Under the pieces are notes generated by a model. That model saw only the letters and a list, made by a program, of their open reading frames with translations, searched no databases and was not told the origin of the DNA. The position numbers were made by a program, and so were the translations under genes. Below are positions 1 to 64,000 of a DNA stretch of 64,000 nucleotides, in pieces (position 1 is the stretch's first letter; each line of letters begins with the position of its first letter). The DNA comes from Pseudomonadota bacterium (GTDB lineage: Bacteria; Pseudomonadota; Alphaproteobacteria; UBA2136; UBA6156): assembly GCA_016125035.1 (NCBI GenBank), contig WGMN01000011.1, positions 17,721 through 81,720 on the forward strand. Reading direction: 5' to 3'.

Positions 1-185
1 ACTATAATTGCCGCCGGCCCATCGGCCAGCACCAGGTGCTGGCAATACTCATAAATCTCGCAAGCCTTGCCGTGGTGTTTGTGGTCTTCAAAACCGTGGG
101 TGGCCACGTGCATAAACGCGGCGGCCTGCACCGCCACAAACATCAAGGCCAGCAGCAGTCCCCAAAAAGAGCGACGCACACGCAT
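1..185 (-). CDS. Small His-rich exported or membrane protein, cut by window edge
   Basis: The reading frame runs off the left edge; 61 codons are visible. It opens with a basic tip and a hydrophobic stretch (residues 7-24, signal peptide or membrane anchor). A metal-ligand-like segment follows, with several His around residues 26-38 and two Cys near 42 and 48. The ATG lies one base after the zur stop codon, so the two genes are probably translated from one message and this one should follow zinc status. The spacing of His and Cys recalls small DUF2946-like periplasmic proteins, but I cannot assign a family from the fragment. Zinc binding or zinc sensing at the envelope is inference from composition and position. 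Confidence 0.6.
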   Translation of the reverse strand, partial: MRVRRSFWGLLLALMFVAVQAAAFMHVATHGFEDHKHHGKACEIYEYCQHLVLADGPAAII

Positions 186-186
186 C

Positions 187-642
187 TCAGGCTTTATCCC
201 GGCAATCGGCGCAACGCCCCACCACTTCCAGGTGGCGGTGGGTCACTTCAAAGTGGTGTTTATGGGCTTCATTCTCCACCTGGCGGTCCAGGGGGGCAGA
301 GCTCACCTCCACCACCTCGCGGCAATCGCCGCACACCAAAAGCTGGCTGGCGTGGGCCTCATCCGGGTGGGGGCAACCGATATAGGCATTCAGGCTGGCC
401 ACTTTATGGATAAACCCGTTCTGCTGCAAAAACTCCAACGCGCGGTAGGTCACCGGCGGCTTGTCGTTTTTCAATTTGTGCATAATTTCAGCGGCACTCA
501 GCGCCTTGTGCCCCTGCCAGATAAGCTTAAGCACCGCACGCCGGGTTTCGGTCAGCCGCAGCCCCCGCTCGGCGCACACACGCTCCACCTGGGCCAGGGC
601 ATCCTTCACGCAGTGGCTGTGGTCGTGGCGGTGGCCCAACAC
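187..642 (-). CDS. zur: Fur-family zinc uptake regulator (Zur)
   Basis: This 151-residue protein has the Fur layout. A winged-helix DNA-binding half occupies about residues 25-80 and includes a TYRALEFL recognition-helix region. The C-terminal half binds metal, with structural zinc pairs Cys104/Cys107 and Cys144/Cys147 and a His cluster at 128-130. The N-terminus is unusually His-rich (His4, 6, 8, 10). The Cys pairs and the HPDEAH-type region resemble Zur more than iron Fur. The start is GTG, three bases after a GGGAGA ribosome site; the adjacent TTG is the alternative. It is divergent from the nicotianamine-synthase-like gene and shares a promoter region containing a TGTTAA-N3-TTAACA-type palindrome, which fits autoregulation and control of that gene. 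Assignment to Zur rather than Fur or PerR rests on motifs and context. Confidence 0.85.
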   Translation of the reverse strand: MLGHRHDHSHCVKDALAQVERVCAERGLRLTETRRAVLKLIWQGHKALSAAEIMHKLKNDKPPVTYRALEFLQQNGFIHKVASLNAYIGCPHPDEAHASQLLVCGDCREVVEVSSAPLDRQVENEAHKHHFEVTHRHLEVVGRCADCRDKA

Positions 643-672
643 TTTCTCCCTAAATAATGGTTGACAGATTAC

Positions 673-687
673 TGTTAATTATTAACA
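673..687. promoter_or_regulatory. Candidate Zur box, zur/metallophore intergenic region
   Basis: TGTTAATTATTAACA is a perfect 15-bp odd palindrome in the 75-bp region between zur and the divergent nicotianamine-synthase-like gene. It has the TGTTA-N5-TAACA layout known for Zur operators. A second palindrome with the same six-base arms lies at 2410-2424. A TTGACA hexamer at 661-666 lies just beside it. Confidence 0.7.
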
Positions 688-717
688 ACAGCAACCGTTA
701 ACTGCAACAACCCTACC

Positions 718-1539
718 ATGACCGCCACCTCAAACCACACCCCTCTCCCCCCTTCTGCCCACGCGGTACGCAAGGTCATGGCCCGGCTTGAAGGCCTGCC
801 CGACCTCACTCCCTCCGCCGCAGCCACTTCGGCCTTCAACTGCCTGGTGGGCATGGCGCGGCGGCGGGTTCCGACCGCGGTGGCGGCAGATATCGTAAGC
901 ACCCTCTCACAAACGGGAGAACTCTCGCGCCTTCACACCCTGTGCGCGCGGGGTGAAGCCGGGCTTGAGCACGCCTGGAGCACCCGCCTCAACACCTCCG
1001 CCAATCCTTCCGCCCTGCTGGCAACCTTCCCTTATATGGCCGAATACCGCACCCTCGTCGCGCAAGAGGTTGCCCTGCTGCGCAAAACCTTTCCTTCCGC
1101 GCAGCGGGTGCTGTTCGTCGGCAGCGGCCCCCTGCCGCTCAGCCCGTGGCTGATGTCCGCACGCCACGGCCTCACCGTCGACATGCTTGATAAAGATGCC
1201 TCCGCCCACCACTGCGCCCTGCCCTGGCTGCAAAAGCTTCCCGGCCACCAAAACCTCCGCTGCCTGCACGCCGACATCCTCCACATGAACAACTTCTCGG
1301 CCTTCCACGCCGTCTTCCTGGGCGCCATGGTGGGCACCACGCAGGATGAAAAACGCACCATCCTCTCCCACCTGCACACAGCCATGCTGCCCGGCCAGCC
1401 CCTGCTGGCCCGCAGTGCAAAAGGGCTGCGCCAGCTGCTCTACCCTCAGCTTCCCGCAGCCGCGGGGTTCAGGCTGGCCGGGTCCACCCGCGCCGGCGGC
1501 AAGGTCATCAACTCCACCCTCCTGCTCATCCGCGTGTAG
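718..1539 (+). CDS. Nicotianamine synthase-like enzyme (opine metallophore, CntL type)
   Basis: The family transfers aminobutanoate units from S-adenosylmethionine: plant and archaeal nicotianamine synthases, and bacterial CntL-type enzymes of staphylopine and pseudopaline synthesis. The 273-residue length fits CntL. Diagnostic segments are an AEYRTLVAQE helix (108-117), the SAM-binding FVGSGPLPLS (133-142), an acidic end of the second strand (Asp160), GAMVGTTQDEK (202-212), RSAKGLRQLLYP (232-243) and VINSTLL (263-269). It sits divergent from zur with a palindromic operator between them, so the product is probably a zinc-scavenging metallophore or an intracellular zinc chelator. No opine dehydrogenase (CntM), exporter or uptake genes lie beside it, so the final product is unknown. 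The ribosome site before the ATG is weak. Confidence 0.82.
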   Translation: MTATSNHTPLPPSAHAVRKVMARLEGLPDLTPSAAATSAFNCLVGMARRRVPTAVAADIVSTLSQTGELSRLHTLCARGEAGLEHAWSTRLNTSANPSALLATFPYMAEYRTLVAQEVALLRKTFPSAQRVLFVGSGPLPLSPWLMSARHGLTVDMLDKDASAHHCALPWLQKLPGHQNLRCLHADILHMNNFSAFHAVFLGAMVGTTQDEKRTILSHLHTAMLPGQPLLARSAKGLRQLLYPQLPAAAGFRLAGSTRAGGKVINSTLLLIRV

Positions 1540-1558
1540 GGCCTTAAGTATTAAAAAA

Positions 1559-1590
1559 GGGGCCCCGTCAGGGGCCCCATACTCGTTTTT
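1559..1590. terminator. Bidirectional terminator
   Basis: GGGGCCCC arms (1559-1566 and 1571-1578) enclose a GTCA loop. An A-run lies to the left and a T-run at 1586-1590 to the right. It sits between two convergent genes and can serve both. Confidence 0.75.
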
Positions 1591-2391
1591 CTAAAGGCCG
1601 GCACTCCAGTGCAGGTCTTCACGCCGCCCCACCTTCATGGGGCTGAACATCACCAGGTCCTTTCCCAGGTGGGTGGCCACCAGCCGCTGCATGGCAGGCA
1701 CTCCCAGCAGGGCGCAGGTGTCGTGGCCCAGGCCGGCCGGCACTTCCACCCCTTCGGGCGGCAGTTCGGCGGGCAGGCTGGCCAACCAGGCCTTCCCCCG
1801 GCAAAAGCCGATGTAGCTCAGCTTCCACAACTCGGCCTCGGCCTGCTCTTCGGGCAGGTAGGCTGGCTGGTCGGCATCCACCCAGCGCCAGTACTTGAAC
1901 GCACGGCTCGCCCGGGTGTCCAGCTCTTCCACCGCCGTCTCCGGCAACACGCCGATAACCCCGCCCGGCCCCACGCCCGCCCGGGGCTCATAGGTCTGGG
2001 AGAAGTAGCACTGCAACGCCAGGCGCTTGCCCAGCAGCCCTTGCACCGCCACCTGGTAAAGGGGGCAGGCCGCCAGGCTCAAAACCTCGGCACGCAAGGC
2101 GCCGTCGCCCACGTCGCAACCAATGCAGAAGTAGGGCTGCAACGCCCGGTCGGGCATCTGCTCTTCGCGGTTGCGGGCCTCCAGCACGGCCAGGGTATCC
2201 AGCGCCCGGCCGTACCGATGCTCAAAGCGCCCCATAAAGGCCTCACGCTGCCCGGCGCTGCCCTGCACGCGGTGCATGGGCAGCGTGGTTTTCTTGGAAT
2301 AACGAAGCAACGAAGCCTCCTCACGTTTCAAGCCGGGTAAAGAATCCCGGTGGTGATCCACGCCGCAAACGGGACAAATCTCATGCGTCAT
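1591..2391 (-). CDS. Cys-rich protein of unknown function, probable Zur regulon member
   Basis: I do not recognise this 266-residue soluble protein. An N-terminal CPVC pair (Cys6, Cys9) is followed by a DHH cluster at 12-14. A second CxxC pair lies at Cys89/Cys92 in a FCIGC context, and further single Cys are scattered downstream, so one or more metal sites are likely. There is no signal peptide or membrane segment. It is convergent with the nicotianamine-synthase-like gene, and its promoter region carries a TGTTAA-N3-TTAACA palindrome (2410-2424) with the same arms as the one beside zur. It is therefore a candidate zinc-responsive gene. A role in metallophore processing or as a zinc-independent backup protein is speculation. 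Confidence 0.7.
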   Translation of the reverse strand: MTHEICPVCGVDHHRDSLPGLKREEASLLRYSKKTTLPMHRVQGSAGQREAFMGRFEHRYGRALDTLAVLEARNREEQMPDRALQPYFCIGCDVGDGALRAEVLSLAACPLYQVAVQGLLGKRLALQCYFSQTYEPRAGVGPGGVIGVLPETAVEELDTRASRAFKYWRWVDADQPAYLPEEQAEAELWKLSYIGFCRGKAWLASLPAELPPEGVEVPAGLGHDTCALLGVPAMQRLVATHLGKDLVMFSPMKVGRREDLHWSAGL

Positions 2392-2409
2392 GCCCGCGCT
2401 TATAGAATA

Positions 2410-2424
2410 TGTTAAAACTTAACA
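2410..2424. promoter_or_regulatory. Candidate second Zur box
   Basis: TGTTAAAACTTAACA has perfect six-base arms and a three-base centre, matching the arms of the 673-687 site. It lies 19 bp upstream of the start of the minus-strand Cys-rich gene and about 50 bp upstream of the plus-strand MscL-helix gene, so it could act on either. Confidence 0.6.
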
Positions 2425-2475
2425 CAAGCTTTTTCCCCCTTGCCTCTCCCCGCCGGCATGGTTAAAGTCACCTCC

Positions 2476-2751
2476 ATGTCATTCATTCAGGAATTCAAAA
2501 CCTTCGCCATGCGCGGCAACGTCATCGAACTCGCGGACGGGCAGGGGGCTCTCATCCCCCAAATCCTGCAACTGGTGGGGGTGCCGGGCATCCACGCTGT
2601 AGTGGTTGAAAAACTGGGGCATTCCTTCCAGCTCTACAACTGCTGCGGCGTAAAACCCAAGGAGCGCACAAGCGACACTGAACTCCGCCAAACGGTGTCC
2701 TTCCACACCCAACTGCTCAACCAGGCCAGCAGCGAGCTGATGGACTGTTAA
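2476..2751 (+). CDS. Small protein with MscL-like N-terminal helix, not a channel
   Basis: From the ATG at 2476 the first 20 residues (MSFIQEFKTFAMRGNVIELA) closely match the cytoplasmic amphipathic N-terminal helix of the mechanosensitive channel MscL. The match stops abruptly. The remaining about 70 residues are soluble, with a CC pair (NCCG) and a C-terminal Cys, and contain neither MscL transmembrane helix. None of the frames I checked restores MscL downstream, so this is not a simple frameshift. An upstream in-frame ATG at 2440 would add 12 residues and is less likely. Function is unknown; membrane-surface association through the helix is a reasonable inference. Confidence 0.6.
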   Translation: MSFIQEFKTFAMRGNVIELADGQGALIPQILQLVGVPGIHAVVVEKLGHSFQLYNCCGVKPKERTSDTELRQTVSFHTQLLNQASSELMDC

Positions 2752-2757
2752 ACAACC

Positions 2758-2797
2758 CCTTCTCTTTCGTGGCCACGTAAAGCCTCGAAAGAGAAGG
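2758..2797. repeat. Perfect 12-bp inverted repeat after the MscL-helix gene
   Basis: CCTTCTCTTTCG (2758-2769) is repeated inverted as CGAAAGAGAAGG (2786-2797) around a 16-nt loop. No T-run follows. It may be a transcription end or RNA-processing hairpin. Confidence 0.55.
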
Positions 2798-2895
2798 ACA
2801 ATAAGCAACTAGAGTTTGTAAAAGCAGGGCGCATTTGCCATGTACGGGGCGCCTGGCGGTTAGGGCAGGGCGTTCATAATCTCTTGGCCGTCTCC

Positions 2896-3396
2896 TTAGG
2901 GCCTCTGCTTGCGCTCTTCAAAAATCCGGTCGATGCGGTCAAGGAGTCGGTAAATATCTTTGCGCAACTGGGCCAGGTCCTTATCCGCACAGCCAACCAC
3001 TTCTTCCTCTCCCAGCAGGGGAAGTTTTTCGTATTTGGCTTCCTCGTGCAAGGCCGCGCCCTTCTTGGTCAGAAAGATCACCACCCGCCGCTTGTCGTCT
3101 TGCGGGCGATGCCTTTCAACCAGCTTCATAGCCTCCAGGCGTTTAAGCAGGGGGGTAAGGGTACCGGTATCCAGGCGCAATAACCGCCCGATGTCGGTCA
3201 CCATCAGGCCATTGTTTTGCCATAGGGCCAGCATCACCAGGTACTGCGGGTAGGTCAGCTTCAACCGCCTCAAAAAAGGGTAGTAAAGTTTAATCAAGGC
3301 GTGGGTGGCGGCATAAAGCGGGAAGCACAACTGGTCTTCCAGCTTCAGGTTGTTAGGGGCCTGTGGTTGAGATGCCATAATAACCGATGATACCAT
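2896..3396 (-). CDS. ohrR: OhrR-type MarR-family organic peroxide sensor
   Basis: This is a MarR-family winged-helix repressor with the OhrR signature. A conserved reactive Cys (Cys24) sits in the LEDQLCFPLYAA motif. It is followed by LTYPQYLVMLALW, the helix-turn-helix region with LDTGTLTPLLKRLE, and a wing with a basic DKRR turn. In the family, oxidation of this Cys by organic hydroperoxides releases repression of ohr. The usual partner gene ohr is not in the window beside it. The start could also be the internal ATG at 3378; no strong ribosome site separates the two choices. Confidence 0.88.
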   Translation of the reverse strand: MVSSVIMASQPQAPNNLKLEDQLCFPLYAATHALIKLYYPFLRRLKLTYPQYLVMLALWQNNGLMVTDIGRLLRLDTGTLTPLLKRLEAMKLVERHRPQDDKRRVVIFLTKKGAALHEEAKYEKLPLLGEEEVVGCADKDLAQLRKDIYRLLDRIDRIFEERKQRP

Positions 3397-3559
3397 TATA
3401 TAGCGCGCAATACATCAACCATCGCATTGAAAGAACGTTATTTTTTGTACATCCCCAACCGGGGGGGCTTATCAAGGTTTAAGTTATACACGATGTAATG
3501 TCGTACAAACAAAAAAAACCACAAATCAATGTTTTAAAAAGGAAGTGTATTTAAACTGA

Positions 3560-3575
3560 AGTGAGGCATATCACA
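3560..3575. promoter_or_regulatory. CRP/FNR-type site upstream of the pilus operon
   Basis: AGTGA-GGCATA-TCACA matches nine of ten arm positions of the CRP consensus TGTGA-N6-TCACA. It lies in the AT-rich 306-bp region (3397-3702) between ohrR and the pilus operon, about 130 bp before the first pilus start. I see no gene in that region; it holds several A/T tracts and presumably the operon promoter. Confidence 0.5.
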
Positions 3576-3702
3576 TAAACATTGTTAAAAACATAAATGC
3601 AACACACCCTAAGGTTGTGTAACCCCCATCGTTTTCATATGAGTTGCGTAAAATATAAGCTGCTTACAAATTATGCATATGACCCTAACAGGATACCCCC
3701 CG

Positions 3703-4194
3703 ATGCACTCCTTCATCTCCTTCCGTAGTGTTGCCAGTCTTACTCTGGCCGCTCTTTCAATTCCGGTTTTTTGCCATGCCGCCAGCACCGGCCAGGTCAC
3801 CATCGTGGCCAGCGTGCCCTCTACCTGCAACATCACTGTCACGCCGCAGGCAGGTGCCACCATCGCCAACCTTACCTTGGGGGCCACCAATCTTCAGGTC
3901 GCCACGGTTAATGAGTCCTGCAACGCGCCCGCCGGTTACACCGTTACCATGGTGGGCACAAACTCCACCGATTACACCGGAAAATTCGTCGACAGCGGCA
4001 GCTCCAGCACCCGCACCTTCACCGTGCGTTATGGCGGCAACACGCTCAACTCCACCCTTGTAACCGATGTAAACAGCCCCAACACCTCGGTCGATAAAAA
4101 CGTCGATATCACCTATCCGGCCGATACCACTCTCACCGCTTCCAGTGGTGCCACCTATGCCGAAACCCTTAACTTCACCATCACGTCTAAGTAG
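3703..4194 (+). CDS. Spore coat U-domain pilin, major subunit candidate
   Basis: This is a secreted subunit of about 163 residues starting at the ATG at 3703 (an in-frame ATG at 3673 is the alternative). A signal peptide ending near FCHA|AS precedes a beta-rich domain with two conserved Cys (in SVPSTCNITV and VNESCNAPAG). It ends in the paired-strand pattern ETLNFTITSK typical of spore coat U (SCPU) pilins. It is the first gene of a chaperone-usher operon, and only one base separates its stop from the chaperone start. In this family the small single-domain protein forms the fibre shaft, assembled by donor-strand exchange in the periplasm and at the outer membrane. Adhesion or biofilm function is inferred from the family. 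Confidence 0.82.
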   Translation: MHSFISFRSVASLTLAALSIPVFCHAASTGQVTIVASVPSTCNITVTPQAGATIANLTLGATNLQVATVNESCNAPAGYTVTMVGTNSTDYTGKFVDSGSSSTRTFTVRYGGNTLNSTLVTDVNSPNTSVDKNVDITYPADTTLTASSGATYAETLNFTITSK

Positions 4195-4195
4195 C

Positions 4196-4927
4196 ATGTT
4201 CAAGTTCGTTGCTTTCTGCCTCTGTCTTATGGCATGGCCTGCTTGGGCCACACCGTCGTTTGGCATCGAGCCCTTCAAAAGCCAACTTGCCCCCGCCGAT
4301 GGCCAGAATACCCAAATCTTCACCCTCACCAACAGCAGCGACGATACCATCGCCGTGCAAATCCATATGGAAAGCTGGTCAACCGATCTCAACGGCCAAG
4401 AGCAAAGCACGGTGGATACCACCAACTTCAGCGTCTATCCAACCCAGTTCGCACTCAAAGCCCACAGCAACCGCACGGTCAGGGTCACATGGCTGGGCCC
4501 CATGCCAGTGCAAACAGAAAAAGCCTTTCGCCTGGTGGCCGAGCAGTTGCCGGTCAACTTCAATCCGGGTGCACCAGAAAACGCGCTGCGCTTCCTCCTG
4601 CGTTACCGCACGGCATTCTATATAGCTCCGTCAACCCCTCGCCAAAAACTGGTGGTGAGCGATTTCCAGCACAACATAAACTCCAACACCTTGGTCTTCA
4701 CACTGGCAAACCAGGGCAACGTCCACGTCATGCTGCACCAGCCGGTGCTCAACCTCACCGATTCTTCGGGGCGAACCCACACGCTTCGTGACGTGCTGGT
4801 AAGAAGCGCGCTGGAAAACAACAACGTGCTCAGCGGCGGCCAAAGGCAGTTCAGCATCCCCTGGCCCAAAGAGATGGGGGACAACCAGCCAAAGGCCCTC
4901 AGTATTGATTACATCGCCGGCTTTTAA
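4196..4927 (+). CDS. Periplasmic pilus chaperone (FimC/PapD family)
   Basis: The protein has about 243 residues from the ATG at 4196. A signal peptide (hydrophobic 3-17, cleaved after WAWA) leads into two immunoglobulin-like domains. The first carries the RTVRV strand motif and a basic cleft residue; the second ends with a paired-strand LSIDYIAGF. The family delivers unfolded pilin subunits to the outer-membrane usher by donating a strand. The open frame extends back to 4145, but that would overlap the pilin, so the ATG right after the pilin stop is preferred. Its 3' end overlaps the usher start by 23 bp, which indicates tight translational coupling. Confidence 0.88.
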   Translation: MFKFVAFCLCLMAWPAWATPSFGIEPFKSQLAPADGQNTQIFTLTNSSDDTIAVQIHMESWSTDLNGQEQSTVDTTNFSVYPTQFALKAHSNRTVRVTWLGPMPVQTEKAFRLVAEQLPVNFNPGAPENALRFLLRYRTAFYIAPSTPRQKLVVSDFQHNINSNTLVFTLANQGNVHVMLHQPVLNLTDSSGRTHTLRDVLVRSALENNNVLSGGQRQFSIPWPKEMGDNQPKALSIDYIAGF

Positions 4928-7433
4928 CGCATGGCCACTGGTGCTCCTGGTGATGTATCTCAGCCTGCTTTCCCCTCCCTGTCTGGGGCAGCAGGTATCG
5001 TCAAGCGAGCCCTCCGGCCTTAATCACCTGCCTTTGTTTCTTGACGGGGCTCAAATCGCCACGCTGTCGGTCCAGCAGGATGAAAACGGGATAAAGGCCA
5101 ACACCCAACAGGCCATCACCGCTCTCAAGCCCATCCTTCTGCCAGAAGCCCTGGGCCTGCTCGAAGGCCTGCTGGAAGACGATGCCTGGTGGCCGGTCAA
5201 CACGCCCCATGCCGGGGTGGAAATTGCCTACGACCCTCAAAACGTTGCGCTCATCCTCAATGCTCCGCGCTTCGTGCGTAACCCCACCCGTTACTCTGCT
5301 TCTCCTCCCTCTTCCGCTCCGCTGGGGCGCCTGGTTTCCCCCAGTCCGCTTTCCGCGTACCTGAATATTTACGCCGCACAAAATCACCTGAGCGGCTTTG
5401 GCGCCGATGACGGCCGCCAGCCCCTGCGGCTAGATTTCGACGGCGCGATCAACCTGCGCGGATGGGTGCTGGAAAGCCAGGCCGGCTACACCGAAGATGC
5501 CGCCAATCCCTTAACCTTGCGCAACACCCGGCTGGTGCATGACGACACGCAAAACCTCATCCGTTACCAGGTGGGAGAACTCAGCTACCCCACCTCTGGG
5601 TTTCAAGGGTTCACGCAGCTGCTGGGGGTGGGCATGGCACGCAATTTTCTGCTCCAGCCTTACCGGGTAACCCAACCGGTGGGGCAAACGCGCTTTGTGC
5701 TTGAAAGTCCTGCCACGGTGGATGTCCTGGTTAACGACGTCAAAGTCAAAAGCCTGCAACTTCCGGCCGGCACTTACCAGTTATCCGATTTCCCGGTCAT
5801 CAGCGGCGCCAACAACGTGCGCCTGATCATCACCGACAACGCCGGCCGGGTGGAAGAGAAAGACCTCTCCATCCTCACCGACGGCACATTGCTCAAAGCC
5901 GGCCTGGCCGAGTTCACCGCCAACGCCGGCGTGCCGGTCGATCCTCTCTCCACCTCGCGCGCTTATCAAACCAACAAACCGCAAATTTCGGCACTGTTAC
6001 GCTACGGGCTCACCGATACCTACACCGCCGGCGTCAACATACAGGGCGGCGCCGAACAACAGCTTTTCGGCCTCGGCCAAACCCTGGCCGGCCCGCTGGG
6101 CCTGTTTCACCTTGAAAGCGCGCTCAGCCGCGCCCGGGGGCAGGGGGGGCTTGCCGATAACTGGGACGGTGGCGCCCGCCTGGAATACCGCCTGCTCACC
6201 GATAACGCCCGGCCGAACGATCTCCCGCCGGATGCCTGGCAGGCTGCTGTGGAATACCAAGGTTCTGCCTTCAATGTTCCAGCAGGGCAAACCAACACCT
6301 CCGGCCTGCAACTGCAAAGCAGCTACAACCATGCTTTTACCGAAAAGCTCTCCTTGCTGTTTGGCAGCTCCTACCGTTTTGCTTCCGGCTCTGTGGAGGA
6401 TGACTACCGCACCAATCTCACCTTCAGCTACCGCCCGCGCTCCAACTGGGTCATCACAATCGATAACGCCATCAGCCTGCGCGATCATTTCAGCGTGCTT
6501 GCCAACATCACCTGGTTCCCCTGGCGCAGTAACGAGGTAGCAAGCGCCGGCTATGATTCTCAAAGCCGCACCCTGCGCAGCTCCTATACCCGTTACCGCG
6601 CGGCCAATACCGGGTGGGATACCGGCTTGGAGGTGGAACACACGCCGTATGGAGAGAATATCGGTGGCAACCTCGGCTACACCGGCATCCGCGGCACCGC
6701 GCGGCTGCAAAGTGAGCGGCGCACCACGCTCGACGGCAAAGCGGGCACCTCCACGCAGGTAAATCTGGCCACTGCCGTGGCCTATGCAGGCGGCAACGTG
6801 GCGCTCAGCCATCCCATTAACAACAGCTTTGCCATCGTTGTACCGGTCAAGGGCACCACTCGTGGAAGGCTCTTGCTCAACCCCAACACTCTAGACGATG
6901 GCGAAACCACCGATGAAGGCCACAGCGGCCCATTCGGTCCTGCCGTTCTTACCGACCTCTCTCCTTATACTTACCGTTATGTTCAGGCAAACATCGCCAA
7001 TGCTTCCACTCCAGAGCGCGATAACTTCGTGCTCTTTCCCAGTTATAAAAGCGGCACGCGCGTGCGGGTGGGTCGCCCTCACCTGGCCGAGGTGGAAGGT
7101 TATTTAGACGACGCCGACGACAAACCGCTGTCCTACATCGCCGCCAACGTCAATACGCAACGCGGTTCCCGCGCCGCCGCGGTGGTCGATGATTCCGACA
7201 TCGAGCCCGCCGCCGGCCCCATCGACCTTCCCTTCACCTTCACCAACAAAGACGGCTTTTTCCATATCGATGACCTCCCCCCCGGCACCTACCGCCTGGC
7301 CATGCCGGATAACGACCAGGGCACGTTCGAGTTCACCGTGCCCGAACACGTCTCCGGCACCATCGATCTTGGCCACCGCCGCCTCAACGTGCGCGCCGGG
7401 CACCAAAGCGCCGCCGCCGAGGCCGTGCCATGA
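4905..7433 (+). CDS. Outer-membrane pilus usher (FimD/PapC family)
   Basis: This 842-residue usher forms the outer-membrane pore through which pilus subunits are polymerised. A signal peptide ends near CLGQQ. An N-terminal chaperone-binding domain follows, then a 24-strand barrel region rich in aromatic alternating strands (about 150-680) with a plug segment after the first strands. The C-terminal domains end in a DLPPGTYRLAMP motif (around residue 795). The chosen start is TTG at 4905, inside the chaperone gene; ATG at 4953 is possible but would remove part of the signal peptide. The stop overlaps the next start in ATGA. Length is near the lower end for ushers, as is usual in SCPU-type operons. 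Confidence 0.88.
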   Translation: MITSPAFNAWPLVLLVMYLSLLSPPCLGQQVSSSEPSGLNHLPLFLDGAQIATLSVQQDENGIKANTQQAITALKPILLPEALGLLEGLLEDDAWWPVNTPHAGVEIAYDPQNVALILNAPRFVRNPTRYSASPPSSAPLGRLVSPSPLSAYLNIYAAQNHLSGFGADDGRQPLRLDFDGAINLRGWVLESQAGYTEDAANPLTLRNTRLVHDDTQNLIRYQVGELSYPTSGFQGFTQLLGVGMARNFLLQPYRVTQPVGQTRFVLESPATVDVLVNDVKVKSLQLPAGTYQLSDFPVISGANNVRLIITDNAGRVEEKDLSILTDGTLLKAGLAEFTANAGVPVDPLSTSRAYQTNKPQISALLRYGLTDTYTAGVNIQGGAEQQLFGLGQTLAGPLGLFHLESALSRARGQGGLADNWDGGARLEYRLLTDNARPNDLPPDAWQAAVEYQGSAFNVPAGQTNTSGLQLQSSYNHAFTEKLSLLFGSSYRFASGSVEDDYRTNLTFSYRPRSNWVITIDNAISLRDHFSVLANITWFPWRSNEVASAGYDSQSRTLRSSYTRYRAANTGWDTGLEVEHTPYGENIGGNLGYTGIRGTARLQSERRTTLDGKAGTSTQVNLATAVAYAGGNVALSHPINNSFAIVVPVKGTTRGRLLLNPNTLDDGETTDEGHSGPFGPAVLTDLSPYTYRYVQANIANASTPERDNFVLFPSYKSGTRVRVGRPHLAEVEGYLDDADDKPLSYIAANVNTQRGSRAAAVVDDSDIEPAAGPIDLPFTFTNKDGFFHIDDLPPGTYRLAMPDNDQGTFEFTVPEHVSGTIDLGHRRLNVRAGHQSAAAEAVP

Positions 7434-8404
7434 GACAACGGCTCGTCTGGCTCATACTCTTCATCCTGGCGGCGGGGCAGGCGCACGCGGTGTGCCTCAA
7501 CCTCAGCATCATCAATATCACCGGCGGGCAGGTGTTCACCGGCTCTGGCGGCGGCTACCAACCATATGATACCTCCGAGTACCTCAAAACCGTCAGCTTC
7601 GATGTCCAGGCCCAGGTCAGCATTGCCGCCTGCCCGTATTTTGTGGTGCTTCGCACGGGGCAATCAGGCAGCGCCTCGGCCCGAGAGCTCTGGCGCGGAA
7701 GCAGCGCCAACAAACTCAACTACCAGGCTTATATCGACTCTACTAAAGCCAATATCCTGCGCGACTCCGCCACCGCCAACACCAGCACCGCCATCACCGG
7801 CAACTTCGCGGTGCTGGGCGGCACCCAAACCAACCACCACAGCTTTGTGTGGACTGTCCCGGCAGGGCAGGTGGCAGCCGCCAACGCCAGCCCTTATGCC
7901 GACAACGGCGTGGTGCTGGAAGTATGGGAAGGGGTGCTCGGCTTGCTGCCTGTGCTGCGTAACACCGCCACGCTTAATTTCTCCACCACGGTGCTTAGCA
8001 GTGTCGATGTCGCGGTGGTCGGCACTGGTAGCCCCTTTGCCATCGGCAGCACATCGCGCAACGTCAACTTCGGCACCGCCAGCAGCGGGGCCCAGCAAAA
8101 CTTCGATCTCTCCATCCGCAGCAATGACGGCTACCAAATTTCCATGCAGTCGGCCAACGGGCAAAAGCTCAAGCACAGCATCAGTTCGGTCTCCACCACC
8201 ATCCCCTACACCATCACCGTCAGCGGCACGTCGCAAAACCTTTCCTCCGGCGGGGCGGTCACCGTGGCCACCAGCGCCAGCGGCGCCACCACGCCGGCCA
8301 TCGGCACTAATATTCCTGTGCGCGTCACCTTGGGCACTCTTAGCGGCGCGGAAACGTCGGGTAATTATAACGATACCCTCAGCCTCTCCATCACCGCCCA
8401 CTAA
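7430..8404 (+). CDS. Two-domain spore coat U pilus tip protein or adhesin
   Basis: This secreted protein has 324 residues, with a signal peptide ending at GQAHA. An N-terminal domain (about 20-180) is distinct from the shaft subunit. The C-terminal domain (about 195-324) has the SCPU pilin pattern (VNFGTASSG, SGNYNDTLSLSITAH). Ser and Thr are abundant. As the last gene of the operon and translationally coupled to the usher, it is the probable tip subunit. Receptor and ligand are unknown. A regular pilin role is the alternative, but the extra domain argues for a tip. Confidence 0.78.
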   Translation: MRQRLVWLILFILAAGQAHAVCLNLSIINITGGQVFTGSGGGYQPYDTSEYLKTVSFDVQAQVSIAACPYFVVLRTGQSGSASARELWRGSSANKLNYQAYIDSTKANILRDSATANTSTAITGNFAVLGGTQTNHHSFVWTVPAGQVAAANASPYADNGVVLEVWEGVLGLLPVLRNTATLNFSTTVLSSVDVAVVGTGSPFAIGSTSRNVNFGTASSGAQQNFDLSIRSNDGYQISMQSANGQKLKHSISSVSTTIPYTITVSGTSQNLSSGGAVTVATSASGATTPAIGTNIPVRVTLGTLSGAETSGNYNDTLSLSITAH

Positions 8405-8479
8405 GGCCAGTGCCGATGATGAACAAATCTCGCAATTTCTTGCCTCCGCCGCTGTTCCCCTGTATTTGCAAGAGTAAGT

Positions 8480-8555
8480 GGGCGAGTAGCTCAGCGGTTA
8501 GAGCAGGGCACTCATAATGCCTTGGTCGCTGGTTCGATCCCAGCCTCGCCCACCA
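8480..8555 (+). tRNA. tRNA-Ile2 (anticodon CAT), lysidine type
   Basis: The cloverleaf is complete: acceptor GGGCGAG/CTCGCCC, anticodon stem GGGCA/TGCCT with loop CTCATAA (anticodon CAT at 8513-8515), T-arm GCTGG-TTCGATC-CCAGC, encoded CCA at 8553-8555. The variable loop and T-arm context (TTGGTCGCTGG) is that of tRNA-Ile read through lysidine; elongator tRNA-Met is the alternative. The dprA stop codon begins at the very next base on the other strand. Confidence 0.88.
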
Positions 8556-9677
8556 CTACCCCCGCCGCCAGCGCCCATCTGCCTCACGCGCGGCATGGCC
8601 GTCCAACTCCAGCTCACCCAAGATCGCTCCCACCGCAGCGCCGTCCAGCCCCGTCTGCCGCACCAGTTCGTCAAACCCCACCGGCACATTGCCCAGCAAT
8701 GCAAAAACAATTTTCTTTGCGTCCTGTTCGGGCGCGTCCATGCTCTCTGCCATCTCTTCGGGCAGAGCCACTTCGTCCAGGTCAAACAGGTTTTCCTGCT
8801 GCACGGCACGCTTCACATAGGGGGCAGGGGTGGCGGGCATTTGGTTGATGATATCTCTCGCGGTCTCCACCAGCGCCGCACCGTTCTTCAACAGCCAGTT
8901 GGGCCCGCCGCTGCGCAATTCTCCCGGGCTGCCGGGCACGGCCCACACCTCGCGGCCGTAGTTCAGCGCGCACTCTGCGGTAATCAGGCTGCCGGAATGC
9001 CTACCCGCCTCGCTCACCACCACGCCCACCGCCAACCCGGCAATGATGCGGTTGCGCCGGGGGAAAAGCTGCGCGGTCGGCGCCATGCCAAAAGCCTGCT
9101 CACTCACCACACAGCCGTTCTTGATGATCTTCTCGCGCAGCGCGGCGTTTTCGGGGGGGTAGATGTGGTTCACTCCGCCAGCCACTACTGCCACGGTCTT
9201 GCCGCCGCCGTTAAGCGCACCTTCATGCGCCACGGTGTCAATGCCGCGCGCCAGGCCGCTGGTCACCACCACGCCTGCATGCGCCAGGTCTTCTGCCAGC
9301 GTGCGGCTCCATGCCAGGCCGGCGGCACTGGCGCTGCGGTTACCCACCATTGCCACCTGGCGCTCTTTTAATAAGGTGGCATCTCCCAACCCGCTCAATA
9401 CCAGCGGCGCGTCAGGAAGCTCTGCCAACTGCGCGGGGTAATCCTCTTCCCCCCACAACAGCATCCATCCTCCCGCAGCGTGCAGCAGCTCAAGCTCTTT
9501 CTTCAGCAACGCTTCGTCGCATAAAGGGGTTTTGCCAAAGGGGGTGTTTTCCCATGCCGCCACAATTTGCAGCGCGCTGCCGTGGCGTATAAGCAGTTTG
9601 CGGTAGCCCACGGGGCCCACGCCGGTGGTGCGCGCCAGGCGCAGGTGTGCCATCCGTTGGGCATTCATTGTTTGCAT
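8556..9677 (-). CDS. dprA: DNA processing protein DprA
   Basis: DprA loads RecA on incoming single-stranded DNA during natural transformation. The 373-residue protein shows the expected order. An N-terminal helical SAM-like region comes first, then the Rossmann domain with VAMVGNRSAS, SGLARGIDTVAHEGAL, IYPPEN, FPRRNRIIAGL, SGSLITAECALNYGREVWAVPG. A C-terminal winged-helix domain (about 315-370) ends in GRWRRG. The family's usual GSR is GNR here. Transcription is convergent on the tRNA-Ile2, whose CCA abuts the stop. It indicates at least partial competence machinery, although other com genes are not in the window. Confidence 0.92.
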   Translation of the reverse strand: MQTMNAQRMAHLRLARTTGVGPVGYRKLLIRHGSALQIVAAWENTPFGKTPLCDEALLKKELELLHAAGGWMLLWGEEDYPAQLAELPDAPLVLSGLGDATLLKERQVAMVGNRSASAAGLAWSRTLAEDLAHAGVVVTSGLARGIDTVAHEGALNGGGKTVAVVAGGVNHIYPPENAALREKIIKNGCVVSEQAFGMAPTAQLFPRRNRIIAGLAVGVVVSEAGRHSGSLITAECALNYGREVWAVPGSPGELRSGGPNWLLKNGAALVETARDIINQMPATPAPYVKRAVQQENLFDLDEVALPEEMAESMDAPEQDAKKIVFALLGNVPVGFDELVRQTGLDGAAVGAILGELELDGHAAREADGRWRRG

Positions 9678-9993
9678 CCGCGCACCTCCAAACCCGCATG
9701 TTCCTGCGCGTTATAACACACCACGCGCACGCACGGCATGCATAAAATCCCCTTAACAAAAGCATCCACGCGCGCAAACATGCTTTCCAATCTGGCAGTT
9801 CGCATGCGCTCTTTGCAATGCCAAAAACCGCGCTTTTGCAAAGGAAATCCACACTTTGCACCACCCAAAAAATCGTAAAAATGTCACACCCACTCCTTAC
9901 CAATGCGTGCGTTTTCATCATGCACTCTTCACCAAAGCGCCCACGCGTGTAACATCACTTACAACAACACACGCTCAAGGAGTCGTCTAACGC
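9678..9993. other. Intergenic region between dprA and parA
   Basis: This is a 316-bp divergent promoter region. It contains several GCATGC or CGCGC-rich patches (for example around 9705-9755 and 9775-9830) and AT-rich runs near 9860-9890. An AAGGAG ribosome site lies at 9977-9982 before parA. I see no convincing gene, tRNA or clear parS-like 16-bp palindrome. Confidence 0.5.
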
Positions 9994-10917
9994 ATGTCCG
10001 CTTATGTCATCACCATCGCCCAGCAAAAAGGCGGCGTCGGCAAGTCCACGCTGGCCGCTCACCTGGCAGTGGCGTTTGCGCAAGCGGGTTACTCCACCAT
10101 GCTGTTCGATACCGACCCCCAAGGCACCTGCACGCACTGGCACGCCCAGCGCAAAAAGGATGACATCGGCCTCATCGCCACTTCCGGCTGGAGGCTGACG
10201 CGCGACCTCTCCATGGCGCGCGAAGCCAACGACATCATTATCATCGATACCCCTCCGCACGCCGAGATGGATATTAAAGTCTCCGTCCGTGCCGCCGATA
10301 TGGTCATCGTCCCCATCCAACCCTCCCCGGCCGACGTCTGGGCGGTGAAGGAAACCTTCAACACCATCAGCGGCGAGTCCCGCAACTGCATGGTGGTGAT
10401 GAACCGCGTGGTTCACCGCGCCAACATCACGGCTGAAGTTCGTCAAAAGTTGCAAATGCTCGATATTCCGGTGGCCGAGGTAGAACTCGGCAACCGCGTC
10501 CTGTTTGCCGCCAGCATGGAAAGTGGTCTCACCGTGCTGGACGGTTTTGCCAATCCTGCACAGGTTGAGATTACCAACCTCGTTCGCAGTATTGCCGCAA
10601 AAATCGGCCTCGCCTTCCGCGGCCGGTCCAGCGCTGGTGCATCAAAGAGTGATGCCGGCGAGGTGAGCACCTCCTCCTCCAACCAAACAGGGACTACAGA
10701 CATGGTAGTTAAGAAGAAAAAGGCCGTTGCCAAGAAGCCGGCGGCCAAGAAGAAGGTTGCCGCCAAAAAGCCGGCCGCCAAAAAGACCGTGAAGAAGAAG
10801 GCCGCCCCCAAAAAGGCTGCCCCGAAAAAGGCCAAAAAGAAGGCCAAACCTAGCAAGGCCCAGCTCGTCATCGTCGAAGATACAGGCCAGGGCCTTAAGC
10901 AAGAGAAGGCTGCCTAG
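9994..10917 (+). CDS. ParA-family ATPase with histone H1-like lysine/alanine tail
   Basis: Residues 1-215 form a ParA/MinD-type ATPase: deviant Walker A QQKGGVGKST (10-19), FDTDPQG (39-45) and the IIIDTPPH switch. After a Ser/Thr-rich linker (about 215-236) comes a tail of about 55 residues made of KKxxAKKPAAKK-type repeats, like histone H1 or bacterial H1-like proteins, ending in an acidic cap. The ATPase is of the short orphan-ParA kind and has no adjacent ParB. The tail should bind DNA non-specifically and may anchor the protein to the nucleoid. An ATG at 10702 (residue 237), preceded by GGGA at about nine bases, could also start a separate 71-residue H1-like protein. A strong terminator follows. 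Confidence 0.85.
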   Translation: MSAYVITIAQQKGGVGKSTLAAHLAVAFAQAGYSTMLFDTDPQGTCTHWHAQRKKDDIGLIATSGWRLTRDLSMAREANDIIIIDTPPHAEMDIKVSVRAADMVIVPIQPSPADVWAVKETFNTISGESRNCMVVMNRVVHRANITAEVRQKLQMLDIPVAEVELGNRVLFAASMESGLTVLDGFANPAQVEITNLVRSIAAKIGLAFRGRSSAGASKSDAGEVSTSSSNQTGTTDMVVKKKKAVAKKPAAKKKVAAKKPAAKKTVKKKAAPKKAAPKKAKKKAKPSKAQLVIVEDTGQGLKQEKAA

Positions 10918-10949
10918 CCGCGCAAGCGCCCAGGTACATTCTCTTACAC

Positions 10950-10985
10950 CCGCCCTCCCTTTAAGGGGGCGGTTTTGTTTTTTTT
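10950..10985 (+). terminator. Rho-independent terminator of parA
   Basis: A GC-rich hairpin (CCGCCCTCC / GGGGGCGG around CTTTAA) is followed by a T-rich run to 10985. Confidence 0.9.
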
Positions 10986-11055
10986 CATCACCTAAGGCTG
11001 GTTCTCTGCGGCACTTTTTGTTGCGGTATGCACATAAACCCCCTAATCTTCGGCC

Positions 11056-11835
11056 ATGAAATCATACGTGCAAAGGTATCTGGTGCCGCTCACAGCGGCG
11101 GTTTTGGTGGGGGCGGCCCTGGTGCTTGCGGCCTCTCCGCTGGTGGGCATCGCGGTTACTCTTATCGGGGTTTTGGGCCTGGCCTACCTTACCGCGCAGT
11201 CCGACGCTGCGTTCATCAACCAGATGCGCCAATCGGCAGAAAAGATCGAAAGCGGCATCCTGCCCGAGCCCCTGGCCACCAAACGGGTGGATGAGCTCGG
11301 CACTCTTGCCGCCGCCATCAACCGCCTGGGCCGGCATGACAAAGCCACCCAGCAAGCCAACTCCGATCCTCTCACCGGCCTGGCCAACCGCCGCGGTGTG
11401 CTGCAAAAGCTCGATAACGCCTTCAAGCGCAACCAGCCGCTCACCCTGTTCTACCTCGACCTCGATAAATTCAAACCGGTGAATGACCAATACGGGCACG
11501 AAGCCGGCGACGCGGTGCTGAAGAAGGTGGCCGAACTGTTCACCGCCTGCGTGCGCGAGAACGACACCGTCGCCCGCCTGGGCGGCGATGAATTCCTCAT
11601 CGTCTTCTACGGCCTCACCGACCGCACTCTTATCGAGGAACGCGCCAAAAAGATCCTCGAGGTCATCAACGAACCCATCTGGGTGAACGATGTCCGCGTT
11701 AAACTCGGCTGCTCCATCGGCATCACCGTCGCCCCGGCAGATGGCGCCTCGGTGGAGGCGCTGATGCAGGCGGCGGACGAAACCATGTACGCGGTCAAAA
11801 AAGCCGGCCGCAACGCCTACAAATTCTACTCATAA
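11056..11835 (+). CDS. Membrane-anchored diguanylate cyclase (GGDEF)
   Basis: The protein has 259 residues. Two hydrophobic segments near the N-terminus (about 10-50) are followed by a short HAMP-like linker and a GGDEF domain (about 98-255). The active-site motif is intact (RLGGDEF, near residue 179). An inhibitory I-site RxxD (REND) lies five residues before it, so feedback inhibition by cyclic di-GMP is expected. The family makes cyclic di-GMP from two GTP. No EAL domain is present. The output pathway is not evident; pilus genes elsewhere in the window are possible targets. Only three bases separate it from ccsA, so the two may be co-transcribed. Confidence 0.92.
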   Translation: MKSYVQRYLVPLTAAVLVGAALVLAASPLVGIAVTLIGVLGLAYLTAQSDAAFINQMRQSAEKIESGILPEPLATKRVDELGTLAAAINRLGRHDKATQQANSDPLTGLANRRGVLQKLDNAFKRNQPLTLFYLDLDKFKPVNDQYGHEAGDAVLKKVAELFTACVRENDTVARLGGDEFLIVFYGLTDRTLIEERAKKILEVINEPIWVNDVRVKLGCSIGITVAPADGASVEALMQAADETMYAVKKAGRNAYKFYS

Positions 11836-11838
11836 GCC

Positions 11839-12843
11839 GTGGCCAAACGCCTTGCAAAGCAGCCCGCGCCGCGCGGGCGAACAACCTCCCCAACCGCCCT
11901 TTGGTGCTACACGCTCGGCCTGGTCGCGGCGCTCTCCATCTCCGCCGCACTTCTCATGGCCGTGGCCGAGCCTCCGCTCTCGCCGCAAACACCGCCCTGG
12001 CTGCTGCTGTCTTCGCACGCGGTGCTGCCGTTGCTGGCCATGTTTGCCGCCGCCATGTCTTTTTCGTGGGCGTCGCTGCGCCGCCCAAGCCTGGTGCCGC
12101 ACGCCTGGTACCTCACCTTGGGCGCCACCGGCCTGGCGGGCGGCATCCTCATTCTCATCCCTTATGAAATGACAAAGGTGCTGTCCGCACCGCACGTCGG
12201 CCTGTCCAACCTCTATCAGGTCAGCATCTTCACGCTGCTGGTCACCGGCACGCTGGCTTTGGGGTTTGATCGCACCGGCGCTCCCGGCAAGCTGCTGCCG
12301 TTCACCACGCCCATCCTCACCGCCGCCGCCGCCTTTGCCTTGTGGCTCACCCGCGTCGGCGCCGCCACGCCGTCCGAGCTTGTCCCCGCCCTGCAAAACG
12401 CCATCCTGCCATTGCACGTGGCGGCCAACTTCGTCGGCTACGGTTGCTTTGCCATCGCGGCGGCGGCGGCGGCGCTGCTCGTACGCGCCCGTGCAGATAA
12501 ACTTCACCGCCGCAGCAACCTGCCGCCGGTCGCCCAGCTCGAGGTGCTGGCCCACCGCGCGGTGTCACTGGGCTTTCCGGTGTTCTCCCTGGCCATCCTG
12601 CTCGGCTCGCTGTGGGCCTACCAGGCCTGGGGCGGCTACTGGAGCTGGGACCCTAAAGAGACTTGGGCCCTCATCGTCTGGCTCATCTACGCCGCCTACC
12701 TGCACGCGCGGCCCACTTGGCGCGGCCGCCCGGCCTTTCTGGCCTGGTGGCTGCTGGCGGGTTTTGGCGCCACGCTGTTTTGCTATATCGGCGTCAATAT
12801 GTTCTTGTCGGGGCTGCACAGTTACGGCACTCTAGCGCAATGA
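11839..12843 (+). CDS. ccsA: CcsA-type cytochrome c biogenesis (heme handling) protein
   Basis: This 334-residue multi-span membrane protein has the WWD-domain signature of heme-handling proteins (WGGYWSWDPKETW, around residue 275) and flanking conserved His. Eight or so hydrophobic segments fit CcsA/ResC of the system II pathway, which moves heme across the membrane for attachment to CXXCH apocytochromes. The partner ResB/Ccs1 is not in the window. Start is GTG three bases after the GGDEF gene; the end overlaps bamD by ATGA. Alphaproteobacteria normally use system I (Ccm), so this may be a stand-alone CcsA-like protein (ytfN/ypjD-type COG) rather than a full system II. Confidence 0.78.
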   Translation: MAKRLAKQPAPRGRTTSPTALWCYTLGLVAALSISAALLMAVAEPPLSPQTPPWLLLSSHAVLPLLAMFAAAMSFSWASLRRPSLVPHAWYLTLGATGLAGGILILIPYEMTKVLSAPHVGLSNLYQVSIFTLLVTGTLALGFDRTGAPGKLLPFTTPILTAAAAFALWLTRVGAATPSELVPALQNAILPLHVAANFVGYGCFAIAAAAAALLVRARADKLHRRSNLPPVAQLEVLAHRAVSLGFPVFSLAILLGSLWAYQAWGGYWSWDPKETWALIVWLIYAAYLHARPTWRGRPAFLAWWLLAGFGATLFCYIGVNMFLSGLHSYGTLAQ

Positions 12844-13664
12844 AATCCGGCGCCTCCAAAAACAAAATCGCCCTGGCTCTGCTCCCGCTGCTGCTTGCTG
12901 CCTGCGGTACAGCTAAGGAGGAGGGCGACCTCACCGGCACCGTCTCCAGCCTGTACAATGACGGTCTCACCCAGGTGCAAGGCAAAAAGTACGCCAAGGC
13001 CGTGCACACGTTCGACGAACTGGAGCGCCAGTATCCCTACTCCGGCTGGGCCACGCGCGGGCAGATCCTCTCGGCCTACGCGCAAATGCAAAACGGCGAC
13101 TATGAAGAATCCATCGTCACCATCGATCGCTTCATCAAAATGCACCCGGGCCACCCCAACCTCGACTACATGTACTACTTGAAGGGCCTCAACCACTTCG
13201 AGCGCCTTAAGGATGTCGCCCGCGACCAGGGCCAAACGCACGACGCCCTCGACGCCTTCCAGGAGGTGGTCAACCGCTTCCCCGATAGCATCTACGCGCG
13301 TGACTCCCGCCTTAAAATCACCCTGTGCATCGACCACCTTGCCGGTAAGGAAATGGTGGTGGGCCGCTATTATGAGGGGCAAAAGCAATACCTCTCCGCC
13401 ATCAACCGCTTCCGCGCAGTGGTCAAAGATTACCAAACCTCCACCCAAACGCCGGAAGCCCTCTACCGCATGACGGAATCCTACCTGGCCCTGGGGGTCA
13501 CCGACGAAGCCACCCGCGCCGCCGCCATCCTGGGCTACAACTACCCGGGCTCCGACTGGTACAAAAAAGCCTACCACCTGCTCACCCAGGCGCACCTGGC
13601 GCCTGCCGGCCAAGAGCAAAGCTGGGCCAAAAAACTTGCCAAAGGCTTCAAAGACCTGTTCTAG
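12840..13664 (+). CDS. bamD: Outer-membrane assembly lipoprotein BamD
   Basis: This lipoprotein has 274 residues. The signal peptide ends in the lipobox LLAAC (Cys about 19). Five TPR-like repeats follow, including the family pattern YNDGLTQVQGKKYAKAV then FDELERQYPYSGWA. BamD is the essential partner of BamA in beta-barrel insertion, facing the periplasm. The ATG overlaps the ccsA stop (ATGA), so the open frame extending upstream inside ccsA is not the start. A hairpin terminator follows 13 bp after the stop. Confidence 0.92.
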   Translation: MKSGASKNKIALALLPLLLAACGTAKEEGDLTGTVSSLYNDGLTQVQGKKYAKAVHTFDELERQYPYSGWATRGQILSAYAQMQNGDYEESIVTIDRFIKMHPGHPNLDYMYYLKGLNHFERLKDVARDQGQTHDALDAFQEVVNRFPDSIYARDSRLKITLCIDHLAGKEMVVGRYYEGQKQYLSAINRFRAVVKDYQTSTQTPEALYRMTESYLALGVTDEATRAAAILGYNYPGSDWYKKAYHLLTQAHLAPAGQEQSWAKKLAKGFKDLF

Positions 13665-13677
13665 AGAATCTCCAGAC

Positions 13678-13718
13678 AAAATCCGGCCACCCCTGAAGGA
13701 ATGGCCGGATTTTCTTTG
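13678..13718 (+). terminator. Terminator after bamD
   Basis: Perfect 12-bp arms AAAATCCGGCCA / TGGCCGGATTTT (13678-13689, 13702-13713) are followed by TCTTTG. The symmetric A/T ends allow it to work for the convergent gene as well. Confidence 0.88.
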
Positions 13719-13734
13719 TCGGAGCCTGTCTGGC

Positions 13735-14583
13735 TCAATGCAGCAGCCAGTAAGGTATCAGTTCTTCTGCATCGGGGCGTCCCTGTGCAAAAGCCTCGCA
13801 GGCAGGCTTGGCATCCTCGGCCAGCCCCTTGAGGTACTTTGGTATTTCCACATAGGCGGGGCTCTTTTCCAAAAGGGCCGCTGCCGCCTCCCGCGCCTTG
13901 CAAAGGGGCGCAAGCAGGGGCTTTTTGGCTTTTTTCAAGGCCTGGAACTCCTGTGTGTAGTCCAACACCACCCTCCGCAGGCCAACGGCCGCAAGGTTCA
14001 CTACTTTAGTGTCGGCGTTGCTTTCCAAAACAGCCAGCAGGTTTTTCTGGGCGTTGTCCAGGTCATGCAGGTTAATTTGGGTGGCTCCAAGCCACGCTCG
14101 CCACGTCGGTTTAGCGTCCGCCAACTTGGTGAAGTAAGGCAACGCTTCCTGGTAGTGGCCTGCATTGTAGCTGGCCTTTCCCGCCCCTTCCAAGCCTCTG
14201 GTCCAGTTGGGGGCTACCTTCAGCGTGGCCGTAAAGTTGGCCTTCATCCGCTCCCAGTATATCTCGCGCGAGGGCGCCGACTTAAACGCCTCTTTCTGCT
14301 TGGCCGTCGCCTCCGGGGCGTCGTCATTGCCGTCCAGGATGTAGCTGTATCCGATGAACAGGCCAACCTCCCACTCCGCATAGCGGGAAGGAATCTTGTC
14401 CAGCAGCCTGCTTATAACCAAAACCTTGCAGTTCTTACGCATTTCGGCACCCTGGCCGGGGTATTTCCCGTCCGGGCTGCAGGCATCGCCAAGGGTCTTG
14501 TTGGTGTTAGGAGAGGCCATGGCGGCAAAGGTGCCAAGGCCCAACAGCAGCGCCAAGGCGCAAACGGTCGCAAGTTTCCGCAT
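13735..14583 (-). CDS. Exported helical-repeat protein of unknown function
   Basis: The protein has 282 residues, with a clear signal peptide (hydrophobic 5-20, cleavage near AMA|SP). The mature part is helical, with two or three TPR-like segments around 125-200 (for example YQEALPYFTKLADAKPTWRAWLGATQINLHDLDNAQKN, cited only as a region). Four Cys at about 35, 52, 228 and 265 may form disulfides. It is convergent with bamD and shares its terminator. I do not recognise the family; a periplasmic scaffold or envelope role is the only reasonable guess. Confidence 0.7.
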   Translation of the reverse strand: MRKLATVCALALLLGLGTFAAMASPNTNKTLGDACSPDGKYPGQGAEMRKNCKVLVISRLLDKIPSRYAEWEVGLFIGYSYILDGNDDAPEATAKQKEAFKSAPSREIYWERMKANFTATLKVAPNWTRGLEGAGKASYNAGHYQEALPYFTKLADAKPTWRAWLGATQINLHDLDNAQKNLLAVLESNADTKVVNLAAVGLRRVVLDYTQEFQALKKAKKPLLAPLCKAREAAAALLEKSPAYVEIPKYLKGLAEDAKPACEAFAQGRPDAEELIPYWLLH

Positions 14584-14681
14584 GGAAGTCTCTCCACGTG
14601 TTCAAAAAGCGGTGAATGGGAATGTCTCTTGCCTCCTTCCTAGCCAAAGCCTTTGCCGTAGTCAACATGAAATATCAATAG

Positions 14682-16817
<2,136 letters not shown>

Positions 16818-16826
16818 AGCGCAAAA

Positions 16827-16858
16827 GCGGGGCGCCGGAATTTCTCCCGGCGCCCCGC
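16827..16858. terminator. Hairpin between convergent ligA and cdsA
   Basis: Perfect 12-bp arms GCGGGGCGCCGG / CCGGCGCCCCGC with an eight-base loop. No long T-run follows on either side. Confidence 0.7.
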
Positions 16859-16863
16859 CCTCG

Positions 16864-17541
16864 TCACGTCAGCAGTGCGTACAGCACCGCCATCACCGGC
16901 AGCACCGCAATGTGGCTGTCCAGCCGGTCGAACAACCCGCCGTGCCCCGGCAACAGCGTGCCAGAGTCCTTCACGCCCGCGCGGCGCTTCAGGTACGATT
17001 CAAACATATCGCCCGCCACGCCAACCGCCACAACCAGCCACACCGCCGGCAGCTTGGCGTACCATGCCAGTTGCGGCCATGGCACCAGCAAGGCCACCAC
17101 GCTGCACACCGCCATCGCGCCGATCAACCCTGCCCATGTCTTCTTGGGGCTGATGCTCGGCCACAGCTTCGGCCCGCCAACGGCGCGGCCGCAAAAGTAC
17201 GCCGCCACATCCGCCAGCACCGTCACGGCCACACCCGCCAGCACCCACTTCGGCGCAACAACCAGCAGGTAAACGGCAGAGAGGGAAGGCAGGCTGACAA
17301 GGTAAGTCCAGCCGCAGGCCATCCACATCTCCCCGTCGTCAACGGCGGTCTGCAGTTTGGGCCATTCCATCAACACGATGTAAACGCCGCCCCCGCAAAT
17401 GGCTGCCGTCCAAAGCGAAATACCCATTCCCTGGTGCAGCCCTTCCATGTGTTGCCCCAGCAGCGCCAGCACCGCCAGCGCAAGGCCAATGTAGCAAGCG
17501 GTCCGCACGCGGACCCACGTATCTCCCAATGCTGCCTGCAT
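16864..17541 (-). CDS. cdsA: Phosphatidate cytidylyltransferase CdsA
   Basis: This 225-residue integral membrane enzyme makes CDP-diacylglycerol from CTP and phosphatidate. The C-terminal signature is intact: a KRRAGVKDSGTLLPGHGG region (about 187-204) followed by DRLDS, with catalytic acidic residues. About six hydrophobic segments precede it. At 225 residues it is shorter than typical CdsA (around 270-285), so an N-terminal helix or two is reduced. In many genomes cdsA follows uppS/frr and precedes dxr; here it stands alone, with a dispersed repeat upstream. Confidence 0.9.
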   Translation of the reverse strand: MQAALGDTWVRVRTACYIGLALAVLALLGQHMEGLHQGMGISLWTAAICGGGVYIVLMEWPKLQTAVDDGEMWMACGWTYLVSLPSLSAVYLLVVAPKWVLAGVAVTVLADVAAYFCGRAVGGPKLWPSISPKKTWAGLIGAMAVCSVVALLVPWPQLAWYAKLPAVWLVVAVGVAGDMFESYLKRRAGVKDSGTLLPGHGGLFDRLDSHIAVLPVMAVLYALLT

Positions 17542-17660
17542 GGGGTGTATCGGGCCGTTTGGCAGCCCGCCTCCCTGTAAGAGAAAATGTACCGAAAGTG
17601 CCCATTTCTAGGCCCAAACCCCCACCAGCGCAAGCCCGCCAGATAAAAGCCGCACAGGTC

Positions 17661-17785
17661 TTATTCGCTGGGGCGAGGCGGTTTTTGGTTTTTTCGCAGA
17701 CGCGAGCACCGCAAGTGTACTTCTTCAGTACACGCGGAGCGCAGAGGCAAGAAAAGGCCAAAAAGCCACCGCCCCAGGAGAATAA
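17661..17785. repeat. Structured dispersed repeat, copy A
   Basis: This 125-bp element is a nested imperfect palindrome. The outer arms pair TTATTC..TGGGGCG..TTTTTGG with the complement at the other end, and an inner stem GTGTACT-TCTTC-AGTACAC is central. Copy B at 50605-50726 aligns over the whole length with few indels; shared blocks include TTTTTGG, TTTTCGCAG, CGAGCACCGCA and AAAAGRCCAAAAAGC. It lies upstream of cdsA and contains no plausible gene. It could be a transposon-derived REP/MITE-like element or a conserved RNA hairpin. Confidence 0.75.
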
Positions 17786-17786
17786 G

Positions 17787-17838
17787 AAAACCCCCGCGGG
17801 CCTTTTTTGTTTGAGTGGGCCTCTTTATCGGGGGTTTT
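17787..17838. terminator. Terminator-like hairpin next to repeat A
   Basis: Arms AAAACCCCCG (17787-17796) and CGGGGGTTTT (17829-17838) enclose an inner CGGGCC/GGGCC pairing. It may be a separate terminator or part of the repeat's flank. Confidence 0.5.
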
Positions 17839-18038
17839 AGACGTTTTTCTGGCTTCCCTCTTGCAGAGAAAAACCGCGTCACCGGTGGTTTATGCGCTTA
17901 TTTTTATGCTCCGGTCAGTTGTGTGCGCACCGGGTCTAAAGCGGTGAGCGCCCCCAGCCTACGGTCCAAAAACGCATACAACAAGGGCACTTAGCCCTTT
18001 GTGGCCAAATCAACCCAACACCTGTGGCATCGCCACCG
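17839..18038. other. Gene-free 200 bp before the ITPase-like gene
   Basis: Together with the repeat and hairpin, this completes a stretch of about 500 bp (17542-18038) without a gene. I see no tRNA, ORF with a ribosome site, or further repeat in this part. Confidence 0.4.
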
Positions 18039-18575
18039 CTAACCGGCTTTGGCCTGGTCCGATGTATCCTCAAAAGCGCCGGGGTTCACCCACGGTATCA
18101 AGGCGGTTTTCACCGCCAGCGCAAAGCTGTCGTCCCGGCGCACTTTGCCGTTGCTCAGCGTTCCCACCACTCCTGTCGCGTAGTCATAAGGCAATCCTGC
18201 CGCCAACACATAAGGGCGCAACTCGGCGCCGTTCTTCATGGCTTCACCCCAGCTGTAGGGCATGGGGGTGGCTGCGGTAATAACCGCCACCTCGCGTTTG
18301 CCGTCGCTCACCGCCACAAAGCCGATCATCGCCCACTCGCCGTTAAACTGGGCCACTCCGCCTTCCATGCCTACCCCCAGGTCGGCGCCCAGTGCCTGCG
18401 CAGCCCGTGCCCGGTTCAAGGCGCCCTGCATGGTCTGGTCCAACCCGATCGGTTGGGCGGGGACGCCACTGTCCACGTCCGCGCCTTCAATTTGGGCGTC
18501 ATCCCAGTACGCGGCCACGCCTTGCCGCGCGGCGCCCATTTTTGCCGCATTTCTGCTGCCAACCATCACTTTCAT
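18039..18575 (-). CDS. Inosine/xanthosine triphosphatase (YjjX/DUF84 family)
   Basis: The protein has 178 residues from the ATG at 18575. The start motif MKVMVGSRNAAKMGAARQG binds the substrate phosphates, then VDSGVPAQPIGLDQTMQGALNRA and GVGMEGGV follow, the usual YjjX order. The family removes non-canonical ITP and XTP from the nucleotide pool. The open frame continues upstream through the tRNA-Leu gene, so the longer reading is rejected. The C-terminal region carries the KVRRDDSFALAVKTAL helix. Confidence 0.85.
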   Translation of the reverse strand: MKVMVGSRNAAKMGAARQGVAAYWDDAQIEGADVDSGVPAQPIGLDQTMQGALNRARAAQALGADLGVGMEGGVAQFNGEWAMIGFVAVSDGKREVAVITAATPMPYSWGEAMKNGAELRPYVLAAGLPYDYATGVVGTLSNGKVRRDDSFALAVKTALIPWVNPGAFEDTSDQAKAG

Positions 18576-18628
18576 AACCCGAATCTCCCCTGTTTTGCAG
18601 CCAACCGCAGCCTTTCGCCGCTGCTTTT

Positions 18629-18713
18629 TGGTGCGGATAGAGGGACTCGAACCCCCACAGATCACTCCACTGGGACCTAAACCCAGCGCGTCTACCAATT
18701 CCGCCATATCCGC
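18629..18713 (-). tRNA. tRNA-Leu (anticodon TAG)
   Basis: On the minus strand: acceptor GCGGATA/TATCCGC, anticodon stem CTGGG with loop TTTAGGT (anticodon TAG), a long class II variable arm, T-arm GGGGG-TTCGAGT-CCCTC, and encoded CCA at 18629-18631. Confidence 0.93.
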
Positions 18714-18791
18714 GTGTCAGTGGTTATCGCACAGCCCAAAAGCCCTTGCAATCACCGCCAAAATCAGGCAAACCGTCCCCCGCATACCGGT

Positions 18792-18868
18792 GGCGAGCGT
18801 AGCTCAGCTGGTAGAGTACAGGATTGTGGATCCTGGTGTCGCGGGTTCAAGCCCCGTCGCTCGCCCCA
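18792..18868 (+). tRNA. tRNA-His (anticodon GTG)
   Basis: Acceptor GCGAGCG/CGCTCGC with the extra G-1 (18792) opposite discriminator C73 (18865), diagnostic of tRNA-His. Anticodon loop ATTGTGG (GTG), T-arm with GGTTCAAGC, encoded CCA 18866-18868. Confidence 0.95.
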
Positions 18869-18870
18869 GT

Positions 18871-18885
18871 CTTCCCGTAGGGAAG
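18871..18885. repeat. Short hairpin after tRNA-His
   Basis: CTTCCC-GTA-GGGAAG begins two bases after the tRNA CCA. Close relatives (TCTCCC-GTA-GGGAGA) follow tRNA-Asp at 33642-33656 and occur at 60858-60872. Possibly a 3' processing or pausing hairpin. Confidence 0.5.
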
Positions 18886-18924
18886 CAACTCAAAGTAGGC
18901 GCGCACCATAAGGTGCAAGCCATT

Positions 18925-18954
18925 CTTAAAGTTTGATAAAACGTATGCTATAAA
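18925..18954 (+). promoter_or_regulatory. Candidate tig promoter
   Basis: An extended -10 (TGCTATAAA, hexamer 18949-18954) lies 28 bp before the tig start. The -35 is weak (CTTAAA at 18925-18930). Confidence 0.35.
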
Positions 18955-18982
18955 GGTTTAAATCCAAGGGAAGGGGAGTCCC

Positions 18983-20314
18983 ATGCAAGCAGAACTGAAC
19001 ACGGGTAAGGGCCTGGCGCGCAGCCTCAACATCACCGTGCCCGCCGCCAAGGTGGCCGAGCACTTCACCCGCCGCATCGCCGCATTGTCCAAAAATGTCA
19101 AAATCGATGGCTTCCGCCCGGGCAAAGTCCCGGCCAAGGTGGTCAAAGAGAGGCTGGGCGACCAGGTGGCGCAAGACGTCGCGCGCGAACTGGTGGAAGA
19201 ATGCCTGCCGCAGGCCATTAATGAGCACAAGCTCAACGTCGCCGGTCAGCCCCGCGTGCACAACAACGGCCCCACCGAGGGCTTCAAGGCCCAGGAAGGC
19301 ACCGACTTCACCTTTATTGCCGATCTGGAGATCTACCCGGAAGTAAAACCGGAAGGCTTCTCCGGCCTCAAACTCACGCGCGAAGTGGCCGAACCGTCCG
19401 ACGAGCTGGTCTCCGGCGCGCTCACCCGCCTGCAAAGCCAGATGCAGTCGTTCGCAGAGAAAAAGGGCAAGGCTGAAAAAGGCGACCGCATCACCGTCAC
19501 CGGCCAAGGCTACGCCGATAAAAAGGCCTTTGATGGCGGCAACCTCAAGGATTTCACCATCGTGCTGGGCGCCGGCCAGGTCATCCCGGGCTTTGAAGAC
19601 GGCCTCATCGGCACCAAGGCAGGCGACGAGGTCGAGGTCAACGTCACTTTCCCGGCGGAATACCACGCCAAGGAGCTGGCGGGCAAACCGGCCACCTTCA
19701 AACTCACCGTCAGCAAGGTGGAAGGCCCCAAGGACGAAGAGCTGAACGACGAATCCGTAAAAAAAATGGGCTTCGAAAACCTCTCCGCCCTCAAAGACAT
19801 CCTCAAAAGTGGCGCCGTGCGTGATCTCACCAACGCGTCCGAGCAACGCTTGAAGCGCGCCCTGCTCGACGCGTTGGAAAAATCCAACAGCAAGTTCGAG
19901 CTGCCGCAGGTGCTGGTGGAAGCCGAGCACCAGGCCCTCTGGCGCGCGCAACTGCAAGAGCTTCAACAGCGCAACCTGCCCATCGAGGCGCTGGGCTCCT
20001 CGGTGGAAGACGCCATCGCTTCCCTGCGCCCGCTGGCCGAGCGCCGCGTGCGCCTGGGGCTCACCCTGGCCGCCATCGCGCGCGAGAACAAGATCGAAGT
20101 CACCACTGAAGACCTCGACGCCGCCATCGCCGCGCAGATCGAAGGCGCTGGCCCGCAGGCCGAGCAAGCCCGCCGCTACTTCGCCAATCCGCAAAACCGC
20201 CAGCAACTGCTGGGCCCCATCCTGGAAGACAAGGTCACCAAGTGGGTGCTCGACCAGGCCGAGGTGAAGGAAAAGAAGGTGGAAGCGCAAGAGCTCCTGG
20301 CGGAATTGCAATAG
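18983..20314 (+). CDS. tig: Trigger factor, ribosome-associated chaperone
   Basis: This 443-residue chaperone binds the ribosome exit tunnel and folds nascent chains. The N-terminal domain has the ribosome-binding loop GFRPGKVPAKVV (around 42-53). The central FKBP-type prolyl isomerase domain (about 155-245) includes GDRITVTGQGYADKKAF and the VIPGFEDGLIG loop. A long helical C-terminal domain completes it. A good AGGGGAG ribosome site precedes the ATG. It heads the conserved tig-clpP-clpX-lon-hupB block, here interrupted by non-standard genes, and ends with its own terminator. Confidence 0.95.
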   Translation: MQAELNTGKGLARSLNITVPAAKVAEHFTRRIAALSKNVKIDGFRPGKVPAKVVKERLGDQVAQDVARELVEECLPQAINEHKLNVAGQPRVHNNGPTEGFKAQEGTDFTFIADLEIYPEVKPEGFSGLKLTREVAEPSDELVSGALTRLQSQMQSFAEKKGKAEKGDRITVTGQGYADKKAFDGGNLKDFTIVLGAGQVIPGFEDGLIGTKAGDEVEVNVTFPAEYHAKELAGKPATFKLTVSKVEGPKDEELNDESVKKMGFENLSALKDILKSGAVRDLTNASEQRLKRALLDALEKSNSKFELPQVLVEAEHQALWRAQLQELQQRNLPIEALGSSVEDAIASLRPLAERRVRLGLTLAAIARENKIEVTTEDLDAAIAAQIEGAGPQAEQARRYFANPQNRQQLLGPILEDKVTKWVLDQAEVKEKKVEAQELLAELQ

Positions 20315-20347
20315 CCGCCACAGCTTAAGCCTTGCTCATAAAGTACG

Positions 20348-20374
20348 TCGCCGGTTCACCCGGCGGCTTTTTTA
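20348..20374 (+). terminator. Terminator of tig
   Basis: CGCCGG / CCGGCG stem around TTCAC, followed by GCTTTTTTA. Confidence 0.88.
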
Positions 20375-20416
20375 TGCGCTGACAATTCTTCCCGGCTTTG
20401 GCATTCTCCTCGGGCC

Positions 20417-21445
20417 ATGAACCCCCGCCTTCTGCCCCTGCTGGTATGCCCCTTAAGCAAGGCGCCGCTCACCCTTAAAGACGCAATCTACGCGCCCTCG
20501 GGGGCCATCCTGTCAGGCCGGTTGGTCACCCGCAAAAACCCGCGCGTGTCGTATCCCATTCTCAACGGCGTGCCGCGCTTCACCGGCCAAACCAGCATCA
20601 CCGCTGCCAGCAGCGTGCACAGCTTTGGCGAGCAGTGGAACTACTTCAACTTCGATAAATTCCGCGCCATGTTCGAGAAGCATACCATCGGCAACACCTT
20701 CGGCTCTTTTTCTTTCCTTAAAGGAAAAACAGTGGTGGATGCTGGCGCCGGCGCGGGCATGCAAACCCGCTGGCTGGCCGAGAATGGCGCCGCCCATGTC
20801 ATCGCGCTAGAGCTCTCTCACACGGTGGATGGCATCCTCGCGCAAAACCTCGCCGGGCTTGGCAATGTCGATGTCATTCAATGCAGCATCGATGCCATTC
20901 CGCTCAAAAACGGTGCCATTCCGGGCATCGTCATGTGCAGCAACGTCATCCAGCACACACCGTCGGTCAAGGCCACGGCAACAGAGCTCTGGCGCATCAC
21001 CGCTCCAGGGGCCGAGTTCTGCTGGAATGTCTATACGCGTGACGACAGCACCCTGGGCCGCCGCCTGCGCTACAAACTTTACAGTACTACCCGCGCGGTG
21101 GTGGCGCGCCTGCCGTTTGTGCTGCGGCTGGCCTATGCCCACGCCATGGCGGGGTTGCGCTTTGTGCCGGGGCTTGGCTGGCTGCTAGAGCGTGCCGACC
21201 TCATGCGCCGTGGCGACGTGCCGGTGGGCACTGGCCTGGCACGCTTGCGCGCACTCTACCTGGCGGGGCTGGTCAACACGTTTGATTACTTCGGCGCACA
21301 CCAGTACCAGCACCACCTCAGCTTTGCCCAAATCAAAGCCATCATGGCCTCATTCCGCCCCAAACCCACCGCGCTCAATGGCAAAGCCTTCTTCGTGTCG
21401 CCGCAACCCATCGGCATCCTCCTGCGCCTGAAGAAGCCACGCTAA
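20417..21445 (+). CDS. SAM-dependent methyltransferase with Trm112-like N-terminus
   Basis: The protein has 342 residues. Residues 1-55 resemble a Trm112-type domain ([11 protein letters not shown] then [11 protein letters not shown]), as found fused to methyltransferases. A class I methyltransferase core follows, with motif [13 protein letters not shown] (about 110), ALELSHTV, and an [14 protein letters not shown] segment at the catalytic edge. The C-terminal 130 residues contain a hydrophobic, Arg-rich stretch that may contact membrane. The substrate cannot be read from sequence; relatives modify sugars, quinones or lipid-linked compounds. It interrupts the usual tig-clpP adjacency. Confidence 0.8.
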
Positions 21446-21507
21446 CTTACACCTTTCAGCGCCTGCCTTCTTTTGCTATCCTGCCGCCAACAAAGAAGGA
21501 AACCCCT

Positions 21508-22110
21508 ATGTCCGGCCTCGTCCCCATTGTCATAGAACAAACCGCCCGCGGCGAGCGCTCGTTCGATATCTACTCGCGCCTGCTTAAGGAGCGCGTGATT
21601 TTCCTCACCGGCCAGGTGGAAGAGCACATGGCCAACCTCATCGTCGCGCAACTGCTGTTCCTGGAATCCGAGAACCCCGAGGCGGATATTTCCTTCTACA
21701 TCAACTCGCCCGGCGGCGTGGTCACCGCGGGCATGGCCATTTACGATACCATGCAGTACATCAAGTGCCCGGTGTCCACCATCGTGGTGGGGCAGGCGGC
21801 CTCCATGGGCGCGCTGCTCTTGGCTGGCGGCGCCAAGAACAAACGCTACGCGCTCAAAAACTCCCGCACCATGATCCACCAACCGCTCGGCGGCGCGCAG
21901 GGCCAAGCCACCGATATCCTGATCCAGGCGGAAGAGATCAAACGCACCCGGGAAATGATCAACCACATCCTCGCCCACCACACCGGCCAGCCGGTCAAGA
22001 AGATCGCGGAAGACACCGAGCGCGACAACTTCATGACCGCCGAGGAAGCCATGAAATACGGCCTGGTCGACCACGTCCTCACCCACCGCGACGACCTGAA
22101 GAAAAAATAG
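21508..22110 (+). CDS. clpP: ATP-dependent Clp protease proteolytic subunit ClpP
   Basis: This 200-residue serine protease forms the degradation chamber of ClpXP. The catalytic triad is visible: Ser99 in [15 protein letters not shown], His124 in TMIHQPLGG and Asp173 in EDTERDN. The N-terminus [26 protein letters not shown] is standard and lacks a long propeptide. An AGAAGGAAA ribosome site precedes the ATG. A strong hairpin follows, so clpX, 2.4 kb away, is not on the same message. Confidence 0.97.
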
Positions 22111-22130
22111 CCCACCCCAAAAAAACCAAA

Positions 22131-22155
22131 GGCGGCCCGCAAGGGCCGCCTTCGT
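22131..22155. terminator. Terminator between clpP and the zinc-finger gene
   Basis: Perfect GGCGGCCC-GCAA-GGGCCGCC hairpin with an A-run on its left side, so it suits the convergent minus-strand gene as well as clpP. Confidence 0.8.
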
Positions 22156-22175
22156 CGTCAGTGGTGTCGCATCGC

Positions 22176-22604
22176 CTAACCGCTGGTGTCCGTGTCCACG
22201 CCGGGAGGCAGTTTCATGCCGGTCGGACCGGCCAGCGCGGCCTCATCCCGCTGCAACTGGGCCAGCACCTTGTTCCGGTAGGCCGAGAGGGCTTCCTCGA
22301 GCAGCAGCGCGAACTTCGCGTGCATCTCGCTCCTCAATTCCCGCATCTGCTCGTCGAGCAACGCAGCAACAGCAGGCAGTACGGTCGGCAATCCGCGGGG
22401 AAGAAGCTTTTCTTCGCGCAGCGTATCCATGCCCAGCTCCAGGCATTCATTGCAGATGAACATCGTCTCCGTGGGCTTGGCGGCGAGGCCTTTCACCTCG
22501 TGCTGGCTCTTACTGCAAAAGCTGCAATAAAAGGTCGTCTTTTTGCCTTCAGCAGGTTTCTCGGCAGTCTTAACGGCGGCAGGCGCCGCAGGTGTCTCGT
22601 TCAT
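22176..22604 (-). CDS. Standalone ClpX-type zinc-binding domain protein
   Basis: The protein has 142 residues. Residues 23-65 are a near copy of the ClpX N-terminal zinc-binding domain ([15 protein letters not shown], Cys27/Cys30, then [12 protein letters not shown], Cys51/Cys54), compared with [15 protein letters not shown] in the true ClpX 1.9 kb away. The AAA+ ATPase part is absent. It is replaced by a helical, charged tail (about 75-125) that could form a coiled coil. In ClpX this domain dimerises and receives adaptors and substrates. A protein with only this part could compete for adaptors, form mixed dimers with ClpX or recruit substrates. Lying inverted between clpP and clpX makes a ClpXP-related role likely. 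Function is inference. Confidence 0.82.
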
Positions 22605-22725
22605 GGTCTCGCTCCTCTGGCTAAAAAGGTCTGGAAAAATCGACCTTAAACTTTGAATACACTTTTAGCCGCAACAATGTCAAGGGGTTCACCCACCTTG
22701 CCACCTCCGGCCGCAGCTTCCCCGC

Positions 22726-24351
22726 TCAGTTGCCTGCCGGCGGCACGCCCACCACAAAAGCCGGGGCCATCTCCCCGCCTTGCGGCGCGCGGCGGGCGGT
22801 GTCGCGCAGGTACATGTCAATGCCCAGGGCGGGCGAGGTCATGTAAACGTAGGCGCCGCTGGCCAGAAATTCCTTCCTCGGGTCGTCGCGCGGGCCCCAG
22901 TCCAGCACCTGGGCGTAGTCGGGTTTTACCTCGCGTAGCACGCGGCCTATGTCGTGGCGGTTGTGGCCCACCGTCCCGGGCATGCCGTAAAACACCGGGT
23001 ACTCGGTGTCCACCGGCAGGCCGGCAACTTCGCGGTTGGTCTTGCCCAGCATGTCGTAGGCGCGGCCGGGCCAGTAGTATGGTATGGTTCCGGCCCACAC
23101 CACCGCCACCACCGCATCGGGGGCTAACAGGCGGTTCAGCACCTGGACGGTGCGCAGGTTTATCTGGGCCGCTTCCACCTGGTAGGGCAGCACGCGGCCG
23201 TCCATCTGCTTGCGGTAGGGCTTGTAGGCCCACCACCAGCCCACCGCCAGCAGCAGCACGCACAGCGCGGTCAGGCTGCGGCGCGGCTGGCTGCAAAACG
23301 CCACCGCCATCAGCGGCACCGCCACCACCACGCCGGGCACAATCTGCCGCCAGTATGGCCAGGGGTCGCCACCCACCCATACCTGGTAGGCCATCAGCCC
23401 TAGCAGGGTGGCCAGCATGGTCACCGCCATCAGGTTGCGCCACAGTGTTGCGGCCAGCGCGGCCAGCACCACCAGGGGCCAGTGGTGGCCCAAAAACAGG
23501 CGCAGGAAGATCACCCCGTTGCCCAGCCGGTGCCAGGCCGGGTCGTCGCCCATCTTCAGCAGATAGGTATTGGGCACCCACTCGCCGTAATAGTAGTGCC
23601 GCCACAGCAGGTGCAGTGCCATCACCGCCGCCACCCCGGCGGCCAGCAAGCTCAGCCGCAGCAGGTCTTGGCCGCGGCGGCGGAACAGGCAGGCCAGCCA
23701 CCAGGCCGCCAGCGGCGGCAACACAATCAATACGCCGTCGGGGCGCAGGGCGTAGGCGCAGGCGGCCAGCGCCCATAGGGCCAGCAGCACGCGCGGGGTG
23801 GGGGTGGCGTGCCAGCGGGTGGCCACCATATAAAAGGTCGCCAGCCCCACCACGGCCAGCGGACCCACTTCCATACCCAGTATGCACCAGTAGGCCAGCG
23901 GGTAATAGGTCCACACCAGCAGGGCGCTCAGCACGGCGGCCAAGCCCGCACGCGCCTCGGTGGCTTGCCGCTGGCGCAGCAGGGCAAAGGCCAGCTTCGC
24001 GGCCATCAGGCCGCAACTCAGCCACACCAGCAGGCCAAGCAGCTGCACCATAAGCGGGGCAAAACGCACCCCGGCCAGGGCAATGCAACCAGCCATCACC
24101 ATGGTCCACAAGGGGTTGGTGTAGCCTTCCACGTATTCGCCGGCGTTCCAAACCAGGCCATGGCCCTCCACCAGCATGCGTGCGTAACGCATAGAGATCA
24201 TACCGTCATCGAACAGCGAAAAATAAACCCGGCCATCCATGCCGGTCAAAAACGTCTGGTGGAGGAACCATACCCCCCAGCAGGCGGCGGCAAGGGTGGC
24301 AAGCATCAGCGGCAGGGCGGGGCTGCCGCTGTTCAACAGGCGTCTCAACAT
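22726..24351 (-). CDS. GT-C fold membrane glycosyltransferase-like protein
   Basis: This 541-residue integral membrane protein has roughly nine to eleven hydrophobic segments. The first extracytoplasmic loop carries [20 protein letters not shown] followed by VEGYTNPLW, a signature of polyprenyl-phosphate-sugar-dependent transferases such as the AftB/DUF2029-like group. The Asp pair (DD near 48) would be catalytic. A soluble C-terminal domain (about 390-541) faces the periplasm. The donor and acceptor sugars are unknown. It lies in the clpP-clpX interval on the opposite strand and is compositionally GC-rich like its neighbours. Confidence 0.75.
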
Positions 24352-24512
24352 ACTTTACTTATAGCCGCGGTGGTGCTGCCTGTCATGGGCTATGCCCTTT
24401 GGGCGGGCAGCCACACTGCGGCGGGCCAAGGCGGGGGCCTCTCCCCATAGTGCTTGACACCCCCACCGCCCTGCCCGAAACTCAGGCAGTTTAAAAGGAA
24501 GAGCCCACACCC

Positions 24513-25841
24513 ATGGCCAAAAAGCCGGAAAGCCCCCCCCCCAGCAACGGCGGCACGCTGTACTGCAGCTTTTGCGGCAAGTCGCAGCATGAGGTGCGCA
24601 AGCTCATCGCCGGGCCCACGGTGTTCATCTGTGATGAATGCGTGCGCCTGTGCATGGATATCATCCGCGAGGAAGAAGCCGCGCCGGGCGCCACCGCCGC
24701 GGGCGGCAAGGCCCCGGGGGCCGAGGGCAAACTGCCCACCCCGCAAGAGATCATGGGCATCCTGGATGACTACGTCATCGGGCAATCCAAGGCCAAGCGC
24801 ATCCTGTCTGTGGCGGTCTACAACCACTACAAGCGGCTCGAGCACGCCTCTTCCACCACCAAGCCAGAGGTGGAAATCGCCAAATCCAACATTCTGCTGG
24901 TGGGGCCCACCGGCTCGGGCAAAACGCTCCTCGCCCAAACGCTCGCGCGCATCCTGGATGTGCCCTTCACCATGGCCGATGCCACCACGCTCACCGAAGC
25001 GGGCTATGTGGGGGAAGATGTGGAGAACATCATCCTCAAACTGCTCCAGGCGTCCGATTATAATGTGGAACGTGCCCAGCGCGGCATCGTCTACATCGAT
25101 GAAATTGATAAGATCTCCCGCAAGGGCGATAACCCCTCCATCACGCGCGACGTCTCGGGCGAGGGGGTGCAGCAGGCGTTGCTCAAGCTCATCGAGGGCA
25201 CGGTGGCCTCTGTTCCCCCCCAGGGCGGCCGCAAGCACCCCCAGCAAGAGTTTCTGCAGGTGGATACCTCCAACATCCTGTTCATCTGTGGCGGGGCTTT
25301 CTCCGGGCTGGAAAAGGTCATCGGCCAGCGGCTGAAGAAGCGCAGCATCGGCTTTAATGCCGAGGTGAACTCTGAAGACAAACGCGGCGTGGGCGAGCTC
25401 TTCCAGCACGCCGAGCCTGAAGATCTGGTCAAATTCGGCCTTATCCCGGAATTTGTCGGCCGCCTGCCGCTTATCGCCACGTTGAATGATCTCGACGAAG
25501 AGGCCCTCATCCAAATCCTCACCATGCCCAAAAACGCGCTGGTCAAGCAGTACCAGCAGCTGTTCAAAATGGAAGACGCGCGCCTCACCTTCGCGCCAGA
25601 TGCCCTGCAGGAGATCGCCAAACAGGCCATCAAGCGCAAAACCGGGGCCCGTGGGCTGCGCGCCATCCTGGAAACCGTGCTGCTCGACACCATGTTCGAC
25701 CTCCCCACGCTGGAAAACCTGGAGGAGGTGGTCATCAACCGCCAAACCATCGCTTCGGGGGCGGAACCGCTGAAGATCTTCACCGACACCCCCAAACAGG
25801 CCTCTCCAAAGCCAGAAAAAGCCAGCAAAAAGGCCTCTTAG
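24513..25841 (+). CDS. clpX: ClpX, AAA+ unfoldase of ClpXP
   Basis: The full-length 442-residue ATPase unfolds substrates and feeds ClpP. It has the N-terminal zinc finger (Cys18, 21, 40, 43), Walker A GPTGSGKT (around 131), the pore-loop GYVGED and Walker [11 protein letters not shown]. The [19 protein letters not shown] region precedes the ClpP-binding IGF-type loop ([10 protein letters not shown]). The sensor 2 region [10 protein letters not shown] lies near the end. The C-terminus has a Lys/Ser/Ala-rich tail. The ribosome site AAAAGGAAG is good. The terminator hairpin begins within the last codons. Confidence 0.97.
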
Positions 25842-25852
25842 GGCCTTTTTTT
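25827..25852 (+). terminator. Terminator of clpX
   Basis: AAAAGGCC / GGCCTTTT stem spanning the clpX stop, followed by a T-run. The next 190 bp (to 26043) are gene-free and contain a CCCCATCTTA-CGT-TAAGGTGGGG hairpin near 25948-25970. Confidence 0.85.
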
Positions 25853-26043
25853 GGGCCAGAATCAGGCGCTTTCCCATTCACATCAAACCTTACAGCCAAC
25901 AGCATGAAAAGGTTGTAAAAAAGCCAATTACCCCCTTCCCAGCCCCCCCATCTTACGTTAAGGTGGGGCTCTGAAAGGTCCCTGTAAGAGGACTCAATCA
26001 CAACGAATCATCACCCTTTTTTTCATGTTCGCGAGGAGCCGCA

Positions 26044-26361
26044 ATGACTATGTCAATTGATGTCGGCGAGGTCCCCCCGCCGAAACTGAACGAGCCCCGC
26101 TCGCCCGTACTCCATCTGAAGACCGAGCTTTTTCAGCTGGGGCCCCCGTCGGAGGCCGAAATCGATCGGCAACCACGACCAAACTATGGCGGCTCGCTGA
26201 GCCGCCTTGTCGACCCGGCTCTGGAATACCTGGAGCCGCGCCCCGCCCTGCGCTACGGGGTGGGGCTGACAGTCGGCATGGCGGTCACGTGGTTCCTCAT
26301 ATCACCGTTCTGCCGCATAGTTCTGGAGATATACCGTCTCTCCAACAGCACTGCATCATGA
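26044..26361 (+). CDS. Small C-tail-anchored membrane protein
   Basis: The protein has 105 residues. A proline-rich polar N-terminal half is followed by a single membrane segment near the C-terminus (VGLTVGMAVTWFLISPFC, about 75-92) and a short end. GAGGAGCC before the ATG is a good ribosome site. It is coupled to the next gene: its stop overlaps an ATGA, and the AAGGAGG ribosome site for the follower starts in its stop codon. I do not recognise either protein; pairing suggests a two-component membrane complex. Confidence 0.65.
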   Translation: MTMSIDVGEVPPPKLNEPRSPVLHLKTELFQLGPPSEAEIDRQPRPNYGGSLSRLVDPALEYLEPRPALRYGVGLTVGMAVTWFLISPFCRIVLEIYRLSNSTAS

Positions 26362-26372
26362 AGGAGGCCGGT

Positions 26373-26666
26373 ATGTCATCAAAGCGTGTCCTCCCGACGC
26401 CGATTCCGGATCGCACGCTGCGGTTCCCCGAAATGGAGGACCCGCGGCGCGACTATAAGACGAGGGTTGTCGATCGCCTGCTTGAGGCGATCGTGGTGGT
26501 GGTGTTGCTCGATCTATGGATCGCGCTATCGCCTGATCCCTACGCCACGGCCGCGTCCAACTGGGTCACGGCCCAGGTAGTGCAGCCGTTGCTGGACCGC
26601 CCGCAAGGCGGCGTCAGCGCCCACGTTCAGTTGTGGCTTAACCATCGCCGCGACTGGAATGGCTAA
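26373..26666 (+). CDS. Small membrane protein, partner of the preceding gene
   Basis: The protein has 97 residues. A charged N-terminus with DYKTRVVDRLLEA leads into one hydrophobic segment (IVVVVLLDLWIAL, about 41-53) and a polar C-terminus. The strong AAGGAGG (26361-26367) five bases upstream fixes the start at 26373 rather than the ATG at 26358. A hairpin follows, so this two-gene unit is separate from lon. No family recognised. Confidence 0.65.
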   Translation: MSSKRVLPTPIPDRTLRFPEMEDPRRDYKTRVVDRLLEAIVVVVLLDLWIALSPDPYATAASNWVTAQVVQPLLDRPQGGVSAHVQLWLNHRRDWNG

Positions 26667-26679
26667 CGGCCCTTCCGGC

Positions 26680-26713
26680 AAACCCCCGACCGCAACCGCG
26701 GCCGGGGGGTTTG
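26680..26713 (+). terminator. Terminator after the small membrane pair
   Basis: AAACCCCC / GGGGGTTT arms with inner GACC/GGCC pairing; a short T-rich end (TTTG). Confidence 0.7.
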
Positions 26714-26851
26714 TCATACCCTGCGTCCTTTCCGCCCCACCCCCAACCCCAACCTTACCCTGTGGGTATCCTCCCGCCCAAAAGCGCGCCACGCGCCTTG
26801 CCTCCGGGGCGCAACGCTTGCACCATGCTTGCAAGGCGAGAAACCACCCCC

Positions 26852-26878
26852 TTGTCACTCACCATGTTTGAGTGCTAA
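26852..26878. promoter_or_regulatory. CIRCE operator (HrcA site) overlapping the lon promoter
   Basis: TTGTCACTC-N9-GAGTGCTAA matches the CIRCE consensus TTAGCACTC-N9-GAGTGCTAA at seven of nine left-arm positions and all nine right-arm positions, with the exact nine-base spacer. A TTGTCA/GCTAAT promoter with a 16-bp spacer is embedded in it, so bound HrcA would block transcription of lon. Confidence 0.8.
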
Positions 26879-26912
26879 TGTCGCCCAATAACAAAATAGG
26901 GACAACTTCACG

Positions 26913-29426
<2,514 letters not shown>

Positions 29427-29485
29427 GAACGCCAAAAGTGGCGGCTGGCAAGCAAAAAATGCGTGAATAATTTTCGCGCATTTGC

Positions 29486-29514
29486 TTGACACCGCAGAAA
29501 TCCGGTCATCTAAT
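29486..29514 (+). promoter_or_regulatory. Strong sigma-70-type promoter of hupB
   Basis: TTGACA (29486-29491), a 17-bp spacer and TCTAAT (29509-29514), about 95 bp before the HU start; the leader is therefore long. Confidence 0.75.
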
Positions 29515-29608
29515 TCACCCGTCCCGCAATTGCCTAGGCAAACTGCGGTTCGCCGGGGGGTCACCATGCCAACCCGGAGTCTCTAACGGAAGGGAAAAGG
29601 ATCAACCC

Positions 29609-29881
29609 ATGAACAAGCAAGAACTCATCAGCAAGGTTGCTGATTCTGCCAAGTGCACCAAGACCGAAGCCGCCGCGGTTATCGACAGCTTCATCGACAC
29701 CATCACCAAGTCCCTGAAGAAGGGCGGCGAAGTGCGCCTGACCGGTTTCGGCACCTTCACCACCAGCAAGCGCAAGGCCACCACCGGCCGCAACCCGCGC
29801 ACTGGCCAAGCCATCAAGATCCCTGCCAGCACCCAACCCAAGTTCCGTGCCGGTAAATCCCTGCGCGACGCCGTGAACTAG
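29609..29881 (+). CDS. hupB: DNA-binding protein HU
   Basis: The 90-residue histone-like protein has every family landmark: MNKQELISKVA start, the VRLTGFGTFTTSKRKATTGRNPRTG arm region with the intercalating Pro (cited as a region), and the PKFRAGKSLRDAVN end. The ATG at 29609 gives the normal length; the frame upstream is non-coding leader. Own promoter and terminator. It closes the tig-clpP-clpX-lon-hupB order. Confidence 0.96.
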   Translation: MNKQELISKVADSAKCTKTEAAAVIDSFIDTITKSLKKGGEVRLTGFGTFTTSKRKATTGRNPRTGQAIKIPASTQPKFRAGKSLRDAVN

Positions 29882-29895
29882 TCGTTCACCGTTGT

Positions 29896-29926
29896 AAAAA
29901 AAGCCGCCCCCTTGGGCGGCTTTTTT
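29896..29926 (+). terminator. Terminator of hupB
   Basis: GCCGCCC / GGGCGGC hairpin flanked by an A-run and six T. Confidence 0.92.
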
Positions 29927-30065
29927 GGTTAAGTAAGTGCGGTTGTTGAAATGGCGAGCTTGAGATACAAGAGAAGGCCACTAGCGGTAAATCTGAAATG
30001 GAATACCTAGCCATTTGACCGGCATTCGTAATGCTGCCGCAACCTCGCCGTTGAAAGGATAAAAT

Positions 30066-30230
30066 ATGCCTGAAGAACCGGATAAAGCCGAGCTTCCCTC
30101 GCCTTCGAGAAGTCTGCTCACACCCGAGGAGGCGGCCCTCTTGCGTAGCCACCTTAAGAAACCATACAGAACCGAGCTGACCCAAGCGGAAAAAGATGCC
30201 ATCAACAAAACCTCGCCGGGCTTTGCCTAG
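30066..30230 (+). CDS. Small soluble protein of unknown function
   Basis: The protein has 54 residues and is highly charged (many Glu and Lys). A central LTPEEAALLRSHLKKPYRTEL segment is followed by a second TQAEKDAI helix start. GAAAGG lies at a suitable distance before the ATG. No signal peptide or membrane segment. I do not recognise it; codon use resembles that of its neighbours. Confidence 0.5.
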   Translation: MPEEPDKAELPSPSRSLLTPEEAALLRSHLKKPYRTELTQAEKDAINKTSPGFA

Positions 30231-30293
30231 CGGCTGCTAAACAGGCTGCAGCCGGCGACCTGATTGATGAATCTCTCACGGGCAGAAGGTCAG

Positions 30294-30315
30294 GGCAGGG
30301 GGCTTGCCCCCTGCC
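30294..30315. repeat. Perfect GC-rich hairpin
   Basis: GGCAGGGGG-CTTG-CCCCCTGCC, 60 bp after the small protein gene and without a T-run. It is probably a transcription end or pause site in the 228-bp gap 30231-30458. Confidence 0.55.
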
Positions 30316-30458
30316 GGCGCAGCCGTCATGGCGAGGAGCACGGCCCATAGCCGCCCCTCGTGGTCACGGGTGTTGCGCCGCGCAGACGTGGCCATCCATG
30401 CGGCATTCATCGCGGGCATTTCTCATTTTTTATCCTCCGGTTCTGTTATTCTTCCTTC

Positions 30459-30866
30459 ATGACCTCCCTCTACCTCGGCGGCGCCTTCGCCCAGTACAAC
30501 CCGCAAGAAGTCACCACCCGCCAGGCGGAGGTGGAAGCGCTGCTGCACCCCTCCATCACCGTGCACAAACCCAAGCACCAGGGCTCCTACCCCAAAAATC
30601 TCACCAACGTGGAAGCCACGCTCACCCAGCGCGACATGCTGATGGTCCGCGCGGCCGACCTCCTCATCCTGGATTGCCTCGGCGCCGATAAAATTAGCCG
30701 CGGCAGCGTGCTGGAAATGGGCTGGGCCAGTGCCATGGGCAAACCATTCATTCTGATTGCGGAGGAAGGCAACCCGCACATCTTCAACATGTCGCAAAGC
30801 CTCACCCGCTTCATCGTGCCTTCGCGCAAACACGCGGCGGATATCGCCAACTCCCTGCTCACCTAA
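30459..30866 (+). CDS. Nucleoside 2-deoxyribosyltransferase-like protein
   Basis: The protein has 135 residues from the ATG at 30459. It has the Rossmann-like layout of the family: LYLGGAFAQYNP start, a central AADLLILDCLGADKISRGSVLEMGWASAMGKPFILI region, and a short C-terminal helix. The Asp and Glu (DCLG, SVLEMGWA) match the nucleoside-binding and nucleophile positions of the family, which cleaves or exchanges deoxyribose on bases. Substrate is unknown, and a toxin/immunity or signalling role is possible for distant members. The last four bases overlap the convergent aldehyde dehydrogenase. Confidence 0.7.
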   Translation: MTSLYLGGAFAQYNPQEVTTRQAEVEALLHPSITVHKPKHQGSYPKNLTNVEATLTQRDMLMVRAADLLILDCLGADKISRGSVLEMGWASAMGKPFILIAEEGNPHIFNMSQSLTRFIVPSRKHAADIANSLLT

Positions 30867-32293
30867 CGGTAAGCAATCGCCTTCACCTCCAAATAGTCCT
30901 CAAAGCCGAACACCCCGCGCTCGCGCCCGTTGCCGCTCATCTTGTAGCCGCCAAACGGCAGCTCCGGCCCCAGCAAACTGCCGTTCACACCAATGCTGCC
31001 CGCCCTGATCCTCTTCGCCACCGCCAACGCCTGCGCCGCATCCCCACCCTGCACATACCCCGCCAGGCCATAATCAGTGTCGTTGCCGATCTCAATCGCC
31101 TCCTCCACCGTGTCATAGCCGATCACGCACAACACCGGGCCGAAGATCTCCTCCCGCGCAATCACCATGTCGTTCCTCACACCGGCAAACACCGTCGGCT
31201 TCACAAAATACCCGCGCGTCAAACCACCCGGCCGCCCCAACCCGCCGCACAACAACGTGGCACCCTCATCCAACCCTTTCTGGATATACCCCTGCACGCG
31301 CTCAAACTGCGCCTTCCCCGCCAGCGGCCCCATCTGCGTGGCTTCATCTGCCGGGTCACCCACCACAATCGCCTCCATCTGCGCCTTCATCGCCGCACAG
31401 AAATCATCCATCAGCTTATGCGGCACCAGCACCCGCGTCGGCGCATTGCAGTTCTGCCCGCAGTTGCGCGCGATGTAATTCACGCTCACCGCCGCCGCCT
31501 TGGCCACGTCCACGTCGTCCAAAATAATGTTCGGGCTCTTGCCACCCAGCTCCTGCGTCACGCGCTTCACGGTGGCGGCGGCACGCTCCGCCACATCTTT
31601 CCCCGCGCGCGTGCTGCCGGTGATGCTCGCCATATCAAACGCCGCATGCGCACTCATCGCCGCGCCCACCTCGGGGCCGGTGCCGTTCACCAGGTTAAAC
31701 ACGCCCTTAGGCACACCTGCCTCATGCAACACCTCGGCCAGGATCAACGCATTGAAAGGCGCCACCTCGGTGGGCTTCAACACCATCGTGCACCCCGCCG
31801 CCAACGCCGGGCCCACCTTCAGGGCGATCTGGCTCACCGGCCAGTTCCACGGCGTCACCATCGCCACCACGCCCACCGGCTCACGCCTCACCATGCCGTT
31901 AGCCACGGGCACCTCAAACTCATAGTCCTTCAAAATCCTCACCACCTCGCGCAAATGGTTCACCCACGCTTGAGCCTGCTGCTCCCTCGCCAATTTTATC
32001 GGTGCCCCCATCTCCGCGCACACCACCTGCGCCATCTCCTCATGCCGGGTCTCGTAAACCTTCAAGATCTTCTCCAGCAATTCCACCCGCGCCCCCACCT
32101 CCCACTGGCTGTACTCCGCAAACGCCGCTTTCGCCGCCTGCGCCGCCATATCCACATCCGCAGCATTGCCCAAGGCAATCTCGCCAATCACCTCCTCCGT
32201 CGCCGGATTAACAACCTTCTGCACCCCCGTGCCCTTGGGCTTCACCCACTTGCCATCAATATAAAATTCCCCTGCACGCGCACTCATTTTCAT
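30863..32293 (-). CDS. NAD(P)-dependent aldehyde dehydrogenase
   Basis: The protein has 476 residues. It has the Rossmann NAD-binding domain with TPWNWPVSQIALKVGPALAAG, GSTRAGKDV and the catalytic Glu in VTQELGGKSPNI. The nucleophile Cys lies in the NCGQNCNAPTRV segment (about 280-283), and EEIFGPVL and PFGGYKMSGNGRERG follow. It oxidises an aldehyde to its acid; the closest character is the betaine/aliphatic aldehyde type, but the substrate cannot be fixed. An alternative start two codons in is possible. It stands alone and is not linked to a pathway here. Confidence 0.9.
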   Translation of the reverse strand: MKMSARAGEFYIDGKWVKPKGTGVQKVVNPATEEVIGEIALGNAADVDMAAQAAKAAFAEYSQWEVGARVELLEKILKVYETRHEEMAQVVCAEMGAPIKLAREQQAQAWVNHLREVVRILKDYEFEVPVANGMVRREPVGVVAMVTPWNWPVSQIALKVGPALAAGCTMVLKPTEVAPFNALILAEVLHEAGVPKGVFNLVNGTGPEVGAAMSAHAAFDMASITGSTRAGKDVAERAAATVKRVTQELGGKSPNIILDDVDVAKAAAVSVNYIARNCGQNCNAPTRVLVPHKLMDDFCAAMKAQMEAIVVGDPADEATQMGPLAGKAQFERVQGYIQKGLDEGATLLCGGLGRPGGLTRGYFVKPTVFAGVRNDMVIAREEIFGPVLCVIGYDTVEEAIEIGNDTDYGLAGYVQGGDAAQALAVAKRIRAGSIGVNGSLLGPELPFGGYKMSGNGRERGVFGFEDYLEVKAIAYR

Positions 32294-32402
32294 AACCGTT
32301 CTCCTCTTGCCGAGACTCTACACCCAAAACCCACCCCGCCCACCTCAAAAAACCGTCAAAGCTTGCCAACAGGCTCCGTTTCAGGCACAACCGCGCCTGC
32401 CC

Positions 32403-32478
<76 letters not shown>

Positions 32479-32481
32479 TTT

Positions 32482-33432
32482 TTAGGCCGCCCCGCGCCAA
32501 AACTCCCAAATCCGCTCGCGCTGCAACCTCACATACTCGCGCCCCACCTCAAAGTTGTGCTGCATGGCGGCCTGCGTGCCCACCACCGGCGGGTAAAGCT
32601 TGCGGTGCGGCGTTATCAGCAGAACAGCCCCGTCTTTTTCTCCCTGCGCCAACTTCCTCGCCAGGCGCTTCAAAATACCGCCTTTGCGCGCAAAGCTCAC
32701 ATACTGCCGTGGCGGCAGGTTGCCCTTAAACCCGCATTTGGCCAGTGCATACCAAAGCCAACCCAATGCCGCCATCACCACCCCCATCACAGGGGAGGTC
32801 AAGCTCCCGGTCAAAATCACAATATTGCGGTTTTGTTCGGTGCCGGGCAGGGGCCACAGGGCGGGCAGCATGGCATCCCCGTCCACATAAGCGTGTCCTC
32901 CCACCTTTAATGCCCGGTCGTAAAAAATCGGCAACGCCTTGGCGGCTTTCACCATGGTGTAGATATCATGCTTGCGCCAATCGCGGTAAAGGTGCCCACC
33001 CAGCACCTGCCCGTCGCAGCCGTCCAGGTTGGCAAAAACCTCCACCTCGCCGCTGTCGCAGTTCACCATGGGAAAGAAGAACTTCACCGGTGAGGCCTTA
33101 ATGGCCTCCACATCATAGGGGTTCTGCTTCTTAAACACCCCGTCCACCAGCACATCAATGTCGTAAACCGGCTTGGCCCCAAACAGCGAACCTATGCCTT
33201 TAAAGTTTAAAAACGGCGCCGCGGGTATGTCCTGCGTCCAAATTCTCACTCCCGGGTGGTTCTCCCGGTGCGAGAGGTAGTAAAAAAGGCCCCCCACACT
33301 GGCCGAAGAGGCAAAAATAGACCGCACCTGGCCAAACTCCTCCGGCCACAGTTCCAGCATCTCGGTCAAAACCCCGGCAATAAAGGCCCCCTGCAACCCT
33401 CCGCCGCCGCAAATCAGTGATACATCCTTCAT
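32482..33432 (-). CDS. Patatin-like phospholipase with atypical motifs
   Basis: The protein has 316 residues from the ATG at 33432. The oxyanion-hole loop GGGGLQGAF (9-17) replaces the usual basic residue after GGG with Gln. The nucleophile elbow is SASVG (43-47, Ser45) instead of GxSxG, and the dyad Asp lies in VDGD rather than DGG/A. The overall order still matches the YjjU/RssA patatin branch, which hydrolyses acyl ester bonds. Altered motifs leave open whether it is active. A possible membrane-dipping helix lies near 235-250. It is convergent with tRNA-Val. Confidence 0.75.
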   Translation of the reverse strand: MKDVSLICGGGGLQGAFIAGVLTEMLELWPEEFGQVRSIFASSASVGGLFYYLSHRENHPGVRIWTQDIPAAPFLNFKGIGSLFGAKPVYDIDVLVDGVFKKQNPYDVEAIKASPVKFFFPMVNCDSGEVEVFANLDGCDGQVLGGHLYRDWRKHDIYTMVKAAKALPIFYDRALKVGGHAYVDGDAMLPALWPLPGTEQNRNIVILTGSLTSPVMGVVMAALGWLWYALAKCGFKGNLPPRQYVSFARKGGILKRLARKLAQGEKDGAVLLITPHRKLYPPVVGTQAAMQHNFEVGREYVRLQRERIWEFWRGAA

Positions 33433-33562
33433 AGCGGCTACTTTAAGGCGGGCCTGGCCGCCCGGTAAATGGGCGAGGCAGCTCCGGGCAGATGATTTCT
33501 GCCCGCCCAAATGCCTTGACCCCCCTCCAAATCCTGCTATAACCACCCCCGCTGGCCAAAAC

Positions 33563-33639
33563 GGAGGCGTAGCTCAGTTGGTTAGAGTATCGGCTTGTCA
33601 CGCCGAGGGTCGCGGGTTCGAGTCCCGTCGCTTCCGCCA
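33563..33639 (+). tRNA. tRNA-Asp (anticodon GTC)
   Basis: Acceptor GGAGGCG/CGCTTCC with one G-T pair, anticodon loop CTTGTCACG (GTC), T-arm GCGGG-TTCGAGT-CCCGT, discriminator G33636 and encoded CCA 33637-33639. Confidence 0.95.
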
Positions 33640-33641
33640 GT

Positions 33642-33656
33642 TCTCCCGTAGGGAGA
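33642..33656. repeat. Short hairpin after tRNA-Asp
   Basis: TCTCCC-GTA-GGGAGA, identical to 60858-60872 and nearly identical to the hairpin after tRNA-His (18871-18885). Confidence 0.55.
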
Positions 33657-33775
33657 CGACTACAAGCCCCCGCGTGCCCGTCAGGGCCAAAGCGGAAAGG
33701 CGGGCGCGCCAGCGCCAAGCCGTCCATCCCCCACTTTCTCTCCCCACCTCCGCCCTCATGCGCTAAACTCACCCC

Positions 33776-34711
33776 ATGATGAACTTCGGCGTCTCAGGCT
33801 TCCCGCTGGCCTTCACCACCTCCGCCCAGCGTAAAAAGCGCGAGAATATCTTCCCCTGGCTGCACGCCCAGGGCCTCAACGCGCTGGAACTGCAGATGAC
33901 CTACGGCCCCCGCACCAGTGAAGAAAATTGCCTTCTTTACAATCAATTATCGCAAGAATTCGGCATCAAACTCTCCGCTCACGCCTCCTACTTCATCGTG
34001 CTCACCAGTGCCGAGGCTGAAAAGATCGAGCGCTCGATAGAAACCCTCAAACGCACCTATGAACTGGCCGAGATCCTGGGCGCAGACGCCATCGTCCTGC
34101 ACCCCGGCCCGCTCTACGGCCAGCCCGCCGCCGATGCGCATGAGCGCTTTCTGGCCAACTGCGCCAAATTCCTTTCCTCCTACGGCCCCACGCCGGTGGG
34201 CCTGTTCGTGGAAACCGCGGGCAAACACGGCCAACTCGGCACGGTGGATGAGATCCTTTCGCTTTCCGCGCAGCTCCCCGGCGTCCACCCCTGCATCGAT
34301 TTCGGCCACGTCCACGCCCACACCGGCGGCACGCTGGAAGACCCGGCCAACGTGGGTTCCCTGGTGCAAAAGCTCACCACGTTCGTCACGCAAAGCCCCA
34401 CGCGCCGCATCCATTTCCATTACACCCCCATCGACTACGGCCCGCGCGGAGAGATCCGCCACCGCGCGGTGGGCGATGCCTACCCCGTGTCCGCCCAACC
34501 CACGCTGTTTGCCGAGTCCCGCCCGCGCTACCAATCGAGCGACGGCCTCTACCACCCGCTGCCCGCCAACGTCGCACCCTTCCTGCACCAAATTCCCGTG
34601 CCCGCCACGCTTATTTCGGAGACCTATAACAGCCAGGAACAAGGCGCCGCCGCCATCCAGCAAGCCTACCTGGCGGCGGGGGCTCCCTCCGCCCGGCGCG
34701 TGCCGGCCTAA
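33776..34711 (+). CDS. Endonuclease IV-like TIM-barrel protein
   Basis: This 311-residue TIM barrel has the xylose isomerase-like/AP endonuclease fold. Metal-ligand positions typical of endonuclease IV are recognisable: SAHASYFI (His), VLHPGPLYG (His), FVETAGK (Glu), CIDFGHVHAHTGG (Asp, His) and HFHYTP. Endonuclease IV cuts abasic sites in DNA using three zinc ions. The start (MNFGVSGFPLAF) and C-terminal part differ from classical Nfo, so a sugar-isomerase-like relative remains possible. Two adjacent ATG codons (33776, 33779) could serve as start. Confidence 0.72.
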   Translation: MMNFGVSGFPLAFTTSAQRKKRENIFPWLHAQGLNALELQMTYGPRTSEENCLLYNQLSQEFGIKLSAHASYFIVLTSAEAEKIERSIETLKRTYELAEILGADAIVLHPGPLYGQPAADAHERFLANCAKFLSSYGPTPVGLFVETAGKHGQLGTVDEILSLSAQLPGVHPCIDFGHVHAHTGGTLEDPANVGSLVQKLTTFVTQSPTRRIHFHYTPIDYGPRGEIRHRAVGDAYPVSAQPTLFAESRPRYQSSDGLYHPLPANVAPFLHQIPVPATLISETYNSQEQGAAAIQQAYLAAGAPSARRVPA

Positions 34712-34893
34712 CACGCATCAAGTCGCCGTGGGCCGCCAAGTGCATCCACTTTCTTAAAATATCCCAATAAAATCAAAGATAAAATCCAAAAAAACCCACC
34801 CCGCGCAAATCTGGGACTTTTTCGTCCCACCCCCTCGCTCAAACCTCCCCAGCCGCCTCCAAAAAACCCCGGAATTCCGGTACCTTGGGCGCT

Positions 34894-36588
34894 ATGGACA
34901 TTGTTGACCTCATGATCGCCGACCACGTCATTTCGGTCACCGACCTGCATAACCTGCCGGTCACCGTCCAGAAAGACCCCGATGCCCTCATCGAAGCCCT
35001 TGGAAAAGCAGGGAAGTTGTCCTCAACCCAGCAGGCGCGCTACAAGGCCGTGGCGTATGACTTCCCGGTCAAGAATGACGAGGAAATGGCCAAGGTCACT
35101 CCCCACCAGGTGGAGGGGATCGACAGGGATTTCCTGCAATTCTACACCACCTGCCCCATCGAGCTCGGCCGCAACGAGGTCACCTGGGCCTCTGCCGATC
35201 TCCCCAACAAACGCCTGCACTCAGAAATTATCCTGCGCAACCGCAAATCCAGCCATCAGTTCGTCTGGGCCAGCGCCAAAAGCATCGAAAATGCCATCGA
35301 GCGCATGAACAAGCGGGAAGGGCACTCGCTCAAATTCCTGGTGGAAAACGCCTACGCCCAACTCAACGCCGGCAACGACGACGCCATCATCAACCTGGTG
35401 GAAGAGATCATCCGCACCGCCTACAAAAACGGCGCCTCCGACCTGCACATCGAGATTCTGAACAGAAAACCAACGGTCATGGCGCGCATCGATAACGAGC
35501 TGGAAGAGCTGGTGGCCCTGCCGATGGAGGTGTACGACCGCGTGGTGGGCCGCCTACGCCACCTCGCCGGCGTCTCGGCGGAGAACTTCAAAAAGCCGCT
35601 CTATGGCCGGATGACCTTCGACCTCACCAACCGCCAAAGCGTGGATATCCGCTACACCACCCAGCCCATCACGCTGGAGAACACCGCCAAAATCGCCATG
35701 CGCTTCCTGCGCCCGTTCGAGGGCCAGATGGAAAGCTTCGGCTACTCCGACGAAACCATTGATAAAATCGACCACCTGATGCGCTTCGAAGAAGGCGTCA
35801 TCATCTTCGCCGGTCCCACCGGGCAAGGTAAGTCCACCGCCTGCCGCCTGATGATCAAACGCGGCCAGCGCCCGGGCCAGAACGTCATTAGCTATGAAAA
35901 GCAAATCGAAGAACGCATGGCCAACGTCATCCAAACGGAAGAAGACCTCGCCGCCGGCGTCAACCTGGAAACCTTCCTCTACGCCGCCCTGGGCCTCGAC
36001 CCAGACGTGCTCTACATCGGGGAAGTGCGCTCACCTGAAGACACCCGCCGCGTCATCGACGCCGGTAACCTCGGCCACCTGGTCATCACCACCATGCACG
36101 CCAATGATAGCTTCATGACGCTCGACCGGCTCCTGCAACGCGGCGTGCCGCCCGAGCTTATCTTCTCCAACGTGCGCGGCGTCATCGCCCAGCGCCTGGT
36201 GCGGCGCCTGTGCCCCAAGTGCCGCGTGCCTTATGAGCTCGACCAGCAAACCGCCGATAACATGAACACCATCCGCGATCTCGGCTTCAAGCGCGGCGAT
36301 GCCATCTACCGCCCCAACCGCAACGGCTGCGAGCTTTGCCACTACCGCGGTTATTCCGGGCGTATCGCCATGGAAGAAGTGCTGGAGCTATGGCGGCGCG
36401 AGATCACCCGCAACGTCTGGGCGGGCAACCGCCTGCGCCCAGATTGGATCGACGTGGTGCGCGAGCAGGCGGCCGCCACCGGCATGAGCGATATGCTCAA
36501 ACAGGGCCTGCGCCACGTCAAGGCGGGCATAACCTCACTCGATGAATTGGAGCGCTTCTTCAGTGCCGATCTTGAAACCCTCCGCTAG
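34894..36588 (+). CDS. GspE/PilB-family assembly ATPase
   Basis: The protein has 564 residues from the ATG at 34894. An N-terminal MshEN/GspE-N-like region (about 1-130) is followed by the hexameric motor. Walker A is GPTGQGKST (about 310), an Asp-box region follows, and Walker B is DPDVLYIGEVRSPED. The His box is LVITTMHANDS. A zinc site has LCPKCR plus CELCHYRGYSG, as in type II secretion and type IV pilus extension ATPases. It powers pseudopilus or pilus assembly at the inner membrane. It leads an operon of nine close or overlapping genes, and the next start lies 47 bp inside its 3' end. No secretin gene is in the operon. Confidence 0.9.
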   Translation: MDIVDLMIADHVISVTDLHNLPVTVQKDPDALIEALGKAGKLSSTQQARYKAVAYDFPVKNDEEMAKVTPHQVEGIDRDFLQFYTTCPIELGRNEVTWASADLPNKRLHSEIILRNRKSSHQFVWASAKSIENAIERMNKREGHSLKFLVENAYAQLNAGNDDAIINLVEEIIRTAYKNGASDLHIEILNRKPTVMARIDNELEELVALPMEVYDRVVGRLRHLAGVSAENFKKPLYGRMTFDLTNRQSVDIRYTTQPITLENTAKIAMRFLRPFEGQMESFGYSDETIDKIDHLMRFEEGVIIFAGPTGQGKSTACRLMIKRGQRPGQNVISYEKQIEERMANVIQTEEDLAAGVNLETFLYAALGLDPDVLYIGEVRSPEDTRRVIDAGNLGHLVITTMHANDSFMTLDRLLQRGVPPELIFSNVRGVIAQRLVRRLCPKCRVPYELDQQTADNMNTIRDLGFKRGDAIYRPNRNGCELCHYRGYSGRIAMEEVLELWRREITRNVWAGNRLRPDWIDVVREQAAATGMSDMLKQGLRHVKAGITSLDELERFFSADLETLR

Positions 36589-37672
36589 CGCCCTCGCCCC
36601 CGGCCGCGCCGCCACGCTCACCGCCAGCGGCATGAGCCCGCGCGACCGCGAGCGCTTCTTCTTCTTCATGGCGATGATGATGAAAACGGGCCAAACCACC
36701 GCCGACGCCCTGCGCGCCGTGGCCAAGGCCTTCCGCACAGAAAAGAACGAGGCGGTGGCCACCGCCATCGGCGGCCTGGCCGCCAAGGTCTCGCAGGGTA
36801 AGTCGCTCAGCGCCGCCATGCTCACCGAGCGCTCGATGTTCTCCGACCTCCACCGCGCCGCTATTTTGGCGGGCGAGGCTTCCAACAACATGCAAAAATC
36901 GTTCGAGATCCTGCGCATCCTGGAAGATAAAAAGATCAACTCCGCCCGCGCCGGCATGGCCGAGCTTCTCACCCCCGCGCTCATGCTGGTGCTGTCGCTG
37001 GCCAGCATCATGAACACCGGCACCAACACCCTGCCGGTGATGATGAAGGTGCACGAGGCCCAGGGCAAACCACCGGGCGTGCTGCCCATGGCCATCATGG
37101 GCTTTACCGGCTTCATCGCCAATTACTGGGTGTTCATCGTGGCGCTGCTGGTGTGCATCGCCATCGTGTTCTGGTCGCTTAATTCCAACCCGGCCGGGCG
37201 CACCACGCTGCACGCGCTGCAACTGCGCGTGCCCATCTATGGGCGCTTCCTGCTCTACCGCACCTACACGCAAATGCTGCTCTACTTCCCCTACCTCATC
37301 GCCAGCGGGGTCAAGCCCAAGCAACTCATTCCCATCATGGAATCCCTGGCCACCAACATCGTCATCAAAAAGCGCATCGACCAATTCAACCACGTCATCA
37401 CCACCGGCGGCTCGCTCTCGCAGGCCATGTCGCGCTCCGGCTTCCCCGAGCTCATCGTCACCCCGGTCTCTGTGGCCGAGAACTACGCCCCCTCATCCGG
37501 CAGTGTTAACGATGTGCTCATCGAGGGCATGCAACACGCCCACGCCATCTTGGAACGCATGCTTAATGATACCCACGCGCGCTTCATCGGCGTCTTCGGC
37601 GCCATCCTGTGGCTGCTGGGCGGCGCGGTGATGATGCTCGACATGCTTTCAATCGTGCTCTCGCAGGCGTAA
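36542..37672 (+). CDS. GspF/PilC-like inner-membrane platform protein
   Basis: The protein has 376 residues. It has the GspF architecture: two repeats of a small helical cytoplasmic domain (first around 30-130, second around 230-335), each followed by membrane helices (about 145-165, 185-215 and a C-terminal one near 350-372). RERFFFFMAMMMKTGQTTADAL corresponds to the FTRQLATLLxAGLPL region. It couples the ATPase to the pilus base. The start at 36542 overlaps the ATPase by 47 bp; GTG at 36563 or ATG at 36632 are alternatives. Confidence 0.85.
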   Translation: MNWSASSVPILKPSASALAPGRAATLTASGMSPRDRERFFFFMAMMMKTGQTTADALRAVAKAFRTEKNEAVATAIGGLAAKVSQGKSLSAAMLTERSMFSDLHRAAILAGEASNNMQKSFEILRILEDKKINSARAGMAELLTPALMLVLSLASIMNTGTNTLPVMMKVHEAQGKPPGVLPMAIMGFTGFIANYWVFIVALLVCIAIVFWSLNSNPAGRTTLHALQLRVPIYGRFLLYRTYTQMLLYFPYLIASGVKPKQLIPIMESLATNIVIKKRIDQFNHVITTGGSLSQAMSRSGFPELIVTPVSVAENYAPSSGSVNDVLIEGMQHAHAILERMLNDTHARFIGVFGAILWLLGGAVMMLDMLSIVLSQA

Positions 37673-37677
37673 ACCCC

Positions 37678-38991
37678 ATGGCCATGCAACTTCCCCCGCT
37701 TCCCCCCGCCGTGCAGAACATGCTCGACGAATACCTCCCCATCCTGCGCCAACGCTGGGCCGAGGCGCAAACACACCTGGGCCCGGTGGCGCAGCAGGCG
37801 GTGTCCCTGGCGCAAAAGTTCTGGGGCCAACTGGCCGAGGCCGGCACCGGCGCCAGCGTCGGCGCCACCTTCCGCCACTTGTGCGTGGTGGGGCTCAACC
37901 GGTCCGAGCTTCTGCTGGCGGGCGAGTCCCAATCTGTGTTCGCCGACAACTGGCAAGACCTGGCCGACGATAACCTGCGCCGCCACATGGCCCTCATGTT
38001 CTTCGCGCCGCGCGGGCTCGATGGCACACCGGTCAACCCCTACCTGTTCCTGGCGGGCGAGAACCCAGACGCCGCTGCCGCCCAGGGCGAAGAAGGCAAC
38101 GCGGTATTCCTTGCCGAGCAAAGCATCGGCAACACTTCGCTGATAGACCTGTGCCGCATCTCCGCCGGCGGTCCCAACACCGTCAACATCATCGTCGCGG
38201 CCGATGTCCTGTTCCACTGGGACATCAAGGATAACTACATCCTGCCCACCTCTCCCACCACCTGGGTGAGAGACGTGCAAGCGGTCATCAAAAGCTACCC
38301 GCGCACCACCGTCGCGCACATCTACACCCAGTGGGAGGCCGACCTCCTCACCCCGTCCGACCGCCTCAAAATCCACCGCCTGCGCGATATCCCGCTCGAC
38401 CCGCCAACCTGGCTCAACCAGCCCACCGTGCAGCAAAAGTACGGCACCTATGTTCTCACCTTCGCCTTGCTGGTGGCGGGGCTCACCTACGCCGGGTTGT
38501 GGCTCAAGCAACGCGCGCTGGATGCCCTGCTCGACGATTACCACGTGGTCGAGCAGCAAATCCCCCGCGGCGGCCAATATGCCGATATCGCCAAGGCCAT
38601 CTCCGAGCAGGAGAAGATGTTCGCCAAGCGTGATCTCTTCGCCGTGATGGTCAAGGATGGCGGGCGCGCCATCGCCAACTCCGGCATGAAGGTCGATAAC
38701 TTCGAGGTCCGCGTGGCCGAGCCCTCCGACCCGCCCAAGCAATACGTCTTCACCATCGAGGCCGAGAAGAACGCTTACGAGGGCTGGCTGCAGGAAGAGC
38801 CCATCGCCCGCGCGGTGCTGATGAACAGCGCGCTGCTCGACGCCATGCGCAAACCGCCCACCACCACCGGCTTCAAGCTGGAAGGAATCACCGACGTCGC
38901 CACGCTGGCGCGTGCCTACGCCAAGGTGGCGCCCAAACCGAATGTAGAGGTTACGTCCTCCACGCAACCGGGCAGGGGGGCCGGCAAATGA
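37678..38991 (+). CDS. Single-span assembly protein, PilN/GspL-like by position
   Basis: The protein has 437 residues. The soluble N-terminal half (about 1-255) is cytoplasmic-like. One membrane helix follows (VLTFALLVAGLTYAGLWL, about 262-279), then a coiled-coil stretch and a periplasmic alpha/beta domain (about 310-410). This topology is that of GspL or fused PilM-PilN, which bind the ATPase on the cytoplasmic side. I see no clear actin-like ATPase motifs, so the assignment rests on topology and order. The start is five bases after the platform gene. Its end overlaps the next gene by ATGA. Confidence 0.6.
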   Translation: MAMQLPPLPPAVQNMLDEYLPILRQRWAEAQTHLGPVAQQAVSLAQKFWGQLAEAGTGASVGATFRHLCVVGLNRSELLLAGESQSVFADNWQDLADDNLRRHMALMFFAPRGLDGTPVNPYLFLAGENPDAAAAQGEEGNAVFLAEQSIGNTSLIDLCRISAGGPNTVNIIVAADVLFHWDIKDNYILPTSPTTWVRDVQAVIKSYPRTTVAHIYTQWEADLLTPSDRLKIHRLRDIPLDPPTWLNQPTVQQKYGTYVLTFALLVAGLTYAGLWLKQRALDALLDDYHVVEQQIPRGGQYADIAKAISEQEKMFAKRDLFAVMVKDGGRAIANSGMKVDNFEVRVAEPSDPPKQYVFTIEAEKNAYEGWLQEEPIARAVLMNSALLDAMRKPPTTTGFKLEGITDVATLARAYAKVAPKPNVEVTSSTQPGRGAGK

Positions 38992-39488
38992 TAAAATTCT
39001 CCGCCGGCCTGGCCATCCTGGTGTTCGCCCTGGTGCTGGGCTTCTACCGCTACACCTCGCTTTCCTCACAAATAGAGGATACCCAAGGTGCGCTGCAAGA
39101 TTCGCTGGAAAAGCGCGATGAGGGCAAAAACCTCTCCGAGCGCATCCGCAACGTGCGCAAGATCAGCGTCGTCACGTCCGACGCGCAAAAGTTCAACATC
39201 GAGCGCATGCTGGGCATCGGCTCGCCGGGCATGGAGTGGCGCTTCATCGGCCAGCCGCTCATCCGCGGCAACAACCGCGCGCTGTTCCGCTACACCTTCC
39301 GCATTTCCGGTCCCTCCACCTTTGCCGAGGGCCAGGCCCTGCTGGAACGTATGGCCCGCCTGCCGGGCTTCGTGCCCTACCGCTTCTGTTTCGCCTGCAC
39401 CCAAAACCCGCGCGGCACGCCGGATGACCTCCGCGTGGTGCAAATCGAAGGCTACCTCTATGCCTATGACCCCAATGCGCTCTACTAG
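38988..39488 (+). CDS. PilO/GspM-like bitopic assembly protein
   Basis: The protein has 166 residues. An N-terminal membrane helix (3-22) is followed by a coiled coil (about 26-60) and a small periplasmic ferredoxin-like domain (about 80-165) with two Cys at about 136 and 139 (FCFAC). Size, topology and position after a PilN/GspL-like gene fit PilO or GspM. It overlaps neighbours at both ends. Confidence 0.6.
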   Translation: MIKFSAGLAILVFALVLGFYRYTSLSSQIEDTQGALQDSLEKRDEGKNLSERIRNVRKISVVTSDAQKFNIERMLGIGSPGMEWRFIGQPLIRGNNRALFRYTFRISGPSTFAEGQALLERMARLPGFVPYRFCFACTQNPRGTPDDLRVVQIEGYLYAYDPNALY

Positions 39489-40308
39489 CCTCGCACTGCT
39501 GTTCTTGCTGGTGTTGCCGGCGGCGGCCGCGCACGCGCAGGCGGCGGTCACCAAGGCCGATAGCTTCGATTGGCCCAAAAGCTTCTCCGGCCAGCCAGAT
39601 TTCGCCTTCACCCGGGCAGAGGCGCTCGACGAAGCCACCTCCCGCGCCAAGCAGGAGAACGAACCGGCACCCGCACTGCCCACGCTGCCCGATCTCATCA
39701 ACGACGAGAGCAAGATCGATCCGCTGCACCTCTACCACGCGCAAGATGTCTCCTCCACCACCAGCAGCAACACCCTGGCCCTGCCGGTGGCGGCGGCGCC
39801 CAAGGCCTCGCAACTCCCCAGCTTCTCCAACTCCTACCGTGCCGACCTCTCCGAGTTCCGCGCCACCCTGGCGCAAACGGTCAGCGAAACCATTGCCACC
39901 TGGCACCCAGATGCCTCTCGCTACAGCTTCGGCGGCCTGGTCAACGGCCTCACTTTGCAAACGGTGTCCACCTCGCCGGTGCGCTACGCGGTCATCAACG
40001 GCCACCGGTATGAGCCGGGCAGCTCCTTCCAGCTCAAGGCCCCGGTCAGCGTGCCGGAAGATGCCATTGCCACCGCCTTGCAGGCCAAAATGCCGGTCAA
40101 GGGCGTGCTCACCGATGACCTCTACTCTAAATACAATGCCGCTTATGAAGAAGCGCTGAGCAACTTCAACGCGGCGCGCACCGCCAACCCTGCGGTGGCG
40201 CGGCAAAACCTCACGGTGCCGGTGGTGGTGCGCAGTATCGAGCCCCGCCGCGTGGTGCTCTCGGTGGGCGGAGAAGAACATGAGCTCACGGTCAAATTCA
40301 CCTACTAA
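39475..40308 (+). CDS. Exported assembly protein with GspB/PilP-like C-terminal domain
   Basis: The protein has 277 residues from the ATG at 39475. A signal peptide (about 1-22, AHA|QA) leads into a Ser/Ala-rich disordered middle. A C-terminal beta domain ends in VVVRSIEPRRVVLSVGGEE and a paired strand, similar to the homology region of GspC/PilP/GspB that contacts a secretin. Such a domain predicts that a secretin is encoded elsewhere. The overlap with the preceding gene is 14 bp. Confidence 0.58.
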   Translation: MRSTSLALLFLLVLPAAAAHAQAAVTKADSFDWPKSFSGQPDFAFTRAEALDEATSRAKQENEPAPALPTLPDLINDESKIDPLHLYHAQDVSSTTSSNTLALPVAAAPKASQLPSFSNSYRADLSEFRATLAQTVSETIATWHPDASRYSFGGLVNGLTLQTVSTSPVRYAVINGHRYEPGSSFQLKAPVSVPEDAIATALQAKMPVKGVLTDDLYSKYNAAYEEALSNFNAARTANPAVARQNLTVPVVVRSIEPRRVVLSVGGEEHELTVKFTY

Positions 40309-41062
40309 CCGCGGCGCGCTGGCGCACCTCGCGGGGCAGGGGGGGGCTTTCTCGCCCTTCATGTTCGGCATGATCATGGGCGTCACGGTGTTCTCCGCGC
40401 TGTCCATGCAGTACGCCAAAAAAGCCCTGGCCGACTACCAAACCCGCCAAACGGAACGCGCCCGCGCCAACGCGCAGGATATCGCCAGCGCGATGGATTT
40501 CGCCATCGCCACCGAAACCAGGGATACCTATAACGATACCTACAGCCTCGACCGCGCCCGCCAATATTCCGAGAGCACCGGCAAAACCCGCGGCGACGCC
40601 GATTTCCAGGTCACCACCCGCCAGGGCGACGGCGACGAGCAATTCGGCCGCCGCGACGATAAAGTGGCCATCACCGCCTCCGACGATGCCCTGCTGCGCG
40701 GGCAGGTGGCCCGCAGCTCCAACGCCACCGAGCTCACCAACCTCTCCGCCAGCTCCACCACGCCGGTGGCGGTTTATGACACCTCGGTGGCGCGTGATCG
40801 GCAGATCCGCACCAGCGCCGCGCGGATGAGCCAGATCGCCGAGCAGCTCTACGCCTACTACGCCGCCAACCTTAAGTTTCCCGACAGCAACGCCTACGAT
40901 AGCCTGGTAAGCCACTTCGGCCTGCGCGACGCCTGGGGCGAGGATTTCGAATACTCCGTGGCCCCCGACCAGCAATCGGCCCAAATCGGCTTCACCACTC
41001 CATGGAATTACCACCAGGAGCTTAACTTAAGCTTGAAAGGCGGGCCAGAATCGTCACAATAG
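40280..41062 (+). CDS. Pseudopilin-like protein 1, non-canonical N-terminus
   Basis: The protein has 260 residues. A polar 22-residue leader with AGQGGAF is followed by a long hydrophobic helix (about 26-45) that runs into an amphipathic helix (YAKKALADYQTRQTERARA), as in pseudopilins. The canonical G|FxxxE cleavage site with Glu5 is absent. The C-terminal region has a GspG-like YAANLKFPDSNAYDSLVSHF and DAWGEDFEYS pattern. Probably a subunit of the operon's fibre. It overlaps the preceding gene by 29 bp. Confidence 0.6.
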   Translation: MSSRSNSPTNRGALAHLAGQGGAFSPFMFGMIMGVTVFSALSMQYAKKALADYQTRQTERARANAQDIASAMDFAIATETRDTYNDTYSLDRARQYSESTGKTRGDADFQVTTRQGDGDEQFGRRDDKVAITASDDALLRGQVARSSNATELTNLSASSTTPVAVYDTSVARDRQIRTSAARMSQIAEQLYAYYAANLKFPDSNAYDSLVSHFGLRDAWGEDFEYSVAPDQQSAQIGFTTPWNYHQELNLSLKGGPESSQ

Positions 41063-41066
41063 ACCC

Positions 41067-41990
41067 ATGATCCACTTTCGCCTGCCCTCCCGTATGTTCT
41101 CCGGCCAGTCCGGCGCGATGTTCGGCATGGACGCGCGCATCGCGCTCATCATTGCCGCCATCCTCGCCTCGGTGGGCGGCTGGCAGATGATGAGCCGGCT
41201 GGAAAGTTCCAAGGTCGACGCCGCCCAACAACAGGCCGAGCAACTCAAGGACGCGCTCGACCGCTACTACCAGACCAAAGGCATCAACCACCTGCCCAAC
41301 TCGCTGGAGGAACTGTTTACCGAGGGCGTGATCACCGATCCCTCCCTCAAAACCGATCCCTGGGGCGCACCTTGGGAGTACGCGCATTCTTCGGCCCAGC
41401 TGCGCTTTGAAGACATGCCCGTCACCACCCAGTTCGCGGTCATCTACAGCCGCGGCAAAAACGGCCTGAATGATTCCGGCGGCTTCTCCGGGCTCGATGA
41501 CTTCGCCCAGTGGGCCCCGGGCAAAGACGACGTCGGCACCAAATACATCTCACGCGATGTAGAGCGCAAACGCATCGACGAATACCGCGGCCGCGCCCAG
41601 CTGATCATCGACAAACTCGAGGCGGCGGAATCCTCCGCCTTCCTCGAGGCGCAAAACACCTGCGGCGGTGATTCCCCGCCCGCCTGGTGCACCGATACCG
41701 CCGGCAAAAACTACACCCTGTTCAACTTCTACCCCAAGGCCGACTCCGACGACACCACCGACGTCATCTACTACTCCGAAAAGGTCGCCAACAAGCCGGT
41801 CTACTCCAGCGGCAACGTCGACGACATGCAACAACTGATGATCGACCTCGGCCTGCCGGCAAATTACGCCACCGATCCCTGGGGCCGCATCCTCATGTAC
41901 AACCCCAACGTCACCGGCCGCACCATTCCGCCGTTCTCCGCCAGCATCTGCTTCTCCGCCGGCGAGAACTGCCTGGCCCGCAAGGAATAA
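41067..41990 (+). CDS. Pseudopilin-like protein 2 (GspG-like), non-canonical N-terminus
   Basis: The protein has 307 residues. The leader contains SGQSGAMFGMDAR, similar to the AGQGGAF..MFGM of the preceding protein, then a hydrophobic helix (about 26-42) and an amphipathic helix with YYQTKGINHLPNSLEEL. DPWGAPWEYAHS is the calcium-loop-type GspG motif, repeated in degenerate form as TDPWGRILMYNP near the C-terminus. Four Cys (about 199, 208, 292 and 300) may form disulfides. It lacks Glu5 after a Gly-Phe/Met site. Likely fibre subunit or tip. Confidence 0.62.
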   Translation: MIHFRLPSRMFSGQSGAMFGMDARIALIIAAILASVGGWQMMSRLESSKVDAAQQQAEQLKDALDRYYQTKGINHLPNSLEELFTEGVITDPSLKTDPWGAPWEYAHSSAQLRFEDMPVTTQFAVIYSRGKNGLNDSGGFSGLDDFAQWAPGKDDVGTKYISRDVERKRIDEYRGRAQLIIDKLEAAESSAFLEAQNTCGGDSPPAWCTDTAGKNYTLFNFYPKADSDDTTDVIYYSEKVANKPVYSSGNVDDMQQLMIDLGLPANYATDPWGRILMYNPNVTGRTIPPFSASICFSAGENCLARKE

Positions 41991-41992
41991 CC

Positions 41993-42595
41993 TTGCCCGC
42001 CAAACGCCCGCCCAAAGCCCCCCCCGCGCTCACCGTGTGGGAGAACGCCACCGGCGTCGCCCAGGCCGCCCAACCCGGCCTCATCCCGGCGCACCACGGC
42101 GGCTTTATCACCTTCGTGCTCACCATCGTGCTGCTGGCGGTGCTCATGCCCACGCAGGGCGCGGGGTTGCCCGCGCTGGCGCTCTCGCTGCTGTTCGCGC
42201 GCCTCATCGCGCTGGAATTCACCAGCTACACCCTGCCCAACATCTACACCGTGCCGCTGCTGGCGGTGGGCTGCGCGCACGCGGCGCTGCACGGGCTGTT
42301 CTTGCAGTTCACGGCGGCAGCGCTGCTGTTGCTGGCTGTGGCGCTGCTGTTGCCGCGCCTGCGCCCCCAGGCGGGGTTTGGCGGCGGCGATTTCAAACTC
42401 CTCGCCGCCTATTTCGCTTTTTTTCCAGTGCAGGGGGCGCTGCTCACCTTGGGGCTGGCGTGCCTGCTGTACCTGCCGCTGGGCTTTGCGTTTCCGCGCC
42501 GGCCGGTGCCGTTTGGCGTGCCGCTCATTCTTGCCTGGGTCTTATTACTTGCCTTCCCAACCTTGCCAAACTGGGTTTTTTCCACCATATCCTAG
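41993..42595 (+). CDS. Divergent prepilin peptidase (A24) with Glu in place of first catalytic Asp
   Basis: This is a 200-residue membrane protein with about six helices. The second active-site motif is intact: GGGDFKLLAAYFAFFP (Asp133). The first, normally D-x5-[IL]P[ND], reads EFTSYTLPN with Glu75 at the Asp position. There is no N-methylase domain or Cys cluster, as in CpaA/TadV-type short peptidases. It presumably processes the two pseudopilin-like proteins upstream. The start is TTG, two bases after the preceding stop; no ATG is available nearby. Confidence 0.68.
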   Translation: MPAKRPPKAPPALTVWENATGVAQAAQPGLIPAHHGGFITFVLTIVLLAVLMPTQGAGLPALALSLLFARLIALEFTSYTLPNIYTVPLLAVGCAHAALHGLFLQFTAAALLLLAVALLLPRLRPQAGFGGGDFKLLAAYFAFFPVQGALLTLGLACLLYLPLGFAFPRRPVPFGVPLILAWVLLLAFPTLPNWVFSTIS

Positions 42596-42598
42596 GGT

Positions 42599-43156
42599 AT
42601 GCCCACCCATACCTGCGCCTGGCCCCAATGCCGCGAGGAAGGCCTCTTCCCCGCCCCCAAAGACCCGCGCGATCTCAAACAGCGCCAGTATTTCTGCCAG
42701 CCCCACATCAAAGAGTTCAACAAACGCTGGAACGGCCTCTCCGGCTTTTCCGAGAACGAGATCTACCAGATGCAAGACGGCGCGGCCACCTGGCAACGCC
42801 CCACTTGGGGCATGGGCCTGGGGGCAAGCGGCGGCACGCCCACCGGCGCGCGGGTAGAGAACACCTTCGCCTCTGCCGATGACCTCTACGGCTTCTTCAA
42901 AAACCGCGTGGCGCAGGAGGGGGCGCGCCCCAGCTCCGCCACACGCCACCTGCCGCCGGATGTAAAAGAGGCCTGCGCCATTTTTTCCATCGAGCAACCG
43001 CTGGAAGAGGCGCTGCTCAAAAAGCGCTACCTCTCGCTGGTCAAAACCCACCACCCAGACGTGAATAAATCGCCGGACGCGCCAGAGCACATCAAACGCA
43101 TCAACGTCGCCTTCCGCATCCTGGCCGATTTCGCCCAGCGCCACGCCGCGGCCTAA
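42599..43156 (+). CDS. J-domain protein with N-terminal Cys/His motif
   Basis: The protein has 185 residues. The N-terminal 45 residues contain CAWPQC, then FCQPHI, a probable zinc site. The C-terminal 70 residues are a J domain: LKKRYLSLVKTHHPDVN with the HPD tripeptide and the helix IKRINVAFRIL. J proteins stimulate DnaK-type ATPases. This architecture is common as a stand-alone DnaJ-like gene in alphaproteobacteria. It starts three bases after the peptidase and ends the operon, which may or may not imply a functional link to pilus assembly. Confidence 0.85.
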   Translation: MPTHTCAWPQCREEGLFPAPKDPRDLKQRQYFCQPHIKEFNKRWNGLSGFSENEIYQMQDGAATWQRPTWGMGLGASGGTPTGARVENTFASADDLYGFFKNRVAQEGARPSSATRHLPPDVKEACAIFSIEQPLEEALLKKRYLSLVKTHHPDVNKSPDAPEHIKRINVAFRILADFAQRHAAA

Positions 43157-43191
43157 GGCCGGGCGCCGATCTTCATCTGGGGTGGTTTAGC

Positions 43192-43971
43192 TTAACGGCC
43201 GTCGCTGGGGGCGGTGGTGGCGTCAATGGTCCTGGGGCCGCCCATTTCGGCGCGCGGCACAATGTAAAGACGCGGCTCGGTGTAGGTGTTCTCCTGTGGC
43301 TTCCAGTGGCGGGCGTCGCCGGTTTTAATATCCCAGGCAATGTCCGCGGCAATGCTCCGGGTTATGGCATCCAGCATGGAATAAAGCGCCTGCGCATCTT
43401 CTTCCTTGGTGGGGCCGCGGCGGTCGGCGTTTAGCCGGCGCTGCACCAGGTCCAGCCAATAATCCTTGCGCAACGCCACGGTAGAGTCACTGCGCCGCAC
43501 CAGCACTCCCACATGGATGGCGGCGCGGTAGCGGCCCTGCGGCCCGCTCCAAAAGCTGCCCACCAGCACATCGCTCTCCAGGTTTTTCAGCGTCAGCTCC
43601 ACCTTATAGTCCTTGGGCATTTTCGGGCGGTAGCTCATGTACATGTCAAACATCGCAGGCATGTGGGCGGTCACGCCGTGCAGCAGCTCGTCCGGCTCGT
43701 AGCGGTATTGGTAGCGGTCGGGCTGGTCCTGGGCGGTCAGGCGCGGCGGGCGGTCATCGCTAAAGCGCACAATCTCCATCGAGAAATCGCTGTGGATCAG
43801 CGCCTTCTCCTTACCAGTGGGGGCAATGTCGTTCCATGGCCCGGCTTCGGTGATCACCGGCTTGGCCATCGGCTCCATGCCGCAGGCCGCAAGCCACAAC
43901 GCCAAAATCAGCGTGCCGCCGCCAACGCTACGCCGAATTGAGTGGAAATATCTGCTACGCACGCATCCCAT
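43192..43971 (-). CDS. Lipoprotein of unknown function (second of pair)
   Basis: The protein has 259 residues from the ATG at 43971. A basic N-terminus and hydrophobic stretch end in the lipobox LAACG. The mature protein is a soluble alpha/beta domain with no motif I recognise. Its start lies 64 bp inside the preceding lipoprotein gene, so the two are coupled. The longer frame to 44094 would overlap further and lacks a signal at its start. Probably envelope-located; function unknown. Confidence 0.72.
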   Translation of the reverse strand: MGCVRSRYFHSIRRSVGGGTLILALWLAACGMEPMAKPVITEAGPWNDIAPTGKEKALIHSDFSMEIVRFSDDRPPRLTAQDQPDRYQYRYEPDELLHGVTAHMPAMFDMYMSYRPKMPKDYKVELTLKNLESDVLVGSFWSGPQGRYRAAIHVGVLVRRSDSTVALRKDYWLDLVQRRLNADRRGPTKEEDAQALYSMLDAITRSIAADIAWDIKTGDARHWKPQENTYTEPRLYIVPRAEMGGPRTIDATTAPSDGR

Positions 43972-44453
43972 ACCTGTTGCCACATGGTTTCGCGCCTGCC
44001 CTCGGGGGTCAAGGCGGCGGGGTCGGCTTTGTCCACGGCCTGTTGCACAGAATCCCTTATAATCCCAATCCCCGGCTGCGCCACAATGTCGCAATGCGCC
44101 GGGCTGTCGGCCAAAATCCGGCCATTTTCCTGGCGTCCGCGCAGGTTCACGTCCACCGTCAGGGCATAGCTGTTGGCGCTGCGGGTTGCCTCAAAATGGC
44201 TCACCGCCACATCCAGCAAGGCCGGTTCGTTGGCAAAAATGCTGCGCGCCACGTGGCGCTGCCAGCTGGCCATAAAGGTCGCGGGGTCAAAGGTCACTTC
44301 GTTGGTCAGGCGGGTTTCGTCTTCTGTGGGGCGCAGGTCCTTGTACATGCCAAGGCTAAAGTCGTAGCCCCACGGGCCCACCTTCGGCGCCGGCGTGGGC
44401 GCGCAACTGGCCAGTGCCAGCACCGCCACGGCAAGGGGAACGTACCTGTTCAT
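43908..44453 (-). CDS. Lipoprotein of unknown function (first of pair)
   Basis: The protein has 181 residues from the ATG at 44453 (three residues after an alternative ATG). The signal peptide ends in LASCA. The mature domain has WGYDFSLGMYKDLRPTEDE and a conserved-looking WQQVWDACV near the end. It follows prmC by 48 bp on the same strand and overlaps the next lipoprotein. No family recognised. Confidence 0.72.
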   Translation of the reverse strand: MNRYVPLAVAVLALASCAPTPAPKVGPWGYDFSLGMYKDLRPTEDETRLTNEVTFDPATFMASWQRHVARSIFANEPALLDVAVSHFEATRSANSYALTVDVNLRGRQENGRILADSPAHCDIVAQPGIGIIRDSVQQAVDKADPAALTPEGRRETMWQQVWDACVADISTQFGVALAAAR

Positions 44454-44501
44454 ACCCCCCACTCTAGCACCATCGCGGCGGGCTGCCAGCCGGGGGCCGC
44501 T

Positions 44502-45341
44502 TTAAGGCTTAACCCCTAGCGCAACGCGGTCACGCTCTCCCAGGTCCTTCACCACCGCTACTTCGCCAAAACCCTGGGCCTGCAAAAGCCCGGCCACCGC
44601 TTCGCCCTGCAACCAGCCTATCTCCAGGCACAGCCAGCCGCCCTGTTCCAGCGCCGCCCAGGCCTCGGGTATCAGCGCCCGGTAAACATCCAGCCCTTCC
44701 ACCCCGGCGCGCAACGCCACCTCGGGCTCAAAGCCGCGCACGCTCTCGTCCAGGCCGCCCCATTCGTCGTCGGCAATGTAGGGGGGGTTGCTAAAAATCA
44801 GGTCAAAAGCTCCCTCCGCGCCGGCCAGCAGGCTGCCGCGGCGCAGCTCGCAACGGTCCACCACCCCCGCCTCGCGCAAATTCTCTTCCGCCACCGCCAA
44901 CGCCCGGGCAGAAATATCCGTGCCCACCGCGCGCACCTCCGGCCGCTCCAGCAGCACACTGCCAATCAGGCACCCGCTGCCCACGCCAACCTCTGCCACG
45001 CGCATGGTGCCGTCCACCCGCTCCAGCACTTCGCTCAGCAAAATTTCGCTGTCCGGGCGCGGTATCAGCACGTCCGGCCCCACTTTCCAGTCACGGCTCC
45101 AAAAGGGCGCCCACCCCAGCACATAGGCCAGCGGCTCGCCGCCAATCCTCCGTGCCACCAAAGCCTGCAAGTCGTCCATCCGCGCGGTGGGGAAGGGCCC
45201 CTCCTCCTGCCGCAGCAACTCCTTTTCACCAAGCCCCAGCACCTGCGCCACCAGCAGGCTGCCCTCGCGCGGCGCGGGCTCCAGCCCGGCGGCTTCCAGC
45301 CGCCGCTGCACCACCCGCCATTCCTGCCCCAGGCTGGCCAT
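44502..45341 (-). CDS. prmC: Release factor glutamine methyltransferase PrmC
   Basis: The protein has 279 residues from the ATG at 45341. The N-terminal helical bundle is followed by the methyltransferase core with LIPRPDSE (substrate loop), VGVGSGCL motif I and the catalytic NPPY (IFSNPPYIADDE, about residue 185). It methylates the Gln of the GGQ motif in release factors. It overlaps the PQ-loop gene by TAATG, and prfA is one gene upstream, so the classic prfA-prmC pair is present with one insertion. Confidence 0.94.
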   Translation of the reverse strand: MASLGQEWRVVQRRLEAAGLEPAPREGSLLVAQVLGLGEKELLRQEEGPFPTARMDDLQALVARRIGGEPLAYVLGWAPFWSRDWKVGPDVLIPRPDSEILLSEVLERVDGTMRVAEVGVGSGCLIGSVLLERPEVRAVGTDISARALAVAEENLREAGVVDRCELRRGSLLAGAEGAFDLIFSNPPYIADDEWGGLDESVRGFEPEVALRAGVEGLDVYRALIPEAWAALEQGGWLCLEIGWLQGEAVAGLLQAQGFGEVAVVKDLGERDRVALGVKP

Positions 45342-45922
45342 TAGGGGTGTAGCCCCAAAACCCGCCGCCGCAGGCTGATTTCCAGCAAAAGGAGGGTGTT
45401 CAGGCCCATAATAACCACAGGATAAACCAAAGTGGTCGGGTTTAAATTGGCCATGGCTGCAAACGAGCAAATCCATTTAAGGTTGGCAAAAATGTATTGG
45501 GTGGCATTTTCTTCATGCGGGCGCATCCACGTTTTGCGGAAGGTAGGGAGGTAGCCTAACCCATCCACCAGCGTGGCAATACAGGCCGCGTAGAAAGGGC
45601 TCTTGGTAACCACCCATACGGGGATGGCACCAAACCCCAGCACCAAAAACAGCCAGTCACTACGGGTAATGTCCTTATGCCCGTAACGCAGCGCCAATAC
45701 ACATACCATCAAGGTCAAAACCAGGCTTATCAGGGCAGCCCAGGCACCTGGTCCGGCTCCTTCCACCATCTGTGCCGCCCATGCCACCCCGGTCGCGGTG
45801 CTCCACACCAGGTAGGTAAACAGGTGCGGCTTCGATTTTCCCTTGTAAATTCCCCAGAAAAGCGGCGCATAATTGGCAAAGCCCAGCGCTGCTGCTGCCA
45901 ACCCAAACCACTCTTTTTCCAT
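45341..45922 (-). CDS. PQ-loop/SemiSWEET-like membrane protein
   Basis: This 193-residue protein has about six or seven hydrophobic segments and internal duplication. YAPLFWGIYKGKSKPHLFTYLVW in the first half corresponds to YLPTFRKTWMRPHEENATQ in the second, the two-repeat pattern of PQ-loop transporters (SWEET/cystinosin-like). Substrate is unknown. It sits between prfA and prmC on the same strand, 18 bp after prfA and overlapping prmC. Confidence 0.7.
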   Translation of the reverse strand: MEKEWFGLAAAALGFANYAPLFWGIYKGKSKPHLFTYLVWSTATGVAWAAQMVEGAGPGAWAALISLVLTLMVCVLALRYGHKDITRSDWLFLVLGFGAIPVWVVTKSPFYAACIATLVDGLGYLPTFRKTWMRPHEENATQYIFANLKWICSFAAMANLNPTTLVYPVVIMGLNTLLLLEISLRRRVLGLHP

Positions 45923-45940
45923 TTCTCCGCCCGCCTTGTT

Positions 45941-47026
45941 TTATTCCGCTAAAGCCGCAAGCCTCTCCGCCTCATCCGCCCGGTGCAGCGCCGAAATCAA
46001 CTCCTGCAACGTCTTCCCGCCGGCCATCACGTCGGGCAGGTTGTGCACGGTCAGCTCAATGCGGTGGTCGGTCACACGGTTTTGCGGGTAGTTGTAGGTG
46101 CGTATCTTTTCGCTGCGGTCGCCGCGCCCCACCATGCTCTTGCGCGCCGCGCCCTCGGCGGCGGCCTGCTCTTCGCGCTTCAAGGCCAATAGCCTGCTGC
46201 GCAAAATCTTCATCGCCTTGTCCTTGTTCTTCAACTGGCTCTTTTCGTCCTGGCAGGCCACCGCCAGGCCGGTGGGCAGGTGGGTCACACGCACGGCGCT
46301 GTCGGTGGTGTTCACGCTCTGGCCGCCGGGGCCGCTGCTGCGGAACACATCAATGCGCAAATCCTTGTCCTCAATCTTCACATCCACTTCCTCGGCCTCG
46401 GGCAGAATGGCCACGGTGGCGGCGCTGGTGTGCACGCGGCCCTGGGTTTCGGTGGCGGGCACGCGCTGCACACGGTGCACGCCGCCCTCAAACTTCAACT
46501 TCTGGAACACGCTGTGCCCGCTAATCCGCGCGATCACTTCCTTAATCCCGCCCTTTTCCGCCTCGTTCATGTCCTGCACTTCAAGCTTCCAGCCCATCAC
46601 GCTGGCAAAGGCGCTGTACATCCTAAACAGGTCTCCGGCAAACAGCGCGGCCTCCTCGCCGCCGGTGCCGCCGCGTATTTCCAGCATCACGTTGCGGTCA
46701 TCATCTGCATCCTTCGGCAGCAATCTGCGCTTCAGGTCCTCTTCCATTGCCGGAATGGCGGCAAGTGCCTCATCCAGCTCCATCTGTGCTAAATCCTTAA
46801 AATCGCGGTCATTTTTGGCATCTGCCAAAACCGCCCTTGCCTCAATTGCCGTGTCCAGCAGCTTAAAGTACTTGTTAAATTCCTCCACCACCTCGCGCAG
46901 CTCGGCATACTCGCGGTTCAGCGAGGTCATTTTTTTGATATCATTCAACAACTTGGGGTCCTGAAGCTCCGCTTCTACCGCCGTAAAGCGGTTCACAATC
47001 TTCTGCCCTTGCGCACGTAAATCCAT
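45941..47026 (-). CDS. prfA: Peptide chain release factor 1
   Basis: The protein has 361 residues from the ATG at 47026. It has the codon-recognition tripeptide region of RF1 (RVPATE, followed by GRVHTSAATVAILPE) and the catalytic GGQ (RSSGPGGQSVNTTDSAV, about residue 233). The C-terminal RTYNYPQNRVTDHR completes it. RF1 reads UAA and UAG. It begins the prfA/PQ-loop/prmC/lipoprotein unit. Confidence 0.96.
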   Translation of the reverse strand: MDLRAQGQKIVNRFTAVEAELQDPKLLNDIKKMTSLNREYAELREVVEEFNKYFKLLDTAIEARAVLADAKNDRDFKDLAQMELDEALAAIPAMEEDLKRRLLPKDADDDRNVMLEIRGGTGGEEAALFAGDLFRMYSAFASVMGWKLEVQDMNEAEKGGIKEVIARISGHSVFQKLKFEGGVHRVQRVPATETQGRVHTSAATVAILPEAEEVDVKIEDKDLRIDVFRSSGPGGQSVNTTDSAVRVTHLPTGLAVACQDEKSQLKNKDKAMKILRSRLLALKREEQAAAEGAARKSMVGRGDRSEKIRTYNYPQNRVTDHRIELTVHNLPDVMAGGKTLQELISALHRADEAERLAALAE

Positions 47027-47197
47027 CGGAAAAGCTTCTAACCCACCCCCACCCCCCTTGCAACAGGGCAATTCCGGCCCCATTTTGCCCCCAAGGATTC
47101 ATTTGAACACAAGCGTTTCGCCATAAAGGCCTGCCGTGGTGGCAGCAACCTTTCTAAACCTGCGGTACCAACCGCACAACGGCCAGGGAGAATATCC

Positions 47198-48100
47198 ATG
47201 CCGAAACTTCAACTTACCTTGCTATCTACCACCGCTGCACTCTTGTTGTTGGTGGCGTTCCTTTCCAGCGGCCAACCCATCTATCTTTCGCTGAGTTTGG
47301 TCGCTGGTGCCATTGCCATGGTCCTCATAGGGGCAGCGGGCTGGTACTACGATCACACACGGGAGGTCCGCTATGCGCTCGCCCTCGCCATCGACGCCGG
47401 CCTCACCGGCATCACCACGCGCGAGGAGCTCGTTGCGGGCATCCGCAAGCTCGTTTCCGATAAGGCCGAACTGGTGGCCCTACTGGACGAGCTGAGGCTC
47501 GCCATCTGGTCGTTCTTCAACCAGCCTGGCTTGCCTCCTACGCAACCGCAGGTGATAGCGTTCCTCAACGCGCTGCACATGCAGTCCACTGTGCTCATCA
47601 ACATGCTCACCGCCATCGACGCGGTACGCTTCGGCTATCTCCGCGGCAAATCCATCTTCGATGTTGCGGTGCTCAAGGAGCTGCTGGATTTCCTCGCCAG
47701 CCGCGCCGACCACTGCCGGGTCCTCGAACTGAAGCTCGATCGCGCCACCAACTGGTGGAATGATGCGAATTTCCTGGTCGAAGAAACTCACAATGCCGGC
47801 CACAATGCCCACATGGGCATCATTTCTCGTACGCACCAGCTGGCGGAAGTGGTCAAGGCAGACAACGGCATTATTCACGACCTTGCCAACCGCAAGCTCG
47901 TGCTCAATGGTACCCAGGCGTCCCAAGTTGCCTTGGATGCCGCGCATGGCGAACGCGAAAGATTGCTCGGGTTGATTGGTACGACCCTTACTCAGGCCGT
48001 CAATCGCGGCGGCAACCAAGGTCAATCACGCCAAGGTCGCCCCAACCGCAACAACCAAGGCGGTCAAGGGCAGCCCGACAAAGACCGCGCTCCGGCCTAA
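47198..48100 (+). CDS. Membrane-anchored protein of unknown function
   Basis: The protein has 300 residues. Two hydrophobic segments at the N-terminus (about 7-25 and 30-51) are followed by a cytoplasmic helical domain (about 55-245) and a disordered Gly/Gln/Asn/Arg-rich tail (about 265-300, NRGGNQGQSRQG-type). The tail recalls RNA- or polymer-binding low-complexity ends. No enzyme motif is visible. It is divergent from prfA and has its own terminator. Confidence 0.72.
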   Translation: MPKLQLTLLSTTAALLLLVAFLSSGQPIYLSLSLVAGAIAMVLIGAAGWYYDHTREVRYALALAIDAGLTGITTREELVAGIRKLVSDKAELVALLDELRLAIWSFFNQPGLPPTQPQVIAFLNALHMQSTVLINMLTAIDAVRFGYLRGKSIFDVAVLKELLDFLASRADHCRVLELKLDRATNWWNDANFLVEETHNAGHNAHMGIISRTHQLAEVVKADNGIIHDLANRKLVLNGTQASQVALDAAHGERERLLGLIGTTLTQAVNRGGNQGQSRQGRPNRNNQGGQGQPDKDRAPA

Positions 48101-48126
48101 CAAGGTCGCAGCCGAAACGAAAAGAG

Positions 48127-48154
48127 AATGCCCGGGCAAAAACCCGGGCATTTT
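48127..48154 (+). terminator. Terminator after the membrane-anchored protein gene
   Basis: AATGCCCGGG / CCCGGGCATT hairpin with a CAAAAA loop, followed by TT. Confidence 0.85.
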
Positions 48155-48180
48155 CATGTCTCTACCTTAAATAAACGGGC

Positions 48181-48381
48181 TTACATTTCCCACTTACGCT
48201 TGCTCTCGGCTTTCTTACTGCGGCGGATGCCTTCGCGCTTCAACCGCGCGCGCTTTTCAAACGGTTTTTCGTTATAGCGACGCTGACGCAGCTCGCGGAA
48301 CAGCCCTTCGCGGTTCATCAGCTTCTTCAGGCGACGCAGCGCCTGGTCAACGTCATTGTTGTACACGTCAACGCGAACCAT
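48181..48381 (-). CDS. rpsU: 30S ribosomal protein S21
   Basis: The 66-residue protein has the S21 order: MVRVDVYNNDVDQALRRLKK, MNREGLFRELR, YNEKPFEKRARLKREGIRR and a basic tail. S21 binds the small subunit near the anti-Shine-Dalgarno sequence and helps initiation. The ATG at 48381 gives the standard start; ATG at 48387 would add two residues, and the AGGA at 48391-48394 could serve either. Confidence 0.94.
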   Translation of the reverse strand: MVRVDVYNNDVDQALRRLKKLMNREGLFRELRQRRYNEKPFEKRARLKREGIRRSKKAESKRKWEM

Positions 48382-48555
48382 TAACATCAATCCTTTCAAT
48401 ATCTTGGCCAAAACACCCGTTTTGGCGCTGGCGGAGGTTTGCCCCAAACCGCGCCCAAGCGCAAGCATTTTTTGCACGCCCGCCCTCTCTTTATACGTTT
48501 CCCCACCCCTGCGGGGGTTGAACATGCCCTGCAAAAGGGGCATTTTAACGCGCCC

Positions 48556-49284
48556 ATGCCCAAACCACATAAAGCCGTCGCCAACCTCTCGCGCAACCTG
48601 CGCCAGCCCCGGGCCGGCACGGCTATTTATGGAGAGTACAACACCCTGCGCCAGCTCTATGTGCTGGAATCCGCCTCCGCCCACTTCCACGTGCGCGATG
48701 ACGACCCCGCGCCGCTGTTTGGCAAAACCCTGCTCGACGTCGGCTGCGGCGAGAGCACCATCGCCGAGTTCCTGGCCCTGTCCGGGGCCGATATCACCGC
48801 GGTAGACCAAGACGCCGCCGTTCTCGCCCGCGCCCGCGCCTCGGCGGAAAAATACGGCGCCCCGGTCACTTTCCTCCATACCTCGGCTGAAAAACTCATC
48901 CAAAGCCACCGCAAGTTCGACGTCATCCTGGCGCTCGACCTCCTGGAAGACAGCACCAACCCGCGCAAGCTGCTGTGGGTGCTGCGCCAGCTCCTCGCAC
49001 CGGGCGGGGTCATCATCTTCTCGTGCATCAACCGCAGCTTCAAGGCGTGGTTTTTCCATATCCTGGTCAGCACCTACCTCTACCGCCGCACCAGCCGCAA
49101 CATTGCCAGCTTCTGGCGTTTTTACACGCCGCGCCAGCTGCAAACGCTGTGCCACCACGCGCAATTGCAGCTCACCAACGTGCAGGGGTTGCGCTTTTCG
49201 CTGTCCAAGCAAAAGTGGAAGTACGCCTCCCAACCGCACACCCGCTACCTGGCCACCGCCGTCCAGGCCCAGGCCGATCAGTAA
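48556..49284 (+). CDS. UbiG-like class I SAM methyltransferase
   Basis: The protein has 242 residues from the ATG at 48556. Motif I LLDVGCGESTIAEFLA, the acidic DITAVDQD, a FDVILALDLLED segment at motif II and GGVIIFSCINRS are all in UbiG/Coq3-like order. The family methylates hydroxyl groups of quinone precursors. True UbiG usually has a conserved N-terminal region that is only partly matched, so another small-molecule O-methyltransferase is possible. The stop codon falls in a heptamer repeat shared with the convergent grxC. Confidence 0.72.
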   Translation: MPKPHKAVANLSRNLRQPRAGTAIYGEYNTLRQLYVLESASAHFHVRDDDPAPLFGKTLLDVGCGESTIAEFLALSGADITAVDQDAAVLARARASAEKYGAPVTFLHTSAEKLIQSHRKFDVILALDLLEDSTNPRKLLWVLRQLLAPGGVIIFSCINRSFKAWFFHILVSTYLYRRTSRNIASFWRFYTPRQLQTLCHHAQLQLTNVQGLRFSLSKQKWKYASQPHTRYLATAVQAQADQ

Positions 49285-49327
49285 CCAGTAACCGGTCACT
49301 GTTAACTAGTCACTGTTAACTGTTAAC
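49279..49327. repeat. Seven tandem heptamers across two gene ends
   Basis: The units read CAGTAAC, CAGTAAC, CGGTCAC, TGTTAAC, TAGTCAC, TGTTAAC, TGTTAAC with strict 7-bp period. The array supplies the stop codon of the methyltransferase gene and the last codons and stop of grxC. Confidence 0.85.
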
Positions 49328-49572
49328 ATCCCTTCCAACTCCCCCGCACTGTGCAACGCATACAGGTCGTCACACCCGCCAATGCCTTTGCCGCCAATAA
49401 ATATCTGCGGCATGGTGCGCGCGCTCGGCCGGCGCTCCAGCAGTTCGGCCATTTTCTCCGGCTGGCGGCTCACATCAATCTCCTCATACTCCGCGCCCAG
49501 CTGGCCCAGCAGCATTTTGGCCTTGGTGCAGTAGGGGCAATAATCCTTGGTGTAGATTTCAACCTTGGCCAT
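49306..49572 (-). CDS. grxC: Glutaredoxin (GrxC type)
   Basis: The protein has 88 residues from the ATG at 49572. It has the dithiol active site DYCPYCTKAK (Cys11, Cys14), the glutathione-binding TMPQIFI with cis-Pro and the IGGCDDL motif. It reduces protein disulfides with glutathione. A GGGAGG ribosome site precedes the start. The final residues (LTVNSD) and stop come from the heptamer array, so the natural C-terminus has been replaced or extended. Confidence 0.93.
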   Translation of the reverse strand: MAKVEIYTKDYCPYCTKAKMLLGQLGAEYEEIDVSRQPEKMAELLERRPSARTMPQIFIGGKGIGGCDDLYALHSAGELEGMLTVNSD

Positions 49573-49600
49573 TTTCGCTTCCTCCCTTAGAGTGGCCACT

Positions 49601-50590
49601 ATGCCAGCCGCGCGTGTCTCCGTCATCATCCCCGTTTATAACGATATCGAATTTTTACCCCGCGCATTGGCCAGCATCGCGCGCCAAACCCTGCGCCCGG
49701 CCGAGGTTCTCATCTGCGACGACGGCTCACCCGACAAACAGGTGTGGGAGTACCTCCAATCGCTGGGCGATAATGTAGAGGGCATCCCCCTGCACATCTT
49801 CCACCAAAAAAACAGCGGGGCAGGGGCGGCGCGCAATCTCTGCCTGGCCCATGCGGTGGGCGATTTCATCGCCTTCCTCGATGCCGACGATTTCTGGCTG
49901 CCCAAAAAGCTCGCGCGCAGCATCTATGTGCTGCGCAAGCGCAAAGCCACCTTTGTGGCACATGATTTCTACGCCGTGCGCCCGGGGTCTGAAGAGCGCC
50001 AGCACTGGCGCTGCACGGCCAGCTCGCGCCGCCACAGCTGGCTCTCCGGCAACAACCCGCGCACCCATTATTTCTACCGTGGCTTCATCGGCATCCTCAC
50101 CGTGGTCATCCGCAAAGAGGCCTTGCTGGCCGCCGGCGGGTTCGACGCCGACCACCGCTACGCGCTCGACTGGGACTGCTGGCACGCCGTCATGGCCGCC
50201 AACAAAGGCGCCAAATTCGTCCTTTTTGCCGAGCCTTTGGCCTGCTACACCCTCAACCCCGGCGGGCTTACCAGCAAGGGCTACGCCCGCCTGGCGGAGA
50301 GAGAGGGCTACCTGCCGCGCTACGTCAAAGGCGTGGCCAGGGCAGGCAAGGTGCCGTGGCCGCTGCTGCTGGCCCGCGGCTGGCTTACTATTCAGTACGA
50401 GGTCGGCTCGCTGCTCATCCGCAACCGCCAATGGCGCCAGCTGCTCTTGCTGCTGGATAGAGCCCCGCTGGTGCTGCCGCGCCTGATGTGGCAAACCGCC
50501 TACGGCAGCTACACCCGGCCCAACTTCCTTGCCCGCATCAAGCTGCAATACCAGCCCGCCTCCCCACGCAAGAAAAAGAAGACCGCGTAG
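49601..50590 (+). CDS. Family 2 glycosyltransferase
   Basis: The protein has 329 residues from the ATG at 49601. It has the GT-A start VSVIIPVYNDIEFLPRALASI, the DDGSPD motif, FLDADDFW (DxD metal site, about 98-102) and an acceptor-region DWDCWHA. The C-terminal 60 residues are Arg/Lys-rich and may bind membrane. The donor and acceptor are unknown; cell-surface polysaccharide synthesis is the usual role. It is divergent from grxC with only 28 bp between. The downstream asnB-type gene may belong to the same pathway. Confidence 0.85.
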   Translation: MPAARVSVIIPVYNDIEFLPRALASIARQTLRPAEVLICDDGSPDKQVWEYLQSLGDNVEGIPLHIFHQKNSGAGAARNLCLAHAVGDFIAFLDADDFWLPKKLARSIYVLRKRKATFVAHDFYAVRPGSEERQHWRCTASSRRHSWLSGNNPRTHYFYRGFIGILTVVIRKEALLAAGGFDADHRYALDWDCWHAVMAANKGAKFVLFAEPLACYTLNPGGLTSKGYARLAEREGYLPRYVKGVARAGKVPWPLLLARGWLTIQYEVGSLLIRNRQWRQLLLLLDRAPLVLPRLMWQTAYGSYTRPNFLARIKLQYQPASPRKKKKTA

Positions 50591-50604
50591 AATGAACCTT
50601 CATC

Positions 50605-50726
50605 AATTTTCGCTGGGCGGAGACGATTTTTGGTATTTTCGCAGGCCGAGCACCGCAGTGTACATCTTGGTACATGAGGAGCGGAGGACCAGAAAAGACC
50701 AAAAAGCGGCCCGGCCAGTAGAAAAG
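50605..50726. repeat. Structured dispersed repeat, copy B
   Basis: This is the second copy of the element at 17661-17785, same orientation and about the same length. The central stem is GTGTACA/GGTACA-like and the outer arms TTTTCG..TGG and CCAGTAGAAAA. It fills the gap between the glycosyltransferase and asnB, ending 14 bp before the asnB start, so it lies in the asnB leader. Confidence 0.75.
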
Positions 50727-50740
50727 TGAGGTAGGTTCAT

Positions 50741-52690
50741 ATGTGCGGTATTGTAGGCATCCTCTCCCAAAGTAATTTCAAGCCCAACAAGGCCTACCTC
50801 ACCCGCATGGCCGATACCCTCGCCCACCGCGGGCCCGACGGCTCCGGCACCTGGGTCAACCCCGGCAAGCGCGTCGGCTTTGGCCACCGGCGGCTGTCCA
50901 TTATCGATCTCTCCACCGCCGCCGGCCAGCCGCTCACCAGCGCCGACGGCCAACACACCATCGTCTTTAATGGCGAGATCTACAACCACGTCCACATTCG
51001 CAAAATACTGGAAGATCTCGGCGTAACTGGCTGGCAAACATCACACTCCGATACCGAAGTCATCCTCATGGCCTACCGCCAGTGGGGCATGCCCAAATGC
51101 CTGGAGTACCTGCGCGGCATGTTCGCCTTCGCCATCTGGGACGAAGCGCGGCAAGAGCTCTTCATCGCGCGCGACAGGGTGGGAGAAAAACCGCTCTACT
51201 ATACCTATACAGAAGAAGGCCGCTTCCTCTTCGCCAGCGAGATCAAAGCCATCATCGCCGACGACACCATCCCCCGCACGGTGGATGAAGAGGCGCTGTT
51301 CCACTACCTCACCTTCCTCATGGTGCCGCCGCCGCGCACGCTGTTTGGCGGCATCAGCAAACTTCCGGCCGGGCACTGGATGAAGATCAGCCCCAAGGGC
51401 CCGCCACAGGTGTTTGAATACTGGGACGCGCTCGACGCCGCGGCCGAATACGCCCGCGTCAACACGCTCCCCGCCACTGAGTCCGGCTGGGTCGCACACC
51501 TGGGCAAAATTGTGGAGGAAAGCATCCTCATGCGGCAAGAGGCGGCCGACGTCCCGGTGGGCGTGTTCCTCTCCGGCGGCATCGATAGCTCCGCCGTGGC
51601 CGCGGTTGCCGCCGCGCACAGCGGCCGCGGCAAGCTGCACACCTTCGCCATCGGGCCGGATAAATCCTACCCCAGCTGGCCGGATGAAACGCCCTATGCC
51701 GCCATGATGGCCAAACAGGTCGGCAGCCAGCACCACACCGCCCGGCTCAAGGAGGCCGACTTCCTGCACACCCTGCCCAACTTCATCCACTGGCAAGACG
51801 AACCGGTGTCCGACCCTTCCGCCATCCCCATCCACTTCCTCAGCAAGGCGGCGGCAAATGCCGGGCTTAAGGTCTGCCAGGGGGGGGAGGGCGGCGACGA
51901 ACTGTTCGTGGGGTATGAAGACTGGCTCAAATTCGCGCGCCTCACCCGCTGGGGCAAGCTGCCCATTCCCGGGGTGCTCAAAAAAGCGCTCTACAAGGGG
52001 CTGGTCATGGCGCGGCGGGGCAACCGCTTCTATGCGGAATACCTGCGCCGCAACACCGTCGGCCAGCCGCTGTTCTGGGGCGGGGCCGAGGCCTTCACCG
52101 GGTATGAAAAAACGCACCTGCTCTCGCCGCGTATGCGCCAAAGGTTTGCCCACCGCAGCAGTTACGAGGTCATCGAGCCGCTGTGGAAAAAGTTCAACGC
52201 CAAACCCCGCGCCTACCAGTCGTTCTGGAACTGGTGCACCTGGCTGGAATTGCACCTGCGCCTGCCCGAGCAACTGTTGATGCGGGTAGACAAAATGGCC
52301 ATGGCCACCGCGCTGGAGGTCCGCGTGCCGCTGCTCGACCCTGTGCTCATCGCCGCGGTGCTCAACACGCCGTCGCCGCTGCGCGCGCCCGGCGGCAACA
52401 AAAAGTACCTGCTCAAGCAGATCCTCAAAAACAAACTTCCGGCGCAAATCCTTAACCGCCGCAAACAGGGGCTGGGCATGCCGCTTAATGAGTGGGTGCT
52501 CTCCACCTACGGCCCCTACGCACGCACCGTGCTGCAAGATTTCTGCACCCGCGGCGGCTACCTGCACTGGCCGGCGGTCGAGGCGCTGTTCGCCGCCGGG
52601 CGCGGCCAGCACCTGTGGTACCTGCTCAACCTCGCGCTGTGGTGGAAGCACTTCATCATGCAGGAAGAGATAGAAGTGATTAGTCATTAG
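50741..52690 (+). CDS. asnB: Asparagine synthase (glutamine-hydrolysing)
   Basis: The protein has 649 residues. Residue Cys2 of MCGIVGIL is the glutaminase nucleophile, and RGPDGSG and NGEIYNH complete the N-terminal amidotransferase domain. The synthetase domain has the PP-loop VFLSGGIDSSAVA (about 275) and the GEGGDELFVGYE motif. It makes asparagine, or amidates a sugar or peptide in polysaccharide clusters. Proximity of a family 2 glycosyltransferase suggests the latter is possible. The last four residues and the stop lie in a heptamer array, and the repeat B hairpin occupies its leader. Confidence 0.9.
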   Translation: MCGIVGILSQSNFKPNKAYLTRMADTLAHRGPDGSGTWVNPGKRVGFGHRRLSIIDLSTAAGQPLTSADGQHTIVFNGEIYNHVHIRKILEDLGVTGWQTSHSDTEVILMAYRQWGMPKCLEYLRGMFAFAIWDEARQELFIARDRVGEKPLYYTYTEEGRFLFASEIKAIIADDTIPRTVDEEALFHYLTFLMVPPPRTLFGGISKLPAGHWMKISPKGPPQVFEYWDALDAAAEYARVNTLPATESGWVAHLGKIVEESILMRQEAADVPVGVFLSGGIDSSAVAAVAAAHSGRGKLHTFAIGPDKSYPSWPDETPYAAMMAKQVGSQHHTARLKEADFLHTLPNFIHWQDEPVSDPSAIPIHFLSKAAANAGLKVCQGGEGGDELFVGYEDWLKFARLTRWGKLPIPGVLKKALYKGLVMARRGNRFYAEYLRRNTVGQPLFWGGAEAFTGYEKTHLLSPRMRQRFAHRSSYEVIEPLWKKFNAKPRAYQSFWNWCTWLELHLRLPEQLLMRVDKMAMATALEVRVPLLDPVLIAAVLNTPSPLRAPGGNKKYLLKQILKNKLPAQILNRRKQGLGMPLNEWVLSTYGPYARTVLQDFCTRGGYLHWPAVEALFAAGRGQHLWYLLNLALWWKHFIMQEEIEVISH

Positions 52691-52798
52691 TAATTAGTAA
52701 TTAGTCATTAGTTTCCGGTTTCCACCGCAAGGGGGTAAGCGGCACGGTGGCGCGCCCCCACCCACTAATCACTAATTACTAATAACTAATTACTGAAT
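52678..52798. repeat. Inverted pair of five-unit heptamer arrays
   Basis: The left arm has five units (GATTAGT, CATTAGT, AATTAGT, AATTAGT, CATTAGT; 52678-52712). The right arm has five (ACTAATC, ACTAATT, ACTAATA, ACTAATT, ACTGAAT; 52764-52798). They are inverse complements flanking a 51-bp GC-rich core. The left arm encodes the end of asnB. Confidence 0.88.
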
Positions 52799-52858
52799 CC
52801 CTTGTTCCCCCGCCCCATCCGCGTTACGCTCCCAACAACAAAAACAAGGGGTTCAAAA

Positions 52859-53803
52859 GTGTCCGAACGCGGCGAAATCATCCTTTCTCCCGCCGAGAAA
52901 AAGCTCGCCGAGCCCCTGCTCAAGTGGCTCATGCCGGATAAAATCACCGGCAAGAAAGAGCTGGTGGTCAACCGCCCGGGCCAAATTGGCTTCGAGGCCT
53001 ACGACGGCACCTGGACTTTTTTCGAGGACGGCACGCTCGAGCTCACCAACCTGATGGCCACCATGAGCCTCCTGGCCGAGCGCACCGGGCAGACCTTCTC
53101 CATGGCCAACCCGCTGTTGTCGGTCAAGCTGCCCGGCGGCCACCGCGCGCAGTTCGTGGCAGGGCAGCAGAACGCCCGCCACTTCACCCTGTGCGTGCGC
53201 CTGGCCAACGAGCGGGAGTTCGACCTCTCCGCCTACGTCATGGATGCCGCCGAGCGCAGCGCTCTCATCGCCGCCATCCAGGGGCGCAAAACCATCCTCA
53301 TCAGCGGAGGCACGGGTACCGGCAAAACCACTTTCATGTCCGCCTGCATGGCGCACATCCCGCTCGAGCAACGCCTGGTGGTGCTCGAAGACGTGCCGGA
53401 ACTGCGCTACCCGCACGACAACACCTGCCACTTCATCTTCGCCAACTTCTCCAAAGGGTCCGACGGCTCCAACCTCGGCCGCATCCAGGTGGTCAACGAT
53501 TTGCTCAACGCCACCCTGCGCCTGCGGCCAGATCGCATCATCATGGGCGAAATCCGCAAGGAGAATGCCTTCACCTTCTGCTCAGCCATCAACACCGGCC
53601 ACGAGGGCTCCATGGCCACCATCCACGCCAACTCACCCTCGGCGGCGGTCGACGCCGTCATCAACCGCGCCATGCTCAACGGCGATACGCCGGAGTCTGC
53701 CATCAACATGCTGCGCCGCCAGCTGGAAGGCGATATCTACGGTGTCGCCCAGCTCTACCGCCGCGACAAAGTGGTGGAAGCCCATTTCAAAGCCCTCAAA
53801 TAA
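52859..53803 (+). CDS. VirB11/CpaF-like secretion ATPase
   Basis: The protein has 314 residues from GTG at 52859, with AAGGGG eight bases upstream. The N-terminal domain (about 1-140) is followed by the RecA-like motor: Walker A SGGTGTGKTT (about 157), the acidic EDVPELRYP, Walker B LRLRPDRIIMGEIR and the His box GHEGSMATIHAN. It resembles VirB11 of type IV secretion more than GspE because it lacks the tetracysteine zinc site. No other VirB genes are adjacent, so it is an orphan here. Alternatives are a Tad/CpaF ATPase or a retraction motor for the 35-kb pilus-like operon. Confidence 0.82.
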   Translation: MSERGEIILSPAEKKLAEPLLKWLMPDKITGKKELVVNRPGQIGFEAYDGTWTFFEDGTLELTNLMATMSLLAERTGQTFSMANPLLSVKLPGGHRAQFVAGQQNARHFTLCVRLANEREFDLSAYVMDAAERSALIAAIQGRKTILISGGTGTGKTTFMSACMAHIPLEQRLVVLEDVPELRYPHDNTCHFIFANFSKGSDGSNLGRIQVVNDLLNATLRLRPDRIIMGEIRKENAFTFCSAINTGHEGSMATIHANSPSAAVDAVINRAMLNGDTPESAINMLRRQLEGDIYGVAQLYRRDKVVEAHFKALK

Positions 53804-53860
53804 CCCCTGGCCTCCCGTCAAAGCGGGGTAAGCCGGGCCCATACCCGCTTAAAAACGCAA

Positions 53861-53889
53861 CCCCCGGCAGCTCAATCAGCTGCCGGGGG
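53861..53889. terminator. Hairpin terminator shared by convergent genes
   Basis: Perfect 12-bp arms CCCCCGGCAGCT / AGCTGCCGGGGG around CAATC. The stop codon of the minus-strand gene lies inside it. Confidence 0.75.
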
Positions 53890-54337
53890 AGGGGGGGGCG
53901 CTCAAGGGCGGCATAAAGCTGAAGCCATGCTTCAGCAACCATTCCTGTTGCGTGTCGCTGGGTGGCGCTTGGGCGGTGTCCACCAGCCATTCCAAGGGGC
54001 TGGTGCTAAACTGCTGGCTCGCCAGCCGCATGCGCGTGGGCAAAAACATGTACTCCTCGCGCCGCTTCTCCATCATCGCCAGCAGGTCGCGTTCGGTGCC
54101 TATGGGGTAGGCGCGGGTGTCCCACAACTCAGCTCCCGCATTCGGCACAATCCGCAGCTGCGGGGCTGCGGGCAGGCTGTGCTTGCAGCGGTCATTCCGG
54201 GCCAGCTGGTCCAGCGCATGCCGGTAAACATCCAACACCATGGTGGGTGTCAAAATCGCCGGCCCGGCGTCGCTGGCCTTCACCGTCAGCGTCAAACGCC
54301 AACCCAGCCACAAGGCTCTCAGTGCTGTCATTACCAC
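53876..54337 (-). CDS. Protein of unknown function downstream of ruvX
   Basis: The frame has 153 residues; the start could also be the ATG two codons in. There is an initial hydrophobic/basic segment (ALRALWLGWRLTL) but no clean signal peptide. The remainder is polar with a helical middle (ERDLLAMMEKRREEYMF). The frame lies on the ruvX strand 115 bp downstream and ends in the shared hairpin. I recognise no family, and this is the weakest of the medium-size genes. Confidence 0.5.
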   Translation of the reverse strand: MVMTALRALWLGWRLTLTVKASDAGPAILTPTMVLDVYRHALDQLARNDRCKHSLPAAPQLRIVPNAGAELWDTRAYPIGTERDLLAMMEKRREEYMFLPTRMRLASQQFSTSPLEWLVDTAQAPPSDTQQEWLLKHGFSFMPPLSAPPSPGS

Positions 54338-54452
54338 TTCTCCGGGGTTGTCGCCCTTGCAGGCGTTTAAACGCGTTTACGGTCAGATCAATCCCGCCAG
54401 CCATAACGCCCCCGCCCACCTCCGGCAAGCCTCCACCCAACCCCAGCCTTAC

Positions 54453-54917
54453 CTAGCCGCGCAACGCCCCCAAAACACCCTGCAAAATCAGCACCGCCGC
54501 TCCGGCATCCATCTTGCCCACGCTGTCCTTTTTGTTGCCTTTCTTGGTTCTCCCCTCACGCTGCTCAAACCACGCCGCCTCGACCGCCTGGCTGGTCAGC
54601 CGCTCGTCCCATAGCAGCACCGGCAGGGCCAGGTCCTTTTCCAGCTGGGCGGCCAGGTCGCGCACCGCCTGGGCCATCGGCCCTTCGCTGCCGTCCATGT
54701 TCAGCGGGTAGCCCAAAATTGCCGCGCAAACGCCGTCATTTTGCCGCGTTTTGCCCACTTCCGCCGCCAATTGCCGGTATTCGCGGGGCCAATTGCCGCG
54801 CCCCATCGCCACCTTGCGGGCGCTGTCGCTAATCGCCACCCCCACCCGCACAGAACCCACATCCAGCGCCAGAATGCGGCCACTGGCAGGCAGTTCAAGG
54901 GGGTTGCGCGTCACCAT
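54453..54917 (-). CDS. ruvX: RuvX/YqgF RNase H-fold nuclease
   Basis: The protein has 154 residues from the ATG at 54917. It has the family signature LALDVGSVRVGVAISD (first Asp), then GYPLNMDGSEG, LLWDERLTSQAVE (catalytic Glu) and KMDAGAAVLILQ (last Asp). Members process 16S rRNA ends or resolve Holliday junctions. It is divergent from gatC with 51 bp between starts. An Arg/Lys-rich loop (REGRTKKGNKKD) near the C-terminus is somewhat expanded. Confidence 0.92.
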   Translation of the reverse strand: MVTRNPLELPASGRILALDVGSVRVGVAISDSARKVAMGRGNWPREYRQLAAEVGKTRQNDGVCAAILGYPLNMDGSEGPMAQAVRDLAAQLEKDLALPVLLWDERLTSQAVEAAWFEQREGRTKKGNKKDSVGKMDAGAAVLILQGVLGALRG

Positions 54918-54968
54918 CGGCTTGGCATATGGTGCGCCGTCCCAATTGTCAAGCAGCGGAAGCCCAAT

Positions 54969-55259
54969 ATGACCATCGAACTCAAGCAAATCCAAAAACT
55001 TGCCAGCCTCTCGCGGCTGGAGTTCCCGGCGGAAAAACTGCCCGCCTTCGCGGCCGAATTCCAAAGCATCGTCGGCTTCGTGGATAAAATCCAGCAGCTG
55101 AAGACCGAAGGCGTGCCCCCGCTCACCTCGGTGGCCAACCTGGAGTCCACGCCGGAACGGCCCGACGTCGTCACCGCCCCCAACAACCGCGAGGCCCTGC
55201 AAAAATCCGCCGTCGCGGCGGAGATGGGCTTCTACTCCGTGCCCCGCATCGTGGAGTAA
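54969..55259 (+). CDS. gatC: Asp/Glu-tRNA amidotransferase subunit C
   Basis: The 96-residue protein has the GatC pattern: IQKLASLSRLEFPAEKL, FQSIVGFVDKIQQLKT, GVPPLTSVANLES and a C-terminal FYSVPRIVE. GatC stabilises the GatA-GatB complex that converts Glu-tRNA-Gln and Asp-tRNA-Asn. It begins the gatC-nudix-gatA-gatB operon. Confidence 0.94.
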   Translation: MTIELKQIQKLASLSRLEFPAEKLPAFAAEFQSIVGFVDKIQQLKTEGVPPLTSVANLESTPERPDVVTAPNNREALQKSAVAAEMGFYSVPRIVE

Positions 55260-55262
55260 CCC

Positions 55263-55814
55263 GTGGCCAAAATCCCCCCCCATGCCACCCGCGTCTTCAA
55301 AGGCGTCATCTTTGATATCTACCAGTGGCAGCAACAAATGTTTAACGGCACCACCGCCACCTTCGAGATGGCCAAACGCCCCGCCACCACCATCGTCATC
55401 CCGGTAGAAGGCGGCAAGGTCTACTACTCGCGGCAAGAGCAACCCGGCAAAAAGCCCTTCATGGGCCTCTTCGGTGGCCGCGTGGAAGAAGGCGAAGACC
55501 CGCTGGAAGCCGCCAAGCGCGAACTGATGGAAGAAGCGGGCATGGAATCTACTGACTGGGCAGAGCTCTTCACCCACCACTACACCGGCAAAATCGATTG
55601 GCCGGTCTATTACTACATCGCCCGCAACGTGCGCCAAAGCGGCGCCCAACAACTCGATGGCGGCGAGAAAATCGCCGTGGAATCCTGCCCCGTGGATGAA
55701 TTCCTCTCCACTATCGCCACGCACCCGGATTTCATCGAGGCCGAGCTCAAAGCCAAACTCCTTTCCTCTTTCAACTCCGCCGCCGCGGCGCAAATCAAAG
55801 GCCAACTCGCATGA
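55263..55814 (+). CDS. NUDIX hydrolase within the gat operon
   Basis: The protein has 183 residues, starting GTG three bases after gatC. The Nudix box is complete (GX5EX7REUXEEXGU; GGRVEEGEDPL then AKRELMEEAGM, about 77-100). The layout resembles ADP-ribose pyrophosphatase-type Nudix enzymes, which have this kind of N-terminal strand pair. Substrate is unknown. It is coupled to gatA through ATGA. Its location inside gatCAB is not the usual arrangement. Confidence 0.88.
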   Translation: MAKIPPHATRVFKGVIFDIYQWQQQMFNGTTATFEMAKRPATTIVIPVEGGKVYYSRQEQPGKKPFMGLFGGRVEEGEDPLEAAKRELMEEAGMESTDWAELFTHHYTGKIDWPVYYYIARNVRQSGAQQLDGGEKIAVESCPVDEFLSTIATHPDFIEAELKAKLLSSFNSAAAAQIKGQLA

Positions 55815-57280
55815 GCAACCTTCTCACCCTCACCGCCACCCAAGCCCTCGCCGCCATGGCCAAGGGCGAGGTCTCCAGCGTCGAGCTCACCCAGGCCGCG
55901 CTCGCCCGCATGGAAGCCCGCAAGCACTTGGGCGCCAGCCTGCTTATCACGAGCCAGCATGCCCTCCAGCAAGCCGAAGCCGCCGATAAAGCCCGCAAAG
56001 CCGGGGCAGGGGGCCCACTCCTCGGTCTGCCCATCGGCATTAAAGACCTCTATTGCACCAACGGCATCCGCACCACCGCCGCCTCGCGCATCCTGGAAAA
56101 CTTCACCCCGGCGTACGAGAGCACGGTCACCCAAAAGCTGTGGGACGCCGGCGCCATCAACCTTGCCAAACTCAACATGGATGAATTCGCCATGGGCGGC
56201 AGTAATGAGAACTCCGCCTTCGGCCCGGTCAAAAACCCGTGGGATGAGTTGCGCATTTCCGGCGGTTCTTCGGGCGGTTCCGCCGCCGCGGTTGCCGACT
56301 ACCAATGCTTCGCCGCCACGGGGTCCGATACCGGGGGCTCCATCCGCCAACCCGCCGCCATGTGCGGCGTGGTCGGCATCAAGCCAACTTATGGCCGCTG
56401 CTCGCGCTGGGGCATGGTGGCGTTCGCTTCGTCGCTGGATCAAGCAGGCATCTTCGCCCGCTCGGTGGAAGACACCGCGCTGCTGCTGCAAACCATCGCC
56501 GGGCATGATGAAAAAGACTCCACCTCCGCGCCGCTGGAAGTCCCCAACTGGGTCGAAGAGCTTCAAAAGCCGCTCACCCTCAAGGGCCTCAAAATCGGCC
56601 TGCCGAAAGAATATTTCGTCGAAGGGCTCGACGCCCGCGTCAAGCAAGCGGTGATGAACGCGGTGAAAAAGTTTGAAGCCCAGGGCGCCGAGATCATCGA
56701 GGTCAGCCTCCCCACCACCGAATACGCCGTGGCCGCCTACTACATCGTCGCGCCGGCAGAGGCCGCCTCCAACCTCGCGCGCTACGACGGCATGCGCTAC
56801 GGCCTGCGCGTGGAAGGCAACGGCCTGGTGGATACCTACACCAAAACCCGCACGGCGGGCTTCGGGGCCGAGGTCAAGCGCCGCATCATGGTCGGCAACT
56901 ACGTGCTCTCGTCCGGATACTACGACGCCTACTACACCAAGGCCATGCAGGCGCGCACCCTCATCGCGAATGACTTCGCCGCGGCCTTCAAAAAGGTGGA
57001 TGTCATCATGGCGCCCACCGCCCCCACCCCGGCCTTCAAAATCGGCGAGAAATCGGCCGACCCGGTGGCCATGTACCTGGGCGACGCCTTCACCATTCCC
57101 GCCAGCCTGGCGGGCCTGCCCGGCATCTCCGTCCCGGCGGCCACGGTAGAGGAGGGGGGCAGCACGCTCCCCGTCGGCCTGCAGATCATCGGCAACCACT
57201 GGCAGGAAGGCAAAATCCTCCAGGTCGCCCACGCCTGGCAAACCATGTCCGGCTTCACGCCGCTGGCAATCAAGGAGTAA
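55811..57280 (+). CDS. gatA: Asp/Glu-tRNA amidotransferase subunit A
   Basis: This 489-residue amidase-signature enzyme releases ammonia from glutamine. Its catalytic Ser-cisSer-Lys triad is in LPIGIKDL (Lys) and the ISGGSSGGSAAAVA segment, with the second Ser in TGSDTGGSIRQPA. The C-terminal part has PTAPTPAFKIGE and GLQIIG. The start overlaps the nudix stop. gatB follows five bases after it. Confidence 0.96.
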   Translation: MSNLLTLTATQALAAMAKGEVSSVELTQAALARMEARKHLGASLLITSQHALQQAEAADKARKAGAGGPLLGLPIGIKDLYCTNGIRTTAASRILENFTPAYESTVTQKLWDAGAINLAKLNMDEFAMGGSNENSAFGPVKNPWDELRISGGSSGGSAAAVADYQCFAATGSDTGGSIRQPAAMCGVVGIKPTYGRCSRWGMVAFASSLDQAGIFARSVEDTALLLQTIAGHDEKDSTSAPLEVPNWVEELQKPLTLKGLKIGLPKEYFVEGLDARVKQAVMNAVKKFEAQGAEIIEVSLPTTEYAVAAYYIVAPAEAASNLARYDGMRYGLRVEGNGLVDTYTKTRTAGFGAEVKRRIMVGNYVLSSGYYDAYYTKAMQARTLIANDFAAAFKKVDVIMAPTAPTPAFKIGEKSADPVAMYLGDAFTIPASLAGLPGISVPAATVEEGGSTLPVGLQIIGNHWQEGKILQVAHAWQTMSGFTPLAIKE

Positions 57281-57284
57281 CGCC

Positions 57285-58727
<1,443 letters not shown>

Positions 58728-58775
58728 ACGCAAAGGGGCGCACCGCGCCCCCTTCGTCTCCGCCGCCCGGTCTCC

Positions 58776-59195
58776 TCAAGCCGCCAAGTCGGCTCTGGCC
58801 TCTTTCACATGGAAGAAGCCCTTCCACAACGGCTCACCGGCGACCTGGCGTAAAAACACCGTGAACACCGGCTCATAGCCAAGCTGGAAGCACATCTCAG
58901 CCACCTCGGCCAACGGCTTGTCGGGGCTCACCGTAAAGCCCGCCACCTGGCGTCCGCCAGTAAAGGCGCCACTTATTGCCCAGCCCGTTTCTTCGGGCTG
59001 AATGGTCAGCGAGGGCAAGCCCTGCTGGTCACGGGTGATAGTCACTGAACCCGCCGGCCCCCACACCACGTGGATGTGCATGTTGCCCCAGAAGGTCAGC
59101 CGGTGGTAGTCGCGGCGGTTCTCCGGAACCCGCTTCGCCGGCAAGGTCATCCTCGCCAACGCATAAATGCCCTTCATCAGATCTTTCACCTGCAT
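58776..59195 (-). CDS. Conserved-looking protein of unknown function
   Basis: The protein has 139 residues from the ATG at 59195, preceded by GGGAGA. It is a mixed alpha/beta soluble protein with aromatic-rich strands (LTFWGNMHIHVVWG) and a final helix. No signal peptide or known catalytic motif. It is convergent with gatB. The 177 bp from here to secE contain TTGACA at 59296-59301, a possible secE promoter element without a good -10. Confidence 0.65.
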   Translation of the reverse strand: MQVKDLMKGIYALARMTLPAKRVPENRRDYHRLTFWGNMHIHVVWGPAGSVTITRDQQGLPSLTIQPEETGWAISGAFTGGRQVAGFTVSPDKPLAEVAEMCFQLGYEPVFTVFLRQVAGEPLWKGFFHVKEARADLAA

Positions 59196-59372
59196 CGCAA
59201 TTCTCCCTGCGAGGTTCAGTTGCCGTATGTATACGCCATCTTCCCGCCCCCCGCCAACCCCCTTGCCATAAACGCCCATCCGCGCTAAACCAGCGTTGAC
59301 ATCCGCCCCCCGGATGCTTTGTTGTATCTTTTTCCGGGTGGAGGTAACATAAAATGTAAGGGAATCAACAAC

Positions 59373-59573
59373 ATGGCAAGCGTCTCTTCCGCCCTCCGCT
59401 TCATCCGCGACGTCCGCGCGGAGGCCAACCGCGTCACCTGGCCCTCCTGGGCAGAAACCCGCAAGCTCACCGTCATGGTGTTCATTCTCGCCGCGCTGGT
59501 GGCGCTGTTTCTCACCGGGGTCGATCTGCTCATCGGCGCCGGCCTGTCCACGCTCTACGGCATCAAATTCTAA
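59373..59573 (+). CDS. secE: Preprotein translocase subunit SecE
   Basis: The 66-residue protein has the minimal SecE form. An amphipathic helix with the conserved RFIRDVRAEANRVTWPSWAETRK is followed by one membrane helix (about 32-56). It clamps SecY in the inner membrane. AAGGGA precedes the ATG by a normal distance. The secE-nusG pair is universally conserved. Confidence 0.95.
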   Translation: MASVSSALRFIRDVRAEANRVTWPSWAETRKLTVMVFILAALVALFLTGVDLLIGAGLSTLYGIKF

Positions 59574-59602
59574 ATCTAACACGTTGAAAGGGAAGTAAAA
59601 TC

Positions 59603-60400
59603 ATGGCCGCAAAATCCAAAGCCGAAAAGTCCGCCGCCAAGCGCGCCCACCGGGCAGATGCGCACGAAGCGCCCAAATCCACCACCGCCCCCAGGTCCGG
59701 CAAACACGCCGAGAAGGCCGCCCCCACCAAGGCCGTCAAGGATAAAGCCGTGCGCGCCCAGCTGGGCAAAAAGGCCAAATCCCCGGCTAAAAAGAAGCCC
59801 AAGGTTTCCGCCAAATCCATCCGCGAACAGGAATCGCGCCTGATGTGGGCGCCGCAGCCGGTGGAAGGCGCGCGCTGGTACGTGGTGCAATCCGCCTCCA
59901 ACTATGAAAAGCGCGTGCAAACCCTCATCCGCGAGCAGATCCTGCTGCAAGGCCTGCAACGCTTCGTGGAAGACGTGCTCATCCCCACCGAGCCCATCGT
60001 GGAGATCAAAAAGGGCGTCACGGTCAATACCGACCGCACGTTCTTCCCCGGCTACGTGCTCATCAAGTGCAACCTCACCGATGACGTCTGGCACATCATC
60101 CGCTACACCCCGCACGTCACCGGGTTTTTGGGTGCGGAGCGCGGCAAAAAGCCCTTCCCGATCACCGAGGCCGAAGCCCAGCGCATCCTCAACGCCATGG
60201 CCCACGGCGCTGAAAAACCCAAATCACTGCTGCACTTCGAGGTCGGCGAGGTGGTGCGGGTCAAAGACGGCCCCTTCGCCAACTTCCAGGGCAACGTGGA
60301 GGAAGTGGACGAAGAGAAGGAACGCCTGTCCGTCAGCGTCTCCATCTTCGGCCGCGCCACCCCCATCGAGCTCGACTACTCCCAGGTGGAAAAGGGCTAA
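59603..60400 (+). CDS. nusG: Transcription factor NusG with long Lys/Ala-rich N-terminal extension
   Basis: NusG is normally about 180 residues; this one has 265. Residues 1-88 are an added basic low-complexity region (Lys, Ala, Ser, Pro; PAKKKPKVSAK and AAKRAHR-type), similar in character to the histone-like tail on ParA in this window. The NGN domain starts at RWYVVQSASNYEKRV (about 91) and includes FFPGYVLIKC. The KOW domain is visible as VGEVVRVKDGPFANFQGNVEEVD. Both functional domains look intact. The extension may bind nucleic acid or ribosomes. An internal ATG at 59843 (residue 81) would yield the normal size but lacks a clear ribosome site. Confidence 0.95.
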   Translation: MAAKSKAEKSAAKRAHRADAHEAPKSTTAPRSGKHAEKAAPTKAVKDKAVRAQLGKKAKSPAKKKPKVSAKSIREQESRLMWAPQPVEGARWYVVQSASNYEKRVQTLIREQILLQGLQRFVEDVLIPTEPIVEIKKGVTVNTDRTFFPGYVLIKCNLTDDVWHIIRYTPHVTGFLGAERGKKPFPITEAEAQRILNAMAHGAEKPKSLLHFEVGEVVRVKDGPFANFQGNVEEVDEEKERLSVSVSIFGRATPIELDYSQVEKG

Positions 60401-60416
60401 CCCACCGCCCAAGCCA

Positions 60417-60446
60417 AACGCCCCGGCAAAGCCGGGGCGTTGTTGT
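60417..60446 (+). terminator. Terminator after nusG
   Basis: AACGCCCCGGC / GCCGGGGCGTT hairpin with an AAA loop, followed by GTTGTTG (T-rich but interrupted). Confidence 0.8.
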
Positions 60447-60467
60447 TGCAGCATGGCCGCCGCAGGT

Positions 60468-60557
60468 TTACTTCCTGCGCCGCTGCTGGGGGTGTGGCGT
60501 TGCAAAAACCCCCAACACCAAAAACACGCCAACCCATAACCCGATGGGGACCCACAT
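60468..60557 (-). CDS. 29-residue putative membrane miniprotein
   Basis: GGGAGGAAA about seven bases before the ATG at 60557 begins a frame of 29 codons: one membrane helix (IGLWVGVFLVLGVFA) then a polar end with QQRRRK. The form (one helix followed by a basic tail) matches the neighbouring poly-G ORF. It is too short for statistical support. Confidence 0.4.
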   Translation of the reverse strand: MWVPIGLWVGVFLVLGVFATPHPQQRRRK

Positions 60558-60578
60558 CTTTCTGTTTCCTCCCGGTTC

Positions 60579-60725
60579 TTATTGCGTGTGGCGCTGGCCG
60601 TTAATTACAGTCACGGCTCGGCAGGTTCTGCCGCAGGCGCCTGTCATGTATGGCCACAAAAGCCGCCATGCCCAACAGGCAAAAAACCAGCCCCCCCCCC
60701 CGCCTATAAGCACAAGCTTCAGCAT
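60579..60725 (-). CDS. Small membrane ORF with an 11-G tract, possibly phase-variable
   Basis: AAAGGA before the ATG at 60725 starts MLKLVLIG and runs directly into a tract of 11 G (60691-60701 on the plus strand). In the frame as sequenced, the product is 48 residues with an odd Trp/Cys/Arg-rich end. With 9 or 12 G the product would instead read LVFCLLGMAAFVAIHDRRL and stop at 60601, a normal one-helix membrane protein with a basic tail. Ten G gives an early stop. Either slippage-mediated switching or a sequencing error in the homopolymer would explain this. Confidence 0.45.
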   Translation of the reverse strand: MLKLVLIGGGGGWFFACWAWRLLWPYMTGACGRTCRAVTVINGQRHTQ

Positions 60726-60857
60726 GTCGATCTTTCCTTTCTCGCGGCGTGGAAATTCCAAACCATGCGCCCACAGGCGCCCAGCGGAATAAGGCAGACA
60801 AGCGCCGCTGCTCCAATAACGTAAAGCCCGTAGGGCATCCCATCCTCCCAAGGTGAT

Positions 60858-60872
60858 TCTCCCGTAGGGAGA
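60858..60872. repeat. Short hairpin, third copy
   Basis: TCTCCC-GTA-GGGAGA, identical to the hairpin after tRNA-Asp (33642-33656). Here it is intergenic and followed by an A-rich run, which on the minus strand places a T-run before the hairpin. No tRNA adjoins it. Confidence 0.5.
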
Positions 60873-60956
60873 GAAAAAACGGCAAGCGAACCAGTCCTTT
60901 AACCAAGGGCTGTTAAAACGCCAACCTACGCTTGCCCGTCCCCACCGTCAACACGG

Positions 60957-60984
60957 CAAAACGCCCCGGGGTTACCGGGGCGTT
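60957..60984 (-). terminator. Terminator of the acidic protein gene
   Basis: AACGCCCCGG / CCGGGGCGTT hairpin; read on the minus strand it is followed by TTTTGCC. It lies 33 bp after the stop of the 61-kb gene. Confidence 0.75.
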
Positions 60985-61016
60985 AAGCCGTGGGGCAGGG
61001 GCCAACCGTTGTCCGG

Positions 61017-61712
61017 TTAGTTGCCCCCCGCGTCCTTTATCGAGGCGGCATGGTCCTGCTGCGACGCTTCTTCGTCGTCATCGCCGCTCACCGCTTTCGG
61101 CGGATGCGCCTCGAAGAACGCCTGCAGCTTGTCGCCGTCCACGTCCTCCATCACATTCACGAAGGTGTCTTCATCCACCGGCGTCAACACCAGCTTGTTG
61201 TCATCTTCGTCAACCTCGCAAACTTCGCGGTCGCGGGTGATGACGTAGCGGGCGTCGAGGATATTGTCTCCTTCCTTGCCATTCGCCACGGAAGTAGGCG
61301 GTTGGCCGTTCACCTCGTCGAACGTCCACGAGATCGGCAGAACCAGCTCGTCGCAGGAGTCAGAAACATCGCCGCCGAGAACAGCCATCGTCCCCAGCTC
61401 AATGTCCTTCAGCAAAGCCTCTTCCAGCGTCAGAATGAACGTCTTGCCGAGCGTGTCGTCGTCGAACAGCACACGCAGCGTCCCGTCGTCGAACTGGATA
61501 TACTGGAAGATGATTGAGTCGGCCATTCCCGGGAAGAGTTCCTCCCCGTCCTCCTGCAGCAGAAAGTAGCCTTCATCCAGGTAGCCCTGCATTTCGGTCT
61601 GCGTCAGCGTGGTGGTGTGGATGGTGTTCTTAAAGCCGATGTTCGGCCCCAACCGGATGGTCTTCTTCTCGGTATCGATGAAGTCGTCCCGCGTCGTCGT
61701 GGCATTGCTCAT
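61017..61712 (-). CDS. Very acidic protein of unknown function
   Basis: The protein has 231 residues from the ATG at 61712. It is rich in Asp and Glu (for example DDDTLG, CEVDEDDNK, SGDDDEEAS) and has no membrane segment or signal. Three Cys are present (two in SCDE and REVCEVDE contexts). A region at 60-130 looks like ordered beta structure. Acidic low-complexity ends may bind calcium or mimic nucleic acid; neither is shown. The frame upstream of 61712 is not supported by a ribosome site. Confidence 0.65.
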   Translation of the reverse strand: MSNATTTRDDFIDTEKKTIRLGPNIGFKNTIHTTTLTQTEMQGYLDEGYFLLQEDGEELFPGMADSIIFQYIQFDDGTLRVLFDDDTLGKTFILTLEEALLKDIELGTMAVLGGDVSDSCDELVLPISWTFDEVNGQPPTSVANGKEGDNILDARYVITRDREVCEVDEDDNKLVLTPVDEDTFVNVMEDVDGDKLQAFFEAHPPKAVSGDDDEEASQQDHAASIKDAGGN

Positions 61713-61822
61713 CGTCGTCTCCCTCAATATTCGGGGGGTGAAAAACAAGGCATGGAAGATGGAGCCCGCGCAATCCCGCTCCACGGCCGCCATCTAACCC
61801 GGGCGGCTTTCATCCGTCAACG

Positions 61823-62521
61823 TCAAACCCCCAGCCACCCCGCCAGCCCCGGCAGCGTCAGCACCATGCACAACCCCATAACCGCAAGGGCAAAGCCAAA
61901 CCACAGTGCAATCCACACCCCTTCCGGCAAAAACAGCCGGTCGGCCAGCATCGCGCCGTCGCCCACATGCGCCCCGTCGATCAGAAACAGCGGCGACCTC
62001 ACCGCATTCAGCATCACGTAAAGCCCGATGAACTGCAGCACCACCGGCAAATAACGCGTGTCCTCCATGCCGATCGCCAGGGCGTAAATCCCGCCGATAA
62101 TCGCCAGGATCAGCCATGTGCGCAAGTCGCGCGCCAGCACCACAAAAGCAAATATCATCACCCCCAGCTCAAACTTCACATAGCCGGTGGCGCCACTTTC
62201 CCCCAAAAACCAGCCGCTCATGTAAATCACCCCGCCCCACACCGCGGCGCCCAAATAGCCGGCCAGCAAAATCGGCACGCTCCACCCGCCGCGGGTGTAG
62301 CAGGTGCCGCTGCCGTCAAAGCGCAGCACCAGGTGGTCCACCCGCCCGCCGGTCAGCCAGCACATCATGCCGTGGGAAAATTCATGGTAGAAGGTTTCTG
62401 CCCACTTCAGCGGCCAGCCCAACCTGCTCTTGCTCAAGCTCAGCGCCGCCACCAACATGCCGGCAAACATAACATAATCCACGCTGTGGTCCGGCAGCTG
62501 AATTCCACCAATTATATCCAT
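61823..62521 (-). CDS. M50B-family integral membrane metalloprotease
   Basis: This 232-residue protein has about six membrane helices. The zinc motif HEFSH (His46, Glu47, His50) lies in a hydrophobic segment. The second ligand region is DGAHVGDGAML (about 184-194), the pattern of Peptidase_M50B site-2-protease relatives. It would cut within or beside the membrane. Substrate is unknown. It is divergent from ispH with 79 bp between. Confidence 0.8.
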   Translation of the reverse strand: MDIIGGIQLPDHSVDYVMFAGMLVAALSLSKSRLGWPLKWAETFYHEFSHGMMCWLTGGRVDHLVLRFDGSGTCYTRGGWSVPILLAGYLGAAVWGGVIYMSGWFLGESGATGYVKFELGVMIFAFVVLARDLRTWLILAIIGGIYALAIGMEDTRYLPVVLQFIGLYVMLNAVRSPLFLIDGAHVGDGAMLADRLFLPEGVWIALWFGFALAVMGLCMVLTLPGLAGWLGV

Positions 62522-62600
62522 GCCCCACTATGCCGCCATGCCCGGCGCCTTGCCATCCTGCCCTTGGCAAACACGGCAAGACCCGCTACAAAAAAGGCAC

Positions 62601-63554
62601 ATGAAGCCCCCTCTCCACGTCCTCCTCTGCTCTCCCCGCGGCTTCTGCGCCGGGGTAGAGCGCGCCATCGCCATGGTGGAGGCCGCGCTGGCCAAACACG
62701 GCGCGCCGGTCTACGTACGGCACGAGATCGTCCACAACCGCACGGTGGTCGGGCGGCTGGAAGCCAAAGGCACCATCTTCGTGGAAGAGCTGGACGAAAT
62801 TCCCGCAAACACCCCCCACCCGGTCATCTTCTCCGCCCACGGCGTGTCGCGCGCGGTGGTGGAAGACGCCCGGTCCCGCGGTTTCGCGGTCATCGACGCC
62901 ACCTGCCCGCTGGTCAGCAAAGTGCACCATGAGGCCGCACTCCACGCCGCCAACGGCCACCACATCCTGGTCATCGGCCACGCCGGCCACCCGGAGATCC
63001 TCGGCACCATGGGCCACATTCCCACCGGCCAGTGCACGCTCATCCAAACACTGGAAGACGCCCGCAGCGTCACCCCACCCAACCAGCCCCTGGCGCTGGT
63101 CACCCAAACCACGCTGAGCGTGGATGAAACCAGCGGTATCATCGCCGAACTCACCCGCCGCTTCCCGCACCTCAAGCAACCGAAGAAGGAAGATATCTGC
63201 TACGCCACCACCAACCGCCAAACCGCCATCAAGTCGGTGGCCCCGCGGGCGGATATGGTCCTCGTCGTCGGCGCGCCCAACAGCAGCAATTCCCGGCAAC
63301 TGGTGGCCACCGCGCTGGCCCACGGCGCGTCCGCCGCGCACCTCATCGGGCGGGCGGAAGATCTCTCCGCGCTCGATTTCACCAACGTCCAAACCCTCGG
63401 CCTCTCGGCCGGGGCCTCCGCCCCTGAAGACCTGGTCCAGGGCGTCATCACCCACCTGCAAGCCACCCGCACCACCACGGTGGAAGAGGTCATCACCGCG
63501 GTGGAAGACATCACCTTCAAAATCCCGCAATCGCTGTCCCAGCCCACAGCCTAA
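62601..63554 (+). CDS. ispH: 4-hydroxy-3-methylbut-2-enyl diphosphate reductase IspH
   Basis: This 317-residue iron-sulfur enzyme carries out the last MEP-pathway step, yielding IPP and DMAPP. The three cluster Cys are in GFCAGVERA (Cys16), DATCPLVSKVH and EDICYATTNRQ. Family motifs VRHEIVHN, HGVS and NSSNS are intact. The start at 62601 has AAAAAGG upstream; the open frame before it is leader. A hairpin terminator follows. Confidence 0.96.
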   Translation: MKPPLHVLLCSPRGFCAGVERAIAMVEAALAKHGAPVYVRHEIVHNRTVVGRLEAKGTIFVEELDEIPANTPHPVIFSAHGVSRAVVEDARSRGFAVIDATCPLVSKVHHEAALHAANGHHILVIGHAGHPEILGTMGHIPTGQCTLIQTLEDARSVTPPNQPLALVTQTTLSVDETSGIIAELTRRFPHLKQPKKEDICYATTNRQTAIKSVAPRADMVLVVGAPNSSNSRQLVATALAHGASAAHLIGRAEDLSALDFTNVQTLGLSAGASAPEDLVQGVITHLQATRTTTVEEVITAVEDITFKIPQSLSQPTA

Positions 63555-63572
63555 CCCCTCCACCGACAAACC

Positions 63573-63603
63573 AAAACGCCGCCCCAACATGGGGCGGCGT
63601 CTT
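63573..63603 (+). terminator. Terminator of ispH
   Basis: ACGCCGCCCC / GGGGCGGCGT hairpin with an AACAT loop, then CTTG. Confidence 0.8.
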
Positions 63604-63624
63604 GTCGTTAATGGGGGTCACCCC

Positions 63625-63849
63625 TCAGCCGGTCACATGGCGCACGCTGTCGTGCGTCACAATCACGCGGCCCAGGCCGCCGTTGTTGCCGACCACAATA
63701 TATTCAGCCTGCGTGCGGCCTTCCACGAAGGATTTCTGCGTATCCAGCCGCAGGTGGTACTGGTCGGCCGCCATGAAGTGCAGGGTTTCTTCGTTCTTGC
63801 CGGTCAGCAAGAACATCGCAGAATCTCCCAGGTAACGCCGCAGCGCCAT
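63625..63849 (-). CDS. Small protein of unknown function
   Basis: The protein has 74 residues from the ATG at 63849 (four residues more from 63861). It is soluble, with a likely beta-rich middle and a GGLGRVIVTHDS end. It is convergent with ispH. The region directly upstream is the AT-rich flank of the insertion sequence, so its promoter may have been altered. No family recognised. Confidence 0.5.
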   Translation of the reverse strand: MALRRYLGDSAMFLLTGKNEETLHFMAADQYHLRLDTQKSFVEGRTQAEYIVVGNNGGLGRVIVTHDSVRHVTG

Positions 63850-63874
63850 CAGGCACAGCAAGCCTATCCTACTA

Positions 63875-63902
63875 TTGACATAAAAATATTTTCATTTAAT
63901 AT
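63875..63902 (+). promoter_or_regulatory. Promoter at the edge of the insertion sequence
   Basis: TTGACA (63875-63880), a 16-bp spacer and TAATAT (63897-63902), in sharply AT-rich DNA 27 bp before the transposase-like start. Confidence 0.55.
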
Positions 63903-63928
63903 TTTTATATAAAAAGAAAGATACTTAT

Positions 63929-64000
63929 ATGGCTTTTCGGGTTTTGGACGATGTAGAATGGCATTTTATAAAAAATATTTTACCGGAGAGGCTTTTCAAG
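63929..64000 (+). mobile_element. Start of an IS5-type transposase, cut by window edge
   Basis: Twenty-four codons are visible. FRVLDDVEWHFIKNILPERL resembles the N-terminal helix-turn-helix start of IS5-family transposases (pattern LTDxEWxxIxPLLP). The DNA from about 63870 is far richer in A/T than the rest of the window, which fits recently acquired DNA. Only one end is visible, so inverted repeats and target duplication cannot be checked. A non-transposase AT-rich gene is the alternative. Confidence 0.5.

What the first reader, a model, noticed from the sequence alone, without database searches (positions are those of the whole stretch)
187..1539. Zur repressor divergent from a nicotianamine-synthase-like (opine metallophore) gene
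A CntL/nicotianamine-synthase family enzyme with all main motifs lies head to head with zur across a 75-bp region holding a perfect TGTTAATTATTAACA palindrome. No opine dehydrogenase, exporter or TonB receptor is adjacent, so the product may be nicotianamine-like itself or be finished by unlinked genes. This would be a minimal zinc-chelator locus.
Basis: partly seen in the sequence, partly recalled or inferred. Interest (0 to 1): 0.85.

Follow-up and report, generated by a model that had tools for sequence, protein, structure and literature searches.

The report
Zinc-switched bacterial nicotianamine synthase
In an uncultivated alphaproteobacterium, the gene for an enzyme of the nicotianamine-synthase family, from the same group as the plant enzyme, lies head to head with the zinc-sensor gene zur across one shared palindrome that Zur likely binds, so the cell is predicted to make a nicotianamine-like zinc-binding molecule when zinc runs short, and searches of its incomplete genome found no trace of the dehydrogenase used to finish known bacterial zincophores of this type.

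Summary
The 273-aa protein is a nicotianamine synthase (NAS) family member (PF03059, 137.6 bits; predicted fold closest to MtNAS), divergent from zur over 75 bp holding TGTTAATTATTAACA. That palindrome is very probably the Zur operator: TGTTAANNNTTAACA occurs perfectly only three times in the 1.45-Mb assembly, and a copy (with one mismatch in one genome) lies upstream of zur in all six other Zur-bearing genomes among the 18 order genomes searched.

The interpretation needs correcting. The window edge cuts the zur operon, which continues into a MacB/Zrg-like ABC pair and a DUF3299 protein, so the locus is not minimal. The NAS is not CntL-like: it groups with plant NAS, has the counterparts of AtNAS1 E73, E77 and Y106, and carries a VGTT insert at the VGMD site; the CntL and archaeal enzymes compared lack E73 and the insert. 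Searches found no opine dehydrogenase, TonB plug or ZnuA in the assembly.

Best reading: Zur-repressed synthesis of nicotianamine, or something close to it, as an endogenous zinc ligand. Product and place of action are inferred. A second operator lies before a gene of a Zur-linked family of unknown function. New variant of a known kind.

The parts
187..642 (-). zur, zinc uptake regulator (Fur family); the only Fur-family protein found in the assembly
   Evidence: Two CxxC pairs conserved with the solved zinc uptake regulator 4mtd.
673..687 (.). Zur operator (predicted), TGTTAATTATTAACA
   Evidence: same palindrome upstream of zur in the six other Zur-bearing genomes of the 18 order genomes searched.
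661..666 (+). TTGACA box 6 bp before the operator, pointing at NAS (putative -35)
   Evidence: same module pointing at the zur-divergent gene in four relatives. A generic promoter scan of 560-2600 found no full promoter match.
718..1539 (+). Nicotianamine synthase family gene, 273 aa, plant-type group
1..185 (-). Part of a 97-aa His-containing membrane-protein gene that starts 1 bp after the zur stop and runs off the window; beyond it the operon has a 52-aa secreted-looking peptide, ABC ATPase, MacB/FtsX-like permease and DUF3299 protein (window coordinates about -159 to -2765)
   Evidence: L011 8891-9184, 8662-8820, 8020-8658, 6818-8017, 6234-6806.
2410..2424 (.). Second operator (predicted), TGTTAAAACTTAACA, between two divergent genes
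1591..2391 (-). 266-aa protein of unknown function with an invariant CxxC; its homologue is the gene directly upstream of zur in G005. Start uncertain: the database record P0024 has 239 aa
2476..2751 (+). Small ORF divergent from the 266-aa gene across the second operator; MscL-like first residues, then a stretch like the C-terminus of distant relatives of the 266-aa protein
   Evidence: MscL 23.1 bits and PF20704 19.7 bits, both below cut-off.

Best explanation
A nicotianamine-synthase-family gene of the plant-type group and zur share one operator that zinc-loaded Zur likely binds, so the enzyme is predicted to be made when zinc is scarce and would turn S-adenosylmethionine into nicotianamine, or something close to it, as the cell's own zinc ligand. 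Shown by sequence: the family, the group, the counterparts of the catalytic residues, the palindrome and its conservation in front of zur in the order genomes searched, the zur operon with a MacB-like ABC pair and a DUF3299 protein, and searches of the 91% complete assembly that found no opine dehydrogenase, TonB plug or ZnuA. Inferred: Zur covers the promoter behind the TTGACA box, shuts both directions and lets go when zinc falls; NAS then joins aminobutyrate units of S-adenosylmethionine without a histidine starter; the product works inside the cell, buffering or handing on scarce zinc, because no TonB receptor was found to bring back a secreted complex. Untested: expression, product, metal and place of action.
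For: NAS family and fold (AlphaFold model pLDDT 93.2; MtNAS TM 0.83 against 0.65-0.68 for the best-fitting CntL chains). Residues C76, E80, E84, Y110 and V-G of VGTT align with C69, E73, E77, Y106 and V-G of VGMD in AtNAS1; PMC10248798 reports E77 and Y106 as essential, and E73 and VGMD as required and conserved among plant NAS (passages). MtNAS and S. aureus CntL lack the E73 counterpart and have a 4-residue gap at VGMD. The window's clade and AtNAS1 fall in one group (91/89 in 73 rows; 95/84 in 34 rows). Operator conserved upstream of 7 of 7 zur genes and TTGACA-operator module pointing at the zur-divergent gene in 5 of 7. Opine dehydrogenase 0 of 8 NAS-bearing order genomes; TonB plug none in G000. 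On a separate contig (L070) a FUR-family gene is divergent from a CobW-domain GTPase gene that overlaps a NAS gene.
Against: VGTT, not VGMD, at the insert. Glu at the E73 site is in 81 of 86 NAS rows, so alone it marks only the difference from CntL and the archaeal row. NAS of G001, G005 and G008 has no operator directly upstream. Relatives G001, G003 and G005 carry a GNAT gene near NAS and P0014 is a NAS-GNAT fusion, so the product may be modified elsewhere; G000 has no match to this GNAT. The co-regulated MacB-like ABC pair could mean export. Zur is below the NCBIfam cut-off. The genome is 91% complete.
Confidence: 0.5

Rival explanations
1. A secreted zincophore: the NAS product is exported by the co-regulated MacB-like ABC pair, crosses the outer membrane through porins because it is small, and its zinc complex returns through an amino-acid-type ABC importer.
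For: MacB-like permease and ATPase in the zur operon; the related PA4063-PA4066 operon is read as a MacB-type exporter (PMC11481552, passages). An ABC system with four tandem amino-acid-type binding proteins lies convergent to the operon's end.
Against: No TonB plug found; the importer genes have no palindrome of this kind; the related Zrg system is read as an importer with its own zinc-binding protein (PMC9820375, passages).
Confidence: 0.25
2. A CntL-like amino-acid-starter enzyme whose product is finished by an unlinked enzyme (an unrecognised dehydrogenase or an acyltransferase).
For: Known bacterial NAS-like enzymes use His starters (PMC7438024 and PMC10248798, passages). GNAT genes lie near NAS in three relatives and are fused to it in P0014.
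Against: Residues and trees place it away from CntL; no PF10100 match, with two strong matches in other genomes of the same search; no match to this GNAT in G000.
Confidence: 0.15
3. The operator serves zur alone; NAS is a chance neighbour with constitutive or other control.
For: Among the order genomes with a located NAS, only this one has it beside zur; NAS of G001, G005 and G008 has no operator directly upstream.
Against: The TTGACA-N6-operator module points at NAS, as at the zur-divergent gene of four relatives (N6 in three, N7 in one). In G008 NAS is divergent from, and in G005 about 1 kb from, the membrane-protein gene that is divergent from zur in G001 and G015. G008 has no FUR match at all, so no operator is expected there.
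Confidence: 0.1

Closest known systems
Plant and fungal nicotianamine synthase (AtNAS1 type)
   Same: Same family and group; E73, E77, Y106 counterparts and an insert at VGMD; short core form without the plant C-terminal extension
   Different: Bacterial, beside zur; VGTT for VGMD; activity unknown
Opine zincophore systems (staphylopine, pseudopaline, bacillopaline, yersinopine)
   Same: NAS-family enzyme under predicted zinc control; pseudopaline genes are Zur-controlled (PMC6103462, passages)
   Different: No CntM-type dehydrogenase and no TonB plug found; NAS not of the CntL kind
Archaeal thermonicotianamine synthase (MtNAS)
   Same: Closest solved fold (TM 0.83) and catalytic Glu and Tyr
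   Different: MtNAS has Gly at the E73 site and lacks the insert
Zrg system of Vibrio / PA4063-PA4066 of P. aeruginosa
   Same: Zur-linked LolD/MacB-like ABC pair with a DUF3299 protein that matches the solved hypothetical protein 4hsp
   Different: No ZrgA-like protein recognised beside it; zur is the first gene; a NAS gene is divergent

Membership tests
Nicotianamine synthase family (PF03059) | Profile score over the curated cut-off | tested here: met
   137.6 bits against 27.1
Nicotianamine synthase family (PF03059) | Catalytic Glu (E77/E81) and Tyr (Y106/Y107) | tested here: met
   E84 and Y110
Nicotianamine-forming (plant-type) NAS | E73 counterpart | tested here: met
   E80; absent in MtNAS and S. 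aureus CntL
Nicotianamine-forming (plant-type) NAS | 206-VGMD-209 motif | tested here: inconclusive
   Insert present as VGTT; M and D not kept
Nicotianamine-forming (plant-type) NAS | Makes nicotianamine from S-adenosylmethionine | not testable with these tools
   Needs the purified enzyme
Opine zincophore gene cluster | NAS directly upstream of a CntM-type dehydrogenase | tested here: not met
   No PF10100 match in G000; 3 of 13 genomes outside the order ring
Opine zincophore gene cluster | Import and efflux systems nearby | tested here: inconclusive
   MacB-like ABC pair and an amino-acid-type ABC importer nearby; no TonB plug in the assembly
Zur | Fur-family fold and Zn-binding Cys pairs | tested here: met
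   PF01475 47 bits; both CxxC pairs align with 4mtd
Zur | NCBIfam Zur equivalog score | tested here: not met
   103.8 bits against 167, but best of all models; a strict cut-off built on another lineage
Zur | Zinc-dependent binding to its operator | not testable with these tools
   Only the conservation of the palindrome was tested
Zrg / PA4063-PA4066 system | ABC ATPase and MacB-like permease | tested here: met
Zrg / PA4063-PA4066 system | DUF3299 (ZrgE/PA4066-like) protein | tested here: met
   PF11736 36.1 bits; 4hsp 28.1 bits. That 4hsp is PA4066 is inferred
Zrg / PA4063-PA4066 system | ZrgA (PA4063) zinc-binding protein | tested here: inconclusive
   The 97-aa gene has no PDB match; the genome was not searched for ZrgA

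The most novel reading that the evidence does not exclude
Some bacteria make plant-type nicotianamine itself, with one enzyme switched directly by Zur, as a built-in zinc ligand: a zinc-starvation strategy outside the opine zincophore route, in a lineage with no ZnuA found and, in this genome, no TonB receptor found; and the bacterial group that uses it is the one in which the plant enzymes lie.
Probability: 0.4. Interest if true: 0.78.

Novelty: new variant of a known kind. Interest (0 to 1): 0.62.

Why it matters
The bacterial NAS-like enzymes described in the passages read here make an intermediate that an opine dehydrogenase finishes, and the main survey of such clusters started from that dehydrogenase (PMC7438024). 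A Zur-linked NAS with plant-type residues and no dehydrogenase found gives a one-enzyme test of whether bacteria make nicotianamine as their own zinc ligand, and bears on where the plant pathway comes from. The conserved operator also outlines a Zur regulon, with an unknown CxxC family, for an order in which no ZnuA was found.

Tried and rejected
The search for related loci with the single protein confirmed no relative in genome contigs; the alignment found 46 loci. The third perfect palindrome (49314-49328) lies at the 3' end of a glutaredoxin-like gene beside direct repeats, not in a promoter, so it was not counted as an operator. The fourth, one-mismatch site (L037) was read only as an ORF list. 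The generic promoter scan found nothing, and its single terminator-like hairpin (1559-1578, between the convergent ends of NAS and the 266-aa gene) is no more than the shuffles give (1.9). The sister relation of AtNAS1 to the window's clade in the 73-row tree (96/85) was not recovered in the 34-row tree and is not claimed. The first PF10100 search had no ringing control and was repeated with other genomes. The fold of the 266-aa protein (pLDDT 78.7) matched nothing (53 matches, none with E of 0.001 or less). tblastn of plasmids with the MacB-like permease gave only matches under 60% identity (117 of 117 records). The ZevAB paper search listed no primary ZevAB paper. An early note of mine gives a 4-bp overlap between zur and the 97-aa gene and 17 order genomes; rechecked, the 97-aa gene starts 1 bp after the zur stop and the order genomes are 18 with the window's own.

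Full report
OBSERVATION. The window lies at G000:C17:17721-81720 of a 1.45-Mb, 18-contig, 91% complete genome.

THE OPERATOR. TGTTAANNNTTAACA, up to one mismatch, has four sites in the assembly (three perfect), none for the reversed control. FUR-family proteins occur in 8 of 18 genomes of the order searched. One of these (G004) was set aside because it lies beside a catalase-peroxidase-like gene (by eye), aligns poorly with the others and has no box. Seven are Zur-like, and all seven have the palindrome upstream: perfect in G000, G009 (two), G011 and G015 (two); in G016 one perfect and one with one mismatch; in G001 one with one mismatch; in G005 one perfect and one with one mismatch, in front of a homologue of the window's 266-aa gene that precedes zur in the same direction. 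TTGACA, 6 bp, then the operator occurs in G000, G009, G015 and G016 (there with the one-mismatch box); with 7 bp in G001 (5 of 7). It points each time at the gene divergent from zur: NAS in G000, a distant relative of the 266-aa protein in G009, and a small membrane protein (motif CCGIP) in G001 and G015, with a weaker match (30%) in G016. NAS thus occupies the slot of a zur-divergent gene.

WHAT LIES LEFT OF THE WINDOW. Reading the contig further (L011, identical to the window where they overlap), zur is followed, 1 bp after its stop, by a 97-aa His-containing membrane protein, then a 52-aa secreted-looking peptide, an ABC ATPase (best NCBIfam model LolD, below cut-off), a MacB/FtsX-like permease and a DUF3299 protein. 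This resembles Vibrio zrgABCDE and P. aeruginosa PA4063-PA4066, read as a zinc importer (PMC9820375, passages) or as a MacB-type exporter (PMC11481552, passages). DUF3299 is in no other of the 18 order genomes; G018 of the class rings, 0 of 14 controls do. A NicO protein is in 6 of 6 other Zur-like genomes, 0 of 11 order genomes without a Zur-like gene, and not in G000. In G001, G011, G015 and G016 it follows zur with a DUF1007-type protein, an arrangement like ZevAB (named as a zinc system in PMC8000910, passages; that ZevA is DUF1007 and ZevB NicO-like is recalled). G000 seems to have another transporter behind zur. ZnuA is absent from 18 of 18 order genomes, with 11 of 14 controls ringing.

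THE ENZYME. Profile, fold and PDB matches put it in the NAS family, nearest MtNAS. Of 86 NAS rows aligned (the count is mine from its output), 81 have Glu at AtNAS1 E73; the exceptions are the two CntL proteins beside CntM (V, L), the archaeal row (G), P0008 (G) and one fragment. The VG insert at VGMD is in 49 of 86, including the window (VGTT) and AtNAS1. S. aureus CntL and MtNAS lack both in the PDB alignments. PMC10248798 (passages) reports E77 and Y106 as essential, and E73 and VGMD as conserved among plant NAS and required in AtNAS1. In a 73-row tree (13 of 86 rows dropped first; its bootstrap had not settled) and a 34-row tree (34 of 86 chosen, without the CntL pair), the window's clade and AtNAS1 fall in one group apart from the archaeal-like rows, with branch support 91/89 and 95/84; the CntL pair of the first tree is outside with 100/100. 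The exact sister of the plant row is not stable. PMC10248798 itself placed its bacterial NAS outside the seed-plant enzymes; whether it held sequences of the window's kind was not seen.

DISTRIBUTION AND PARTNERS. NAS occurs in 10 of 61 genomes and 14 of 385 of the class, 11 over cut-off. In the family f1 it is in 6 of 11; five are of the window's type and one (G002) of the other type, as are G013 and G017 of the same order. A GNAT acetyltransferase gene overlaps NAS by 4 bp in G001, lies within about 1.5 kb in G003 and G005, on another contig in G008 and, with a stop in its frame, in G009, where no NAS was found; a GNAT domain is fused to NAS in P0014. G000 has no match to it. The CCGIP protein is divergent from NAS in G008 and about 1 kb from it in G005, there with a one-mismatch operator at its start. 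G008 and its three congeners have no FUR match, which would explain the missing operator there. On a separate contig of an unnamed uncultured bacterium (L070), a FUR-family gene is divergent from a CobW-domain GTPase gene that overlaps a NAS gene: a second tie between a FUR-type regulator and NAS, here with a presumed metal chaperone.

ABSENCES. PF10100 opine dehydrogenase: 0 of 8 order genomes with NAS, while 3 of the 13 other genomes in the same search ring, two strongly and one as a fragment; 0 of 14 controls ring. TonB plug: none in G000, with matches in 10 of the 21 genomes and 3 of 14 controls. The genome is incomplete, so these are strong hints, not proofs.

MECHANISM. With zinc, Zur likely sits behind the TTGACA box and shuts both directions. 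Without zinc, NAS, zur with its ABC genes, and the 266-aa gene would come on. A single plant-type NAS with no finishing enzyme found would make nicotianamine or a close relative. Because no TonB receptor was found and L070 pairs NAS with a GTPase of the CobW kind, an intracellular zinc buffer or carrier is favoured; export through the MacB-like pair is the main rival.

SECOND OPERATOR. 2410-2424 begins 19 bases before the annotated start (2391) of the 266-aa gene. Relatives (P0025, P0026; distant P0027-P0030) share an invariant CxxC. Of the proteins scanned, none of the window's gene, the G005 and G009 relatives, P0027 and P0028 reaches a Pfam cut-off, and P0030 reaches that of PF20704 narrowly (30.3 against 27). 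The model matches no known fold. Its place next to zur in G005 and, distantly, G009 marks it as a probable regulon member of unknown function.

LITERATURE. Searches for bacterial nicotianamine synthase with Zur, CobW, plant origin or without opine dehydrogenase listed, in the rows shown, the known opine systems and plant work, and no title or abstract that describes this arrangement. The 2020 survey started from CntM and says that zincophores without it would be missed (PMC7438024, abstract and passages). The library holds open-licence papers only.

Noticed in passing
window 2476-2751 (+): An ORF whose first residues look like the start of MscL and whose rest looks like the C-terminus of distant relatives (P0030, G009) of the neighbouring 266-aa protein: a chimera or remnant across the second operator.
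   Followed up: partly
L011 1296-6209 (+), left of the window: Four tandem paralogous ORFs, the one scanned a family-3 (amino-acid type) solute-binding protein, with one permease and one ATPase, convergent to the end of the zur operon.
   Followed up: partly
L013 3134-4518; L012 9278-12093; P0014: NAS paired with a GNAT acetyltransferase (4-bp overlap, neighbours, or one fused protein), hinting at an acylated nicotianamine-like product.
   Followed up: partly
L070 5720-8801: FUR-family gene divergent from a CobW-domain GTPase gene that overlaps a NAS gene in an uncultured bacterium.
   Followed up: partly
L055 8785-10053; L089 8846-9730: NAS followed by an ATP-grasp gene in Jiangella (62 bits) and, weakly (below cut-off), in an alphaproteobacterial assembly: possible ligated nicotianamine-like products.
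   Followed up: no
window 49314-49328: Third perfect copy of the palindrome, with partial direct repeats, at the 3' end of a glutaredoxin-like gene; probably not an operator.
   Followed up: partly
window 3673-8404: By eye a chaperone-usher pilus cluster (subunit, chaperone, usher, tip-like protein), beside a MarR gene most like OhrR (2896-3396 -, below cut-off).
   Followed up: no
L012 7849-8277, L014 914-1447, L103 878-1321, L108 879-1343: A small membrane protein with CCGIP and Cys/His-rich parts, no Pfam family, divergent from zur or near NAS in relatives: another probable Zur regulon member.
   Followed up: partly
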